IMG/VR virus record: IMGVR_UViG_3300044980_000208
Location: 1-41,310 of that record
Direction: 5' to 3' (one strand)
DNA length: 41,310 nucleotides
Source: a virus
The position numbers and the translations under genes were made by a program. Position 1 is the first letter of the stretch. Each line of letters begins with the position of its first letter. Shown one piece after another: positions 1-41,310 of the stretch. The notes under the pieces were generated by a model, which ran no database searches, was not told the DNA's origin, and saw only the letters and a program-made list of their open reading frames with translations.

Positions 1-127
1 ATTCACCGGAAATCCTGTTATAGTGGCATTACCCGTTGAAGTTCCGTTACTACTTAATGTGATGAGCAAATTAAAAAAAAGAACGTCCCCGATCTGCGTG
101 TATTGACCACTTTGTGTAGTATAAGTA
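1..127. repeat. Terminal direct repeat (left copy)
   Basis: The first 127 bases are identical to 41184-41310. A tail gene reads in frame through the junction when the copies are merged. This is what a circular or circularly permuted genome gives after assembly; 127 is also a common assembler k-mer length, so the repeat is most likely an assembly overlap rather than a physical terminal repeat. The unique length is 41183 bp. Confidence 0.95.
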
Positions 128-327
128 ATTCCAACCGATGCCCCTCCAAATTGTAGCACTGGAGTGAATGTTCCCTGGACATATGTATTAAGAGAAGTGC
201 CACCGCTAAGAGTTACAGATGTAATAGAAGGTGTATCAGTAAATAAGGGAGCAACACCTACTCCTTGACCTTGTAGAACGCTAAGAGAATCGCCAGTTGC
301 TATATCTATTGCATTGTTAGTTACCAT
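1..327 (-). CDS. Tail or fibre protein, 5' part of gene crossing the contig join
   Basis: The ATG at 327 overlaps the TGA of the upstream gene (TGATG). The frame stays open to base 1 (109 codons) and continues in frame from 41183 to a stop at 40971, giving a 179-residue protein on the circle. It is rich in Thr, Ser, Gly and Val, without charged clusters, as in beta-structured phage fibre proteins. It sits in a minus-strand block of fibre genes with 1-10 bp spacing, so it is probably co-translated with them. No named family is recognised; a role at the distal tail is inferred from position and composition. Confidence 0.8.
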   Translation of the reverse strand, partial: MVTNNAIDIATGDSLSVLQGQGVGVAPLFTDTPSITSVTLSGGTSLNTYVQGTFTPVLQFGGASVGITYTTQSGQYTQIGDVLFFNLLITLSSNGTSTGNATITGFPVN

Positions 328-932
328 CAAACCACCGTGATATTTCCTATTGAATCATAAACAATAAAATTTGTATTGGCAGTCGTACATAATAGAAAGA
401 CACAATCATATTGCTTAGTAGATGCTAATGAGCCGCCCGTTCCCGATGTCGTTGTCGAAGTGCCGAAGTTAATCTGTTGACCGCTTGCCTGCGAGATCTT
501 CCAACCTCCAGATCCGCTGTTACCGCCAACCACCGCGAAGATTGTGCCCTGAGCAGCGGTAGCCGGAAGAGAGACCGTAACCAGCCCCGCGTTGTCTGCG
601 ATATAACCATTATTAGCCGCGCCGGTAGCAGAAGTGCCCGTAACGTCATTCCATGTAAGTCCGCCCCCACTCGCGTTAATGGTAATCGAACCCGCTCCGT
701 TAGTGATGGTGACCCCAGTTCCCGCCGTAAGTGTGGCTAAAACTGGATCGGCACTCGTTGACCCAATCGGAAGTTGACCATTAGTGGCCACTCCCAAATT
801 GTTTATAGTATGAACATTTGATCCACCCAGTAAGATGGAATGCTGAGTTACCGATGAGCCGTTGAACGTACTCGTTCCATCGTAGCCTATGATTCCGGTG
901 CTGTTTAGATTGATCGCATTATTGCTTGCCAT
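327..932 (-). CDS. Modular tail-fibre protein with C-terminal domain duplicated in neighbour
   Basis: 201 residues. The N-terminal half carries the module QHSILLGG...GSTSADPVL, also present in the 2702-3889 and 38038-39189 proteins. The C-terminal ~110 residues (from GLTWNDVTG to YDSIGNITVV) match the same region of the next upstream gene (GYTWNTITS to IDSMANLTVV), so the two are paralogues differing mainly at the N-terminus. The protein is Gly/Thr/Ser-rich with few charges, typical of beta-sheet fibre or tip proteins. It lies 3 bp downstream of the 936-1451 gene. Receptor binding is inferred from context. Confidence 0.8.
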   Translation of the reverse strand: MASNNAINLNSTGIIGYDGTSTFNGSSVTQHSILLGGSNVHTINNLGVATNGQLPIGSTSADPVLATLTAGTGVTITNGAGSITINASGGGLTWNDVTGTSATGAANNGYIADNAGLVTVSLPATAAQGTIFAVVGGNSGSGGWKISQASGQQINFGTSTTTSGTGGSLASTKQYDCVFLLCTTANTNFIVYDSIGNITVV

Positions 933-935
933 ATT

Positions 936-1451
936 TTATACCACTGTTAAATTTGCCATGGAATCGATGACCTTCCAAACTAGGTTTGTTTGTACACAAA
1001 CTATGGTCACATGGTCACCCGATCCCGTTGATGTTATTGAACCTGTCACACCCGTTGTAGTTGTCAGCATCCCGAATATTATTGACTGATTCGCGTTCTG
1101 AGTTATTTGGAACAAGCTTGTCAATCCAGTTACAATAAAGGCATCTCCCACTGAGGCCGTTAATGGCAAAACAAGTACACATTGCGAGACGCCAGCTGTA
1201 ATATAGGCGTTCTCGGCCACTATTTGAGTAGGATTCGTCGCGCTGGTGATCGTGTTCCATGTGTACCCTGTCGAAGAGATTGATATCGTTACTACGTTTC
1301 CAGATCCACTCGTAGAGATCGATCCAGAGCCCAAAATTTCAATAACGTTAAGAGCCGGGACAGCCGTTCCAGAATTTGTTACAAACTCAGTCGGTACATC
1401 CGGAGGCGTCGGGCCTGATCCCTGATCGTTTAATGGACCTGATTGGCTCAT
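936..1451 (-). CDS. Tail-fibre protein, paralogue of the adjacent gene
   Basis: 171 residues. It opens with MSQSGPLNDQGSG, nearly the same as the start of the 588-residue fibre at 39196-40962 (MSQSGSLNNGGGG), which suggests a shared attachment peptide. The C-terminal ~110 residues are paralogous to those of the 327-932 protein and end in NLTVV. It sits between a coiled-coil gene (stop at 1454) and its paralogue with 2-3 bp gaps. No catalytic motif is seen. Confidence 0.8.
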   Translation of the reverse strand: MSQSGPLNDQGSGPTPPDVPTEFVTNSGTAVPALNVIEILGSGSISTSGSGNVVTISISSTGYTWNTITSATNPTQIVAENAYITAGVSQCVLVLPLTASVGDAFIVTGLTSLFQITQNANQSIIFGMLTTTTGVTGSITSTGSGDHVTIVCVQTNLVWKVIDSMANLTVV

Positions 1452-1453
1452 GG

Positions 1454-2353
1454 CTATTTGTTGAGTTCATATTTCTTCAAAATCAAATTGATATTTTCAA
1501 CTTTCTTTTCCAGTAATTGAATTTGTTGCGCTGCATTGGCCGCTTTCAAATAGGCATTTTTTCCATCCATAGCCAATTTATCCATTTCACTTTTCAATAT
1601 GGTTTTTACAGATTCTGCCGTGTAGGGATCTGAGGCCAGTTGTTCCTTTAGCTGTTGAGATCTTTTATCCAATTCCAAATAAAAGGCTTTCTGTTTGTCA
1701 TTGATTTCGTTGCAAACTTTTATATAGATCTTCGTGGCCCATTCATTGAATTGAGGCATTTCCTGGAAAGAACCCAGCAAGTGATCCATTTGAGATTTTA
1801 AATCGGCATGCACCTGATCTGTTTTTCTTTTGAAATCATTAAAATCCGATTTCAGATTTAAAGAATTATCTTTAAAATCTAATATAAATTTCTTTAAATC
1901 TAATAATGTTTTTTCTAAACCAGTGGAAAAATCGCGTGTTTTGATGTGCTCTATATCCACATCGTGAACCTGGACTTTTAATAATTCGCTATCTCGATAT
2001 AAGGTTCCGAAACATTCCTGGACATAATGGGATAATTTCTGATGGGAATTTTTTTGTTCTTCTAGCGTGTTGACCATCAAACCATTATTTTTACTTTGCT
2101 GTCCCATTGTTCCAATAATTTCATTAATTATTTGTTTTGAATGGCAAATCCAACTTTCTAATTCTATTTCCAATGAATCAATTCTTTTTTTATGAGCATT
2201 CAAATCGGAATTGATATTGGCGAATTCTACCAATACTTGATTGTACTTTTGGATACGTTCTTGGATGACACTGTATTTGCGTTCCAATTCATCAAGACGC
2301 TGTTCCGGCGTCAAGTTCACATCTGATTTTACGAATTTCTTACCATCGCTCAT
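1454..2353 (-). CDS. Long coiled-coil tail-region protein
   Basis: 299 residues, strongly alpha-helical with heptad-like spacing of Leu/Ile and many Lys/Glu. It contrasts sharply with the Thr/Ser/Gly-rich fibre proteins around it. There is no signal peptide or membrane segment. It is 3 bp downstream of the 2357-2686 gene. A trimeric shaft, fibre chaperone or baseplate linker is possible; the sequence only supports an extended coiled coil. Confidence 0.75.
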   Translation of the reverse strand: MSDGKKFVKSDVNLTPEQRLDELERKYSVIQERIQKYNQVLVEFANINSDLNAHKKRIDSLEIELESWICHSKQIINEIIGTMGQQSKNNGLMVNTLEEQKNSHQKLSHYVQECFGTLYRDSELLKVQVHDVDIEHIKTRDFSTGLEKTLLDLKKFILDFKDNSLNLKSDFNDFKRKTDQVHADLKSQMDHLLGSFQEMPQFNEWATKIYIKVCNEINDKQKAFYLELDKRSQQLKEQLASDPYTAESVKTILKSEMDKLAMDGKNAYLKAANAAQQIQLLEKKVENINLILKKYELNK

Positions 2354-2356
2354 AGA

Positions 2357-2686
2357 TCACCCCAGACATTCGATGTAGAATGCGCCTTTTGTGGGGGCTG
2401 TGCTTTCTGCTACATAAAATTGAGTGCCAATGGCGAATACCCACAGTTGCTGTTGGTTCAATCGGTTTGTATTGAGGTCAAATAGCTTAAAGGAACCCGC
2501 TGCCAAAAATAATTGATTATTGACTGCATTATCACTCACGAACATGTCACCGTCGGTATTGTTCGTGAAACAGATCAGGCGTGTTGGAAAGATCAATGGA
2601 CCGCCAACAGCTGCATAGGTCCCAGAAATAGAACCAAAAGCAAGTGTCCTTAATGTGTCTATGGTGGCTACTTGTGCATTTCCCAT
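2357..2686 (-). CDS. Small structural tail protein
   Basis: 109 residues, no membrane segment, mixed beta-type composition (FTNNTDGDMFVSDN, GSFKLFDLNTN, IGTQFYVAES). Proteins of this size that recode as small beta-sandwiches are common among fibre genes. It lies 15 bp downstream of the large fibre gene and is followed at once by the coiled-coil gene. Function unknown; virion role inferred from the operon. Confidence 0.7.
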   Translation of the reverse strand: MGNAQVATIDTLRTLAFGSISGTYAAVGGPLIFPTRLICFTNNTDGDMFVSDNAVNNQLFLAAGSFKLFDLNTNRLNQQQLWVFAIGTQFYVAESTAPTKGAFYIECLG

Positions 2687-2701
2687 GGGGTCATGTGCCT
2701 C

Positions 2702-3889
2702 TTAGTTAAGTACCAGGAATGTGAGGACCAACGATCCAGTGCTAGCTGTGGCCCCTGAACTGTTCATTAACACAATTGTTGATGTGCTGGCTGAATTGGT
2801 TACGCTTTGTATGGTAATAGCTGCACCTGTGGTGCCTCCTGTCAGGCCATATAGAACTTGCGTGGTCGATGCAGTAACCGAACTGTTGGTAAGCGCAAAA
2901 GAAAATGTGGCGCCAGCTGCTATGGAAGGAGTAGTGATTGTTACTTGACCTGAACGGCCATTCAATGTGGCAGTTGTTGTCCCTGTGGCCGTACCGGAAT
3001 TCAATACAATTCCATCGCCAGCTGTGGAGCTGACGAAATTACCCGCTGTTGCTGTTATATTGCCCAAAGTGGCTGTGATGGTCGTTCCAGCTGTTAGTGA
3101 TCCGCTAACCGATGGAGAGCCAGTAAAGGCCGGATCGGCTCCTGTAGAGCCTGCTAGGACCGTTCCTGTGGATGCTACAGCCAGAGAAGACACTGCATTA
3201 GATGCGCCTCCCAATAACACGCCGTGTTGAGTTACTGCGTTGGCTGTAACGGCAGATGTGCCATTACCTGTTAATACACCTGTTAATGTTGTTGCTCCGG
3301 TGCCCCCATTTGGTACTGTCAAAGGAGCCGCTATATCTAGATTTAAAGTGTGAGCACCACCTGTAACTGTGATCGTACCACCTGTAGATGTGATCGTAGA
3401 AAAAGCAGGATCAGCACCTGTTGAACCAATTAAAACTTGTCCATTAGTACCTGGTGTAGTGGCTACAATGGGTGAACTGCCTTCTCCAATGAGAACACCA
3501 TGTGCTGTGAATGTAGAAGCTGCAAATGGTCCTGCCAATGCCAAGGTCACTGTGGAACCAGAAGCGGTTGTTGTGATTTCACCAGAAGTACCCGCAATTT
3601 GAATATTACCCGCACTGGGGGTCGCTGTGCCTGTATTTCCGGTCAGTGTGTTTAACGCGCCCGATACGGAACCTGTTTGACTCCAGTTAGCCGTCACAGC
3701 TCCATTGGAAGAGCTAAAAGAATCTAAGGAATAATCTGTGCTAGCAACATGGTTAATCCATCTTTTTCCCAATGGATAATTCACATCTGTTGGGCCTGGG
3801 GCTCTTACGTCATAATGAGGTATTTCAACGTTTTCTGGACGGGAAGCAAATCCCTGGGTATAAACTACTGCGCCTGGCTGGATGGTCAT
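2702..3889 (-). CDS. Modular tail-fibre protein
   Basis: 395 residues. The N-terminal ~75 residues (TDVNYPLGKRWINH ... SSNGAVTANW) resemble the N-terminus of the 38038-39189 fibre (NDVNYPIQKKWLNT ... SSNGLVTANW), so both probably bind the same partner. Two ~40-residue modules follow, of the pattern HGVLIG...GSTGADPAF, then a beta-rich C-terminus ending in VLTFLVLN. Composition is almost free of charged residues after residue 80. It is the first gene of the left fibre block; a 5' AGGAAG ribosome site precedes the ATG. Receptor-binding fibre is the best guess. Confidence 0.85.
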   Translation of the reverse strand: MTIQPGAVVYTQGFASRPENVEIPHYDVRAPGPTDVNYPLGKRWINHVASTDYSLDSFSSSNGAVTANWSQTGSVSGALNTLTGNTGTATPSAGNIQIAGTSGEITTTASGSTVTLALAGPFAASTFTAHGVLIGEGSSPIVATTPGTNGQVLIGSTGADPAFSTITSTGGTITVTGGAHTLNLDIAAPLTVPNGGTGATTLTGVLTGNGTSAVTANAVTQHGVLLGGASNAVSSLAVASTGTVLAGSTGADPAFTGSPSVSGSLTAGTTITATLGNITATAGNFVSSTAGDGIVLNSGTATGTTTATLNGRSGQVTITTPSIAAGATFSFALTNSSVTASTTQVLYGLTGGTTGAAITIQSVTNSASTSTIVLMNSSGATASTGSLVLTFLVLN

Positions 3890-3974
3890 AGGAAGACTCC
3901 TTGTACTGTTAAATTCAATATTTAACTTGTCACAAGATTCTATTCCATAAAGAAATCAAGAAAATTTTACCACT

Positions 3975-4002
3975 TTGATATAACAATGAAAGGATGTATA
4001 AT
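3975..4002 (+). promoter_or_regulatory. Sigma70-like promoter for the membrane mini-protein cluster
   Basis: TTGATA (3975-3980), a 16-bp spacer and TATAAT (3997-4002), followed by a GGAGG ribosome site at 4004-4008. It lies in the gap between divergently oriented genes and points into the four small plus-strand genes. Confidence 0.7.
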
Positions 4003-4014
4003 TGGAGGCGTTTA

Positions 4015-4047
4015 ATGGATGAAAAAACATGGAACAAACATTTATGA
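4015..4047 (+). CDS. Ten-residue leader peptide MDEKTWNKHL
   Basis: The only strong ribosome site of this cluster (GGAGG, 4004-4008) is correctly spaced for the ATG at 4015, which opens a 10-codon frame. Its TGA (4045-4047) overlaps the ATG at 4044 of the first membrane mini-protein. The arrangement suggests translation enters here and passes to the next gene by coupling. The gene may alternatively start at the in-frame ATG 4029, which has no clear ribosome site. Confidence 0.5.
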   Translation: MDEKTWNKHL

Positions 4048-4163
4048 CATGGATTCAAGTGTTAATAATTGTATTTGCCAATGTAATACTGGCATCAATA
4101 CTGATGCGATGGAGCGGAAAAGAAGGTAGAGCATTCAGGAAGAAACTTAGGAATTCCCCATGA
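4044..4163 (+). CDS. Small one-span membrane protein (holin/spanin-like)
   Basis: 39 residues from ATG 4044 (44 from ATG 4029). It begins MTWIQVLIIVFANVI, a hydrophobic span, followed by a basic tail. It is a paralogue of the next gene, which begins MTWVQVLTIVLANI. Its stop overlaps the next ATG (ATGA at 4160). The size and layout fit a small holin or lysis accessory protein, but this is inference. Confidence 0.65.
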   Translation: MTWIQVLIIVFANVILASILMRWSGKEGRAFRKKLRNSP

Positions 4164-4354
4164 CATGGGTACAGGTTCTCACCATTGTCTTGGCTAACAT
4201 AGGATGGTCCACGACCATGTTTCTATGGCTAAGGAAAGAAGCCAATGCCGATAGAAAAGAATTGGCTGCTGCTATAAATGAAAGCAGAAAAGATGCAACT
4301 GAATTCAAAGTGCGGTTAGCAGTAATTGATCAGAAAATTAGGAGTCAATCATGA
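4160..4354 (+). CDS. Membrane-anchored coiled-coil mini-protein
   Basis: 64 residues: an N-terminal membrane span (residues ~3-22) then a charged helix with coiled-coil character (RKEANADRKELAAAINESRK). Paralogous to the preceding 39-residue protein over the span, and built like the next gene. It is coupled to both neighbours by 4-bp ATGA overlaps. N-in anchored helices of this type occur among phage lysis proteins; no catalytic motif is seen. Confidence 0.75.
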   Translation: MTWVQVLTIVLANIGWSTTMFLWLRKEANADRKELAAAINESRKDATEFKVRLAVIDQKIRSQS

Positions 4355-4572
4355 CACAAGAAAACAAAAACTATATAGCCTGGATTCCAGTGATCGAATT
4401 AGCTGTATTAGCGTTTACCACACTGGGCACCACTATTACTTTATTTCTTCATTCTGATGGTAAAACAGAAGAGTTTAGAAAAGAAGTATTATCTTTACAT
4501 AAAGAAATGGCTCAAGAAATGAAAGATTTTCATGGGAGATTAATTACTATAGAAGAGAGGAATAGAAAATGA
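4351..4572 (+). CDS. Membrane-anchored coiled-coil mini-protein
   Basis: 73 residues: span at about residues 9-29 (AWIPVIELAVLAFTTLG) then a charged helix ending in a basic tail (LITIEERNRK). The topology matches the preceding gene, while the sequence differs. Four-base overlap with both neighbours. It could be an inner-membrane spanin or holin partner; this is inferred from topology alone. Confidence 0.75.
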   Translation: MTQENKNYIAWIPVIELAVLAFTTLGTTITLFLHSDGKTEEFRKEVLSLHKEMAQEMKDFHGRLITIEERNRK

Positions 4573-4628
4573 TTATAGTAGTAATTATTATGTCATGTTT
4601 AATTGCATTTTGCGCAAAAGATTGTTAA
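4569..4628 (+). CDS. 19-residue hydrophobic cysteine-containing peptide
   Basis: MIIVVIIMSCLIAFCAKDC, starting at an ATGA overlap with the preceding stop and ending 4 bases into the convergent gene's stop. It is one short membrane span with three cysteines. It is too short for confident prediction, but tight coupling supports translation. Confidence 0.45.
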   Translation: MIIVVIIMSCLIAFCAKDC

Positions 4629-6256
4629 TCCTCTTCTTCCTCTGTATTTTCAAGCGCCTTTCTCAATACAGAAGTTGCGGCCTTATATCCTTCGATATCA
4701 GCACTTGTCAAAGCGGTTAATGCTTCTTTATATGCCCGGCGCGTTTGTGTCTTAGATAACCAATACCCCAGAAGATGTCTTGAAATTTTGATTGCTGCAT
4801 ATGGAATACCTAATTTTGCTGCAACTGCATGTAAGCCTGGTATTAACAGAGATACAGGAAATGCCGCTTCATATTTAAAGAAACTACTTTTAGGAATGCC
4901 TTTAATTGCCTCTTTCGCGGTTATAAGATCTTTTGATATGCCAACTACATCTTTGACCAGTTCGGGATCTTTAGTGATGGCCAATAGCTGCTTTTGCCTT
5001 TTCGGATCGAATGCAATTTTACTAAGGGCTGTAGGAGTGAGATTTTCTCCTCTCAATATGGGTTCAAACAGTTTCAATGTATTTTCCGCTGTTCTCAATT
5101 TCGAATGTTGATTATTCAGCATATCGAAATATTGGACAAAAGGAGAATCTTTGCCCAATGTGTCTCTAAAAGACTGGGATATGGCTTTATTTTGATCCCT
5201 GAGAAATTTAGCATATTCAGCTTGTTTACCTGTGACAAAAGCGGTCTCATTGATTGCATTCAGTTTTTTATTATTAGACCTATAAGTTTTATATGCAGAA
5301 GCTACGGTGCTCGGCGGATTTTTATTAAAAGCTTTTATCTCGGATACTATTTTTTTGGCATCAGGATGAAGAGATGGAATTCGATCATATTTCTCTGCAT
5401 AAGTTTCAAATAGTTTTTCAACAGGGTCTAAATTAACATATGCTTTGCTTTTATAGGCTGCTTTATCCAAATGGGCAAAATTTTTAGATAGTGAAGAAGA
5501 ATCAAATCCTTGTTCAACTTTTTTCGCCAGTGGCATATTTTCATGGATAGATTTTTTTACTAAGTCACCTGCGTCTTTATTTAATTTCGTGATCGCTTTT
5601 TCTTGAGTCTTTTTACCAATAGTTGCAATGGCTGTTAATTTGGATTCGGCTGCACCAGGTTTTGTGAGACCACTTGTAAACTTCTGTGGAACGGATTTTA
5701 ATTTACTCAGGGCATTCACTCCGGATTTTCCAATCTTCCACATCTCTTTAGGAGAGAAAGAACCTAAGACATCGGCGACTTTTTCTGATCCAGTCTGCGG
5801 CTCTAAATCATAGCCTGTTGCAGATTTAATAACTTTCCTAGCTAAATGTGATGGATGCAGATTCGCAGTTTTAACATGTTTTTCAGCTTTTTCTGGGTGT
5901 CTAATTTCATCTTGCAATTCTTGAAATAACTGTTCATCATGCTCATCCCAAGCTCCAGTAGCCTTTTGCTGAGCAAGCCGCTCAATATCTTCAAAAATAT
6001 TCTTTCTGAATTCGGCATGCTGGGCCCCCTTAGAACTGAGAACATCAGCCTGCAATGACACGGGAAGTAATGCTCTATCCAAGAAACTTGTTCCATAGAT
6101 TCCGGCTTCTCTGGCTCTTTTTTCGCCACCTTCAGTAAATCCCAAAACATTTGATTTTGATTTTGATGATGATTCTGGAAGGTCTGAAAAATATTTCGAA
6201 TTAGATTTTTGAGTTTCTGATTTAGGTTCATCCAAATCTGAAAAATAGTTGGCCAT
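4625..6256 (-). CDS. Probable internal virion / ejection protein
   Basis: 543 residues, mostly helical and Lys/Glu-rich, with two copies of YFSDL near the N-terminus (residues ~4-27). The C-terminal third has hydrophobic stretches (FKYEAAFPVSLLIPGLHAVA). It is the last of three overlapping or abutting genes (7409 to 4625) placed downstream of the tail hub, where podoviruses keep DNA-ejection proteins. No peptidoglycan hydrolase motif was recognised. The start at 6256 abuts the stop of the upstream gene. Confidence 0.65.
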   Translation of the reverse strand: MANYFSDLDEPKSETQKSNSKYFSDLPESSSKSKSNVLGFTEGGEKRAREAGIYGTSFLDRALLPVSLQADVLSSKGAQHAEFRKNIFEDIERLAQQKATGAWDEHDEQLFQELQDEIRHPEKAEKHVKTANLHPSHLARKVIKSATGYDLEPQTGSEKVADVLGSFSPKEMWKIGKSGVNALSKLKSVPQKFTSGLTKPGAAESKLTAIATIGKKTQEKAITKLNKDAGDLVKKSIHENMPLAKKVEQGFDSSSLSKNFAHLDKAAYKSKAYVNLDPVEKLFETYAEKYDRIPSLHPDAKKIVSEIKAFNKNPPSTVASAYKTYRSNNKKLNAINETAFVTGKQAEYAKFLRDQNKAISQSFRDTLGKDSPFVQYFDMLNNQHSKLRTAENTLKLFEPILRGENLTPTALSKIAFDPKRQKQLLAITKDPELVKDVVGISKDLITAKEAIKGIPKSSFFKYEAAFPVSLLIPGLHAVAAKLGIPYAAIKISRHLLGYWLSKTQTRRAYKEALTALTSADIEGYKAATSVLRKALENTEEEED

Positions 6257-6858
6257 TATTCAAATTCTCTGTTTAAAATTTCTTCCACTTTTTCTCTGTC
6301 ATTATTAAATTTTTTCATAAGCTGATCTCTTTTTGCTTTATGCTCAGGATTTTTTATATTAAATTGAACTTTTCCTTTTGCCTGTTTGCTTGAACCCTTT
6401 TCATTTATTTTTCCTTCAAAGATTCTTTCCAATCCATCCAATGCGCCCAAAAATTCATCATCGGGTGATGATGGATTTGTAATTGTCTTTTTGTATTCCT
6501 CAAATTCTTTTCGATTCCGGACAGGAACACCAGCAGCCACTAATGGAATAAGTGACTTGCCTAATTGTTCAAGTTCACCTCGATCCCTTTGCGTTTCTCC
6601 GGGGAAGAACCCTAAAAATGAAGATCCTCGTCCCACATTTCCTTTTTCAATGATAGATCTCATACGTTGAATCGTTTCCAAACCAGTGGCAAATTTCTGG
6701 GTATCTTCTTGCTTTTTTTTAGCCTCTGCCAATTGCATTTGTTGGGCAAATTCCTGCGCCCTAGTCATTCCCTGCTGGAAACCTTGTCCAAGACCACCGC
6801 CTATAGCTGCTCCTAATCTTTCTCCTGCACTTGGAACCTTTGGAATAATGTTGATCAT
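6256..6858 (-). CDS. Probable internal virion protein
   Basis: 200 residues from ATG 6858; an ATG at 6876 in the same frame would overlap the upstream stop and is less likely. The N-terminus is glycine-rich (GERLGAAIGGGLGQGFQQG), followed by a charged helical body and a basic C-terminus. The Gly-rich start plus helical body resembles small podovirus ejection proteins. Role inferred from its place between two other candidate internal proteins. Confidence 0.65.
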   Translation of the reverse strand: MINIIPKVPSAGERLGAAIGGGLGQGFQQGMTRAQEFAQQMQLAEAKKKQEDTQKFATGLETIQRMRSIIEKGNVGRGSSFLGFFPGETQRDRGELEQLGKSLIPLVAAGVPVRNRKEFEEYKKTITNPSSPDDEFLGALDGLERIFEGKINEKGSSKQAKGKVQFNIKNPEHKAKRDQLMKKFNNDREKVEEILNREFE

Positions 6859-6863
6859 ATAGT

Positions 6864-7409
6864 CTACCCAAACCATTTATTATATGCTTTACCGCCAAAT
6901 CCCTGTCCAAAACCTCCCGCCGCTCCACCGAGTATGCTTTCAAGAAATTTCATCCATCCTGATCCCTGTTTTTCTACCAAACCTTGTTCATAAGGCCTTT
7001 GTTGCAACAATGAATTAGACAACTCATGAAGTTGTTGTAAAGCTCCCTGCTGCAATCCAATTCGATTAGATTGAAGCTGCTGGGCAAAGTCAGAAGATGC
7101 TTGATTCATGGTGTTTTTAAATCCGCTGGAATGTTGGGCACCCGTACCCATCCCGCTGAAACGGCTGGCAGTTTGACCTTGGAGGCCTTGAAATTGCTGT
7201 AGGGCTGGGGCTTCCAACTTGTCAAAGGTGGCTTGATCTCCACCTGCCAACTTACTAAGGAAACTGTCGGGCCCCAGATTACCAAACAGCTGTTGGAACA
7301 ATTGCATCATTTCGGGAGTGAAATTTTGCATTTGAACATGCTCATATCCCTTAGGAATCTTATTGCCTCCAGTTGCTCCCATCCCTTTATTACCTGTTCT
7401 TGAATTCAT
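6864..7409 (-). CDS. Probable internal virion protein, Gln/Gly-rich
   Basis: 181 residues, very rich in glutamine, with a glycine-rich C-terminus (ILGGAAGGFGQGFGGKAYNKW). The middle has repeated LQQ-type segments, suggesting an extended helix. It begins the three-gene group of candidate ejection proteins. The Gly-rich end may be membrane-active. No family is recognised. Confidence 0.65.
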   Translation of the reverse strand: MNSRTGNKGMGATGGNKIPKGYEHVQMQNFTPEMMQLFQQLFGNLGPDSFLSKLAGGDQATFDKLEAPALQQFQGLQGQTASRFSGMGTGAQHSSGFKNTMNQASSDFAQQLQSNRIGLQQGALQQLHELSNSLLQQRPYEQGLVEKQGSGWMKFLESILGGAAGGFGQGFGGKAYNKWFG

Positions 7410-7437
7410 ATGATGTACCTCTGTTTTCTGTAAGGTA

Positions 7438-7542
7438 TCAGGTTAAAGAAATTACTACTACAATAGGCTTGCCGGAGGCGGCAAAGAGATCAAAAGTGTG
7501 TCTATAATTGTCATTATCACCACTGAAAATATTAAGAAGTAT
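7438..7542 (-). other. Open in-frame extension after the stop of the 158-residue gene
   Basis: After the TAA at 7543-7545 the same frame stays open for 34 codons and ends at a TGA. The encoded stretch looks protein-like (NYRHTFDLFAAS, then KPIVVVISLT), and its end resembles the end of the upstream protein (FVVVEWLSLT). It has no start codon of its own. It may be a decayed paralogous end or a rare read-through product. Confidence 0.35.
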
Positions 7543-8019
7543 TTAAGTAAGACTGAGCCATTCAACCACCACAAAACCGCTAGTGATTGAAGGTGCACCA
7601 CCCCCGGCTGCGATGACAATGTTTGTTGGTGTAATGATTACATTGACCTGATTGGTTGCAGCAACCACATCCACATAGGGTAACGGATACCAATTCGTTC
7701 CATTAGTAAACGTCCCGAATATACGTGAAATACCCCCTATTTGGGCTAAATTGATACCATGGGTTATAGAGCCAGCACCAGAAAACGTATAGAGCTGCCT
7801 TAGGGTCTGTTGTTTCTCATTGGCATTGTAGAACCATGATTCGCCTGTAATAGCCGGTTTATTAGTCGGAAAAAGTCCAATAACTCGAGAATTGACTTTT
7901 GCTGCGATATCTACATAACTTCGATTCAATTCGACAGCCAATGGCTGCGCTTCTTCTGGGAAATTACGGGTAGTCCTAAGGAAAGGAACCTGATTAACAA
8001 TGGATGCATTAGTCGTCAT
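7543..8019 (-). CDS. Small tail structural protein
   Basis: 158 residues: N-terminal part with FPEEAQPLAVELNRSYVDIAAKVNSRVIG, then a beta-type domain (GAGSITHGINLAQI, FVVVEWLSLT). This layout resembles small podovirus tail proteins that sit next to the large hub gene, and its ATG overlaps the hub stop by 4 bp (ATGA at 8016-8019). A tail tip or needle-associated role is inferred. Confidence 0.7.
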   Translation of the reverse strand: MTTNASIVNQVPFLRTTRNFPEEAQPLAVELNRSYVDIAAKVNSRVIGLFPTNKPAITGESWFYNANEKQQTLRQLYTFSGAGSITHGINLAQIGGISRIFGTFTNGTNWYPLPYVDVVAATNQVNVIITPTNIVIAAGGGAPSITSGFVVVEWLSLT

Positions 8020-10781
8020 GCAAGCACCTGGGATGGGCTTACAGACATGATAAAGTAATGCAGTTCAATTTCGGAGAATTGATTACTGAAGGTCGGATCG
8101 CGCATTTGCGCATCATTCATAGTGAAGCCGAGCTGTATAACGTCTCCTAATAATGAGGTATTTATGCGATGCCAGATTTGGTCCTGTTGTCCCGCTGTTA
8201 CCATATTCAGGTTTATGTTGGCAGGAGTTAGACCCAAATTGGTACTTTCGGGACATGTATATAGGATGTCCGTGTAAATCAAACTATTGTTTTGCACATC
8301 GTCCATAGGGACAACAGGTCCAAAGTTATAAGGCTGATCCTCATTCTGGCTAAGATAGATCTGTAATTCGATTTGACCATTGGGTGTTCTACTAAGTAAA
8401 TATTGTTGCACACCGATTCTTGTTTTACGTGCCATGGACCATGCCACAGGGAATTGCTTGGTCATAATTTTAGGTATATACATACGCTTAATCAAGCCAC
8501 GGCCCACATACGTACCTGTGATAGGTATGATTGGATCTATGGTGAATGTGTTAGTTGTCGCTGCCATGACCTTAAAAATATTTCCATTGATATTCGTTAG
8601 GCCTAAAGCTCCGCTAATAACGATGTAGTCCCCATTATTCAGGCAATGGTTCGGCGATGTAATGACAGATCCCGCAACCCCAGTAATATAGAGGGAATTA
8701 CTTTCATTGGTTCCATCATCTCTGAAGACAATGAATCCCTGTTGATTACCTGCAATAACCTGTGGCTGTAGCAATGTAGACGATCCAGAATTCCATGGAT
8801 CGGTCCATGATTCCCATGTGGGAAATATGGTCCCTATGGTGGCCCATGTATAGCCCGTAGTCTTCTGAAACTGCCCATAAGTCGTATAGCATTCATTAAA
8901 TATGGCCCAAGTTTCATCACGGTAGTTGTATTGAAGTGTTTGATTGGGGAATTTGTATGTGACCATGTTGCTGGGGTAAGTGAAATATATCCATTCACTG
9001 AGGAAATCGCGTTGGGCCGTGACCCTCTGGGTTCCATTGTTTGTCAGGTTGAATTGGAATACCTGATCCGGAATTTGCAAATCTATGCGCTGAGAAGAAA
9101 TCTGGGATGTTTGGATGATTCCCCGAGACCCTATGGTTATGACTGCTCTATCTAATGTAATTCCTGAAAATGTACTGGAAGACCCCAATTCCGAGTTAAC
9201 CGTGAAAAAGTTAAATGGTATGATATCATCTCCGCTATAGACAACGCGCGTCTGCCTATTAGAAAAGCCCAAAATCAGCACATCTTCATTAAACCCTGCT
9301 GTCAGTATAGGCTGGGAATATCCTGCGCTAATTGAGCCTCCTAGGCCCGTTACATCTTCAAAATAGGAATTGGCTGTGGCCGTTTGTCTGGTGGGTACCA
9401 ATATCGGGTGGAATACGGTAGTAGCAGAAGTAACGCTGCCGGTAAAGGATGCTGTATAATAGGGTGTGCCATTCTGACTATAAATAATGGAATCCTGCAA
9501 ATAAACCTGGCTGCCAGCTGAGGAAGTTTGAATGACAGGCCCTATGAACAGCAGCCTATCCTTGTAAGGCACAATCATACGTGCTCCGACCAGGTAATAT
9601 TGCAGTTCTGGCTCATCATCAATAGAAAAAGGCAAATTCGATAAAGGAGGGGCGAAGTTGACCCATCCGAAATTTCCATTTAAGACGGGAGCCGTTGCGC
9701 TTCCATTGGTAGGATCTCCATCATACCATCGCAAACAATCCTTGGTTACATCCGATCTATTGGTCAAATACTGGGCTATCCCACCTGTACCATTGGTTGC
9801 GATTGTGGCATTGGGAAATTCAACTATGACGTTATTGGCATCGGTTACGGTGATTACATATCCCGTTTGAAAGTTAATACCCATGGTGGAAACCACTTCA
9901 TTAATAAAGACAAAATCCCCAACAACTAATCCATGGGCGGTGATTTGCAAATTGGCAGTTGCGGGAGGGCCTCCTGCTATGACAGTTACTGCAACAATTG
10001 GCTTATATTGCATGCCAATATTCGTTATATTGAATGGAACCGTTATCCCATTAGTGGCCCATAAGGCGTTTTGGTAATTTGTCGTCCAAAATTGTTGATA
10101 GTCTTGACCATTCCATGTGGTTGGAGTAACAGTGGTTTTTGGAACATATCCCGGTAAGTTTACAGAATCTACTGGAGGGTTCTTATAGAAGCTAACATCG
10201 TAAATGCTATAGGGGGCGGTTGTTGTAATATTGTATGAGTAAACTGTATCGAATGCTAATGTGCCTGGAAATTGATTGGCAGATAATACTAGATCTTCTA
10301 GGCCCATGACAGGCAGATCAGGATAATATGTGAATATAGCTGTCGCTGTGCCACCGGCTTGAGCAGGGATGTGAATCGCTCCCGTAGCATAATTTATTGT
10401 ATTTGGACCTCCTGTTCCTGTAGGAGTCAAGTATCCATCTTGCGTGGGATCTGTATAGGTCACTGGTCCCATAGAACCTACTATGGTGACTGACCCAGGT
10501 ACAATGTTGCCATTGGTTTGTAGTGAGAATCCCGTCAGTAAATTCGCATTTCCACTGCCATCGAAAGTAATAGTAGAAGTAGAAGAATAAGATGTGGAAC
10601 TAGAGTTAAAATATCTGGTCAAACGTCCAAGAAAAGAAGTTCCCCTTTTCCTTTTAATGCGTCCTCTCCATTGGTATGCGTTCAACAGAGTTGGAAAAGC
10701 ATCATTGTCAATGTTGAAAGCTAAAGGATTGTTGGTTAATCCTTTTCCTATGTTCCCGACAACGATTTGTTGCGAGCACAT
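8016..10781 (-). CDS. Large tail hub / tube protein (P22 gp10-like)
   Basis: 921 residues. The N-terminus (NDAFPTLLNAYQWRGRIKRKRG) is typical of the P22 gp10 and T7 gp12-type hub family, which forms the tail tube below the head adaptor. Residues ~270-340 form an FCCH-like beta domain (ITAHGLVVGDFVFINEV), and a second similar segment occurs later (NHCLNNGDYIVISGA). The middle carries a beta-propeller-like region with LGFSNRQTRVVYSGDD. It follows a gp4-like adaptor gene and one small gene, the expected order. Start ATG 10781 lies 1 bp after the preceding stop. Confidence 0.8.
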   Translation of the reverse strand: MCSQQIVVGNIGKGLTNNPLAFNIDNDAFPTLLNAYQWRGRIKRKRGTSFLGRLTRYFNSSSTSYSSTSTITFDGSGNANLLTGFSLQTNGNIVPGSVTIVGSMGPVTYTDPTQDGYLTPTGTGGPNTINYATGAIHIPAQAGGTATAIFTYYPDLPVMGLEDLVLSANQFPGTLAFDTVYSYNITTTAPYSIYDVSFYKNPPVDSVNLPGYVPKTTVTPTTWNGQDYQQFWTTNYQNALWATNGITVPFNITNIGMQYKPIVAVTVIAGGPPATANLQITAHGLVVGDFVFINEVVSTMGINFQTGYVITVTDANNVIVEFPNATIATNGTGGIAQYLTNRSDVTKDCLRWYDGDPTNGSATAPVLNGNFGWVNFAPPLSNLPFSIDDEPELQYYLVGARMIVPYKDRLLFIGPVIQTSSAGSQVYLQDSIIYSQNGTPYYTASFTGSVTSATTVFHPILVPTRQTATANSYFEDVTGLGGSISAGYSQPILTAGFNEDVLILGFSNRQTRVVYSGDDIIPFNFFTVNSELGSSSTFSGITLDRAVITIGSRGIIQTSQISSQRIDLQIPDQVFQFNLTNNGTQRVTAQRDFLSEWIYFTYPSNMVTYKFPNQTLQYNYRDETWAIFNECYTTYGQFQKTTGYTWATIGTIFPTWESWTDPWNSGSSTLLQPQVIAGNQQGFIVFRDDGTNESNSLYITGVAGSVITSPNHCLNNGDYIVISGALGLTNINGNIFKVMAATTNTFTIDPIIPITGTYVGRGLIKRMYIPKIMTKQFPVAWSMARKTRIGVQQYLLSRTPNGQIELQIYLSQNEDQPYNFGPVVPMDDVQNNSLIYTDILYTCPESTNLGLTPANINLNMVTAGQQDQIWHRINTSLLGDVIQLGFTMNDAQMRDPTFSNQFSEIELHYFIMSVSPSQVLA

Positions 10782-10782
10782 A

Positions 10783-11319
10783 CTAGTTGCCTATAGCTAT
10801 GTAATTAAATCCTGTAGCTCCTGATCCTGATGTGCGCACAGATGTAAATGAACCTGGCAAAAGAGCTGTAGCAACAAATCCCCCTGTATATAGAGTGCTT
10901 GTACCTGTAATGACCACAGCAAAACAATTATTAGGAAACGCAGTAGAAAATGTTGTAGGTGATCCCGAAAGTGCTCCCACTCCCCATTTCAATATTATTC
11001 CTCCCAATAAAAAGGTGCTTCCTGTTGTACCAGCGATGTATTGATTTGTACTATGGGCTGTATCTCCACTGTAGAAGAAAAGCTGAGGCAGACCCGCAAC
11101 CGTATTAGTAAATAAAATAGGAGGCGCAGTAGGTACAGAAGGTACATTGTTCGCATTGAAAGTTACTTGAGCGTGTTGCCCACTACCAGATGTGTTAAAT
11201 GCGACGTGATCCACAGCAACGTAAGTCGCTATGTTGTTGTTGTTAGTCAGCATATTAGGCTGATCTGTAGAAGGATTATTAGGAGCATTTGGAATGCCTA
11301 GATTGTATGCTATTGTCAT
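10783..11319 (-). CDS. Small tail-region structural protein
   Basis: 178 residues, beta-rich, low charge, with a C-terminal part reading TALLPGSFTSVRTSGSGATGFNYIAIGN. It lies 1-2 bp from both the adaptor and hub genes, so it is translated with them. Such a C-terminal pattern is common in small fibre or tip proteins whose N-terminus binds the tail. No family assigned. Confidence 0.7.
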   Translation of the reverse strand: MTIAYNLGIPNAPNNPSTDQPNMLTNNNNIATYVAVDHVAFNTSGSGQHAQVTFNANNVPSVPTAPPILFTNTVAGLPQLFFYSGDTAHSTNQYIAGTTGSTFLLGGIILKWGVGALSGSPTTFSTAFPNNCFAVVITGTSTLYTGGFVATALLPGSFTSVRTSGSGATGFNYIAIGN

Positions 11320-11320
11320 A

Positions 11321-12508
11321 TCAGTTCCCGGCTCCTATTTGGTTGAAATTTGTTTGGCCCTGCAAATCAGAGAAGATCGTGCCTGTTCTATTGGCAGTGA
11401 TTTGTCTTTGGCTGCGCTTCCATACCAACGTCTCTTGCTCCTTAAATAGGGGTTCATAGAACTGGAATTGCTCTATATCGCCTGTATCTGCCAGAATCTT
11501 TCTTGCAGCGCCTCTGGCAATGTATTCAGCCATGTAGCCAAAAGGTATGGCATTTCCCGATACCAGAAACGCTGCGGGGGTCAAGTACGCCTGCATTTGG
11601 ATGTTATAACTAATGTCTGGGGGAGGACGTATGGTCAGGGTGTTGTTGTAATACAGTATTCCCCGTGGCAATCCGGGTTGAAAGAATTGGCTTTCAGCAT
11701 TGATAGGTGCACCTGCCGGAATGGGATCTGGAAAGGTCACTGTAGCGATTCCTGTCGCGTAATTCACAGTATTAAGTACAGTACTATAACCGCCACTAAG
11801 AGGCTGATTACCGTAAGGAGCATTTCCTGGGGCCATAAGCAAACCATAGAGGTCTCCATTGGTTGAATTAGATAAGAAAATTCCGCTATCGGAGACTTGA
11901 ATTAGTTGACCATTAGCAGCCGTTGCTGTAAAATAAACCCCAGGATAAAAACTGGTAGTGGGCAAAGTAATAAAGGTGTTGGTTGCATCTAAAGGAAATT
12001 GCGTAGCGAAGTAGGGATCGTTATTGCCATTTCCATTATTTATATTTGCAACAATACCAGTCATATCCAAATGGCCAGGGATCGCGGGAGCCTCGGCCAG
12101 ATTGATTGTATAAGGCCCATTTGTTCCATCGCCATAGGCTGCGGGGTTCAGGTATTGGATATAATTGGGCCATAAATTCCAAAAAGCACTTTGTTCGGTG
12201 TAGAAAGGGACTTGTATGCCATTGACATAGGCTGGCATGGAAAATCCCTGGTACACGGGAAAAGAGGCTATAGATTGGGTTGCAGGCTCAATCTGGGTGT
12301 CATATAGAGGCATGTTGTATGTAGCTATGCCGGGGATGGTTTGGAATGTATAATTCGACTTAAGATCATATAATTGAACACGGGCATCCACATCCATGAG
12401 CCAAAAACGATTAATATAATCTATGATTAAATTATCGCTCAGCGAGGCATTGGAAGGCGTTTTTACAATACGCCTTATGTATGTGATAATGTCACTGAGA
12501 AGGTTCAA
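11321..12508 (-). CDS. Head-to-tail adaptor (P22 gp4-like)
   Basis: 395 residues. The N-terminus LLSDIITYIRRIVKTPS with IIDYINRFW fits the start of P22 gp4-type adaptor proteins, which attach below the portal and begin tail assembly. A long insertion (residues ~120-290) is beta-rich, and the C-terminal helical part (YIARGAARKILADTGDIEQF) again matches the adaptor fold. This is longer than P22 gp4 (about 166 residues), mostly because of the insertion. It lies directly upstream of the hub genes. Confidence 0.8.
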   Translation of the reverse strand: MNLLSDIITYIRRIVKTPSNASLSDNLIIDYINRFWLMDVDARVQLYDLKSNYTFQTIPGIATYNMPLYDTQIEPATQSIASFPVYQGFSMPAYVNGIQVPFYTEQSAFWNLWPNYIQYLNPAAYGDGTNGPYTINLAEAPAIPGHLDMTGIVANINNGNGNNDPYFATQFPLDATNTFITLPTTSFYPGVYFTATAANGQLIQVSDSGIFLSNSTNGDLYGLLMAPGNAPYGNQPLSGGYSTVLNTVNYATGIATVTFPDPIPAGAPINAESQFFQPGLPRGILYYNNTLTIRPPPDISYNIQMQAYLTPAAFLVSGNAIPFGYMAEYIARGAARKILADTGDIEQFQFYEPLFKEQETLVWKRSQRQITANRTGTIFSDLQGQTNFNQIGAGN

Positions 12509-12529
12509 TTAATTTTTACCTAGTTTGAA

Positions 12530-12715
12530 TTATTTTTTATGCATATGTTTTAAGGTCTCAGCCAAAATTGCCCTACGTTTAGTTTTGGGATTTTTTGAAT
12601 GTTCAGCTTTTTTTAGCTTTGATTCGGGAATCTTTTCGCCCTTCTTAACGCCTAAGGTTTTGTGCAATGCACCTGGATGTTTTATAGCACCCTGTATCCA
12701 TTTTTCTTTTGCCAT
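12530..12715 (-). CDS. Small basic phage protein (KHPGALHK family)
   Basis: 61 residues, highly basic, with KHPGALHKTLGVKKGEKIP and a lysine-rich tail. Proteins with this signature are frequent in phage morphogenesis operons; their function is not established, and binding of packaged DNA is a reasonable guess. Its start overlaps the stop of the preceding gene at 12715. Confidence 0.75.
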   Translation of the reverse strand: MAKEKWIQGAIKHPGALHKTLGVKKGEKIPESKLKKAEHSKNPKTKRRAILAETLKHMHKK

Positions 12716-13311
12716 TAGAATCCACTAGCCCCCATGAATATTGATTTACGATCACTTACTGGTATGGCATCTAGTCTTTGTACTAGGCAATCTACCACGA
12801 TTTGTCCTGTCATCGTTCCAGCGGCATTAACTCCAACTACTTTATTTTCATCCATACGTAGGCGGTGATATCGCGACTTCTTTATGCTTTCTGCTAGATA
12901 ACGCGGTCCCCATACCACCGTGTTGGTAGGTATTTCCCAATATTCAGCAGGTTGACCTGCGAATTCTTTGGTCCATTTCTCTATTTGTTCTCCAATTAAT
13001 TCTTTATGTTCCGCAATAAACCTGACATATTCCTTGGCGAAATTGAATTCAGATCTATATTTCTCATTGAATGGCTCTTTAGAACTAATGGTCCTGGTAG
13101 GTTTTAGCCATATGCCATCAACTTTTTGGGCTTCACGATCCGAGATTTTGGTTTGTTGTTCCTGTTCTAATTTGGGAGCCGCATTCATGCGGTCTAATGT
13201 CAGATCTTTTACTTCTTGTTCAAACTTCTCAAACTGCTTTTCGGCTTTATCTAATTCTTTTTGAGCAAAGCCACTAGATACTTTGGGTTTATTTAATGTT
13301 GTAGATTCCAT
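12715..13311 (-). CDS. Phage protein of unknown function, coiled-coil N-terminus
   Basis: 198 residues from ATG 13311, preferred over ATG 13347 because an AGG-type ribosome site lies upstream. The N-terminal third is a charged helix (AEKQFEKFEQEVKDL); the C-terminal half is mixed, with NTVVWGPRYLAESIKKSRYHRLRM. Located between decoration-type and adaptor genes. No family recognised. Confidence 0.7.
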   Translation of the reverse strand: MESTTLNKPKVSSGFAQKELDKAEKQFEKFEQEVKDLTLDRMNAAPKLEQEQQTKISDREAQKVDGIWLKPTRTISSKEPFNEKYRSEFNFAKEYVRFIAEHKELIGEQIEKWTKEFAGQPAEYWEIPTNTVVWGPRYLAESIKKSRYHRLRMDENKVVGVNAAGTMTGQIVVDCLVQRLDAIPVSDRKSIFMGASGF

Positions 13312-13390
13312 GATAATAACCTGCGGGGTTGATCTTAATTTGACCATACCAGCAAGTTATTTTTTGAGAAATGGTATTAAATTAATTAAT

Positions 13391-13828
13391 TTACGAGTCA
13401 GGAGCAGGACTAATATCGATAAAAGAACCAGGAATGAATGTCCCATTATTCATACGACCTTGGGCATTAATTGGCCCTGTGTTCACATCTCCAATCGCTA
13501 TTATTTGGGCCGGTGTGGTTGTGGGACCAATGACAAAGGCATTGGATTGGATCGAATTAATGTTCACCGTGACTTGATTGGCTGCGGGTATAGCAATTAC
13601 ATTACCCGTTTGCCCATTCAACTGAAATGATCCGTAGGCTGACGGAATAAGAAGTTTAATGGATTGACCGATGACGTAATTATGGTCTACGGATGTAGTT
13701 ATGGTCGTGGTACTACCCAAAGTAATGGCACTAATTGTAAAAACGCTGGGCAAATAATATTGGGGCATGATCGGAGGATTTGACTCCGGAGCAATGGGGC
13801 CGAATATCAGTGGTGGTGTAAAGGTCAT
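13391..13828 (-). CDS. Capsid decoration-type protein, short paralogue
   Basis: 145 residues. It matches only the second half of the neighbouring 395-residue protein: DHNYVIGQSIKLLIPSAYG versus NHNFVVGQEVGFRIPSAYG, and IIAIGDVNTGPIN versus VLAVGDVNSGGTS. It is therefore a truncated or single-domain paralogue. The position just after the capsid gene suggests a head-surface or tail-tube role. Confidence 0.7.
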   Translation of the reverse strand: MTFTPPLIFGPIAPESNPPIMPQYYLPSVFTISAITLGSTTTITTSVDHNYVIGQSIKLLIPSAYGSFQLNGQTGNVIAIPAANQVTVNINSIQSNAFVIGPTTTPAQIIAIGDVNTGPINAQGRMNNGTFIPGSFIDISPAPDS

Positions 13829-13844
13829 ATTTTCACCTAGTAAA

Positions 13845-13868
13845 TGGCGCGATTCTAAAATCGCGCCA
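13845..13868. terminator. Perfect 10-bp hairpin between paralogous virion genes
   Basis: Arms TGGCGCGATT (13845-13854) and AATCGCGCCA (13859-13868) with a 4-base loop. On the minus strand it follows the 13901 gene and precedes the 13828 start. The following U-tract is poor, so it may only attenuate transcription after the highly expressed capsid genes or protect the mRNA 3' end. Confidence 0.65.
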
Positions 13869-13900
13869 CCATTTTCGTAACATCATGCATATGACACAGG

Positions 13901-15088
13901 CTAAGAGCCATAGTCCCAGTAAAACGCTTCCCAGATGTATTGACTAGAAGCAGTAAGCAGTAGAGCACTAGTGTCTACTGTTCCTGCACCTAAACCAACG
14001 ACAAATCCTTGGCTAGTATTGTTAACAAATGCTCCGCTAATTGCAGGACCATTTATTGTAGATACACCACCAGAGAATGTAGGGAACGATGGTGAAGGAT
14101 ATAAAGCACCTCCACTATAGGACGTTCCACCACTATTTACATCTCCAACTGCCAATACTTGTGGCAATTGTAACCCAGGAACACTTGCTACGGTTTGATT
14201 GCTATTAAAAGCAGTAAAACCAGTAGAATTCAATGCAATTGCAAATGCATTATTACTTAATACTTGCGATACATAATAGTACACTGGAGATCCAGGCACA
14301 TTACTATTTGGCAATTCATTAAGTTGAATAGTTCCATAGGCAGAAGGGATTCTGAATCCAACTTCTTGTCCAACCACAAAATTATGATTGTTGGTTGTGC
14401 TTATCCATGTTTGTCCCCCAGGCACCGTCGCTGGCGACGTTGGGAAAAATGTGCTACCTGAAGTGGAAGCACCGCTGAATAGCATGGCATTGATGAAATT
14501 ATCTCCTGGCAAATACAACCATGGATAGAGAACCTGTCTAACATAGGCACCCGTTGGCGAGCCGCTGAGAGCCGTATAATTAGATTGGTTACTATTCCAC
14601 AGAACTGTAAATGTTGTAGGACTTCCCACCGCGGTAATTACAAATGGCATGAGGCTCATTTGAGGCATACCAGTCGTTGGCGACTGATAAAGACCTTCCA
14701 ATATGACCACTTGACCCACAGAAAGTCCGTGAGCTGATGCAGTTGTAATAACCGTAGGGTTTGCCTTGGCGATGGAAGCAATTTGGATTTGAGGACCATA
14801 TTGCAACATCAGACCTGCACTATAGGTGCTAATACCACCAGTAGTTACATAATCTGCCGATACTACCCAAGGAGAAGATGCGGCAGAAATGTATTGAATT
14901 GAAGCAACGCCTTGACCCATATTCACATCCCAGAAGGCCTCTAAAACGGCATTTTGAGCTGGAGTAGAGTTGGCAGTAACGTTGTACAATTTTACTGTTT
15001 GTGGTTGGAAAGGAAGATTAACTACCTGAGCAACAGGTGTTGCGGATGTAGTAAATGTTCCACTTGCTAATCTAGAATATTCAGCCAT
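13901..15088 (-). CDS. Capsid decoration / head-associated protein with FCCH-like domain
   Basis: 395 residues, beta-rich. Residues ~105-160 have the signature NPTVITTASAHGLSVGQVVIL, as in FCCH-type beta modules found in several phage virion proteins. A second module (NHNFVVGQEVGFRIPSAYG) is shared with the next gene. It lies 11 bp downstream of the capsid stop with a good AAGGAGG ribosome site, which fits a highly expressed virion protein. A head decoration role is inferred. Confidence 0.75.
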   Translation of the reverse strand: MAEYSRLASGTFTTSATPVAQVVNLPFQPQTVKLYNVTANSTPAQNAVLEAFWDVNMGQGVASIQYISAASSPWVVSADYVTTGGISTYSAGLMLQYGPQIQIASIAKANPTVITTASAHGLSVGQVVILEGLYQSPTTGMPQMSLMPFVITAVGSPTTFTVLWNSNQSNYTALSGSPTGAYVRQVLYPWLYLPGDNFINAMLFSGASTSGSTFFPTSPATVPGGQTWISTTNNHNFVVGQEVGFRIPSAYGTIQLNELPNSNVPGSPVYYYVSQVLSNNAFAIALNSTGFTAFNSNQTVASVPGLQLPQVLAVGDVNSGGTSYSGGALYPSPSFPTFSGGVSTINGPAISGAFVNNTSQGFVVGLGAGTVDTSALLLTASSQYIWEAFYWDYGS

Positions 15089-15099
15089 AAATTACCTCC

Positions 15100-15426
15100 T
15101 TAAGGTGACGACGCGCTAGTAGCACGCGTACAAAGTAGGTTTCGGATGGCCGTATCTTGGGTGATCGCTTGCGCTTGCGCGAACTTGACCGCCAAAGTGG
15201 CATTCTGTGCTAACATACCAGAATAGTATGGATCTCGATAAATCAGATTCATCGAGTAGCCATCTTGATTTATGTGCGTTACAGCCTGTTTTCCAACGAC
15301 TGTATTGTAATAGACATCGGCACCATTAGCAGATGCTTTACGCGCAACAGGAGCTTCTGATGAGGTCAGGATGCGTATATTAAATACAGATCCATACTCA
15401 GCAGGAAGAGCTGAGGCGTTAGTTGG
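15100..15426 (-). CDS. Major capsid protein exon 3
   Basis: 108 codons plus stop. An apparent ATG at 15429-15427 consists of the last three intron bases and would yield a 109-residue fragment; it has no ribosome site. Encodes the C-terminal part of the capsid fold, with EYGSVFNIRILTSSEAP and GADVYYNTVVGKQAV. Confidence 0.85.
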   Translation of the reverse strand, partial: PTNASALPAEYGSVFNIRILTSSEAPVARKASANGADVYYNTVVGKQAVTHINQDGYSMNLIYRDPYYSGMLAQNATLAVKFAQAQAITQDTAIRNLLCTRATSASSP

Positions 15427-16883
15427 CATTATCTGTTACTTTTATGACCTACATGATATAATGTCTAAATGATTGAATATGTTTTATTGATCACATTCTT
15501 TACATTCGTTTGTCAGTTATCATTAGTGTTCTACGCTAAATATTTCATCAAATAGGCGGAGCAACCTCTTCGGATCGCTCTCTCATAGTTACCTATGAGT
15601 TCAGACTATCGCATCCTCTTTCGAGGCCTCTGGATTTAGTCGTTCAGGCTGATAATTCCAATAAGCATGTTTTGGTACAGTCACACCTAATTCTCCTTTT
15701 CCTTCAAAATAATAAAAGTTTTCATCTTCTCTTATTAATTTTCCGTAGACTTTCTCACATGCTTGTTTATCCATAATCTTGCCCCTTGTTGTCCTTCGCT
15801 TATGCAGCGAGTGGGAGTTCCAAGTCAATTACCAAAGGTTTAAAGAGTACACAACATTTATACTCCCATTGTGACTTGAAACCTGACCCTGTCAGAGAAT
15901 CAAAGTCTGTTTGCAACTCTGTAGAAGACAGCATAAAATATGCACTTCTTACAGGGCCTGTACCACTTATCTGTTACTTTTGACGCATCTTTGCGTCATT
16001 ATTGACCTGACGCAATATTGCGTCAGGCGAGGAAGCCTATTGCACTTCCCTCAATCAGTTTCCTGACTGTTCAGAGCACCGCATCTCTTTACCCAAGCAT
16101 CATAATTTAAAGGAGCATTTGCCCCCCATTCGGGTATAGAGTCTTCTCGCTTGCTGCGTTCGAGCTGATCATAGATTTCAATTATTTCTCCATTTTCTCC
16201 GAGGATTCTCTTAGGATTTTGTAAAAGAGTCTTCGAAAACCGATCTAATATATTTTCATCCATAATCTTGCCCCTTGTTGTCGCCGTCTTTACGCTGCGA
16301 GTTCCAAGTCTATCAGAGAAGATTTATACAGGTCTAGTACGTCAAACCTGTCCATACCCTCAATGCCAGACATAAATTTGTAGGCATTGTTTGTGTCCAA
16401 CGTAGTAGCAACCAGTGAAAAATCACTGACGCCTAGGTTGGTTGGGTTATCACCGTTGGCTCCGCCGCCTGCATTAATCACAGATGCTGCGGAAACAATG
16501 TAATCGCGGAGGATCAAATCCTCTGCTTGACGCATAGCAACGGCAAGTCGCTCAGAAACCCAGGCAAGAACTCCTTCCTGATCCTGAAGTATGACTTGTT
16601 CGTTGATAATACACCCAGTTCCGAAGAAGGCCATTTGCGCATCTATGATGTCGCGTTGGGGCACTTGGGCTGGGGGATCAATCCCGCTATTGCCCAATTG
16701 GACAGTAGGAGGGACCAATGCCCTTGGTCTCATGAATCGGCAAGTAGTCCCGCCATTAGCTGGCAGCGATACTTTATCCGTAATGAGAATATAGTTCATT
16801 GTTGGCGTTGGGACATAGAGCATCGCAGGCGCAAGCGACTGGAGGATCATAGGGCCCAAATTGCCAGTAGTTGTAATTGACAT
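15100..16883 (-). CDS. Major capsid protein, N4-gp56 type, split by two group I introns
   Basis: Three exons: 16883-16345 (539 nt), 15965-15860 (106 nt) and 15426-15100 (327 nt). Joined, they give 972 nt and 323 residues, a usual length for this family. Exon 1 has LGPMILQSLAPAMLYVPTPT and IINEQVILQDQEG; the exon 1/2 junction reads GMDRF-GTGPVRSAYF; the exon 2/3 junction reads QWEY-PTNASALPAEYGSV, continuing to GADVYYNTVVGKQAV. The pattern 'GTGPVR.AY ... EYGSV.N.R ... G.DVY' is that of N4-gp56 capsids. The protein forms the icosahedral shell on the scaffold encoded just upstream. Read without splicing, it appears as three fragments, and exon 2 has no start codon. Splice sites come from pairing, not from data. 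Confidence 0.88.
15427..15859 (-). ncRNA. Group I intron 2 in the capsid gene (433 nt)
   Basis: P1: exon GAGTAT (15865-15860) pairs with GTACTC (15850-15845), closing with U.G at the splice site. P7: GACTA (15641-15637) with TAGTC (15608-15604) in the contexts GAACGACTAAA and GATGCGATAGTC, typical of group I R and S elements. P8: CCTC-GAAA-GAGG (15626-15615). P9: TCATAG-GTAA-CTATGA (15598-15583). The intron ends AACAGATAATG with terminal G at 15427. Shares GACTTGGAACTC, GACAACAAGGGGC and TCTGAAC blocks with intron 1. Confidence 0.85.
15601..15774 (-). CDS. Intron 2 ORF, 57 residues, unknown
   Basis: ATG 15774 follows AAGGGG at proper spacing, as in intron 1; an upstream in-frame extension to 15828 would read through intron structure and is rejected. 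57 residues beginning MDKQACEKVYGKLIRED, ending in SKEDAIV. No homing endonuclease motif. Its last 18 codons encode P7, P8 and P7', so protein and ribozyme overlap. Confidence 0.45.
   Translation of the reverse strand: MDKQACEKVYGKLIREDENFYYFEGKGELGVTVPKHAYWNYQPERLNPEASKEDAIV
15860..15965 (-). CDS. Major capsid protein exon 2
   Basis: 106 nt encoding GTGPVRSAYFMLSSTELQTD and on to QWEY. It completes codon 180 from exon 1 and ends on a codon boundary. It is preceded in frame by a stop within intron 1 and has no own start, so it is invisible to a simple ORF search. The encoded GTGPVR.AY motif is a hallmark of the family. Confidence 0.85.
15966..16344 (-). ncRNA. Group I intron 1 in the capsid gene (379 nt)
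   Basis: P1: exon ACAGGTT (16351-16345) pairs with GACCTGT (16334-16328), ending in the required U.G pair at the splice site. P3 candidate CTCGC (16301-16297) with GCGAG (16150-16146). P7 candidate AGCA (16155-16152) with TGCT (16078-16075). P9: AGTCAG/CTGATT with a GAAA loop (16068-16053). Two more hairpins lie near the 3' end, including CCTGACGCAATATTGCGTCAGG-type pairing broken at its centre. The intron ends AACAGATAAG with terminal G at 15966. It shares several stretches with intron 2. Confidence 0.8.
16051..16263 (-). CDS. Intron 1 ORF, 70 residues, unknown
   Basis: Starts at ATG 16263 after AAGGGG, the same ribosome site and first codons (ATGGAT) as the ORF in intron 2. 70 residues, acidic and helical (ILDRFSKTLLQNP, EIIEIYDQLERSKRED). 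No LAGLIDADG, GIY-YIG or HNH motif. The reading frame overlaps the intron core (P3, P7, P8), so its sequence is constrained by RNA folding; it may be a degenerate homing gene, a maturase-like helper, or only apparent. Confidence 0.45.
   Translation of the reverse strand: MDENILDRFSKTLLQNPKRILGENGEIIEIYDQLERSKREDSIPEWGANAPLNYDAWVKRCGALNSQETD
16345..16883 (-). CDS. Major capsid protein exon 1
   Basis: Starts at ATG 16883 with an AAGGAA ribosome site. Codes residues 1-179 plus two bases of codon 180 (Phe completed by exon 2). Unspliced translation would continue 18 residues into the intron and stop at TAA near 16290, giving a truncated 197-residue protein. Confidence 0.85.
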
Positions 16884-17094
16884 TGTTATTCCTTAGTTGT
16901 CAATTAAACTGCAAAATAAGCTGATCCGTGGACGAGGGAACTGATTCCCACGTGTTACGTCCGTTCTCAGACATATCGAATGAAAGGTGCGAAACTTTCT
17001 AACGCGATTAAAGGGCGATGCTTTTTGGGCATTTCCCAATACACATAACGCTGTGCATGCGTAATTTCTTAATAATGTAAATGTTTATTTTAAA
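16884..17094 (-). promoter_or_regulatory. Structured leader of the capsid gene
   Basis: 211 bases without a gene between scaffold and capsid. It contains a hairpin with GGGAA/TTCCC flanked by CGTG/CACG pairing (about 16925-16955), another with GAAAG/CTTTC (about 16981-16998), and an AAGGAATAACA ribosome site next to the ATG. The structure could stabilise the capsid mRNA or adjust its translation; no clear promoter was seen. Confidence 0.45.
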
Positions 17095-17769
17095 TCAACC
17101 CAGTCTCAATCGCGCCTGTAGCTCTTTCATCTTATCATAGCTGTTTTTCTGTCCTACCGGGCTAAAATCGCCTTGTTGAGCATAGGGAGCTGTTCCTACA
17201 CCTGATGGCTGATAAAACGGGCTACGTTGGTTTCTATTGACCGTTTCCTGGATCGATGACTTAGGTTCTTCCTTTTTATGGATACCCAAAGCTTTGATGT
17301 TCTTATAGACTAATTTCTGCCGTTCAAATGTATCAGGCATTTCTAATATCGTTTCCGCTAATTCGGGATCTTTCTCCGCAAACTTCTGGGCATGATTCAT
17401 GACCTCATAAAAGTCGGGATTTTGTTTCATCCACATATTGCGTCTTTCTTCTGCCAGAGCCTTTTGTACTGCATTATTTATCTTGTTTTCTGTTTCTGAG
17501 GTAGTTTGCTGTACAACCTTAACTAGCTCTTTTTTGAGCCGTCTTTTGTCAATATAAGGTTCATCGTCGCCATCATCGTCATCTGTAGGCTGTTTTTGGG
17601 CATGTTGCTGCATTAACTGATTGGCTTTCTCTTCCGCTTGTAAACGGGCTGCGCGTTCCTGCTCCACTTGCTTACGCAATTGAGCAAAATTGTATTCCTT
17701 GTTATCGGATGGCTTTTGATCTTGAACTTGTGAGGATTGGTCTGCGGGTTGTGATGGATTTACTGACAT
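17095..17769 (-). CDS. Scaffolding protein
   Basis: 224 residues, highly charged and helical, with Gln-rich coiled coil (QLRKQVEQERAARLQAEEKA), an acidic run (DDDDGDDE, ~63-70) and a C-terminal segment ending MKELQARLRLG. It lies between portal and major capsid as in most tailed phages. It would nucleate procapsid assembly and leave the head. The C-terminal basic helix is the likely capsid-binding end. No protease gene was seen next to it. Confidence 0.85.
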   Translation of the reverse strand: MSVNPSQPADQSSQVQDQKPSDNKEYNFAQLRKQVEQERAARLQAEEKANQLMQQHAQKQPTDDDDGDDEPYIDKRRLKKELVKVVQQTTSETENKINNAVQKALAEERRNMWMKQNPDFYEVMNHAQKFAEKDPELAETILEMPDTFERQKLVYKNIKALGIHKKEEPKSSIQETVNRNQRSPFYQPSGVGTAPYAQQGDFSPVGQKNSYDKMKELQARLRLG

Positions 17770-17861
17770 GAATTGAACCTATCTTGACGCCGATTAGCGA
17801 GTTAGTCCTTTTCATATAATAAATATTTTAATATGTAAATAGGTGTTTATAAGGAGATTTA

Positions 17862-18110
17862 ATGGACATAGAAAATGCAATTACTGCTAGTGATATTCTA
17901 AAAGCCCGAGAAATAGTTCAATTTCTTAAGAAACATCGACTCATATCCAATCATCAGGAAGAGGAAATTCTGAAAGTCATACAGGAGAAAGAAAATCGGG
18001 AAATGTGGTTCATCACAAAACCATTCCGATATAACGATGGACAAAGTAAAACAGCCTATCAGTTCATGAAACATATGATCTACAAACTAAAAATTATGGA
18101 TAAAGAATGA
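17862..18110 (+). CDS. Small helical protein of RNA ligase cassette
   Basis: 82 residues, start supported by AAGGAG 8 bp upstream. Helical and charged (ASDILKAREIVQFLKKHRLI), with no recognised domain. First gene of a four-gene plus-strand cassette inserted between minus-strand head genes; its stop overlaps the next ATG by 4 bp. Function unknown. Confidence 0.7.
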   Translation: MDIENAITASDILKAREIVQFLKKHRLISNHQEEEILKVIQEKENREMWFITKPFRYNDGQSKTAYQFMKHMIYKLKIMDKE

Positions 18111-18592
18111 AATTAAATAGATTAGAAACCCACGATCGTTATGAACATTTCACAAAACAACAATTTGACATTTCAGAATGCTGCCAAGAGGTCATTAAAA
18201 ACCGACCTGAAGAATTCGGCAATCATCCTTTTTATATTTTTGCTCACACTCGGACTGATGATGATGGAGTGACTCAAAGATTAATTTGGCAACCGCGACT
18301 AACAAAACCTAAACCGCAGACCAACTCCATGCTGTTTAAGGCATATCCTCCAGGAGACACTATAAAGGTCATTTGGATTGTTCCCAAGCGTGAGCTGTGG
18401 GGTCAGTATGGTAAGGGCCTGATATGCGAAAATAACACCATTTCTGACAGCATAGAGGACTTTAAAAATAATAAATATAAATTGAGCCTTCCTGAAAAAG
18501 ATGACTTAACCGATATTGAAGCCAATGCAATTTACAAGGAAATAGCCCGAAACATTAAAACCCGGAAACTCCATGGAATATCCAAAAATTAA
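18107..18592 (+). CDS. Conserved phage protein of unknown function next to RNA ligase
   Basis: 161 residues. It has strongly patterned segments (FDISECCQEVIKNRPEEFG, HPFYIFAHTRTDDDG, RLIWQPRLTKPKPQTNSM, ELWGQYGKG), suggesting a compact conserved enzyme-like or structural fold found in phages, but I cannot name a reaction. Its 3' end overlaps the RNA ligase start by 20 bp, so the two are translationally coupled. Confidence 0.7.
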   Translation: MKLNRLETHDRYEHFTKQQFDISECCQEVIKNRPEEFGNHPFYIFAHTRTDDDGVTQRLIWQPRLTKPKPQTNSMLFKAYPPGDTIKVIWIVPKRELWGQYGKGLICENNTISDSIEDFKNNKYKLSLPEKDDLTDIEANAIYKEIARNIKTRKLHGISKN

Positions 18593-19247
18593 CAGCCTAT
18601 GGAAGCGACAAAACTGGTATTTTGATCAAGATAAGAAGAAATCGCCAGATTATCAAAAAGGGCGTCAATCATTCATTGTTGGCGACTATGCAGAACCTGA
18701 GTTTGGTTCTATCAAACACTGGAGAGTAGACGAAAAAATTGATGGAACAAATGTACGCATTTTTTATGACCAGGGAAAAGTCACATTTGGGGGAAGAACA
18801 AAAGAAGCCCAATTACCTGTTAATTTATTCGCTTATCTACAGGCTAATTTCGGAGATTGGAATCTTTGTAAGGTCTTTCCAACTCAAGAAAATGAAGCAT
18901 ATCCCAATGTGATTTTATTTGGAGAAGGCTATGGCCCAAAGATCCAATTAGCGGGAAACAGCTATAGAGATGATGTCGGCTTCATATTGTTTGATGTTTG
19001 GGTTGGAGGATGGTGGCTAAAAAGAGAAAACGTGAAAGAAATCGCTAATCAATTAAATATTCCTATGGTGCCCGACCTAGGTATCATGACAGAGGAAGAA
19101 ATTATTGAATTTGTCAAAAGTAAACCCCTCAGCAGATGTTCCGAATATCCTCAAACCATGGAAGGTGTTGTGTGTAGATCAGAGCCCCTGATGTTATTCC
19201 GCAATGGGAAACCATTGATGTGGAAGCTAAAAACAAAGGAATTTTAA
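18573..19247 (+). CDS. RNA ligase family nucleotidyltransferase
   Basis: 224 residues with all core motifs: motif I EKIDGTN with the adenylated lysine at residue 55, motif III LFGEGYG, motif IV TMEGVVCR and motif V MWKLKTKEF. The family (T4 Rnl2-like and relatives) uses ATP to seal nicks in RNA. The protein lacks an obvious C-terminal extra domain. In phages such enzymes repair host or phage tRNA cut by defence anticodon nucleases. It lies in a plus-strand cassette likely gained as a unit. Confidence 0.88.
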   Translation: MEYPKINSLWKRQNWYFDQDKKKSPDYQKGRQSFIVGDYAEPEFGSIKHWRVDEKIDGTNVRIFYDQGKVTFGGRTKEAQLPVNLFAYLQANFGDWNLCKVFPTQENEAYPNVILFGEGYGPKIQLAGNSYRDDVGFILFDVWVGGWWLKRENVKEIANQLNIPMVPDLGIMTEEEIIEFVKSKPLSRCSEYPQTMEGVVCRSEPLMLFRNGKPLMWKLKTKEF

Positions 19248-19250
19248 CTC

Positions 19251-19532
19251 ATGAAACACAGTTTTAAAAAAATCTTACAAATTGAATGTACCTTGGACAG
19301 CTCAGAAGCGATCATGTTTACTAAAGGCGGAAAACATTCTTTGAAACTGATGCCATACGATCAGGATGAGGATGAACATCTCAATCTTGATTCATATAAT
19401 ATTATTGAGATTTCATTTCAAATGGATAAAAGTGACATGCCCAGATTTGATTTTGTTACTTCAGAAGCCAAAAAACACCGAGAACAGTGGGACAAAATCA
19501 ACGAAGAAGAAAGAATTAAACCACAGACCTAG
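19251..19532 (+). CDS. Hypothetical acidic protein in RNA ligase cassette
   Basis: 93 residues, acidic, beta-type N-terminus (FKKILQIECTLDSSEAIMF) and helical C-terminus. Three bp after the ligase stop, so co-transcribed. It converges on the 19516-19710 gene with a 17-bp overlap. No family recognised. Confidence 0.65.
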   Translation: MKHSFKKILQIECTLDSSEAIMFTKGGKHSLKLMPYDQDEDEHLNLDSYNIIEISFQMDKSDMPRFDFVTSEAKKHREQWDKINEEERIKPQT

Positions 19533-19710
19533 GCGGAACTTTAAGTTTCTTTGGAGGCACTGGAATGAACCCAGGATTCGTTGAATCACGCATTCTCCCC
19601 ACCGCATTCTTTACCGCAGATCCGTAATAGTCACCCATTCCATAGGGGGTAGGACATGTATGAGATTCATAGGTCTTTCCGCGCTTAGGCTTTTTCCCAT
19701 AGATGCGCAT
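19516..19710 (-). CDS. Small basic virion-type protein
   Basis: 64 residues, basic, with YGMGDYYGSAVKNAVGRMRD. This resembles AGDDYGVGFKQPVGK in the next gene, so both share a G-D-x-Y-G ... K..VG motif. Located downstream of the portal gene on the head operon strand. Possibly a minor head protein. Confidence 0.6.
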   Translation of the reverse strand: MRIYGKKPKRGKTYESHTCPTPYGMGDYYGSAVKNAVGRMRDSTNPGFIPVPPKKLKVPPRSVV

Positions 19711-19712
19711 GT

Positions 19713-19961
19713 TTATCCCTCAATATCATTCATCATGACATCATCAGGGCTAAAACACTTGGCCTTCTGCGGAATGGGGCCTTTGGTAAGGGGAGAGGCT
19801 GTTTCTTTACCCACAGGCTGTTTAAAACCAACTCCGTAATCATCGCCCGCCCTCATGGAGCAGCTAGTTCGATTATCATAGGATGGAGCCTTAAACTCAA
19901 ATGGATAGTCGCCATCGTGCTTGCCTTTGGGGGCAATAGGATCTTTAAATGGCTTTTTCAT
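19713..19961 (-). CDS. Small virion-type protein, paralogous motif to its neighbour
   Basis: 82 residues, Lys/Pro-rich (MKKPFKDPIAPKGKHDGDYPF) with the AGDDYGVGFKQPVGK motif shared with the 19516-19710 protein. Two bp from that gene, so coupled. Its start follows the hairpin at 20016-20048 and an AGGTAAT ribosome site. Confidence 0.6.
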   Translation of the reverse strand: MKKPFKDPIAPKGKHDGDYPFEFKAPSYDNRTSCSMRAGDDYGVGFKQPVGKETASPLTKGPIPQKAKCFSPDDVMMNDIEG

Positions 19962-20015
19962 AGATAATTACCTCAAAAGGGGGTCGCCCATCTCGAATTA
20001 AACGAGCACCCCAAA

Positions 20016-20048
20016 TTTTCCTGGTTAAATTCGAGAATCCCAGGAAAA
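20016..20048. terminator. 9-bp hairpin between small head genes
   Basis: Arms TTTTCCTGG (20016-20024) and CCAGGAAAA (20040-20048) with a 15-base loop. A second inverted pair (TCTCGAATT near 19991 and AATTCGAGA near 20029) can form an alternative fold. It may be a terminator or a processing structure on the minus-strand mRNA. Confidence 0.5.
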
Positions 20049-20052
20049 CCTA

Positions 20053-20268
20053 TTAGTTTCTGTAGCCAGCTTTCATGGGCTTGGATTTTAGCTTACTAGA
20101 TCCATGCTCTTGATCTCGGTGAATGTCTTGTGTGGTATCAGGATACATACCATCTTCGTGACCCGCACCTACTGCTGATTCATAATGTTTTACTTTATTA
20201 GATGACTTCATGGCCATGTCGCTGGTGTGCGGATATCCGCCCATGTCGTGAATTTTTCTCCCGGACAT
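20053..20268 (-). CDS. Small polar protein, probable minor head component
   Basis: 71 residues, rich in His, Lys, Ser and Gly (KVKHYESAVGAGHEDGMYP). No hydrophobic core of normal size, so probably an extended binding protein. AGGAGG-type ribosome site directly upstream. Lies between portal and scaffold. Confidence 0.6.
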   Translation of the reverse strand: MSGRKIHDMGGYPHTSDMAMKSSNKVKHYESAVGAGHEDGMYPDTTQDIHRDQEHGSSKLKSKPMKAGYRN

Positions 20269-20327
20269 ATTGCCTCCTAAGGAAGGGGTTTAATTTATTT
20301 TCTTTATATGGTTTAAAGAAAAGATTA

Positions 20328-20738
20328 TCAAGACCATTTACTGGGTTTAGGCCAGCAATCATCACATCGGACGCTATACCAACGATGATCTGAACGCATT
20401 TTAGCCGACTTTCCGCATGCCTCGCATGTTTTCGAACTCTCTTCTTCCGCATCGCGGATTAATGCATCTATATGAGAATTGGAAAAATTTGTATAGAACC
20501 TCAAAGTGCCATATTTTTCTTTAATTTGATCAACTTTTAATTCGTACATTTCATCGTTCATTTCATTTTTAAATAATGGTTTATCGCATTCATCTTTGAT
20601 GTTTGTAATCAAATCTTTTAACAAATTAAACCATCCATCTCCACATTCAAATCCAAACAAATTAAAACAAGTTTCACCGGATTGTTGAAACAATTGCGGA
20701 TATATGGCTATCAGTTTTTCAGAATTCTCTGGACTCAT
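20328..20738 (-). CDS. Zinc-ribbon phage protein
   Basis: 136 residues with IKEKYGTLRFYTNFSN in the middle and a C-terminal CEACGKS...CDDC zinc-binding pair (residues ~107-129). The combination 'KYGTLRFY ... S..CE.CG' is recurrent in small phage and prophage proteins of unknown role. A 6-residue basic tail follows. It sits directly downstream of the portal gene. Confidence 0.7.
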   Translation of the reverse strand: MSPENSEKLIAIYPQLFQQSGETCFNLFGFECGDGWFNLLKDLITNIKDECDKPLFKNEMNDEMYELKVDQIKEKYGTLRFYTNFSNSHIDALIRDAEEESSKTCEACGKSAKMRSDHRWYSVRCDDCWPKPSKWS

Positions 20739-20795
20739 TTAGTCTCCTAACAAATGTTACCACATTCATATAGCTTTTCCTTGGTGGATATCATG

Positions 20796-22982
20796 TTATT
20801 GTCCTTGGGCTTGGCCACCCATTGACTGCATTCCCTGACCAGCACCCTGTTCGCCCATTCCACTCATAATCTTAGAGGCAAATTCATTACTCATGGCTTC
20901 TTTGTGCGCTTTATCTTTCTCGTAGTCTTCTTCTTGCATGTCAGTATAATCAAATGAATCAATTTGATGCATTTTTAACTGCGTTTCGATTTCGCCATAT
21001 TTTCCAATGACATCCACCATTTTTTCCAACGCTTCCATTTTTGCTTTAGTCGATAACGCACGATTTTTCGACACCTCAGCCATGCGCTCTTCCAGTAATC
21101 CAATATTGGATTCAAAACGTCCATAACGTTCTTTAGCCATGGCAATGTTATTCGCCGCTTTCGCATAGAGCTCCTTGAGTTTCGCTTCGTCAAATGCATG
21201 TTGTATAGTGGTAGCTTCTTGTTGGACAGCTTGGGCTTGCTGTTCTTGTTGTTGCAGAAATTGTATGGCTTGGGCTTTACCAGTTATATTGAGGTGAGGC
21301 ACAACCATAGATGGAGGAAATACCTCGCGCCCAAAGGCCTGATTGATATCCATTAGTTGCTGGGCCTGCATATTCTGCTGGGTAGGAGTTAATTCCCCTT
21401 CTTCCACTACCACTTGATATCGGGAGAATATTTTACTGTAGAAAAAGGCGGTTGGCTCTTCACCAATTAATAACTTAACTTTCTCTGCAGACCAATTATT
21501 CAACACAATGGACAACAGACGCTGTCCCAATATTTTTAATGATAAATCCCACTGATCAAAATATTTTTGTAAAACCATTAGATTGGCAGCCTGTTTAAGC
21601 ATGGTTGTAAGGCTAGAGGCTTGCTTATCATTCTGAGCCGACCAATTCTCTAGGTCTACCCCAGATGTACCGAAAATAAGGCTTCTAAGCTGATCTGCAA
21701 GGGCCATGTCAGATTCGGGGACTGCCGAGGGTAAGATCTTCTCGCAATCTGTTAATTCATATCCTTCATTGATGATTACATCCCATCCTTGGCCCGACTT
21801 TTTCAAATTGTCTTCGTTGGCTACTGCCCCGACCTTACGTTTCCAACCTTGATTAATAGTCGCTTCAGAAATGTCATGATTGATGATGATACGGCGGTTA
21901 AGTAGGTAGTTAGAATCGCGCATAGTACGCACAAGACCGCGGGCACGTAAATCATAATAGTTGTTATGAGGCTCGTAATTCCAATAAGTGCATACAAAGG
22001 GACAATCATCAAACCCCAAAGGATTATCACCTTGGAACATAAGTTGATCATTGAGAACGACTGCCAATTTCCACGTCGAGACTTCAACTGTTACCTCCTC
22101 CATGTCTTCAATGTTGTATAGGATGCGATCTAGTGTTTCTTGTCCGCCCGCAAAGTCAAAAAATTGATTGCGAGAGTGCGAATATAACCTTTTCTTTTTT
22201 CTCTTCCACTTGTACCATACATAACTTAAGACCATGAGGTCATTGCGTGCCATGTTATAATTTTCAGGTAGAAAATAAAAACTACCATAGCGCTGTGGTG
22301 TTCCTGCCATCGGGGCTATTTGTTGAAGTTTTCCAGGAAAACGAAATTCTGCTTCTTTTTTCGATATATATTCCTGACACCAAACAAATTGAGCATCAGA
22401 CATGTCCGGAGAGCGAAAATACGGATCAACAAGAAAAGAGTTATATTCCCACACTTTTAGCTTTAATTCGCCCTGTGCTTGATCATTTCCATTGTAATCC
22501 AAATAAGGCTGCAACAGAACCATACCCGTAATACATGCTTGCTCACAGGCTCGGGAAAATTGCTCATGAATATCCCCGGCATTGCATACGTGTGTGATAA
22601 GTTTGGTATATTGGTCGGTAGTTTGGGGATCTGCCCCTTCACAGGGAATATAATTTATGGCCTTACGGTGCTGGCGTTGGTACCCGGTGACCATATTTAC
22701 CGGCTGCTGCAGCAAGTTGAAATAGAAGTTCTGGTAACTGAAAGAGGGCGTGAAATTGAAATAACGGTTTATAAAGGTTTGGGAACCTGCATAAAATAGA
22801 GTATCGATGTTTGATTGGTTCCATCGAGTTGACGGTCTAGCGCCCCTACCATGAAGATAGAGGCGCTAGACCCGTGCCTGTTCGATTGGTTGAAACTTTG
22901 AATAGAGATTATCCAACCATTGTCTGACATTTCCTTGGTTGGGCTCAATCGCATTATTCCAAGGGGGATAGTAAAAAGACGT
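20796..22982 (-). CDS. Portal protein (P22-like), frame broken by an amber hairpin near the N-terminus
   Basis: The main open part runs from TTG 22715 to the stop at 20796 (639 residues), with VNMVTGYQRQHRKAINY, MVLLQPYLDYNG and a Gln-rich helical C-terminus, as in P22-type portals (725 residues). Upstream, the same frame continues as conserved portal sequence (WNQSNIDTLFYAGSQTF, then EPNQGNVRQWLDNLYSKF) to about 22982. It contains one TAG (22868-22866) inside a 39-nt hairpin. There is no ATG, GTG or TTG between the TAG and 22715. The upstream part has GGAGGT four bases before an ACG (22982); TTG at 22994 or 23003 are alternatives. Without the hairpin the protein would be about 715 residues. 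Portal identity is firm; how the N-terminus is made is not. Confidence 0.8.
22834..22872. repeat. 39-nt hairpin with in-frame amber inside the portal gene
   Basis: Perfect arms GGTCTAGCGCC and GGCGCTAGACC. The loop can extend the stem by a G.T pair and CTATC/GGTAG, leaving 5 unpaired bases. Exact removal (13 codons) joins CAGGCACG to GTCAACTCGATGG and keeps the portal frame (QAR-STRWNQSN). It contains the only in-frame stop of the portal frame. Confidence 0.8.
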
Positions 22983-23058
22983 AAGTACCTCCAACAGAAG
23001 CAAGGGCCTCTATTAGCCATATATAGATTAAAGATTTTATTATTACAACCAACGCGGA

Positions 23059-23325
23059 GTGGAGATAATTATCGCTACCATTTACAAAAGAAAGCTATTA
23101 TCGGGAAATTTTAGCTGGCGAGTACAGCTCAGAAGAAAGGGATATCCAACATTTTGCCTAAGTTTTGATACAGAAATCGAAGCAAGACAGTGGGCAAAAG
23201 AACATGAACCAAAATTTTTAACAAAACCTTCTTCTTATTATGAATATATTGATAAAATCAGTCTTTTAAATAATCGACAGAGAGAAATAAAGAGAGCAAA
23301 TGACAAAGAAACAGAAAGAAATTGA
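23059..23325 (+). CDS. Stand-alone integrase-type arm DNA-binding domain
   Basis: 88 residues. The central part (GNFSWRVQLRRKGYPTFCLSFDTEIEARQWAKEHE, split here by its two halves) has the three-strand plus helix pattern of tyrosine-recombinase N-terminal domains ('W.V..RRKG.P....F.T..EA..WA...E'). No catalytic domain follows; the next genes are unrelated. Start GTG 23059 is weakly supported. It could be an excisionase-like or regulatory DNA-binding protein, or the remnant of an integrase. It diverges from the portal gene. Confidence 0.6.
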   Translation: MEIIIATIYKRKLLSGNFSWRVQLRRKGYPTFCLSFDTEIEARQWAKEHEPKFLTKPSSYYEYIDKISLLNNRQREIKRANDKETERN

Positions 23326-23497
23326 GCTTCCAGTAACCATACAACCAGCAGATGTAGGGTTTCTAAAATATTTTATATATTCTTATTTTAATAATTTCAA
23401 ATCTGGAAAAGTTGATAACGCCCATCATGACGCAACAGCTATTGTTTTACATTTGAGAATTTTGTTAAATATACCAGAGGAATTGATTAAAATATGA
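23300..23497 (+). CDS. Small hypothetical protein
   Basis: 65 residues beginning MTKKQKEIELPVTIQPADVG. Overlaps the preceding gene by 26 bp and the next start by 4 bp. Mixed helix; no signature recognised. First gene of the ATGA-linked chain of tiny genes. Confidence 0.6.
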   Translation: MTKKQKEIELPVTIQPADVGFLKYFIYSYFNNFKSGKVDNAHHDATAIVLHLRILLNIPEELIKI

Positions 23498-23625
23498 TAA
23501 TTAATTGCATGTTTAACTGTATCATGAAAACTCTTGTATTTTTAGGAATAGCATATAAATTACATATTGAAATGAAGGACGGTGAATATATCATTGCCTA
23601 TTGCAAAAGAGAGAAAGTTAAATGA
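23494..23625 (+). CDS. Tiny protein with MIINC start
   Basis: 43 residues, MIINCMFNCIMKTLVFLGIA then a charged tail. The start overlaps the preceding stop (ATGA) and the stop overlaps the next start (ATGA). The first codons resemble the start-anchored block of the five later genes. Short hydrophobic segment at residues ~9-21. Confidence 0.5.
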   Translation: MIINCMFNCIMKTLVFLGIAYKLHIEMKDGEYIIAYCKREKVK

Positions 23626-23774
23626 TCATTGATTGCATTAGAGCGCTATTCAAATGGACATGTTCATCACAAGCTATGCATTTAGGTAAATTTCTCACTG
23701 GCGTTTCTCTATGTGTGTCGTTGATAATGATATGGTTCCAGTTTAAGGAGTATAAAAAATGGAAAAAAATGTAA
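23622..23774 (+). CDS. Tiny membrane protein with MIIDCI start
   Basis: 50 residues, MIIDCIRALFKWTCSS followed by a membrane span (GVSLCVSLIMIWF) and a Lys-rich end. Paralogous to the first 50 residues of the 24470-24820 protein (DITCISDLFRWMCSNEAGNL, then a span and FKYKLK). Coupled by ATGA to the gene before, and overlaps the next gene. Confidence 0.6.
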   Translation: MIIDCIRALFKWTCSSQAMHLGKFLTGVSLCVSLIMIWFQFKEYKKWKKM

Positions 23775-24016
23775 ATAAGTGGATTCCAGTAGAGCAAGCT
23801 TACCCGCCAGATGGCGCTACGGTTCAGGCCATGATCGATGGCAATGTTTGTAATGTTATTTTTCATGATTATGAACATTGCAGAGGATGGGAGATAAAAA
23901 AAGAAGAGTACGATGGATTTTTACTTCCTACCGCATGGAGATTTCCAGACGATACCATCGCAATTGTAATGAAGGTCGATGTGGAGAATGAGGTTTCGGA
24001 GGAGTTGGGAATATGA
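23759..24016 (+). CDS. DUF551-like small protein
   Basis: 85 residues. NKWIPVEQAYPPDGATVQAM is the N-terminal pattern of DUF551 proteins (W.P....P..G..V), although the usual HW.PLP end is replaced by TAWRFPDD. AAGGAG lies well placed upstream of ATG 23759, the only strong ribosome site inside the chain. Function of the family unknown. Confidence 0.55.
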   Translation: MEKNVNKWIPVEQAYPPDGATVQAMIDGNVCNVIFHDYEHCRGWEIKKEEYDGFLLPTAWRFPDDTIAIVMKVDVENEVSEELGI

Positions 24017-24204
24017 AAATTGACTGCATTAGCGAACTTTGCAAAGACGCTTCCTTAGAACAAATCCAGCAATTCTATAAAGATAGAATGGAAAAAATAA
24101 AGTGCAATTATAAAGGTCAAGAATGCGGATGTGGAAGCTTTATTCCAGAAGATCAGTCTATAGGAACACATAGTTGTATGGATTGTAAAAGGAAAATTTT
24201 ATGA
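24013..24204 (+). CDS. Small zinc-binding-type protein with MKIDCISEL start
   Basis: 63 residues. After the shared start peptide comes a helix and a Cys-rich end (CNYKGQECGCGSFIPED, then HSCMDCKRKIL) that may bind zinc. Coupled to both neighbours by 4-bp overlaps. No family named. Confidence 0.6.
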   Translation: MKIDCISELCKDASLEQIQQFYKDRMEKIKCNYKGQECGCGSFIPEDQSIGTHSCMDCKRKIL

Positions 24205-24479
24205 TTATAGATTGCATTAGCGATCTGCCAGCACATCACCAACTGTACGTCACTCATAACGGACACAATACAAACTATGAATCTATCCAGGATTATTTAG
24301 AAAAATGGTTACAAGATATATCCCCTGCCCGATTACAACTAATGATAGAATCAAATAGCGTATGGGAAATACAATTGTATCCCATTACTCCGATTAGTTT
24401 TTACTGGGTTGCTGCTTCAACATTGAAAGAAGCCACAAGATTGATGATGTTGAATTATGAGGATGGAAAGTGGATATAA
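24201..24479 (+). CDS. Small hypothetical protein with MIIDCISDL start
   Basis: 92 residues. The first nine residues are the shared start block; the rest (YESIQDYLEKWLQDISPARL, then SFYWVAASTLKEATRLMM) is unrelated to the other genes of the run. Soluble, mixed helix. ATGA overlap with the preceding gene, 10-bp overlap with the next. Confidence 0.6.
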   Translation: MIIDCISDLPAHHQLYVTHNGHNTNYESIQDYLEKWLQDISPARLQLMIESNSVWEIQLYPITPISFYWVAASTLKEATRLMMLNYEDGKWI

Positions 24480-24820
24480 CATGTATTAGCGACCTATTTA
24501 GATGGATGTGTTCCAATGAGGCGGGAAATCTTGGTTCTTTTTTCAAAGGCATTGGACTTTGTGGACTTGCAATTGTAATATGGATATTTGTTTTTAAATA
24601 TAAACTAAAAAACAATAAACCTAAAATATTTCATCGCTGTTCTCCTCACATGTGTAATGTTATTTCCTCTTCTGTAGCATGCTTTGAGAGGGAAGGAGAA
24701 CTTTGGATAAAAGAGTATCTTAAAAACGACACATCTTTTTCACAAGAGGGAAGAACATATAGGGTAAATTATTGTCCTATGTGTGGTGAAAAGAGCAAAA
24801 AAACTAATGGTTTAGAGTGA
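24470..24820 (+). CDS. Membrane protein with CISDLFRW start and zinc-ribbon-like tail
   Basis: 116 residues from GTG 24470. Residues 1-50 are paralogous to the 50-residue protein at 23622 and include a membrane span (GLCGLAIVIWIFVFKY). The remainder has HRCSPHMCNVI and a C-terminal CPMCGEK, suggesting a metal-binding cytoplasmic part. Its stop overlaps the next GTG start by 4 bp. Confidence 0.6.
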   Translation: MDITCISDLFRWMCSNEAGNLGSFFKGIGLCGLAIVIWIFVFKYKLKNNKPKIFHRCSPHMCNVISSSVACFEREGELWIKEYLKNDTSFSQEGRTYRVNYCPMCGEKSKKTNGLE

Positions 24821-25542
24821 TTATAGATTGCATTGCAGATTTGCACGGGCATTACCCCAAACTCGAAGGCGGAGATCTGCTTATTGTGGCGGGGGATTTG
24901 ACGGCTACCGACAACAATAATGAATGGATTGAATGTGATGATTGGTTGAGATCTCAGAAATACAAATATATAAAAGTCGTTGTAATAGCAGGAAACCATG
25001 ACGGTTATTTATATGATGGGTATGATAATCCTTTTCATTTGCCTTTTAGTGACTATGAAGCAGATTCAAGAGACAAAATTCCATTTGTTGATTATCTCTG
25101 CGACTCCGGAACCGAATTCGAGGGCTTGAAGATCTGGGGCTCGCCTTGGACGGTGCGCTTCGAGGGAATGAATCCGCATTGCATGGCCTTCACAGTTGAC
25201 ACGGAAGAAGAACTTACTGAGAAATGGGCAAAGATTCCGGATGATGTGGATATATTGATTACGCATTCGCCACCAAAATACGGATTAGATAAAACAATAG
25301 ATAATGATCATGTTGGATCTAAATCCCTGAAGGATTGGGTTTTAACTCATCAACCGCGTCTTCACGTATTTGGCCATATACATGAATCATACGGATTAAT
25401 ATCTTATGAAGACATTCAGAAGTTGAATATTCAATTATTTGGAAACTTAGATAATCGATTATCTCATACGACAATAATAAACGCCTCCCATGTCAACGAA
25501 CACTACGAACCCGTCAATAAGCCAATAAGGATTGAGTTGTGA
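24817..25542 (+). CDS. Calcineurin-like metallophosphoesterase
   Basis: 241 residues with the full metal-site set: D-x-H at residues 8-10 (IADLHGH), GD at 26-27, GNHD at 59-62, ITHSPP and GHIH. The family hydrolyses phosphoester bonds using two metals; the substrate cannot be told. Start GTG 24817 overlaps the preceding stop (GTGA). The bases around 25090-25210 are clearly more GC-rich than the flanking tiny genes, which suggests a different origin. Its N-terminus is the likely source of the start block seen in the tiny genes upstream. Confidence 0.88.
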   Translation: MIIDCIADLHGHYPKLEGGDLLIVAGDLTATDNNNEWIECDDWLRSQKYKYIKVVVIAGNHDGYLYDGYDNPFHLPFSDYEADSRDKIPFVDYLCDSGTEFEGLKIWGSPWTVRFEGMNPHCMAFTVDTEEELTEKWAKIPDDVDILITHSPPKYGLDKTIDNDHVGSKSLKDWVLTHQPRLHVFGHIHESYGLISYEDIQKLNIQLFGNLDNRLSHTTIINASHVNEHYEPVNKPIRIEL

Positions 25543-25787
25543 TACATCACTTTACTGAAGAGCAAAAAGAAAAAATTTTCAATCTTTCAAAACATATCTC
25601 TGAATCCGTTACTAATTCTGCAATTTATACAATCCCAGAAGTTTGTTCCGCTTTAGCCTTGAGTATGCGGATGTTTATGGAACAGGAGAAAGATACATAT
25701 TTGAAGGCACATATCAAAGAAATATTGCAGCAAATGTTATTCGAAGCGGAATGGATAGTTATTGCTCAGAACGAAGTGAAGGATTGA
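25539..25787 (+). CDS. Small helical protein
   Basis: 82 residues from GTG 25539 (4-bp overlap with the phosphoesterase stop). Helical (TEEQKEKIFNLSKHISESV, then ALSMRMFMEQEKDTYLKAH). No family recognised. Does not carry the MIIDCI block. Confidence 0.6.
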   Translation: MIHHFTEEQKEKIFNLSKHISESVTNSAIYTIPEVCSALALSMRMFMEQEKDTYLKAHIKEILQQMLFEAEWIVIAQNEVKD

Positions 25788-25790
25788 GTT

Positions 25791-25964
25791 ATGAAACCCT
25801 GTGATCTATTTACGCAATTACAGCGTCCCGCAAAAGAGAAACCCAAAATAATCATAGCCAACCGCGCTCCGACATCCATGGATAAACCAAGCGCCCAATG
25901 GTGGTACGATCGAAGCGAAAAGGTGATGTACAGAGCTACGCAACATGAATATATTAAGGACTAA
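25791..25964 (+). CDS. Small basic protein
   Basis: 57 residues beginning MKPCDLFTQLQRPAKEKPK with SAQWWYDRSEKVMYRATQHE near the end. Spacing of 3 bp from each neighbour. Unknown function. Confidence 0.55.
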   Translation: MKPCDLFTQLQRPAKEKPKIIIANRAPTSMDKPSAQWWYDRSEKVMYRATQHEYIKD

Positions 25965-25967
25965 GAT

Positions 25968-26186
25968 ATGTACGAATTACATGATTTGCTGGACAAATTT
26001 ACCGAACACGGTAAAAAATTCGAATTGAATCAAAAAGAGTTCAGTGAATGCTTTCTCGAAGCCAATCCAGGTGAAGAATTACCAGATTATTTCAAGGATG
26101 AATTTAATTTTCCCTTGGCAATAGCCAGTATGTGTCATGAGATTTTGATGATTAAGAATGCCTTCGAAGACCAGACTGAATCTTAG
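25968..26186 (+). CDS. Small acidic protein
   Basis: 72 residues, acidic, helical (LDKFTEHGKKFELNQKEF). Last gene of the 23.1-26.2 kb plus-strand run. Convergent with the 26152-26685 gene, overlapping by 35 bp. Confidence 0.6.
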   Translation: MYELHDLLDKFTEHGKKFELNQKEFSECFLEANPGEELPDYFKDEFNFPLAIASMCHEILMIKNAFEDQTES

Positions 26187-26685
26187 AATTGGACTCAATG
26201 GCTTGATCTACCAAACTCTTTATTTCCTCAATGACGAAGTTCATATTTTTGTATGAACCCTGGAAAATCGGAGAATAACGTATAGCGTGATGCATCCACT
26301 GGGGCAATTTCAATCGAGACTCCCGCAAAACCCTTTCCGTTCCTGGAGTTATATCGCCGCTATGCCCGCAATCGAACCCGATTACATAGTTATCCATAAA
26401 ATCGCCGTGCCCAAATGTCAAACCGCCATGAATCTGGCAATCAATTTGGTCACTTTCTTTTCCATGCCACACATGCCCCTTAGGAATCTGAACATAGCCA
26501 CATAAATGGCCCAATTCAATGATTCCATTATGTTTTTCATAGATGCGAATCACCAGACAGTTATAACCCTTATATTCAAATTTAAACCTATCCGCCTCTT
26601 CTACCCATTCCCCTGGACCCCATGCCTGTAACTTCTCGTCGCTGGTTAGTGTATGTTCTGCTTGTTCTAAGTCAATTTCAATCAT
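26152..26685 (-). CDS. Conserved phage protein with HGGLTFG / GFDCGHSGD motifs
   Basis: 177 residues. The segments HVWHGKESDQIDCQIHGG and YVIGFDCGHSGDITPG have closely spaced His, Asp and Cys that could form a metal site. I have seen this pattern in phage and plasmid proteins of unknown role. It follows the terminase operon on the same strand. N-terminus is acidic. Function not assigned. Confidence 0.7.
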   Translation of the reverse strand: MIEIDLEQAEHTLTSDEKLQAWGPGEWVEEADRFKFEYKGYNCLVIRIYEKHNGIIELGHLCGYVQIPKGHVWHGKESDQIDCQIHGGLTFGHGDFMDNYVIGFDCGHSGDITPGTERVLRESRLKLPQWMHHAIRYSPIFQGSYKNMNFVIEEIKSLVDQAIESNSKIQSGLRRHS

Positions 26686-26730
26686 AAAAATATCTCATAA
26701 TATTAGTTATAACTACATGTGCGCAACTAA

Positions 26731-26811
26731 TTATGCAAATATCCACATAAACAGCAACACAACAAACCCTAGTAGAAAAATAAATACATCTGGCCAATTA
26801 TCATTTGTCAT
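26731..26811 (-). CDS. 26-residue single-span peptide
   Basis: MTNDNWPDVFIFLLGFVVLL and a short end: one membrane span after an acidic N-terminus. The ATG lies one base after the TGA of the 26813 gene, so translation is probably coupled. Too short for family assignment. Confidence 0.45.
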   Translation of the reverse strand: MTNDNWPDVFIFLLGFVVLLFMWIFA

Positions 26812-26812
26812 A

Positions 26813-27067
26813 TCAAGAGATATTCTTATTCAATATTTGCCAAATTAATTGCAAAAACTCCTTGTGATCGGATTTATCCACGTTTTCCCACATAAAGCAT
26901 GCTAATGCAACACACATACCACTTAATATATTATCTAAATCCACTACGGTGTCATTGGGATATAGAGAGCGCATAGAAGAATATATTCTCTTTCCATCGG
27001 CTAAAAATTGCGGATTTTCTGCGGCAGGCAGTTCCTGAAACGTCTTTCTATTTTCTTCATTCTCCAT
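26813..27067 (-). CDS. Small protein coupled to large terminase
   Basis: 84 residues, helical, acidic N-terminus (MENEENRKTFQELPAAENPQ). Its ATG overlaps the terminase stop (TAATG). C-terminal half is more hydrophobic (GMCVALACFMWENV). Function unknown. Confidence 0.65.
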   Translation of the reverse strand: MENEENRKTFQELPAAENPQFLADGKRIYSSMRSLYPNDTVVDLDNILSGMCVALACFMWENVDKSDHKEFLQLIWQILNKNIS

Positions 27068-28362
27068 TAATACCTCGGTCTATTGTCTCTTTGCATACGG
27101 CCGTAATAGTCATCTTCGTTAAATGTAGAGACCTTATGTGTTGCAATCGCATATCGCAATGCGTCAAGCGCGTGGTCATCTTTTTTAAGCGGTTCATCAT
27201 ATCCTTTCTCGCTACTTTTCGGGTCCCACACATATGATTCAATCTCACGTATCAGATTTGTACAACAATCCATGATATATAGATTGCCTTGTTGCATTTC
27301 CGATGTCATCTTAAGTATGCCATTCTCCACATCGTTATCCGCATTAACAGGATGCAATTTAAGCCTTTGAAGCTCCAATTTGAATGCCAATGCGCTGGGG
27401 TCTATATATATTTGTCTAACCCCGTATGGCTCTAGAAAACGCTGTACATCGATTGCGAACTCGGCTGCTGTCTTTTGCCTGCCGGTCTTGCGGAAATCCC
27501 AATAGTACTCTTTTTCTACCCATAGCCTCTTACCCGCTTGATTAGCGCGTCCAGTAGACACCCCAATAACCACACATGCAAAAGCATTTGCAGTCCCATA
27601 GTCGATTCCCGCAATAAAATACTCAGCGCTAGCATTAGGACGTGTAAGAACATGAAGATTACGATCAAAGAAATCAAATATTGCCCCCTCAGCCAAACAC
27701 CACTGACCTAAGTAATTGCGCTTATAGAATACACCACTAAGACTTTTTCTCAAACCAGCTTTATATGCCTCGTCAATAAACGGATTATCATCAATTGAGA
27801 AGTGCATGGCGTAATACGTTTTATCGCCTTCTGATGCCCAATCTATCCACTGTTTGATCTTGTGGCTAGGGTGAGTAGGGTTCATCGTTCCAAACAGCCT
27901 AGAATAGGGCCTAGATAGCCTGGAGAAGGCCATATCGATTATAGACTCATCCCACAGCGTCATTTCATCCCCGTAACAATTGGCAAAAGTCGCCCCTTGT
28001 ATCAAGCCAATGGCTCCTTTGTCACGGACACCGCATGTATGGATTATTTTATCTCCAAACATGAGCTCATGCCTACTTTCTAGCCATGTACAGAATGGAC
28101 GGAATATACCAAATGGATCAGGATAATCAGGGGGAGGACGGCTTAAAATCATATCCACGGCGTTGCGCTTTATAGTTGTGGCCGTATGGCCAATCATCCA
28201 ATGGTTTTCCCGCTCTTCTGATTGATACACGGACTGCAAGAAACGATATACCCCGCACGTCGTCTTACCAGTACGAACCGCTCCATGAGCAATATTCACT
28301 TTAGCATTGCTATTTAGGATGAATTCAATTTGCTTGGGTGCTAGTATTTTCTTTTCATTCAT
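27067..28362 (-). CDS. terL: Terminase large subunit
   Basis: 431 residues. Walker A at residues ~27-34 (GAVRTGKT), Walker B-type CYGDEMTLWDES, and the start of the RNase H-like nuclease (AGIDYGTANAFACVVIG), with KKDDHALDALRYAI near the end supplying a late acidic nuclease motif. It is the ATP-driven motor that packages DNA through the portal and cuts it. Length fits the PBSX-like terminase group. Upstream small terminase lies at 29707-29243 with two plus-strand genes between them, an unusual separation. Confidence 0.92.
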   Translation of the reverse strand: MNEKKILAPKQIEFILNSNAKVNIAHGAVRTGKTTCGVYRFLQSVYQSEERENHWMIGHTATTIKRNAVDMILSRPPPDYPDPFGIFRPFCTWLESRHELMFGDKIIHTCGVRDKGAIGLIQGATFANCYGDEMTLWDESIIDMAFSRLSRPYSRLFGTMNPTHPSHKIKQWIDWASEGDKTYYAMHFSIDDNPFIDEAYKAGLRKSLSGVFYKRNYLGQWCLAEGAIFDFFDRNLHVLTRPNASAEYFIAGIDYGTANAFACVVIGVSTGRANQAGKRLWVEKEYYWDFRKTGRQKTAAEFAIDVQRFLEPYGVRQIYIDPSALAFKLELQRLKLHPVNADNDVENGILKMTSEMQQGNLYIMDCCTNLIREIESYVWDPKSSEKGYDEPLKKDDHALDALRYAIATHKVSTFNEDDYYGRMQRDNRPRY

Positions 28363-28390
28363 GCTTGTTTAAATAAAGGATTTACGGTTC

Positions 28391-28918
28391 ATGAGCAAGA
28401 AGAAAAACCCCGATCCCATTCCATTTAAAAATGAAGAACAAAAGCCATGTATTGTATGTGGCAAGACGTGTGACATTTTCTCCATACAACTAGGAGACAT
28501 GTTTACCCTTACACTTCTCAGGGTGTGCAATTTCCAATGCCTATTTGATACTGCCCTCGAGTTTCTGTATGAATTGCAAGAGCATAAAACCTATTCCGAT
28601 AAACTGTGGCACAAACAGCATGCAGATGATCGTAAATTACGCGATGAAGTCATTCAGCAGCTTACCAGTGCATTTCTAGAAGATCAACGCAAACATTTCG
28701 AAGAAAATCCGAAACTATTGAGCACGCCTATTCCACAAGGCATATTCGATACTCTTAAAGGTATATCAAAAATTCCTATTTCAGGAGAAGGAACGATTCG
28801 ATTTTCTAGACCTAAATTAGAGGATAGAATCAAATGGCAAAAGAATCATATAGAATCGCTGAAAGAGAAACTGAAAAAGGCCGAAACCGAACTAGAGGCA
28901 ATGAATCATGAGAAATAG
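28391..28918 (+). CDS. Hypothetical protein with CxxC and C-terminal coiled coil
   Basis: 175 residues. N-terminal CIVCGKTCDIF suggests a small zinc-binding site; a charged coiled coil closes the protein (HIESLKEKLKKAETELEAMN). It begins 28 bp from the divergent terminase start. It overlaps the next gene by 11 bp. Confidence 0.65.
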   Translation: MSKKKNPDPIPFKNEEQKPCIVCGKTCDIFSIQLGDMFTLTLLRVCNFQCLFDTALEFLYELQEHKTYSDKLWHKQHADDRKLRDEVIQQLTSAFLEDQRKHFEENPKLLSTPIPQGIFDTLKGISKIPISGEGTIRFSRPKLEDRIKWQKNHIESLKEKLKKAETELEAMNHEK

Positions 28919-29294
28919 AGCCAAATGCGCCCTTTGTCACGATATCATAGAAGTGCTAGTGCATAATGAATATGTTACATGCAAATGCGGGGAAATAACA
29001 ATTGGACCAGATCTGTATGCACGCGCTACCAATTTTAGTAACTTCTTACGAATTGACAGCGAAGGCCAGGAGAAACCCGTAACATACCAGGACAAGAAGC
29101 ATGAGAATGATGGTCAAATAGATAATAAAGAACAGGCGCATAAATCTTATAGGGAAGAATTAATTGTCTTCTTAGATGAAATCATAAATTCCTTCGATAA
29201 CTTACCCCCGCATGCCATGCGTGCGCCTGTAACCCATGCGGATCACAAATTACTATTGATGCTGATATCGTCGCTATTTAAATCATTAGATTGA
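28908..29294 (+). CDS. Small zinc-binding phage protein (MRNRAKC family)
   Basis: 128 residues. The N-terminus MRNRAKCALCHDIIE plus CKCGE forms a four-cysteine zinc site seen in a widespread small phage family (DUF7695-like). The rest is charged, with a helical end. Its 3' end overlaps the convergent small terminase gene by 52 bp. Confidence 0.65.
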   Translation: MRNRAKCALCHDIIEVLVHNEYVTCKCGEITIGPDLYARATNFSNFLRIDSEGQEKPVTYQDKKHENDGQIDNKEQAHKSYREELIVFLDEIINSFDNLPPHAMRAPVTHADHKLLLMLISSLFKSLD

Positions 29295-29707
29295 GATACT
29301 TGCGCCTCTTGCTGTACTTCCAATTGCTTTTGCCCCCATATACTCATTGTAGCATCAAATGCTTTCATTACATCGGCGGGTTGAACGGCGGTTGTTGTTT
29401 CCGCGTATCCACGTGACCTACCTAATGTGCGCAATGTCAATGCCACTGCTGGAAAGTTACCGGAATCAACCATGGCGGATAATTGCCTTTCGGCCTTATC
29501 GATACGCAATTCTTTACATGCTTCTTTTATGGCTTGCAGGTATTCACTTTGCTTAATGCGCGTCAGCATCCACGTGTAACACATGTTGATTTCATCGGCT
29601 GCTAAGTACATCAACCCCTGGTTATTTATGATGGCGCGAGCGATTTCTTTGTCGCTAACGGCGTCGACGTGCGTGTGTCTAGGCTTGGGTAATATACTCA
29701 TCTTCAA
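29243..29707 (-). CDS. terS: Terminase small subunit
   Basis: 154 residues. N-terminal HTH-like half (DKEIARAIINNQGLMYLAAD, then MLTRIKQSEYLQAIKEACK) followed by a region resembling the oligomerisation part of small terminases (AVALTLRTLGRSRGYAETTT). It would recognise the packaging site and load TerL. Position at the start of the minus-strand head genes supports this. It is separated from terL by two plus-strand genes. Confidence 0.75.
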   Translation of the reverse strand: MKMSILPKPRHTHVDAVSDKEIARAIINNQGLMYLAADEINMCYTWMLTRIKQSEYLQAIKEACKELRIDKAERQLSAMVDSGNFPAVALTLRTLGRSRGYAETTTAVQPADVMKAFDATMSIWGQKQLEVQQEAQVSQSNDLNSDDISINSNL

Positions 29708-29771
29708 TCACTTGCATAACAGTTCAACAATTTCTTACTTAAATCCATAACATTAAATGAATTATTGCGCA

Positions 29772-29799
29772 TTGATTTTTATCTGAGATATGTTATTAT
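29772..29799 (+). promoter_or_regulatory. Sigma70-like promoter
   Basis: TTGATT (29772-29777), 16-bp spacer and TATTAT (29794-29799) in the 137-bp gap between the divergent terS and 29845 genes. A GAGGG ribosome site precedes the ATG at 29845. Confidence 0.6.
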
Positions 29800-29844
29800 G
29801 TGTGACATGATACACCTGCAACGCACGAAAAAGAGGGATACAAA

Positions 29845-30105
29845 ATGAGTACATTAGAGAATGACGCCATTTATGAAGCTGCATACGAGGATTTTTATGA
29901 TCTATATTTCACATCCGATTCATTTAGAGCTATTGTGGATGAGTTGATCAATAAAACGTGGGATGAATGGACGAAAGGAGAGACTGCTTTAAAGGCGTGT
30001 TTCGAGGCCTTGTGGAAGAATGATTGCGAATTGCTTGTGCGCGATAAAAGAACGGCCGTGAAGGCTTTGATTATGTTTCATAAATCAATGAGTGTTTTTA
30101 AATAG
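29845..30105 (+). CDS. Small acidic hypothetical protein
   Basis: 86 residues, acidic and aromatic in the first third (YEAAYEDFYDLYFTSDS), helical afterwards. First gene after a good promoter, so probably early expressed. No family recognised; size and charge fit host-takeover or anti-defence proteins, but nothing specific supports that. Confidence 0.65.
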   Translation: MSTLENDAIYEAAYEDFYDLYFTSDSFRAIVDELINKTWDEWTKGETALKACFEALWKNDCELLVRDKRTAVKALIMFHKSMSVFK

Positions 30106-30117
30106 GATATCCAAAAT

Positions 30118-30333
30118 ATGAATCTACAAGAAATCAAAGATGCCATAGAGGCTGGTAAGAAAGTTTATTGGAGTAATAAAGGTTATGAGGTCGTCAAAGG
30201 AAAATACGAATATCTGATTATTTGGAATCGAGGGGGGCGTGATGAAAACTGTATTGGGTTAACGCATCGAGACGGGATAACGGTGAACGGCAAGGAAAAT
30301 GAATTTTTTATCGATAATGGAGATGAAACATGA
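30118..30333 (+). CDS. Small phage protein, beta-type
   Basis: 71 residues. EIKDAIEAGKKVYWSNKGYE resembles small phage proteins that begin with a helix and a VYW strand. Stop overlaps the next ATG by 4 bp. Function unknown. Confidence 0.65.
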   Translation: MNLQEIKDAIEAGKKVYWSNKGYEVVKGKYEYLIIWNRGGRDENCIGLTHRDGITVNGKENEFFIDNGDET

Positions 30334-30587
30334 GAAAAGACCAATTCACCCCATTTTCAATTTATATTACTAAAGAATTGCGCCATCAAATCCGCGAGGC
30401 TGCTGCTAAACATGATCAAGAAATGGCTCCATGGGTAGTAAATGCAATAGAGAGCTATCTAAAATTCGTTGAGCCTACATTACCAAGACCGAACCCGCGC
30501 CCAACAAAGAAGTCGATTTTTGAGGCCCGCAAGGCCCGTAAAAACGATTCCGTAGAATTTATGATTGAACAACCATCGAAGTCTTGA
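30330..30587 (+). CDS. Arc/MetJ-like ribbon-helix-helix DNA-binding protein
   Basis: 85 residues. FSIYITKELRHQIREAAAKH then APWVVNAIESYLKF has the strand-helix-helix layout of RHH repressors. The C-terminal tail is basic and Pro-rich. Probably an autoregulated early gene regulator; targets unknown. Ends convergent with the 30559-30765 gene (29-bp overlap). Confidence 0.65.
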   Translation: MRKDQFTPFSIYITKELRHQIREAAAKHDQEMAPWVVNAIESYLKFVEPTLPRPNPRPTKKSIFEARKARKNDSVEFMIEQPSKS

Positions 30588-30765
30588 TAACAATGGAGGG
30601 ACGCTCCGAATGGGCGTCTATTTTAAATTGATCCATAGTTTCCCGTACCAGTTGTTTAACCATAGGATCTTCTATGTCTAATGTGAGGGGATCATACAAT
30701 AGATTCTTGTTGACCAACCTCTTATTCTCGTCTTTCACAATAACTGAACATTCAATACATGTCAT
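30559..30765 (-). CDS. Small hypothetical protein
   Basis: 68 residues, beginning MTCIECSVIVKDENKRL, mixed composition. Last gene of the minus-strand group 32.8-30.6 kb. Its start overlaps the preceding stop (ATGA). Function unknown. Confidence 0.6.
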   Translation of the reverse strand: MTCIECSVIVKDENKRLVNKNLLYDPLTLDIEDPMVKQLVRETMDQFKIDAHSERPSIVIKTSMVVQS

Positions 30766-30863
30766 GAGAACCTGAATACCTTCATGGCCACGGTGTGCAC
30801 ATGTTTTGCGGTTAATTGCATGAATGTAAGGATTTCCTCGTCGCGTTTTATTATACGCGTCAT
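30762..30863 (-). CDS. 33-residue basic peptide
   Basis: MTRIIKRDEEILTFMQLTAK and a short helical end. Linked to the next gene by an ATGA overlap; no clear ribosome site upstream. A GTG two codons earlier could also be the start. Confidence 0.4.
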   Translation of the reverse strand: MTRIIKRDEEILTFMQLTAKHVHTVAMKVFRFS

Positions 30864-30903
30864 GGGCACATGATTTATCGGATTAATGCGTATGAGCAAG
30901 CCA

Positions 30904-31059
30904 TTACCTTTTCTTGGATTTATGTTTACATTTCTCAATCATGGGATCGCGGACGCGCTCATCGTAATTGGCTAAGCGCGTGTTTTCTTTTTCGGCCTTT
31001 TTCAAAGTAGATTCGGCTTTGCGGATCTTCTTTGTAACCTTGCGCATTTTCTTATCCAT
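30904..31059 (-). CDS. Small Lys-rich coiled-coil protein
   Basis: 51 residues beginning MDKKMRKVTKKIRKAESTLK, strongly basic and helical. Short Lys-rich helices of this sort are common in phage genomes; DNA binding is a guess. Confidence 0.55.
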   Translation of the reverse strand: MDKKMRKVTKKIRKAESTLKKAEKENTRLANYDERVRDPMIEKCKHKSKKR

Positions 31060-31129
31060 GCTAAATTAAGACCCCATTCAATAGGTGCTAAGTAAAATGC
31101 GCCTTATGCAAGCGCTATTTATTAATGAT

Positions 31130-31252
31130 TTATTTTTTGTGGTGTTTCTTTTTATGAGCCGCGGTTTCTTTTTTGTGTTCGTGTTCTTTTTTGTGATCAT
31201 GCATTTCTTCTTTGTGCATGTGTTCTTTCTTGTGATGGGCTTTCTTTTTCAC
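31130..31252 (-). CDS. 40-residue His/Lys-rich protein
   Basis: From GTG 31252, with AAGGAA 8 bp upstream. 11 His and 15 Lys in 40 residues (MKKKAHHKKEHMHKEE and on). Such a composition would bind metal ions or nucleic acid. The opposite strand holds a Phe-rich open frame that is only its mirror image. Confidence 0.55.
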   Translation of the reverse strand: MKKKAHHKKEHMHKEEMHDHKKEHEHKKETAAHKKKHHKK

Positions 31253-31322
31253 GATATGTTCCTTGGTTGTTGATAGTGTTTTTTCTCATAATAAATTTAA
31301 AAAATAATTTTGCAATGCAAAT

Positions 31323-31406
31323 TTAGAAAATCAAATAAATCAAACATGCATACAAGACCCACAGGAAAAATATTAATAGAGATATGATAATCCCTTCTTT
31401 CATCAT
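31323..31406 (-). CDS. 27-residue single-span peptide
   Basis: MMKEGIIISLLIFFLWVLYA then more hydrophobic residues: one membrane span with a charged N-terminal end. Eleven bp after the stop of the upstream gene. Resembles the other 26-residue span peptide at 26731 in size only. Confidence 0.45.
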   Translation of the reverse strand: MMKEGIIISLLIFFLWVLYACLIYLIF

Positions 31407-31417
31407 AGAAGACTCGG

Positions 31418-31855
31418 TTACTTTCTTCTTTCGAATATTTCATTAATAGTGGCAATGGATCGAGGATTTTGCAAAAAGCGTCTTACCTTGGCGGAAAATC
31501 GTTTGTTTCTTCCCTCAATATATTCCAAAAAGGCAATGGGTTTGATGTACCATTCTCCCGCATGTCTGAATCCAAATCCCAATAACTGACCGTTCAATTC
31601 CGCCTCTCGACAAACGTTACTGACGAAGCTACGAGAAAACAAATTCAATTCAAACTCAAAATCTGCCGATGAAAGGTAATTTTCTCTGAGGTCTTGGGGA
31701 GAAGGAGATGATAAGTGGTTATTTGTTTCTTTTTTTGGTGCGCAATGATCATTGACAGCCGCATTTAATTTTTTTCCAAATCCGGATAAAAAATTCTCAA
31801 TTTCTAATTGTAAATCAACAAATTGATTAAAAGTTTCCATAGGATGCTCATCCAT
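31418..31855 (-). CDS. Hypothetical DNA-binding-type protein
   Basis: 145 residues from ATG 31855; the longer frame to 31957 is the reverse-frame part of the upstream gene. Helical N-terminus ([20 protein letters not shown]), then a basic C-terminal part ([19 protein letters not shown]). Overlaps the upstream gene by 8 bp. No family recognised. Confidence 0.6.
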
Positions 31856-31988
31856 TTTTTTTCTTTTTTGATTTGCCCGCTTTTGACATTGCAATCGCGA
31901 TGGCTTGCTTTTGTGGTTTGCCCGCATGCATTTCTGTGCGAATGTTTTCTGATACAACTTTTTTGCTAGAGCCTGATTTAAGAGGCAT
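31848..31988 (-). CDS. Small phage protein, [10 protein letters not shown] family
   Basis: 46 residues: [20 protein letters not shown], then [20 protein letters not shown] and a Lys tail. This signature is very common in phage genomes, where its function remains unknown. It is hidden in a frame overlapping the next gene. Confidence 0.8.
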
Positions 31989-31996
31989 ATAATTGT

Positions 31997-32203
31997 TTAC
32001 TCCGCTAGAGGTTCATCAATAAATTCAGCGGGAGGAGTATAGCGCCATTTGTCGCCTACGCGTACCCCGATGTAATACCTTTTATGTTTGATGATAGCCA
32101 TGGTTTCCAATAAGGCGCCTTGCCCAAGATGAATGCCTTCATCCTCGGTTAAAATCAAATCGCCATAAATGGCCCCATCTACTTCTTCAATAATCAGTCG
32201 CAT
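31997..32203 (-). CDS. Small acidic hypothetical protein
   Basis: 68 residues, beta-type ([20 protein letters not shown]), acidic ends. Overlaps the resolvase stop by 10 bp. Function unknown. Confidence 0.6.
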
Positions 32204-32592
32204 GTCATTATCTTTATGTGAACACCACCGGTTAATGCATATAGTTTTTTTGAACTAATTTGTACAACATTTCTATCATCTTCAATGACTATTTTTTTCA
32301 AACAATCCTCGGCAAACTTAACACAATTCGATAAATCGCATTTTGTAGGTAATATTCGTTCCGCTTGCATGAGCAAAATGTTTTTCTTGCTGGCTGACTT
32401 GGGATATGGAAACTCAAATACAAAATCCAATTTCACATACCCCCGTAAGGGACATGCTTTATATTGGGCACAAATTATGGCGTGGAATATTTCTTTGTAT
32501 TTGGAGTGGGTGCTATAACAAATGCCTCGGGCTAGGCGTGGGGCTGTCCAAGCTACCGGATCGTGATTGATGTGTATTTCGATTGTCTCCAT
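32194..32592 (-). CDS. RusA-type Holliday junction resolvase
   Basis: 132 residues. N-terminal INHDPVAWTAPRLARG, LDFVFEFPYPKSASKK in the middle, then CDLSNCVKFAEDCLKKIVIEDDRN: this is the RusA layout with the D..N..K...D and DD acidic positions. One usual aspartate-rich feature (PDLDN) is seen as CDLSN, so activity is likely but not certain. The enzyme cuts branched DNA before packaging. It follows the repressor-like gene. Confidence 0.75.
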   Translation of the reverse strand: METIEIHINHDPVAWTAPRLARGICYSTHSKYKEIFHAIICAQYKACPLRGYVKLDFVFEFPYPKSASKKNILLMQAERILPTKCDLSNCVKFAEDCLKKIVIEDDRNVVQISSKKLYALTGGVHIKIMTCD

Positions 32593-32630
32593 GCCCTAGA
32601 CATAAAAGAGCCGCCGATTAGGTTAAAGAA

Positions 32631-32834
32631 TTATTTTAACAAATCTTCGATTGTGATCTTACCTTTGGTGCGAGTGACCATGCGGTGCGCAATGACCAGA
32701 TTAGGTTTTCTTCTTTTGGCCACGTAATTACTTAGGGTGCTGATACTGATTTCCATGAGGCGCGCAAATACCACCTTGGGCATGCCTGTCGCTTTTAGAT
32801 ATTGTGAGATGTCCATATAGGTCCAACTTTTCAT
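32631..32834 (-). CDS. Repressor-like HTH protein (Cro/CI type)
   Basis: 67 residues from ATG 32834. GMPKVVFARLMEISISTLSNYVAKRR fits a helix-turn-helix of XRE type (residues about 14-40). The GTG at 32870 used by the longest frame would lie inside the promoter, so ATG 32834 is preferred. The -10 box ends only about 10 bases before the ATG, so the mRNA is nearly leaderless, as for lambda cI from PRM. Divergent from the early genes at 33026. Confidence 0.7.
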   Translation of the reverse strand: MKSWTYMDISQYLKATGMPKVVFARLMEISISTLSNYVAKRRKPNLVIAHRMVTRTKGKITIEDLLK

Positions 32835-32843
32835 TTTAATATC

Positions 32844-32872
32844 ATTGTACCAGGAGATTTTTTTTCTCACAA
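32844..32872 (-). promoter_or_regulatory. Promoter of the HTH repressor gene
   Basis: On the minus strand: TTGTGA (32872-32867), 17-bp spacer, TACAAT (32849-32844). The expected start of transcription is near 32837, three bases before the ATG. Confidence 0.6.
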
Positions 32873-32886
32873 CTTTTCGTTTGTGA
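32867..32886. promoter_or_regulatory. Operator-like palindrome
   Basis: TCACAA-N8-TTGTGA. The left arm is the -35 of the repressor promoter; the right arm abuts a plus-strand -35 (TTGAAT, 32887). A dimer bound here could control both directions. Confidence 0.55.
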
Positions 32887-32914
32887 TTGAATTAAATGCG
32901 CCTATTCCTATATC
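32887..32914 (+). promoter_or_regulatory. Possible promoter of the early plus-strand genes
   Basis: TTGAAT (32887-32892), 16-bp spacer, TATATC (32909-32914). Followed by a hairpin at 32936-32957 before the first gene. Weak -10 match, so tentative. Confidence 0.45.
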
Positions 32915-32935
32915 ATTGAGTCATAAAACAAAAAA

Positions 32936-32957
32936 CCCCACTACTGGCATAGTGGGG
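32936..32957. terminator. Intrinsic terminator, strongest on the minus strand
   Basis: CCCCACTA (32936-32943) and TAGTGGGG (32950-32957). On the minus strand the stem is followed by TTTTTTGTTTT, a classical terminator; on the plus strand AAAATTTT follows. It would stop antisense transcription from the right before it reaches the repressor, and may attenuate early plus-strand transcription. Confidence 0.7.
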
Positions 32958-33025
32958 AAAATTTTACTCAAACAATGCAACAATGTTCAACACACCACAA
33001 ATAAAACTCTAACTCTAGGAGAGAA

Positions 33026-33223
33026 ATGTCTATGGTATTCGCAAACAATAGTATCCAAACGGTCAATTCTGACCAAGAAGAATATTTTTATCATCTAGAA
33101 CAGGCATCTCAATTTCTAGAGTATGCACTTCAGGCTGAAGAAGACGTCAAACAAGCGATGACGCATTTCAATAGGCATAATGCATGGCTCAAAGAACATT
33201 CAAATGAAACTTTTATGGGCTAG
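33026..33223 (+). CDS. Small early protein
   Basis: 65 residues, AGGAGAGAA ribosome site. Helical and acidic (SDQEEYFYHLEQASQFLEY). First gene right of the control region, so likely early. Function unknown. Confidence 0.65.
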   Translation: MSMVFANNSIQTVNSDQEEYFYHLEQASQFLEYALQAEEDVKQAMTHFNRHNAWLKEHSNETFMG

Positions 33224-33230
33224 GTGTTAT

Positions 33231-33416
33231 ATGAAAGATTATATGTTACATCTATATGAAGATTACATGTCCAACCATTGTACCTGTGACCGTAGCCCGG
33301 AAGAATGCACATGCCTCAGTTATGAGGATTTCTGCATCAACCACATGCTGGAATTGCAGGATGAATGGGCCCAACTAGTTTATGAAACCCAACCCCAGGA
33401 TGCCTATCATGCTTGA
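33231..33416 (+). CDS. Small early protein with Cys cluster
   Basis: 61 residues from ATG 33231; an earlier in-frame ATG overlaps the upstream gene. CTCDRSPEECTCLSYEDFC has five cysteines that could bind a metal. Acidic. Overlaps the next ATG by 8 bp. Confidence 0.6.
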   Translation: MKDYMLHLYEDYMSNHCTCDRSPEECTCLSYEDFCINHMLELQDEWAQLVYETQPQDAYHA

Positions 33417-33543
33417 GGAATTACCCGTGTATGAAGATTTTTTTGACTTTTGTACATGGTATGAAAACCTATTTCCAGATGACATTCTGGATTTACAAGA
33501 AGCTGCAACTATTTATTTCAACTTAGAAACTTACACAATTTAA
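33409..33543 (+). CDS. 44-residue acidic protein
   Basis: MLEELPVYEDFFDFCTWYEN and a continued acidic, aromatic end. Overlaps the preceding stop. Very acidic small proteins of this kind can mimic DNA, but no known family is recognised. Confidence 0.5.
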   Translation: MLEELPVYEDFFDFCTWYENLFPDDILDLQEAATIYFNLETYTI

Positions 33544-33558
33544 ATTGGAGATTTTTAT

Positions 33559-34311
33559 ATGAATAACAATTCTTTACCCGTTGGGTTTGATAAATTACGC
33601 ACTGAAAAACCATACATTAATTTGGGTAAACTGGCAGAGGGCGAACATCGGTTTCGTATTGTGGCCCGACCCATTGCAGGATGGGTAGATTGGAAAGACA
33701 AGAAACCAATGCGATTCCGTCCAGAAGACAAGCCAAAATCTGCTGTAGACCCAACTAAACCCATTAAACCTTTTTGGGCAATCCATGTGTGGGATTACGC
33801 AAAAGAAGGCCTATATATTATGGAGATCACCCAAAACAGCATACGAAGAGCTTTGGAAATGTTGGCCATGAATGAAGATTGGGGCGATCTGACCTCTTTT
33901 GATTTCAAGATCAAAAAAGAGGGCGCAGGCATTGATACCAACTACAGCGTCATCCCCATACCCCCTAAACCCATGCTGTCAGTTATCAAGGAAGCCTTAA
34001 TAGCTGCGCCTGTGCGTTTAGAGGCCCTTTATGAAGGATTAGACCCTTGGACAGACCTAGTGGCTGCCTCGGGCGAGATCGCCTCATTTAGAGGCCTTAC
34101 AGAAGGTCAAACAGCACAACTTGATACTTTGTTACAAAAAATCAATGACAAAGCATTTCAAAAAGAGCTGGAGACGCATTTACAGGTCGCCTCCATTTAT
34201 AACATCCCCGAGCAAGAGTTTGAACGCGCGCTACGGGCATTAGAAACCAGAGTTAATTCAAAAAAACAGGAGAAAAAAAATGAATCAAGATCAATGGCAT
34301 CAGTGGCGTAG
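33559..34311 (+). CDS. Probable ssDNA-binding / recombination accessory protein
   Basis: 250 residues. The N-terminal two-thirds (GKLAEGEHRFRIVARPIAGW, KPFWAIHVWDYAKEGLYIME, LTSFDFKIKKEGAGIDTNYS) have the layout of gp32-like or gp2.5-like OB proteins, with many aromatic and basic residues. The C-terminal third is helical and ends basic. It overlaps the exonuclease gene by 32 bp, the usual ssDNA-binding/exonuclease pair. Identity inferred from pattern and context. Confidence 0.6.
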   Translation: MNNNSLPVGFDKLRTEKPYINLGKLAEGEHRFRIVARPIAGWVDWKDKKPMRFRPEDKPKSAVDPTKPIKPFWAIHVWDYAKEGLYIMEITQNSIRRALEMLAMNEDWGDLTSFDFKIKKEGAGIDTNYSVIPIPPKPMLSVIKEALIAAPVRLEALYEGLDPWTDLVAASGEIASFRGLTEGQTAQLDTLLQKINDKAFQKELETHLQVASIYNIPEQEFERALRALETRVNSKKQEKKNESRSMASVA

Positions 34312-35125
34312 AGCCGGAATAGGCAGCAGTGATGCTGCGGTTGTAATGGGAGTGTCGCCTTGGCGCACTCCTTATCAGGTATGGCAAGAGAAGGTGTTCG
34401 GTAATTCGGCACAACCGGATAATTTCTCCATGGCTAGAGGAAGGGATTTGGAGCCAGTAGCCCGAACATGGTTTGAGAAAGCCATGAATGTTTCAGTATT
34501 CCCGAAGAACAAAATCCACAAAGACCGTAATTTCATACGCGCCTCTTTGGACGGCCTAGACATGGAAGAAAAGGTCCTGGTAGAAATCAAATGCCCCAAC
34601 AAAGAAGATCATAGTGTTGCTGTTAACGGAATGATACCCCCTAAATACGTCCCACAGGTCCAACATCAGCTTCTTGTGACTGGACTGGACGGTATGTACT
34701 ATTGTAGCTTTGATGGGCAGGAAGGGGCCATTGTGGAGGTTTCTAGAGACAATGCCTATATCGAAGCCATGTTAGCTGAAGAACAGAAATTCTGGGACAT
34801 GGTTTTGACAAAGAAAGCTCCTGAATTGACTGATCGAGATTTTGTTTCCATGGAACACAATAGAGAATGGGAAATTTTAGCCATGCGTTTCTCCGAGGTC
34901 AAAGATGTATTGTCCATAGCCGAAGAGACAGAAGAGCAAATTCGTAAATCCATGATTGCTTTGGCTGGAGATCGCAATGCACAGGGCAACGGGGTTCGAA
35001 TATCGAAGTCAATATGTTCAGGACCGATTGATTATAAACAAATTATGACTGATCACCCTGACATTGACTGGGAATCCTATCGCAAAAAACCTGTAACAAA
35101 ATGGACCTTTCGTGCTACAGGTTGA
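34280..35125 (+). CDS. YqaJ-type viral recombinase / exonuclease
   Basis: 281 residues. RAGIGSSDAAVVMGVSPWRT, ARGRDLEPVARTWFEK, RASLDGLD, VEIKCPNKEDH and QVQHQLLVTG are the YqaJ/lambda exonuclease motifs; D, E and K of the catalytic set (LDGLD..., EIK) are present. Resects dsDNA ends for recombination and replication restart. Followed by an intrinsic terminator. Confidence 0.9.
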   Translation: MNQDQWHQWRRAGIGSSDAAVVMGVSPWRTPYQVWQEKVFGNSAQPDNFSMARGRDLEPVARTWFEKAMNVSVFPKNKIHKDRNFIRASLDGLDMEEKVLVEIKCPNKEDHSVAVNGMIPPKYVPQVQHQLLVTGLDGMYYCSFDGQEGAIVEVSRDNAYIEAMLAEEQKFWDMVLTKKAPELTDRDFVSMEHNREWEILAMRFSEVKDVLSIAEETEEQIRKSMIALAGDRNAQGNGVRISKSICSGPIDYKQIMTDHPDIDWESYRKKPVTKWTFRATG

Positions 35126-35162
35126 TTGAAGTTTGATTCATGCGGCTTCTTTCCTCCGTGGG

Positions 35163-35200
35163 GAACCCAAGTTTTTCCTTTTTTTCTTGGGTTCTCTTTT
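35163..35200 (+). terminator. Intrinsic terminator after exonuclease
   Basis: GAACCCAAG (35163-35171) and CTTGGGTTC (35186-35194), then TCTTTTTATTTT. Ends the early recombination operon; it also lies at the end of the convergent 35200-35463 gene. Confidence 0.8.
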
Positions 35201-35463
35201 TATTTTCCAAATAGATGTAAAGGATCAGTAACAAAATGATTTTCTTTATTTTCACAATTCGCATGGTAAGATCGGGTGAAGCTAGTGAAAAAGCTGATAA
35301 AGGGAAAATTCTCCTCAATATTGGCACATAAAACTCCTAATATGGAGCCCATTAGGGCTGCTGCCTCGGAAGCTTTAATGTTTTTTCTTTCAAATATGGA
35401 AAAAATCTCTTTTAGACATTCACTCATCTTCTGTTGATCAGTATCTTCCATTCTAGTTGTCAT
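35200..35463 (-). CDS. Small hypothetical protein
   Basis: 87 residues, helical (CLKEIFSIFERKNIKASEAAA) with a hydrophobic middle (ALMGSILGVLCANI). Five bp downstream of the coiled-coil gene on the same strand. Function unknown. Confidence 0.6.
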   Translation of the reverse strand: MTTRMEDTDQQKMSECLKEIFSIFERKNIKASEAAALMGSILGVLCANIEENFPFISFFTSFTRSYHANCENKENHFVTDPLHLFGK

Positions 35464-35468
35464 GGGGT

Positions 35469-35672
35469 CTATTTCTCGGCTAATCTGTTCAATCTGTCAT
35501 CCATGCGCAATAGAATGTCCTGCATGGCAGTGACGTTTTCTGTGATAGCCATGATAGCTTTATCCCGCGCGCCAATGTATGCAAATATCGCACGGAATGT
35601 CTTGGTTGTGAGCTCTTCAAATGTTTCTCTTTCGCTTTTGAACATGTCCAGTTGATGGATCTTTTGGCTCAT
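35469..35672 (-). CDS. Small coiled-coil protein
   Basis: 67 residues, long helix with heptads (ENVTAMQDILLRMDDRLNRL). Probably oligomeric. Opposite in direction to its neighbours; may be a regulator. Unknown function. Confidence 0.6.
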   Translation of the reverse strand: MSQKIHQLDMFKSERETFEELTTKTFRAIFAYIGARDKAIMAITENVTAMQDILLRMDDRLNRLAEK

Positions 35673-35774
35673 ATAAACTCCTAAAATTACGTCTATTAAA
35701 TGTTAAGATTCAGTAATGTATCGCAACTTAGGATTTGCTTCAAAGGGAATGTTTAGAGTAGCCTAGAAATGAAA

Positions 35775-35896
35775 GAGCCCCAGGCCCTGCAAAACCTGAG
35801 GCAAGCGTTCTTTTAGTGAGGAACGGAAGTTATCTTATACCACTTCATACATTAAGTGGAATATAAAAGAAAACTTTAATCTCAGGGCCTGGGCTC
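35775..35896 (+). ncRNA. Structured 122-nt element upstream of the replication gene
   Basis: Outer stem: GAGCCCCAGGCCCTG (35775-35789) with CAGGGCCTGGGCTC (35883-35896), 14 pairs with one bulged C. Inside: hairpin CGTTC/GAACG (35806-35825) and hairpin CCACTT/AAGTGG (35840-35859), the latter extended by A/U pairs. It lies in the 250-bp gap before ATG 35924. It may be a regulatory RNA, leader riboregulator or part of the replication origin. Confidence 0.55.
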
Positions 35897-35923
35897 CTAA
35901 CCCTAAAATTATAGGAGTCCAAG

Positions 35924-36763
35924 ATGTCAAAAATACCAAATCTCAACGATCTGTCTTTTGATGCAGTCATCCCTTCCGCCTTACTTTTGAATGAAAACAT
36001 AGAACCCAACGCCATCAAGCTGTATGCGTTTGTGCGTGGTCTAACCAAAGCTCATGGATATTGTTACGCTACCAATGAATACCTAGCTGCCTGCATGAAA
36101 TTGAGTGAGAGCCAGACAAGAACTCTTTTAAAAAGTCTAGAAGATGAAAAATTCATTCGTAAAAAATTTGATCCGGAGACAGGAAATAGGCAAATCTATT
36201 TAGGGGGGGGGGTGCCGGAAATCCAGCAGGGGGGTGCCGGAAATCCAGCAGGGGGGTGCCGGAAATCCAGCACCAGATATAAGGATAGTGTATTAGATAA
36301 AGATGTATTAGATAATAATACTGCTACGCAGCTAGCAGAATTTCTTCTTAAAAAAATCAAAGAGATCAATCCTAAAAATAGCGATGGCATTACTCAGAAA
36401 TGGATCAAAGACTTTCAGTCGCTCCTAAAAATACGATCTAAAGATGATCTAGAGAAAGTTATAACATGGATTTTCCATGATCCATTTTGGCAAATTACTA
36501 TCGTTTCTCCTTCGGGACTCAAGAAAAATATCAATAAGATTGAACCGAAGATGAATCAAAATCATGGCAAAGAATGTTTCAAGGCTTGGAATGAAAAATT
36601 AAATAATATAGTCAAAGGAAGATCTGATATAAGTTTATCTGAAGCTGAAATTCGTTTTCATGGCGGAGTACAGGATTATGTGATAAAATTCACCGATCAC
36701 GATTACAAAAAAATTATTGTCGATCGTTTAATGAAAATGAATATTTCAATAGAGGGATTATGA
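35924..36763 (+). CDS. Replication initiator / HTH replisome organiser
   Basis: 279 residues with AGGAG ribosome site. The N-terminal ~100 residues form a winged-HTH of the phage replication type (NAIKLYAFVRGLTKAHGYCY, then MKLSESQTRTLLKSLEDEKF). A low-complexity linker (GGGVPEIQQGGAGNPAGGC) is encoded by three 22-bp repeats. The C-terminal part ends its domain with FHDPFWQITIVSPSGLKKNI, a pattern common at the end of phage initiators. Like lambda O, it probably binds iterons inside its own gene and loads the host helicase. A run of ten G within the linker may be prone to slippage. Confidence 0.75.
   Translation: MSKIPNLNDLSFDAVIPSALLLNENIEPNAIKLYAFVRGLTKAHGYCYATNEYLAACMKLSESQTRTLLKSLEDEKFIRKKFDPETGNRQIYLGGGVPEIQQGGAGNPAGGCRKSSTRYKDSVLDKDVLDNNTATQLAEFLLKKIKEINPKNSDGITQKWIKDFQSLLKIRSKDDLEKVITWIFHDPFWQITIVSPSGLKKNINKIEPKMNQNHGKECFKAWNEKLNNIVKGRSDISLSEAEIRFHGGVQDYVIKFTDHDYKKIIVDRLMKMNISIEGL
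36207..36272 (+). repeat. Three 22-bp iterons in the initiator gene, candidate origin
   Basis: Three consecutive exact copies of GGGGGGTGCCGGAAATCCAG plus CA at 36207, 36229 and 36251, directly preceded by four more G. The unit length is not a multiple of three, so each copy is read in a different frame; conservation is thus at DNA level. An AT-rich stretch (about 36273-36325) follows. Lambda and relatives place their origin the same way, inside gene O. Confidence 0.75.
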
Positions 36764-36825
36764 GCGAAATTGTCATACGTCAATGTCACTTGGAGTTAGT
36801 GAGAGGAGAAGATTTTTTCTTTTGA
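36760..36825 (+). CDS. 21-residue peptide after the initiator
   Basis: MSEIVIRQCHLELVRGEDFF plus one Phe. The ATG overlaps the initiator stop by 4 bp. Could be a truncated gene start; very tentative. Confidence 0.3.
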   Translation: MSEIVIRQCHLELVRGEDFFF

Positions 36826-36859
36826 ATCATTTGTACTTTTTTCTTAGGATGTATGCCTT

Positions 36860-37072
36860 ATGCATGACGAATTAACGAATCTTTTATTTGATTTACTGAA
36901 ATGGATAGTATTATGTCCCGGCTTTGGATGGGCTTTTACCTTGTCCATCAAAGGATTGGTAGAATCTTTTTGCGTTAAACCCCTCCCATTTAGGAAAAAA
37001 CAATGTTGGTTATATTCAAGCGCATTATTTTTTGTATTGGCTGCATTTCTTCATGTCTTTGGACCTCGTTAA
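36860..37072 (+). CDS. Two-span membrane protein, holin-like
   Basis: 70 residues with two hydrophobic segments (LLKWIVLCPGFGWAFTL and YSSALFFVLAAFLHVF) separated by a basic loop (KPLPFRKK). AGGA ribosome site upstream. Overlaps the following secreted-protein gene by 70 bp. The size fits a class II holin, but no sequence match is claimed. Confidence 0.5.
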   Translation: MHDELTNLLFDLLKWIVLCPGFGWAFTLSIKGLVESFCVKPLPFRKKQCWLYSSALFFVLAAFLHVFGPR

Positions 37073-37644
37073 ATGCTAATCCATTGCCAACGATGGGGGC
37101 ATCCAAAGAGCCCACCGATATTTGCCTGAGTCAGGTGCGTCGGATCGAAGAATGTGTGGATTTGGATCAATTAGTATTCATGATTGTACAAATCCGTGAC
37201 TACTTAGTGTGGAATGGGTGCTATTTTCCCAGTTTAACGGCCATTTTAGACTCTTGCAGAGAAATAATGAGGAAAGATGGGGTTGAGATCGATGACGCTG
37301 AATTTGAGGCCTTGCGTGAAGAATTTGAGAAGTATGATCGACATGACGATGTCAGGACCCAGCAAATAAAAAATCATCATCACAAAAAACATGGAAAACA
37401 TAAAAAAGACAAAGAGTTAAAAATAAATTCTAAGACCGCCATGGGGTTCATTAAATTTGTGGGAGGCACATTGTTGTGTTTTGTTCCTGTTCCATTGATT
37501 CAAACGGCTGGTGTATCTCTGGCTGCATTGGGCGTATCGGAAATGGTAGATGGTGTGCGTGAAGATTCAGACAAAAAAGAGTGGGAAGAGCGAATGGATT
37601 CTAACCGTAGGATCGATAATGGAATGGATCAGTTTCCACGATAA
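37003..37644 (+). CDS. Secreted or membrane protein with His/Lys-rich segment
   Basis: 213 residues from ATG 37003, supported by AGGAAA upstream and by a signal-like N-terminus (MLVIFKRIIFCIGCISSCLW, possible cleavage after LNA). Residues ~124-136 are His/Lys-rich (HHHKKHGKHKKDKE). A second hydrophobic region follows (GFIKFVGGTLLCFVPVPLI, then VSLAALGVSEM). No hydrolase motif is visible. Together with the 36860 gene it could form the lysis unit, or be a host-envelope factor. Confidence 0.6.
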   Translation: MLVIFKRIIFCIGCISSCLWTSLNANPLPTMGASKEPTDICLSQVRRIEECVDLDQLVFMIVQIRDYLVWNGCYFPSLTAILDSCREIMRKDGVEIDDAEFEALREEFEKYDRHDDVRTQQIKNHHHKKHGKHKKDKELKINSKTAMGFIKFVGGTLLCFVPVPLIQTAGVSLAALGVSEMVDGVREDSDKKEWEERMDSNRRIDNGMDQFPR

Positions 37645-37891
37645 ATTCCCGGAAAAAACTCTTAGGGAAGTTCTTATCTTCGAAATATTACAACATGTTG
37701 ATGGAAGAAAAATTCCAATAGTAAATATTGAAGATGTATCAAATATTCACATGGATGAAGATGGAATTTGGACAGATTCAGGAGGAGAAAATCTTACACA
37801 TTGGATGCCTTTGCCGGAACCACCTCCCATAGACAACATACATAGGCCTTTAGAGGATATATACAAAGGTCCAATTATTCCTACTTACTGA
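37619..37891 (+). CDS. DUF551 family protein
   Basis: 90 residues from ATG 37619; the frame open to 37550 only reflects overlap with the previous gene. MEWISFHDKFPEKTLREVLI at the N-terminus and THWMPLPEPP near the end are the DUF551 signature (W.S..D.LP ... HW.PLPEPP). Function of the family unknown; often in phage accessory regions. Confidence 0.75.
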   Translation: MEWISFHDKFPEKTLREVLIFEILQHVDGRKIPIVNIEDVSNIHMDEDGIWTDSGGENLTHWMPLPEPPPIDNIHRPLEDIYKGPIIPTY

Positions 37892-38028
37892 TCATCCTTA
37901 GACAATGGAAATACTTGAATTTCTATGCCCTGATGAGATTTCAAAACATCTTTTGACATTTCTTCCATTTCATTGGATGGAGGATGGGCACAACATCCCA
38001 AGAATATTAAAAAAGTCATGTATTTCAT
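37885..38028 (-). CDS. Small lipoprotein-like peptide
   Basis: 47 residues: MKYMTFLIFLGCCAHPPSNE is a short signal with lipobox-like FLGC; the rest is acidic. It follows the last fibre gene by 9 bp on the same strand. Might be an outer-membrane spanin or a superinfection-exclusion lipoprotein; suggests a Gram-negative host. Confidence 0.6.
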   Translation of the reverse strand: MKYMTFLIFLGCCAHPPSNEMEEMSKDVLKSHQGIEIQVFPLSKDDQ

Positions 38029-38037
38029 ATAAAACTC

Positions 38038-39189
38038 TCAACTTATATATTCTGTTATTATAACAATTCCAGATGCTCCGTTTCCTCCTGCTGTCGCTGA
38101 TACAGTGCTTGGTATATTACTTGATCCACCACCGCCGGCTCCATATCCTGTTCCAGGAAGACCTGCTCCAACTTGTGGTATTCCTCCGGAACCCAGAAAT
38201 GTTGAACCACCAATTCCACCTACAGCTATGAATCCAGGACTGATTAAAGTAGATATCCCTAGTCCTCCCGGCGCGCCAGGTCCTCGATAATCGCCTCCAG
38301 ATCCCCCTGTTCCGCCATCTCCTCCATCCGTCGCACCGCATGTGGTTTCTGCTGGACCTACACCTCCGCCCTGACCTCCAAAAGCCGTTATTAATGTCCC
38401 AACGCTTGTCGTTCCACCAGTATTTCCATCGGCGTCCGAAACTCCCAGGCCCCCAGCTCCTATTGTGACGGGCTTACTAGCACCTATGGTAGCTGCCGAA
38501 AAAATACCAACTGCATATTCTCCGGCTCCCCCTGCTCCTGCCGATGCACATTGGGTACTAGAGGTAGCGGGAGCACCTCCTCCTGCACCTCCTGCGCCCA
38601 TACATTGTATGGAACAATAAGACATTCCAGATGTTGGAGTATAGGTACCCGTGGTTGTGAATACTTGATTTGTAACTCGAATGATCGCACCCACTCCTGG
38701 ATTAGCTTGAAAAGAAGGATCTAAGGAAGCTCCATTACTAGTCAGTACAAAACCAGCAGTCGTGGGAAGAACGTTGGTTATCGTAGGTGTGCCAGCACCT
38801 ACCAAAACCGCATGATCTGTCAGTCCTGTTAGTTCGATGGTCATTGTACTAGATGGCGGGGTGCCAACGGTTGTAATACTACCTGTGCCGACTACATTTA
38901 TGTTATTTGCTGTGGCGGGAACTGCTCCTCCGCTATTACCTGTCAAAGTCTCCGTTAATCCTATCGATCCAATTTTTATCCAATTTGCTGTAACCAATCC
39001 ATTAGAGCTAACAAAATTCTGTAATTCCCAAAATGTTCCACTGGTTGTATTGAGCCACTTCTTTTGGATGGGATAATTTACATCATTGACAGTTGGATCT
39101 CTGGATTCAAATATGTCCACAAAAGGATTGGTGGAACTGGTTCCAATCGAAACGCCATAAAGGTTGTTGATTTGGGTTGTATTGGTCAT
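38038..39189 (-). CDS. Glycine-rich tail fibre, probable receptor-binding tip
   Basis: 383 residues. The N-terminal ~75 residues match the 2702-3889 fibre (NDVNYPIQKKWL ... SSNGLVTANW), followed by the DHAVLVG...LDPSF module. From residue ~190 the protein is glycine-rich (GAGGAGGG, GGDGGTGGSGGD, GAGGGGSS) and ends GASGIVIITEYIS, as in Gly-rich adhesin tips related to T4-like gp38. Receptor recognition is the likely role. Gly-rich loops are usually variable. Confidence 0.8.
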   Translation of the reverse strand: MTNTTQINNLYGVSIGTSSTNPFVDIFESRDPTVNDVNYPIQKKWLNTTSGTFWELQNFVSSNGLVTANWIKIGSIGLTETLTGNSGGAVPATANNINVVGTGSITTVGTPPSSTMTIELTGLTDHAVLVGAGTPTITNVLPTTAGFVLTSNGASLDPSFQANPGVGAIIRVTNQVFTTTGTYTPTSGMSYCSIQCMGAGGAGGGAPATSSTQCASAGAGGAGEYAVGIFSAATIGASKPVTIGAGGLGVSDADGNTGGTTSVGTLITAFGGQGGGVGPAETTCGATDGGDGGTGGSGGDYRGPGAPGGLGISTLISPGFIAVGGIGGSTFLGSGGIPQVGAGLPGTGYGAGGGGSSNIPSTVSATAGGNGASGIVIITEYIS

Positions 39190-39195
39190 ATTTCA

Positions 39196-40962
39196 CTATC
39201 CTACTGCACATGATTGAGTTGTTATTGATCCCACCGTAATAGTCCCTGTGGTATTGACCAAAATGTAATAACCTGCAGGAACAAATCCCGAAAAAGAAAT
39301 AATCTCCGATGCTGCGGTAGAAAAAGTTGTAACCACAGTGCTGGTTGATGGAGAACTTGTTGATCCTATTCCCATGATAATTGTCGCGCTGGTTGCTGCT
39401 GTTATAACTAGGCTTACGTTTACTAATATTGCATAATTGGCTGTGTTTTGAAGAGCTGTTCCTACCGCAATTTGTCCAAAATTTGTGGTCACTGTTGCAG
39501 AAGCGACGGCCAACGTGGAAACGATTTGACTATGCGTAGTATCACAATAAGTTAAGGCTGGAGTTGGCGATGGTCCACTGTAAGTTGCACCTTCAATCCC
39601 GGCTATAAAACACGATGACTGTGCTCCGCCTCCCGTTCCGTTGGTGCCAATTCGTATAACGTGATTATCACCTGTTGTTCCAGTATTTCGAATTAATATG
39701 TTGCTGGATTCACTGGAGGTATAATTTGCTGCTGTAAAAGCTCCTATCAATGTATTTGTAGTGCCTGAGGTTAAATTAGGTGCAATTCCACTCCCTATTC
39801 CAACATTCGTCGCTCCAGAAGTAAGGGAAGCAAGGGCCTGATATCCAATTCCCACATTAGCTGCTCCACTAATAGAAGCGTTTCCGGCACTCAAACCGAT
39901 CATTGTGTTATGATTTGAATCAGAAGTATTAAACGACATGGTTGTTCCAGAACCACTGAAAGAAACACTAGAGCCAGCTTGAGAATGTCCATTAAAAGTT
40001 ACAGTGCTTCCCGTCACCGAGCCCGAATCGCCATCGATTGTCGTCACCCCTGATCCAGCACTTCCGTAACCCAGTTGACCTGTTGAAGAATCCACATAAA
40101 CCGGCTTTGGAGTGGTGAACCCAGAAGAGTTCGCGCTTATAATTCCCGCAACATAGCATGTAGTTTGTGTGCCGCTACTTGGAGATGATCCCCCTTGAGT
40201 TCCAATGCGTATGACATTGTTGTCTCCGCTAGTGCCTGTAGTACCGATCAAAATATTAGATGTTTCATTACCGCTTAAGCTAGAACCCGCACTTAATCCC
40301 ATTATGATATTGTACGTTCCACCAGAACCAGGACCCGTATTCGCTCCAAAAACCGTGTTGTGATCTCCTGAACTGATGCTGAAACCCGCCGCGTATCCTA
40401 CCAAAGTATTAAATGGAGAACTCGACAAATTGGTCCCTGTAAAATTACCAAAGCAAGTATTAAAATGTCCTGGAGAGCTATTACCTGCTCCGCCTCCCAC
40501 AATGGTATTGTTGTCGGAATCAGTCACTTTCAGATCCATTGTCGTTCCAGATCCGCTAAATACTACAGATGATCCGCTATTAGAATTGGCGTTAAATGTG
40601 ACAGTACTTCCGGTTACGGAGCCTACATCCCCGTCAATTGTTGCTATTCCAGAGCTTCCCGTTGTAGAAACAAATCCATTGGCATCAACGGTGAAGTCGG
40701 CAGAATTGAAAGAGGCTAATCCGATTTTGGTTGCATCAGTCGAAGCAATTGCCTGAGCCGTTTGCACTTCGAGGGCCATCGTCGCCGGTCCGGTCCCATC
40801 TGTTCGAACGGGGTTACTTCCTGCAGCAACGACTGCTCCGTTAAAAGTAATAGTGTTATTATTGGTGACAACAGGAGATGTTCCAGTTTGGACATTGATC
40901 TTTTCAACAGTTGCAGTTCCACCACCTCCGCCGCCATTATTTAATGAACCTGACTGACTCAT
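39196..40962 (-). CDS. Large tail fibre with YadA-head-like beta-roll repeats
   Basis: 588 residues. N-terminus MSQSGSLNNGGGGGG matches that of the 936-1451 protein. Two blocks of repeats of the type N..FG...G / N.LIG.....G (for example HNTVFGANTGPGSGGTYNII and ANVGIGYQALASLTSGATNV) resemble the left-handed beta-roll of YadA heads, each ending in DNNVIRIGTQG or DNHVIRIGTNG. The duplication of ~190 residues is internal. The C-terminal ~100 residues form a separate beta domain. Trimeric fibre likely. Confidence 0.8.
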   Translation of the reverse strand: MSQSGSLNNGGGGGGTATVEKINVQTGTSPVVTNNNTITFNGAVVAAGSNPVRTDGTGPATMALEVQTAQAIASTDATKIGLASFNSADFTVDANGFVSTTGSSGIATIDGDVGSVTGSTVTFNANSNSGSSVVFSGSGTTMDLKVTDSDNNTIVGGGAGNSSPGHFNTCFGNFTGTNLSSSPFNTLVGYAAGFSISSGDHNTVFGANTGPGSGGTYNIIMGLSAGSSLSGNETSNILIGTTGTSGDNNVIRIGTQGGSSPSSGTQTTCYVAGIISANSSGFTTPKPVYVDSSTGQLGYGSAGSGVTTIDGDSGSVTGSTVTFNGHSQAGSSVSFSGSGTTMSFNTSDSNHNTMIGLSAGNASISGAANVGIGYQALASLTSGATNVGIGSGIAPNLTSGTTNTLIGAFTAANYTSSESSNILIRNTGTTGDNHVIRIGTNGTGGGAQSSCFIAGIEGATYSGPSPTPALTYCDTTHSQIVSTLAVASATVTTNFGQIAVGTALQNTANYAILVNVSLVITAATSATIIMGIGSTSSPSTSTVVTTFSTAASEIISFSGFVPAGYYILVNTTGTITVGSITTQSCAVG

Positions 40963-40970
40963 GGATTATC

Positions 40971-41310
40971 CTATGTTGTGAAGTAAAACCCGGAAAAACG
41001 GATTGAGGTATTGGCTGCAAAATTGGTGTCTTTAGCAATCACAGTGACAGCGCCTGGTTCATATTGTACTAAGGTTACAGTGGGGCTTCCGGTCACGGTA
41101 GAATATGTGAGAAGAATGTAATTTGTGGTAAACGTGAAATTATTTGAGAATACAACTAAACCGCGAAATTGAGTTCCTCCCGTATTCACCGGAAATCCTG
41201 TTATAGTGGCATTACCCGTTGAAGTTCCGTTACTACTTAATGTGATGAGCAAATTAAAAAAAAGAACGTCCCCGATCTGCGTGTATTGACCACTTTGTGT
41301 AGTATAAGTA
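40971..41310 (-). CDS. Tail or fibre protein, 3' part of gene crossing the contig join
   Basis: C-terminal continuation of the gene that begins at 327. The part from 41183 to 40971 supplies 71 codons including the stop; 41184-41310 duplicates codons already present at 1-127. An internal ATG at 41252 could look like a start, but the open frame extends upstream through the join, so this is not an independent 93-residue gene. It ends 8 bp before the next fibre gene (start 40962). Confidence 0.8.
   Translation of the reverse strand, partial: TYTTQSGQYTQIGDVLFFNLLITLSSNGTSTGNATITGFPVNTGGTQFRGLVVFSNNFTFTTNYILLTYSTVTGSPTVTLVQYEPGAVTVIAKDTNFAANTSIRFSGFYFTT
41184..41310. repeat. Terminal direct repeat (right copy)
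   Basis: Exact copy of bases 1-127. It lies inside the tail gene that starts at 327 and ends at 40971 on the circular map. Confidence 0.95.

Follow-up and report, generated by a model that had tools for sequence, protein, structure and literature searches.

A phage major capsid gene in three exons, interrupted by two predicted self-splicing group I introns of a recurrently inserting family

The major capsid gene in the window, the stretch of 41,310 nt of viral DNA analysed here, is almost certainly a three-exon gene with two group I introns that are predicted to self-splice in frame and that belong to an abundant, recurrently inserting family. The phage with this split gene is a soil or freshwater phage. 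The gene is arranged as follows, R1 being the covariance model described below.

16345–16883, minus strand: capsid exon 1, 539 nt, residues 1-179 plus two bases of codon 180
15966–16344, minus strand: group I intron 1, 379 nt, insertion site 179.2, R1 match 16326-16069
15860–15965, minus strand: capsid exon 2, 106 nt, without start codon, residues 180-215 (about 35 residues)
15427–15859, minus strand: group I intron 2, 433 nt, insertion site 215.0, R1 match 15722-15599
15100–15426, minus strand: capsid exon 3, 327 nt including the stop codon, residues 216-323

Exons 1, 2 and 3 were joined at the splice points given in an earlier reading of the letters alone (the sequence-only reading). As proposed there, the predicted splice product, with all pieces on the minus strand, translates in frame into 323 residues and a stop codon. 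The 5' splice site of exon 1 lies directly after a U, and the predicted junctions are GACAGGTT^TGGTACAGG and GGGAGTAT^CCAACTAAC, corresponding to the peptides GMDRF-GTGPVR and QWEY-PTNAS. The spliced protein matched TIGR04387 (N4-gp56 family major capsid) with 86.4 bits, against 35.8 bits for exon 1 alone, 25.3 bits for exon 3 alone and a curated cut-off of 60 bits, confirming that an N4-gp56-type capsid sequence lies here in three pieces, the middle one lacking a start codon. The match to PHROG phrog_1357 ('major head protein') improved from about 3e-4 for single pieces to 1.7e-17 after splicing. When a profile of the capsid family was compared with solved major capsid proteins, 9e99 was matched (E 4.5e-8); the spliced protein had zero matches among INPHARED phages. 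A predicted structure of the capsid protein was set aside (pLDDT 33).

Capsid relatives were retrieved from IMG/VR with six short peptides, and the best 80 of 238 were compared with the window. These 80 mostly had one unbroken frame through both window junctions, at about 85-93% identity. Contiguous homologues of about 90% identity were present in more than 70 viral contigs, and the stretch corresponding to exon 2 was contiguous as well. The extra sequence in the window therefore represents insertions, and the middle exon is ordinary capsid sequence. Comparison with these relatives demonstrates both the gene structure and the variation in presence and absence of the inserts.

By eye, both inserts have a common stretch like CTTGGAACTC...GACAACAAGGGGCAAGATTATGGAT, plus a conserved 3' half. 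The following elements were assigned to intron 1:

16328–16351, minus strand: P1 and P10, with P1 formed by exon ACAGGTT (16351-16345) and guide GACCTGT (16334-16328)
16274–16322, minus strand: 5' core, P3 5' strand UCUUCUC (16322-16316), P4 CUUG (16308-16305) / CAAG (16277-16274)
16053–16155, minus strand: 3' core, P7 AGCA (16155-16152) / UGCU (16078-16075)
16148-16142, minus strand: P3 3' strand GAGAAGA, pairing with UCUUCUC
16141-16132 and 16094-16085, minus strand: P8, CUCUAUACCC / GGGUAAAGAG
16068-16053, minus strand: P9, UCAG-GAAA-CUGA, GNRA cap GAAA
16051–16263, minus strand: small ORF, 70 aa, from the start of the P6 region through the P7-P9 core

The corresponding elements of intron 2 are:

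15845–15865, minus strand: P1, exon GAGTAT (15865-15860) with guide GTACTC (15850-15845)
15785–15838, minus strand: 5' core, P3 5' strand CCUUUGG (15838-15832), P4 CUUG (15824-15821) / CAAG (15788-15785)
within 15785–15838, minus strand: P5, UCGCU/AGCGA
15559–15649, minus strand: 3' core, P6 3' strand and P7 GACUA (15641-15637) / UAGUC (15608-15604)
15633-15627, minus strand: P3 3' strand CCAGAGG, pairing with CCUUUGG
15626-15615, minus strand: P8, CCUC-GAAA-GAGG
15599-15582, minus strand: P9, CUCAUAG-GUAA-CUAUGAG, GNRA cap
15580-15559, minus strand: P9.1
15601–15828, minus strand: small ORF, 75 aa if started at TTG, 57 aa if started at the ATG that follows AAGGGGCAAGATT

Both P1 helices of the sequence-only reading were found exactly as described there, each closing in a U.G pair: intron 1 forms 7 bp (6 Watson-Crick pairs plus the terminal U.G) and intron 2 forms 6 bp. 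Each intron also has a P10 helix, absent from that reading. In intron 1, GUACUA, immediately upstream of the guide, forms 6 bp with UGGUAC, with which exon 2 begins; in intron 2, GUUG pairs over 4 bp with CAAC of exon 3. The two introns end in ...AACAGATAAG and ...AACAGATAATG, respectively. The final G claimed for both is present, but in intron 2 it lies one base later than the G after AACAGATAA that had been named. The R- and S-like elements reported for intron 2 were located as GAACGACTA (R) and GATGCGATAGTC (S), and GNRA-capped P9 hairpins exist in both introns (GAAA and GUAA), as had been noticed. P5 of intron 1 lies between the P4 strands, and the register of this 5' core was taken from alignment A1 (see below). 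The P6 pairing is clear in intron 2 only, P7 of intron 1 is short (4-5 bp), and no P7.1/P7.2 was seen between P3 and P8.

The core pattern drawn from the window inserts matched at least 119 stretches in other viral contigs. Alignment A1 comprised 23 ORF-less intron cores from other viral contigs and capsid loci, none of them from the window. When a P3-P4-P5-P6-P7-P8 structure with a P3/P7 pseudoknot was applied, 96.5% of the cells were paired, and 107 cells were compensatory, compared with 29 after shuffling (0/500 shuffles reached 107) and 7-25 when the structure was slid. Two-sided changes were found in 7/7 pairs of P3 and 4/4 pairs of P8, and the P7 pair at columns 101/141 occurred as A-U, G-C and U-A. 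The covariance model R1 was derived from A1 with the window excluded. In a search of the 41-kb window it detected intron 1 (52.9 bits, E 2.5e-9) and intron 2 (44.7 bits, E 1.4e-7), and nothing besides. Because an independent model finds both introns and nothing else in 41 kb, they are not a chance resemblance. R1 puts the 5' half of intron 2 inside the ORF, on account of which it skips the true 5' half; the correct P3 and P4 were placed by hand.

We then considered the splice-site helices of 233 different introns, as placed by spliced alignment. P1 with the intron's own exon averaged 5.8 bp, compared with 3.8 bp for a swapped intron (p 1.8e-29), and P10 averaged 3.5 versus 2.5 bp (p 4e-14). 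Homologous introns were present at site 179.2 in four contigs (L214, L216, L228, L260) and at site 215.0 in four (L206, L229, L237, L275). Same-site introns elsewhere share the guide GACCTGT, and they are just 49-69% identical to those of the window over aligned bases, whereas the capsid proteins are about 90% identical. The intron fold and the splice-site helices are thus demonstrated by comparison. The proposal of group I introns in the capsid gene was upheld by the uninterrupted relatives, the covariance model, the P1 and P10 helices and the same-site introns elsewhere.

The Rfam group I model RF00028 gave no match to the window introns, either at the gathering cut-off or at E 10, and none in the relatives, including an ORF-less family member with a covarying core. 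The sequence-only reading had regarded a missing Rfam match as decisive against the introns. However, the T4 td and nrdB introns used as controls scored 40.3 and 35.7 bits, both below the gathering cut-off of 50. Since these controls stay below the cut-off and the ORF-less covarying relative is missed, the Rfam test is unable to refute the introns. The T4 introns are like those of the window in their group I core and in the U.G pair at P1. They differ in that R1 finds neither of them, and in that Rfam scores both, albeit below the cut-off, and the window family not at all; this family is harder for the Rfam model than the introns of T4. A BLAST search with intron 2 against sequenced phages gave only one match of 29 nt, in Acinetobacter phage ME3.

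We infer that the predicted splicing occurs and is efficient, and the capsid protein would very probably be made only after splicing. Few phage proteins are made in such amounts as the capsid, and splicing would therefore need a very high efficiency. The introns might instead be group I-derived but splice inefficiently in the window phage, which would then be poor in capsid or dependent on helpers (proteins or intronless co-infecting phages). The short P7 of intron 1 and the ORF running through its core would fit this improbable case; however, the core helices, P1 and P10 are all intact, and the exons experience strong purifying selection. Between the window and its relatives, dN was about 0.08 with synonymous sites near saturation in all three exons, including exon 2, and exon differences were overwhelmingly synonymous. 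The same values argue against a defunct, broken-up gene copy or a misassembly, which we rate as very improbable. It is true that the capsid ORFs look broken to a gene finder, as the sequence-only reading expected of automatic annotation, but the record looks complete, no second capsid copy was found within the 41-kb window, and insertions at homologous capsid sites occur in contigs of many different metagenomes. Insertions at the protein level, such as inteins, are hardly conceivable here, given lengths of 379 and 433 nt that are not multiples of three, in-frame stops, and strong RNA structure where no intein domain was found; inteins do exist in phage genes, crAss-like TerL being one example. 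Equally far-fetched is a capsid put together from parts that are translated one by one: exon 1 and exon 3 each possess an ATG codon, but exon 2 has no start codon, the frame of exon 1 continues into intron sequence, and the relatives have one chain.

Turning from the window to its close relatives, we picked the 80 nearest ones by exon 3 alone, which avoids a bias to intronless ones. Introns were located by a splice-aware protein alignment that prefers a U before and a G at the end of the intron. A low intron penalty produced spurious mini-exons, and hence the alignment was rerun more strictly; the strict run was used. Capsid introns, one to five each, interrupted 50/80 relatives (none in 30 loci, one in 16, two in 13, three in 13, four in 6 and five in 2); some of the 80 loci nearly duplicate one another (71 different coding sequences when the window is included), and the counts refer to close relatives of the window. 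Among all close relatives retrieved (the close clade), 122 distinct introns occupied at least 39 sites, 16 of which were used in two or more contigs; a site was counted when the two core elements were present together with a P1 of 5 bp or more, and neighbouring sites at residues 88-123 are less certain. In deeper relatives (45% identity and below) the capsid gene was heavily split, too. The two introns that the sequence-only reading called unusual for one capsid gene are therefore modest in a lineage with up to five, and a crAss-like Zeta-group capsid gene consists of five fragments (PMC7886860).

In 30 mostly full-length records, 62/68 R1 matches fell into the capsid gene, which together with its introns accounts for 6.2% of the bases. 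The other six were located just upstream of portal residue 1. L134, L174, L177 and L292-L297 carry R1-type introns within or adjacent to the 5' portion of the portal gene, which is a second, weaker target of the intron family. The concentration in the capsid gene and the scattered distribution of the introns are both established by this comparison of contigs.

In a tree of 71 spliced capsid genes, intron presence per site changed nearly once per carrier. Sites 28.2, 163.0 and 181.0 had 6 carriers and 6 changes each, and the window sites 179.2 and 215.0 had 5 carriers and 5 changes each; the tree is that of a single gene, and the changes may be gains or losses. LAGLIDADG-like ORFs were recognized by motif in 31/122 close-clade introns, some on the opposite strand, and two of the three intron ORFs checked passed the Pfam LAGLIDADG_1 cut-off. 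Many other introns contain ORFs of 60-130 aa; these start immediately downstream of the P6 5' strand and continue through the 3' core, and several of them matched DUF551. The window ORFs (70 and 75 aa) are of the same size, and neither a known domain nor a recognisable homing endonuclease was found in them. Small P6-region ORFs begin right after AAGGGGCAAGATT (L124, L109, L182 and L275 among others), and its GGGG could be their ribosome-binding site. The C-terminal end of these ORFs (QPERSKRED...) is specified by intron core sequence. At capsid site 104.0, inserts of 950-990 nt (L206, L216, L219, L244, L274, L285) carry ORFs with two LAGLIDADG motifs and match the core motifs of the family poorly; these inserts may represent a different type of intron within this gene.

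In the proposed mechanism, guanosine would attack after the U of the P1 U.G pair. The freed exon U would then attack after the terminal G of the intron, with P10 aligning the exons, and exons 1, 2 and 3 would be joined in frame to encode the 323-residue capsid protein. The introns belong to an abundant phage family that inserts repeatedly into the capsid gene and more rarely within or beside the 5' portion of the portal gene. Homing or frequent loss would explain the scatter of the sites, and the family most likely spreads through homing by intron-encoded LAGLIDADG endonucleases. The two copies in the window may have lost their endonucleases or never had them, and would either need endonucleases from elsewhere or be passively inherited. 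It is conceivable, though rather unlikely, that in this capsid hub of a Rfam-missed family, with its dozens of sites and rapid turnover, the introns are kept for the benefit of the phage. Splicing might time late expression, or intron endonucleases might disable the capsid genes of co-infecting intronless relatives; a passage of PMC11620839 reports such disabling of co-infecting relatives for an intron endonuclease of phage PhiPA3.

Introns in capsid genes as such are of an already known kind. The capsid gene of the crAss-like Zeta group (cMAG OLRF01000054) is split into five fragments by four introns (Yutin et al. 2021, PMC7886860). As in the window, capsid fragments of an uncultured metagenomic phage are separated there by group I intron segments, but the group is unrelated, its genomes measure 145-192 kb, and introns and inteins are spread across many core genes. 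In contrast, the window phage has a genome of 41 kb and an N4-gp56-family capsid, and the matches are concentrated in one gene; that paper describes one example, whereas at least 39 sites over many contigs are described here. For mycobacteriophage LittleE, splicing of a major-capsid intron was verified by RT-PCR and peptide sequence (Pope et al. 2013, PMC3706429), and a capsid intron of lactococcal Tuc2009 is among the cases that this paper cites. The LittleE intron likewise has a U before it and a G at its end; unlike the window's, it is a single 819-bp intron with a predicted LAGLIDADG gene and without a multi-site pattern. In Bastillevirinae, 45 introns were described in 37 genes of four families, up to three per gene (PMC11878797), which also cites the group I introns of Twort (Landthaler & Shub 1999). 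These phages resemble the window in that a gene can hold two or three group I introns, and many of these introns encode homing endonucleases. They differ in the genes concerned, mostly DNA polymerase, followed by terminase, nucleotide reductase and thymidylate synthase, and in an intron type that is mostly of the IA subgroup. New are the phage lineage, an intron family that escapes Rfam, and how many sites are used in a single gene.

Most close relatives carry capsid introns, and each phage has a different set of sites. A single gene thus comes naturally with anything from 0 to 5 introns while its proteins stay about 90% identical, a series in which one could measure what introns cost, how targets are chosen and how homing elements turn over. 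With gene finders and Rfam-based annotation, many such viruses would be reported without an intact capsid gene.

Several other features of the window were recorded. A 127-nt direct terminal repeat is present (1-127 and 41184-41310), and the record therefore looks like a complete genome. An RNA ligase domain protein is encoded at 18573-19247 on the plus strand (Pfam PF09414, 4.4e-21). Six matching contigs were found in MAGs of unrelated phyla, and we therefore do not claim a host. The portal gene contains an insert of about 48 nt (22825-22872, minus strand) that splits the frame ...QPIEQAR / WNQSNIDTLF..., with an in-frame UAG two codons past the conserved Arg-Trp junction. It forms a hairpin of 17 bp, GGTCTAGCGCC...GGCGCTAGACC (-34 kcal/mol, z -6.4), and it is not a group I intron. 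The insert is absent from most relatives, and it occurs at the same point in five divergent contigs, namely the window, L298 (3020), L299 (1372, = L301), L300 (4153) and L321, with lengths of 48, 47, 48, 60 and 48 nt; L298 is thus out of frame. These contigs are 66-81% identical in the 3' flank, and the stem is kept by wobble changes in L321, while the loop is variable. The insert resembles the translational bypass of T4 gene 60, except that the take-off codon CGG and the landing codon CGA/CGT are not identical.
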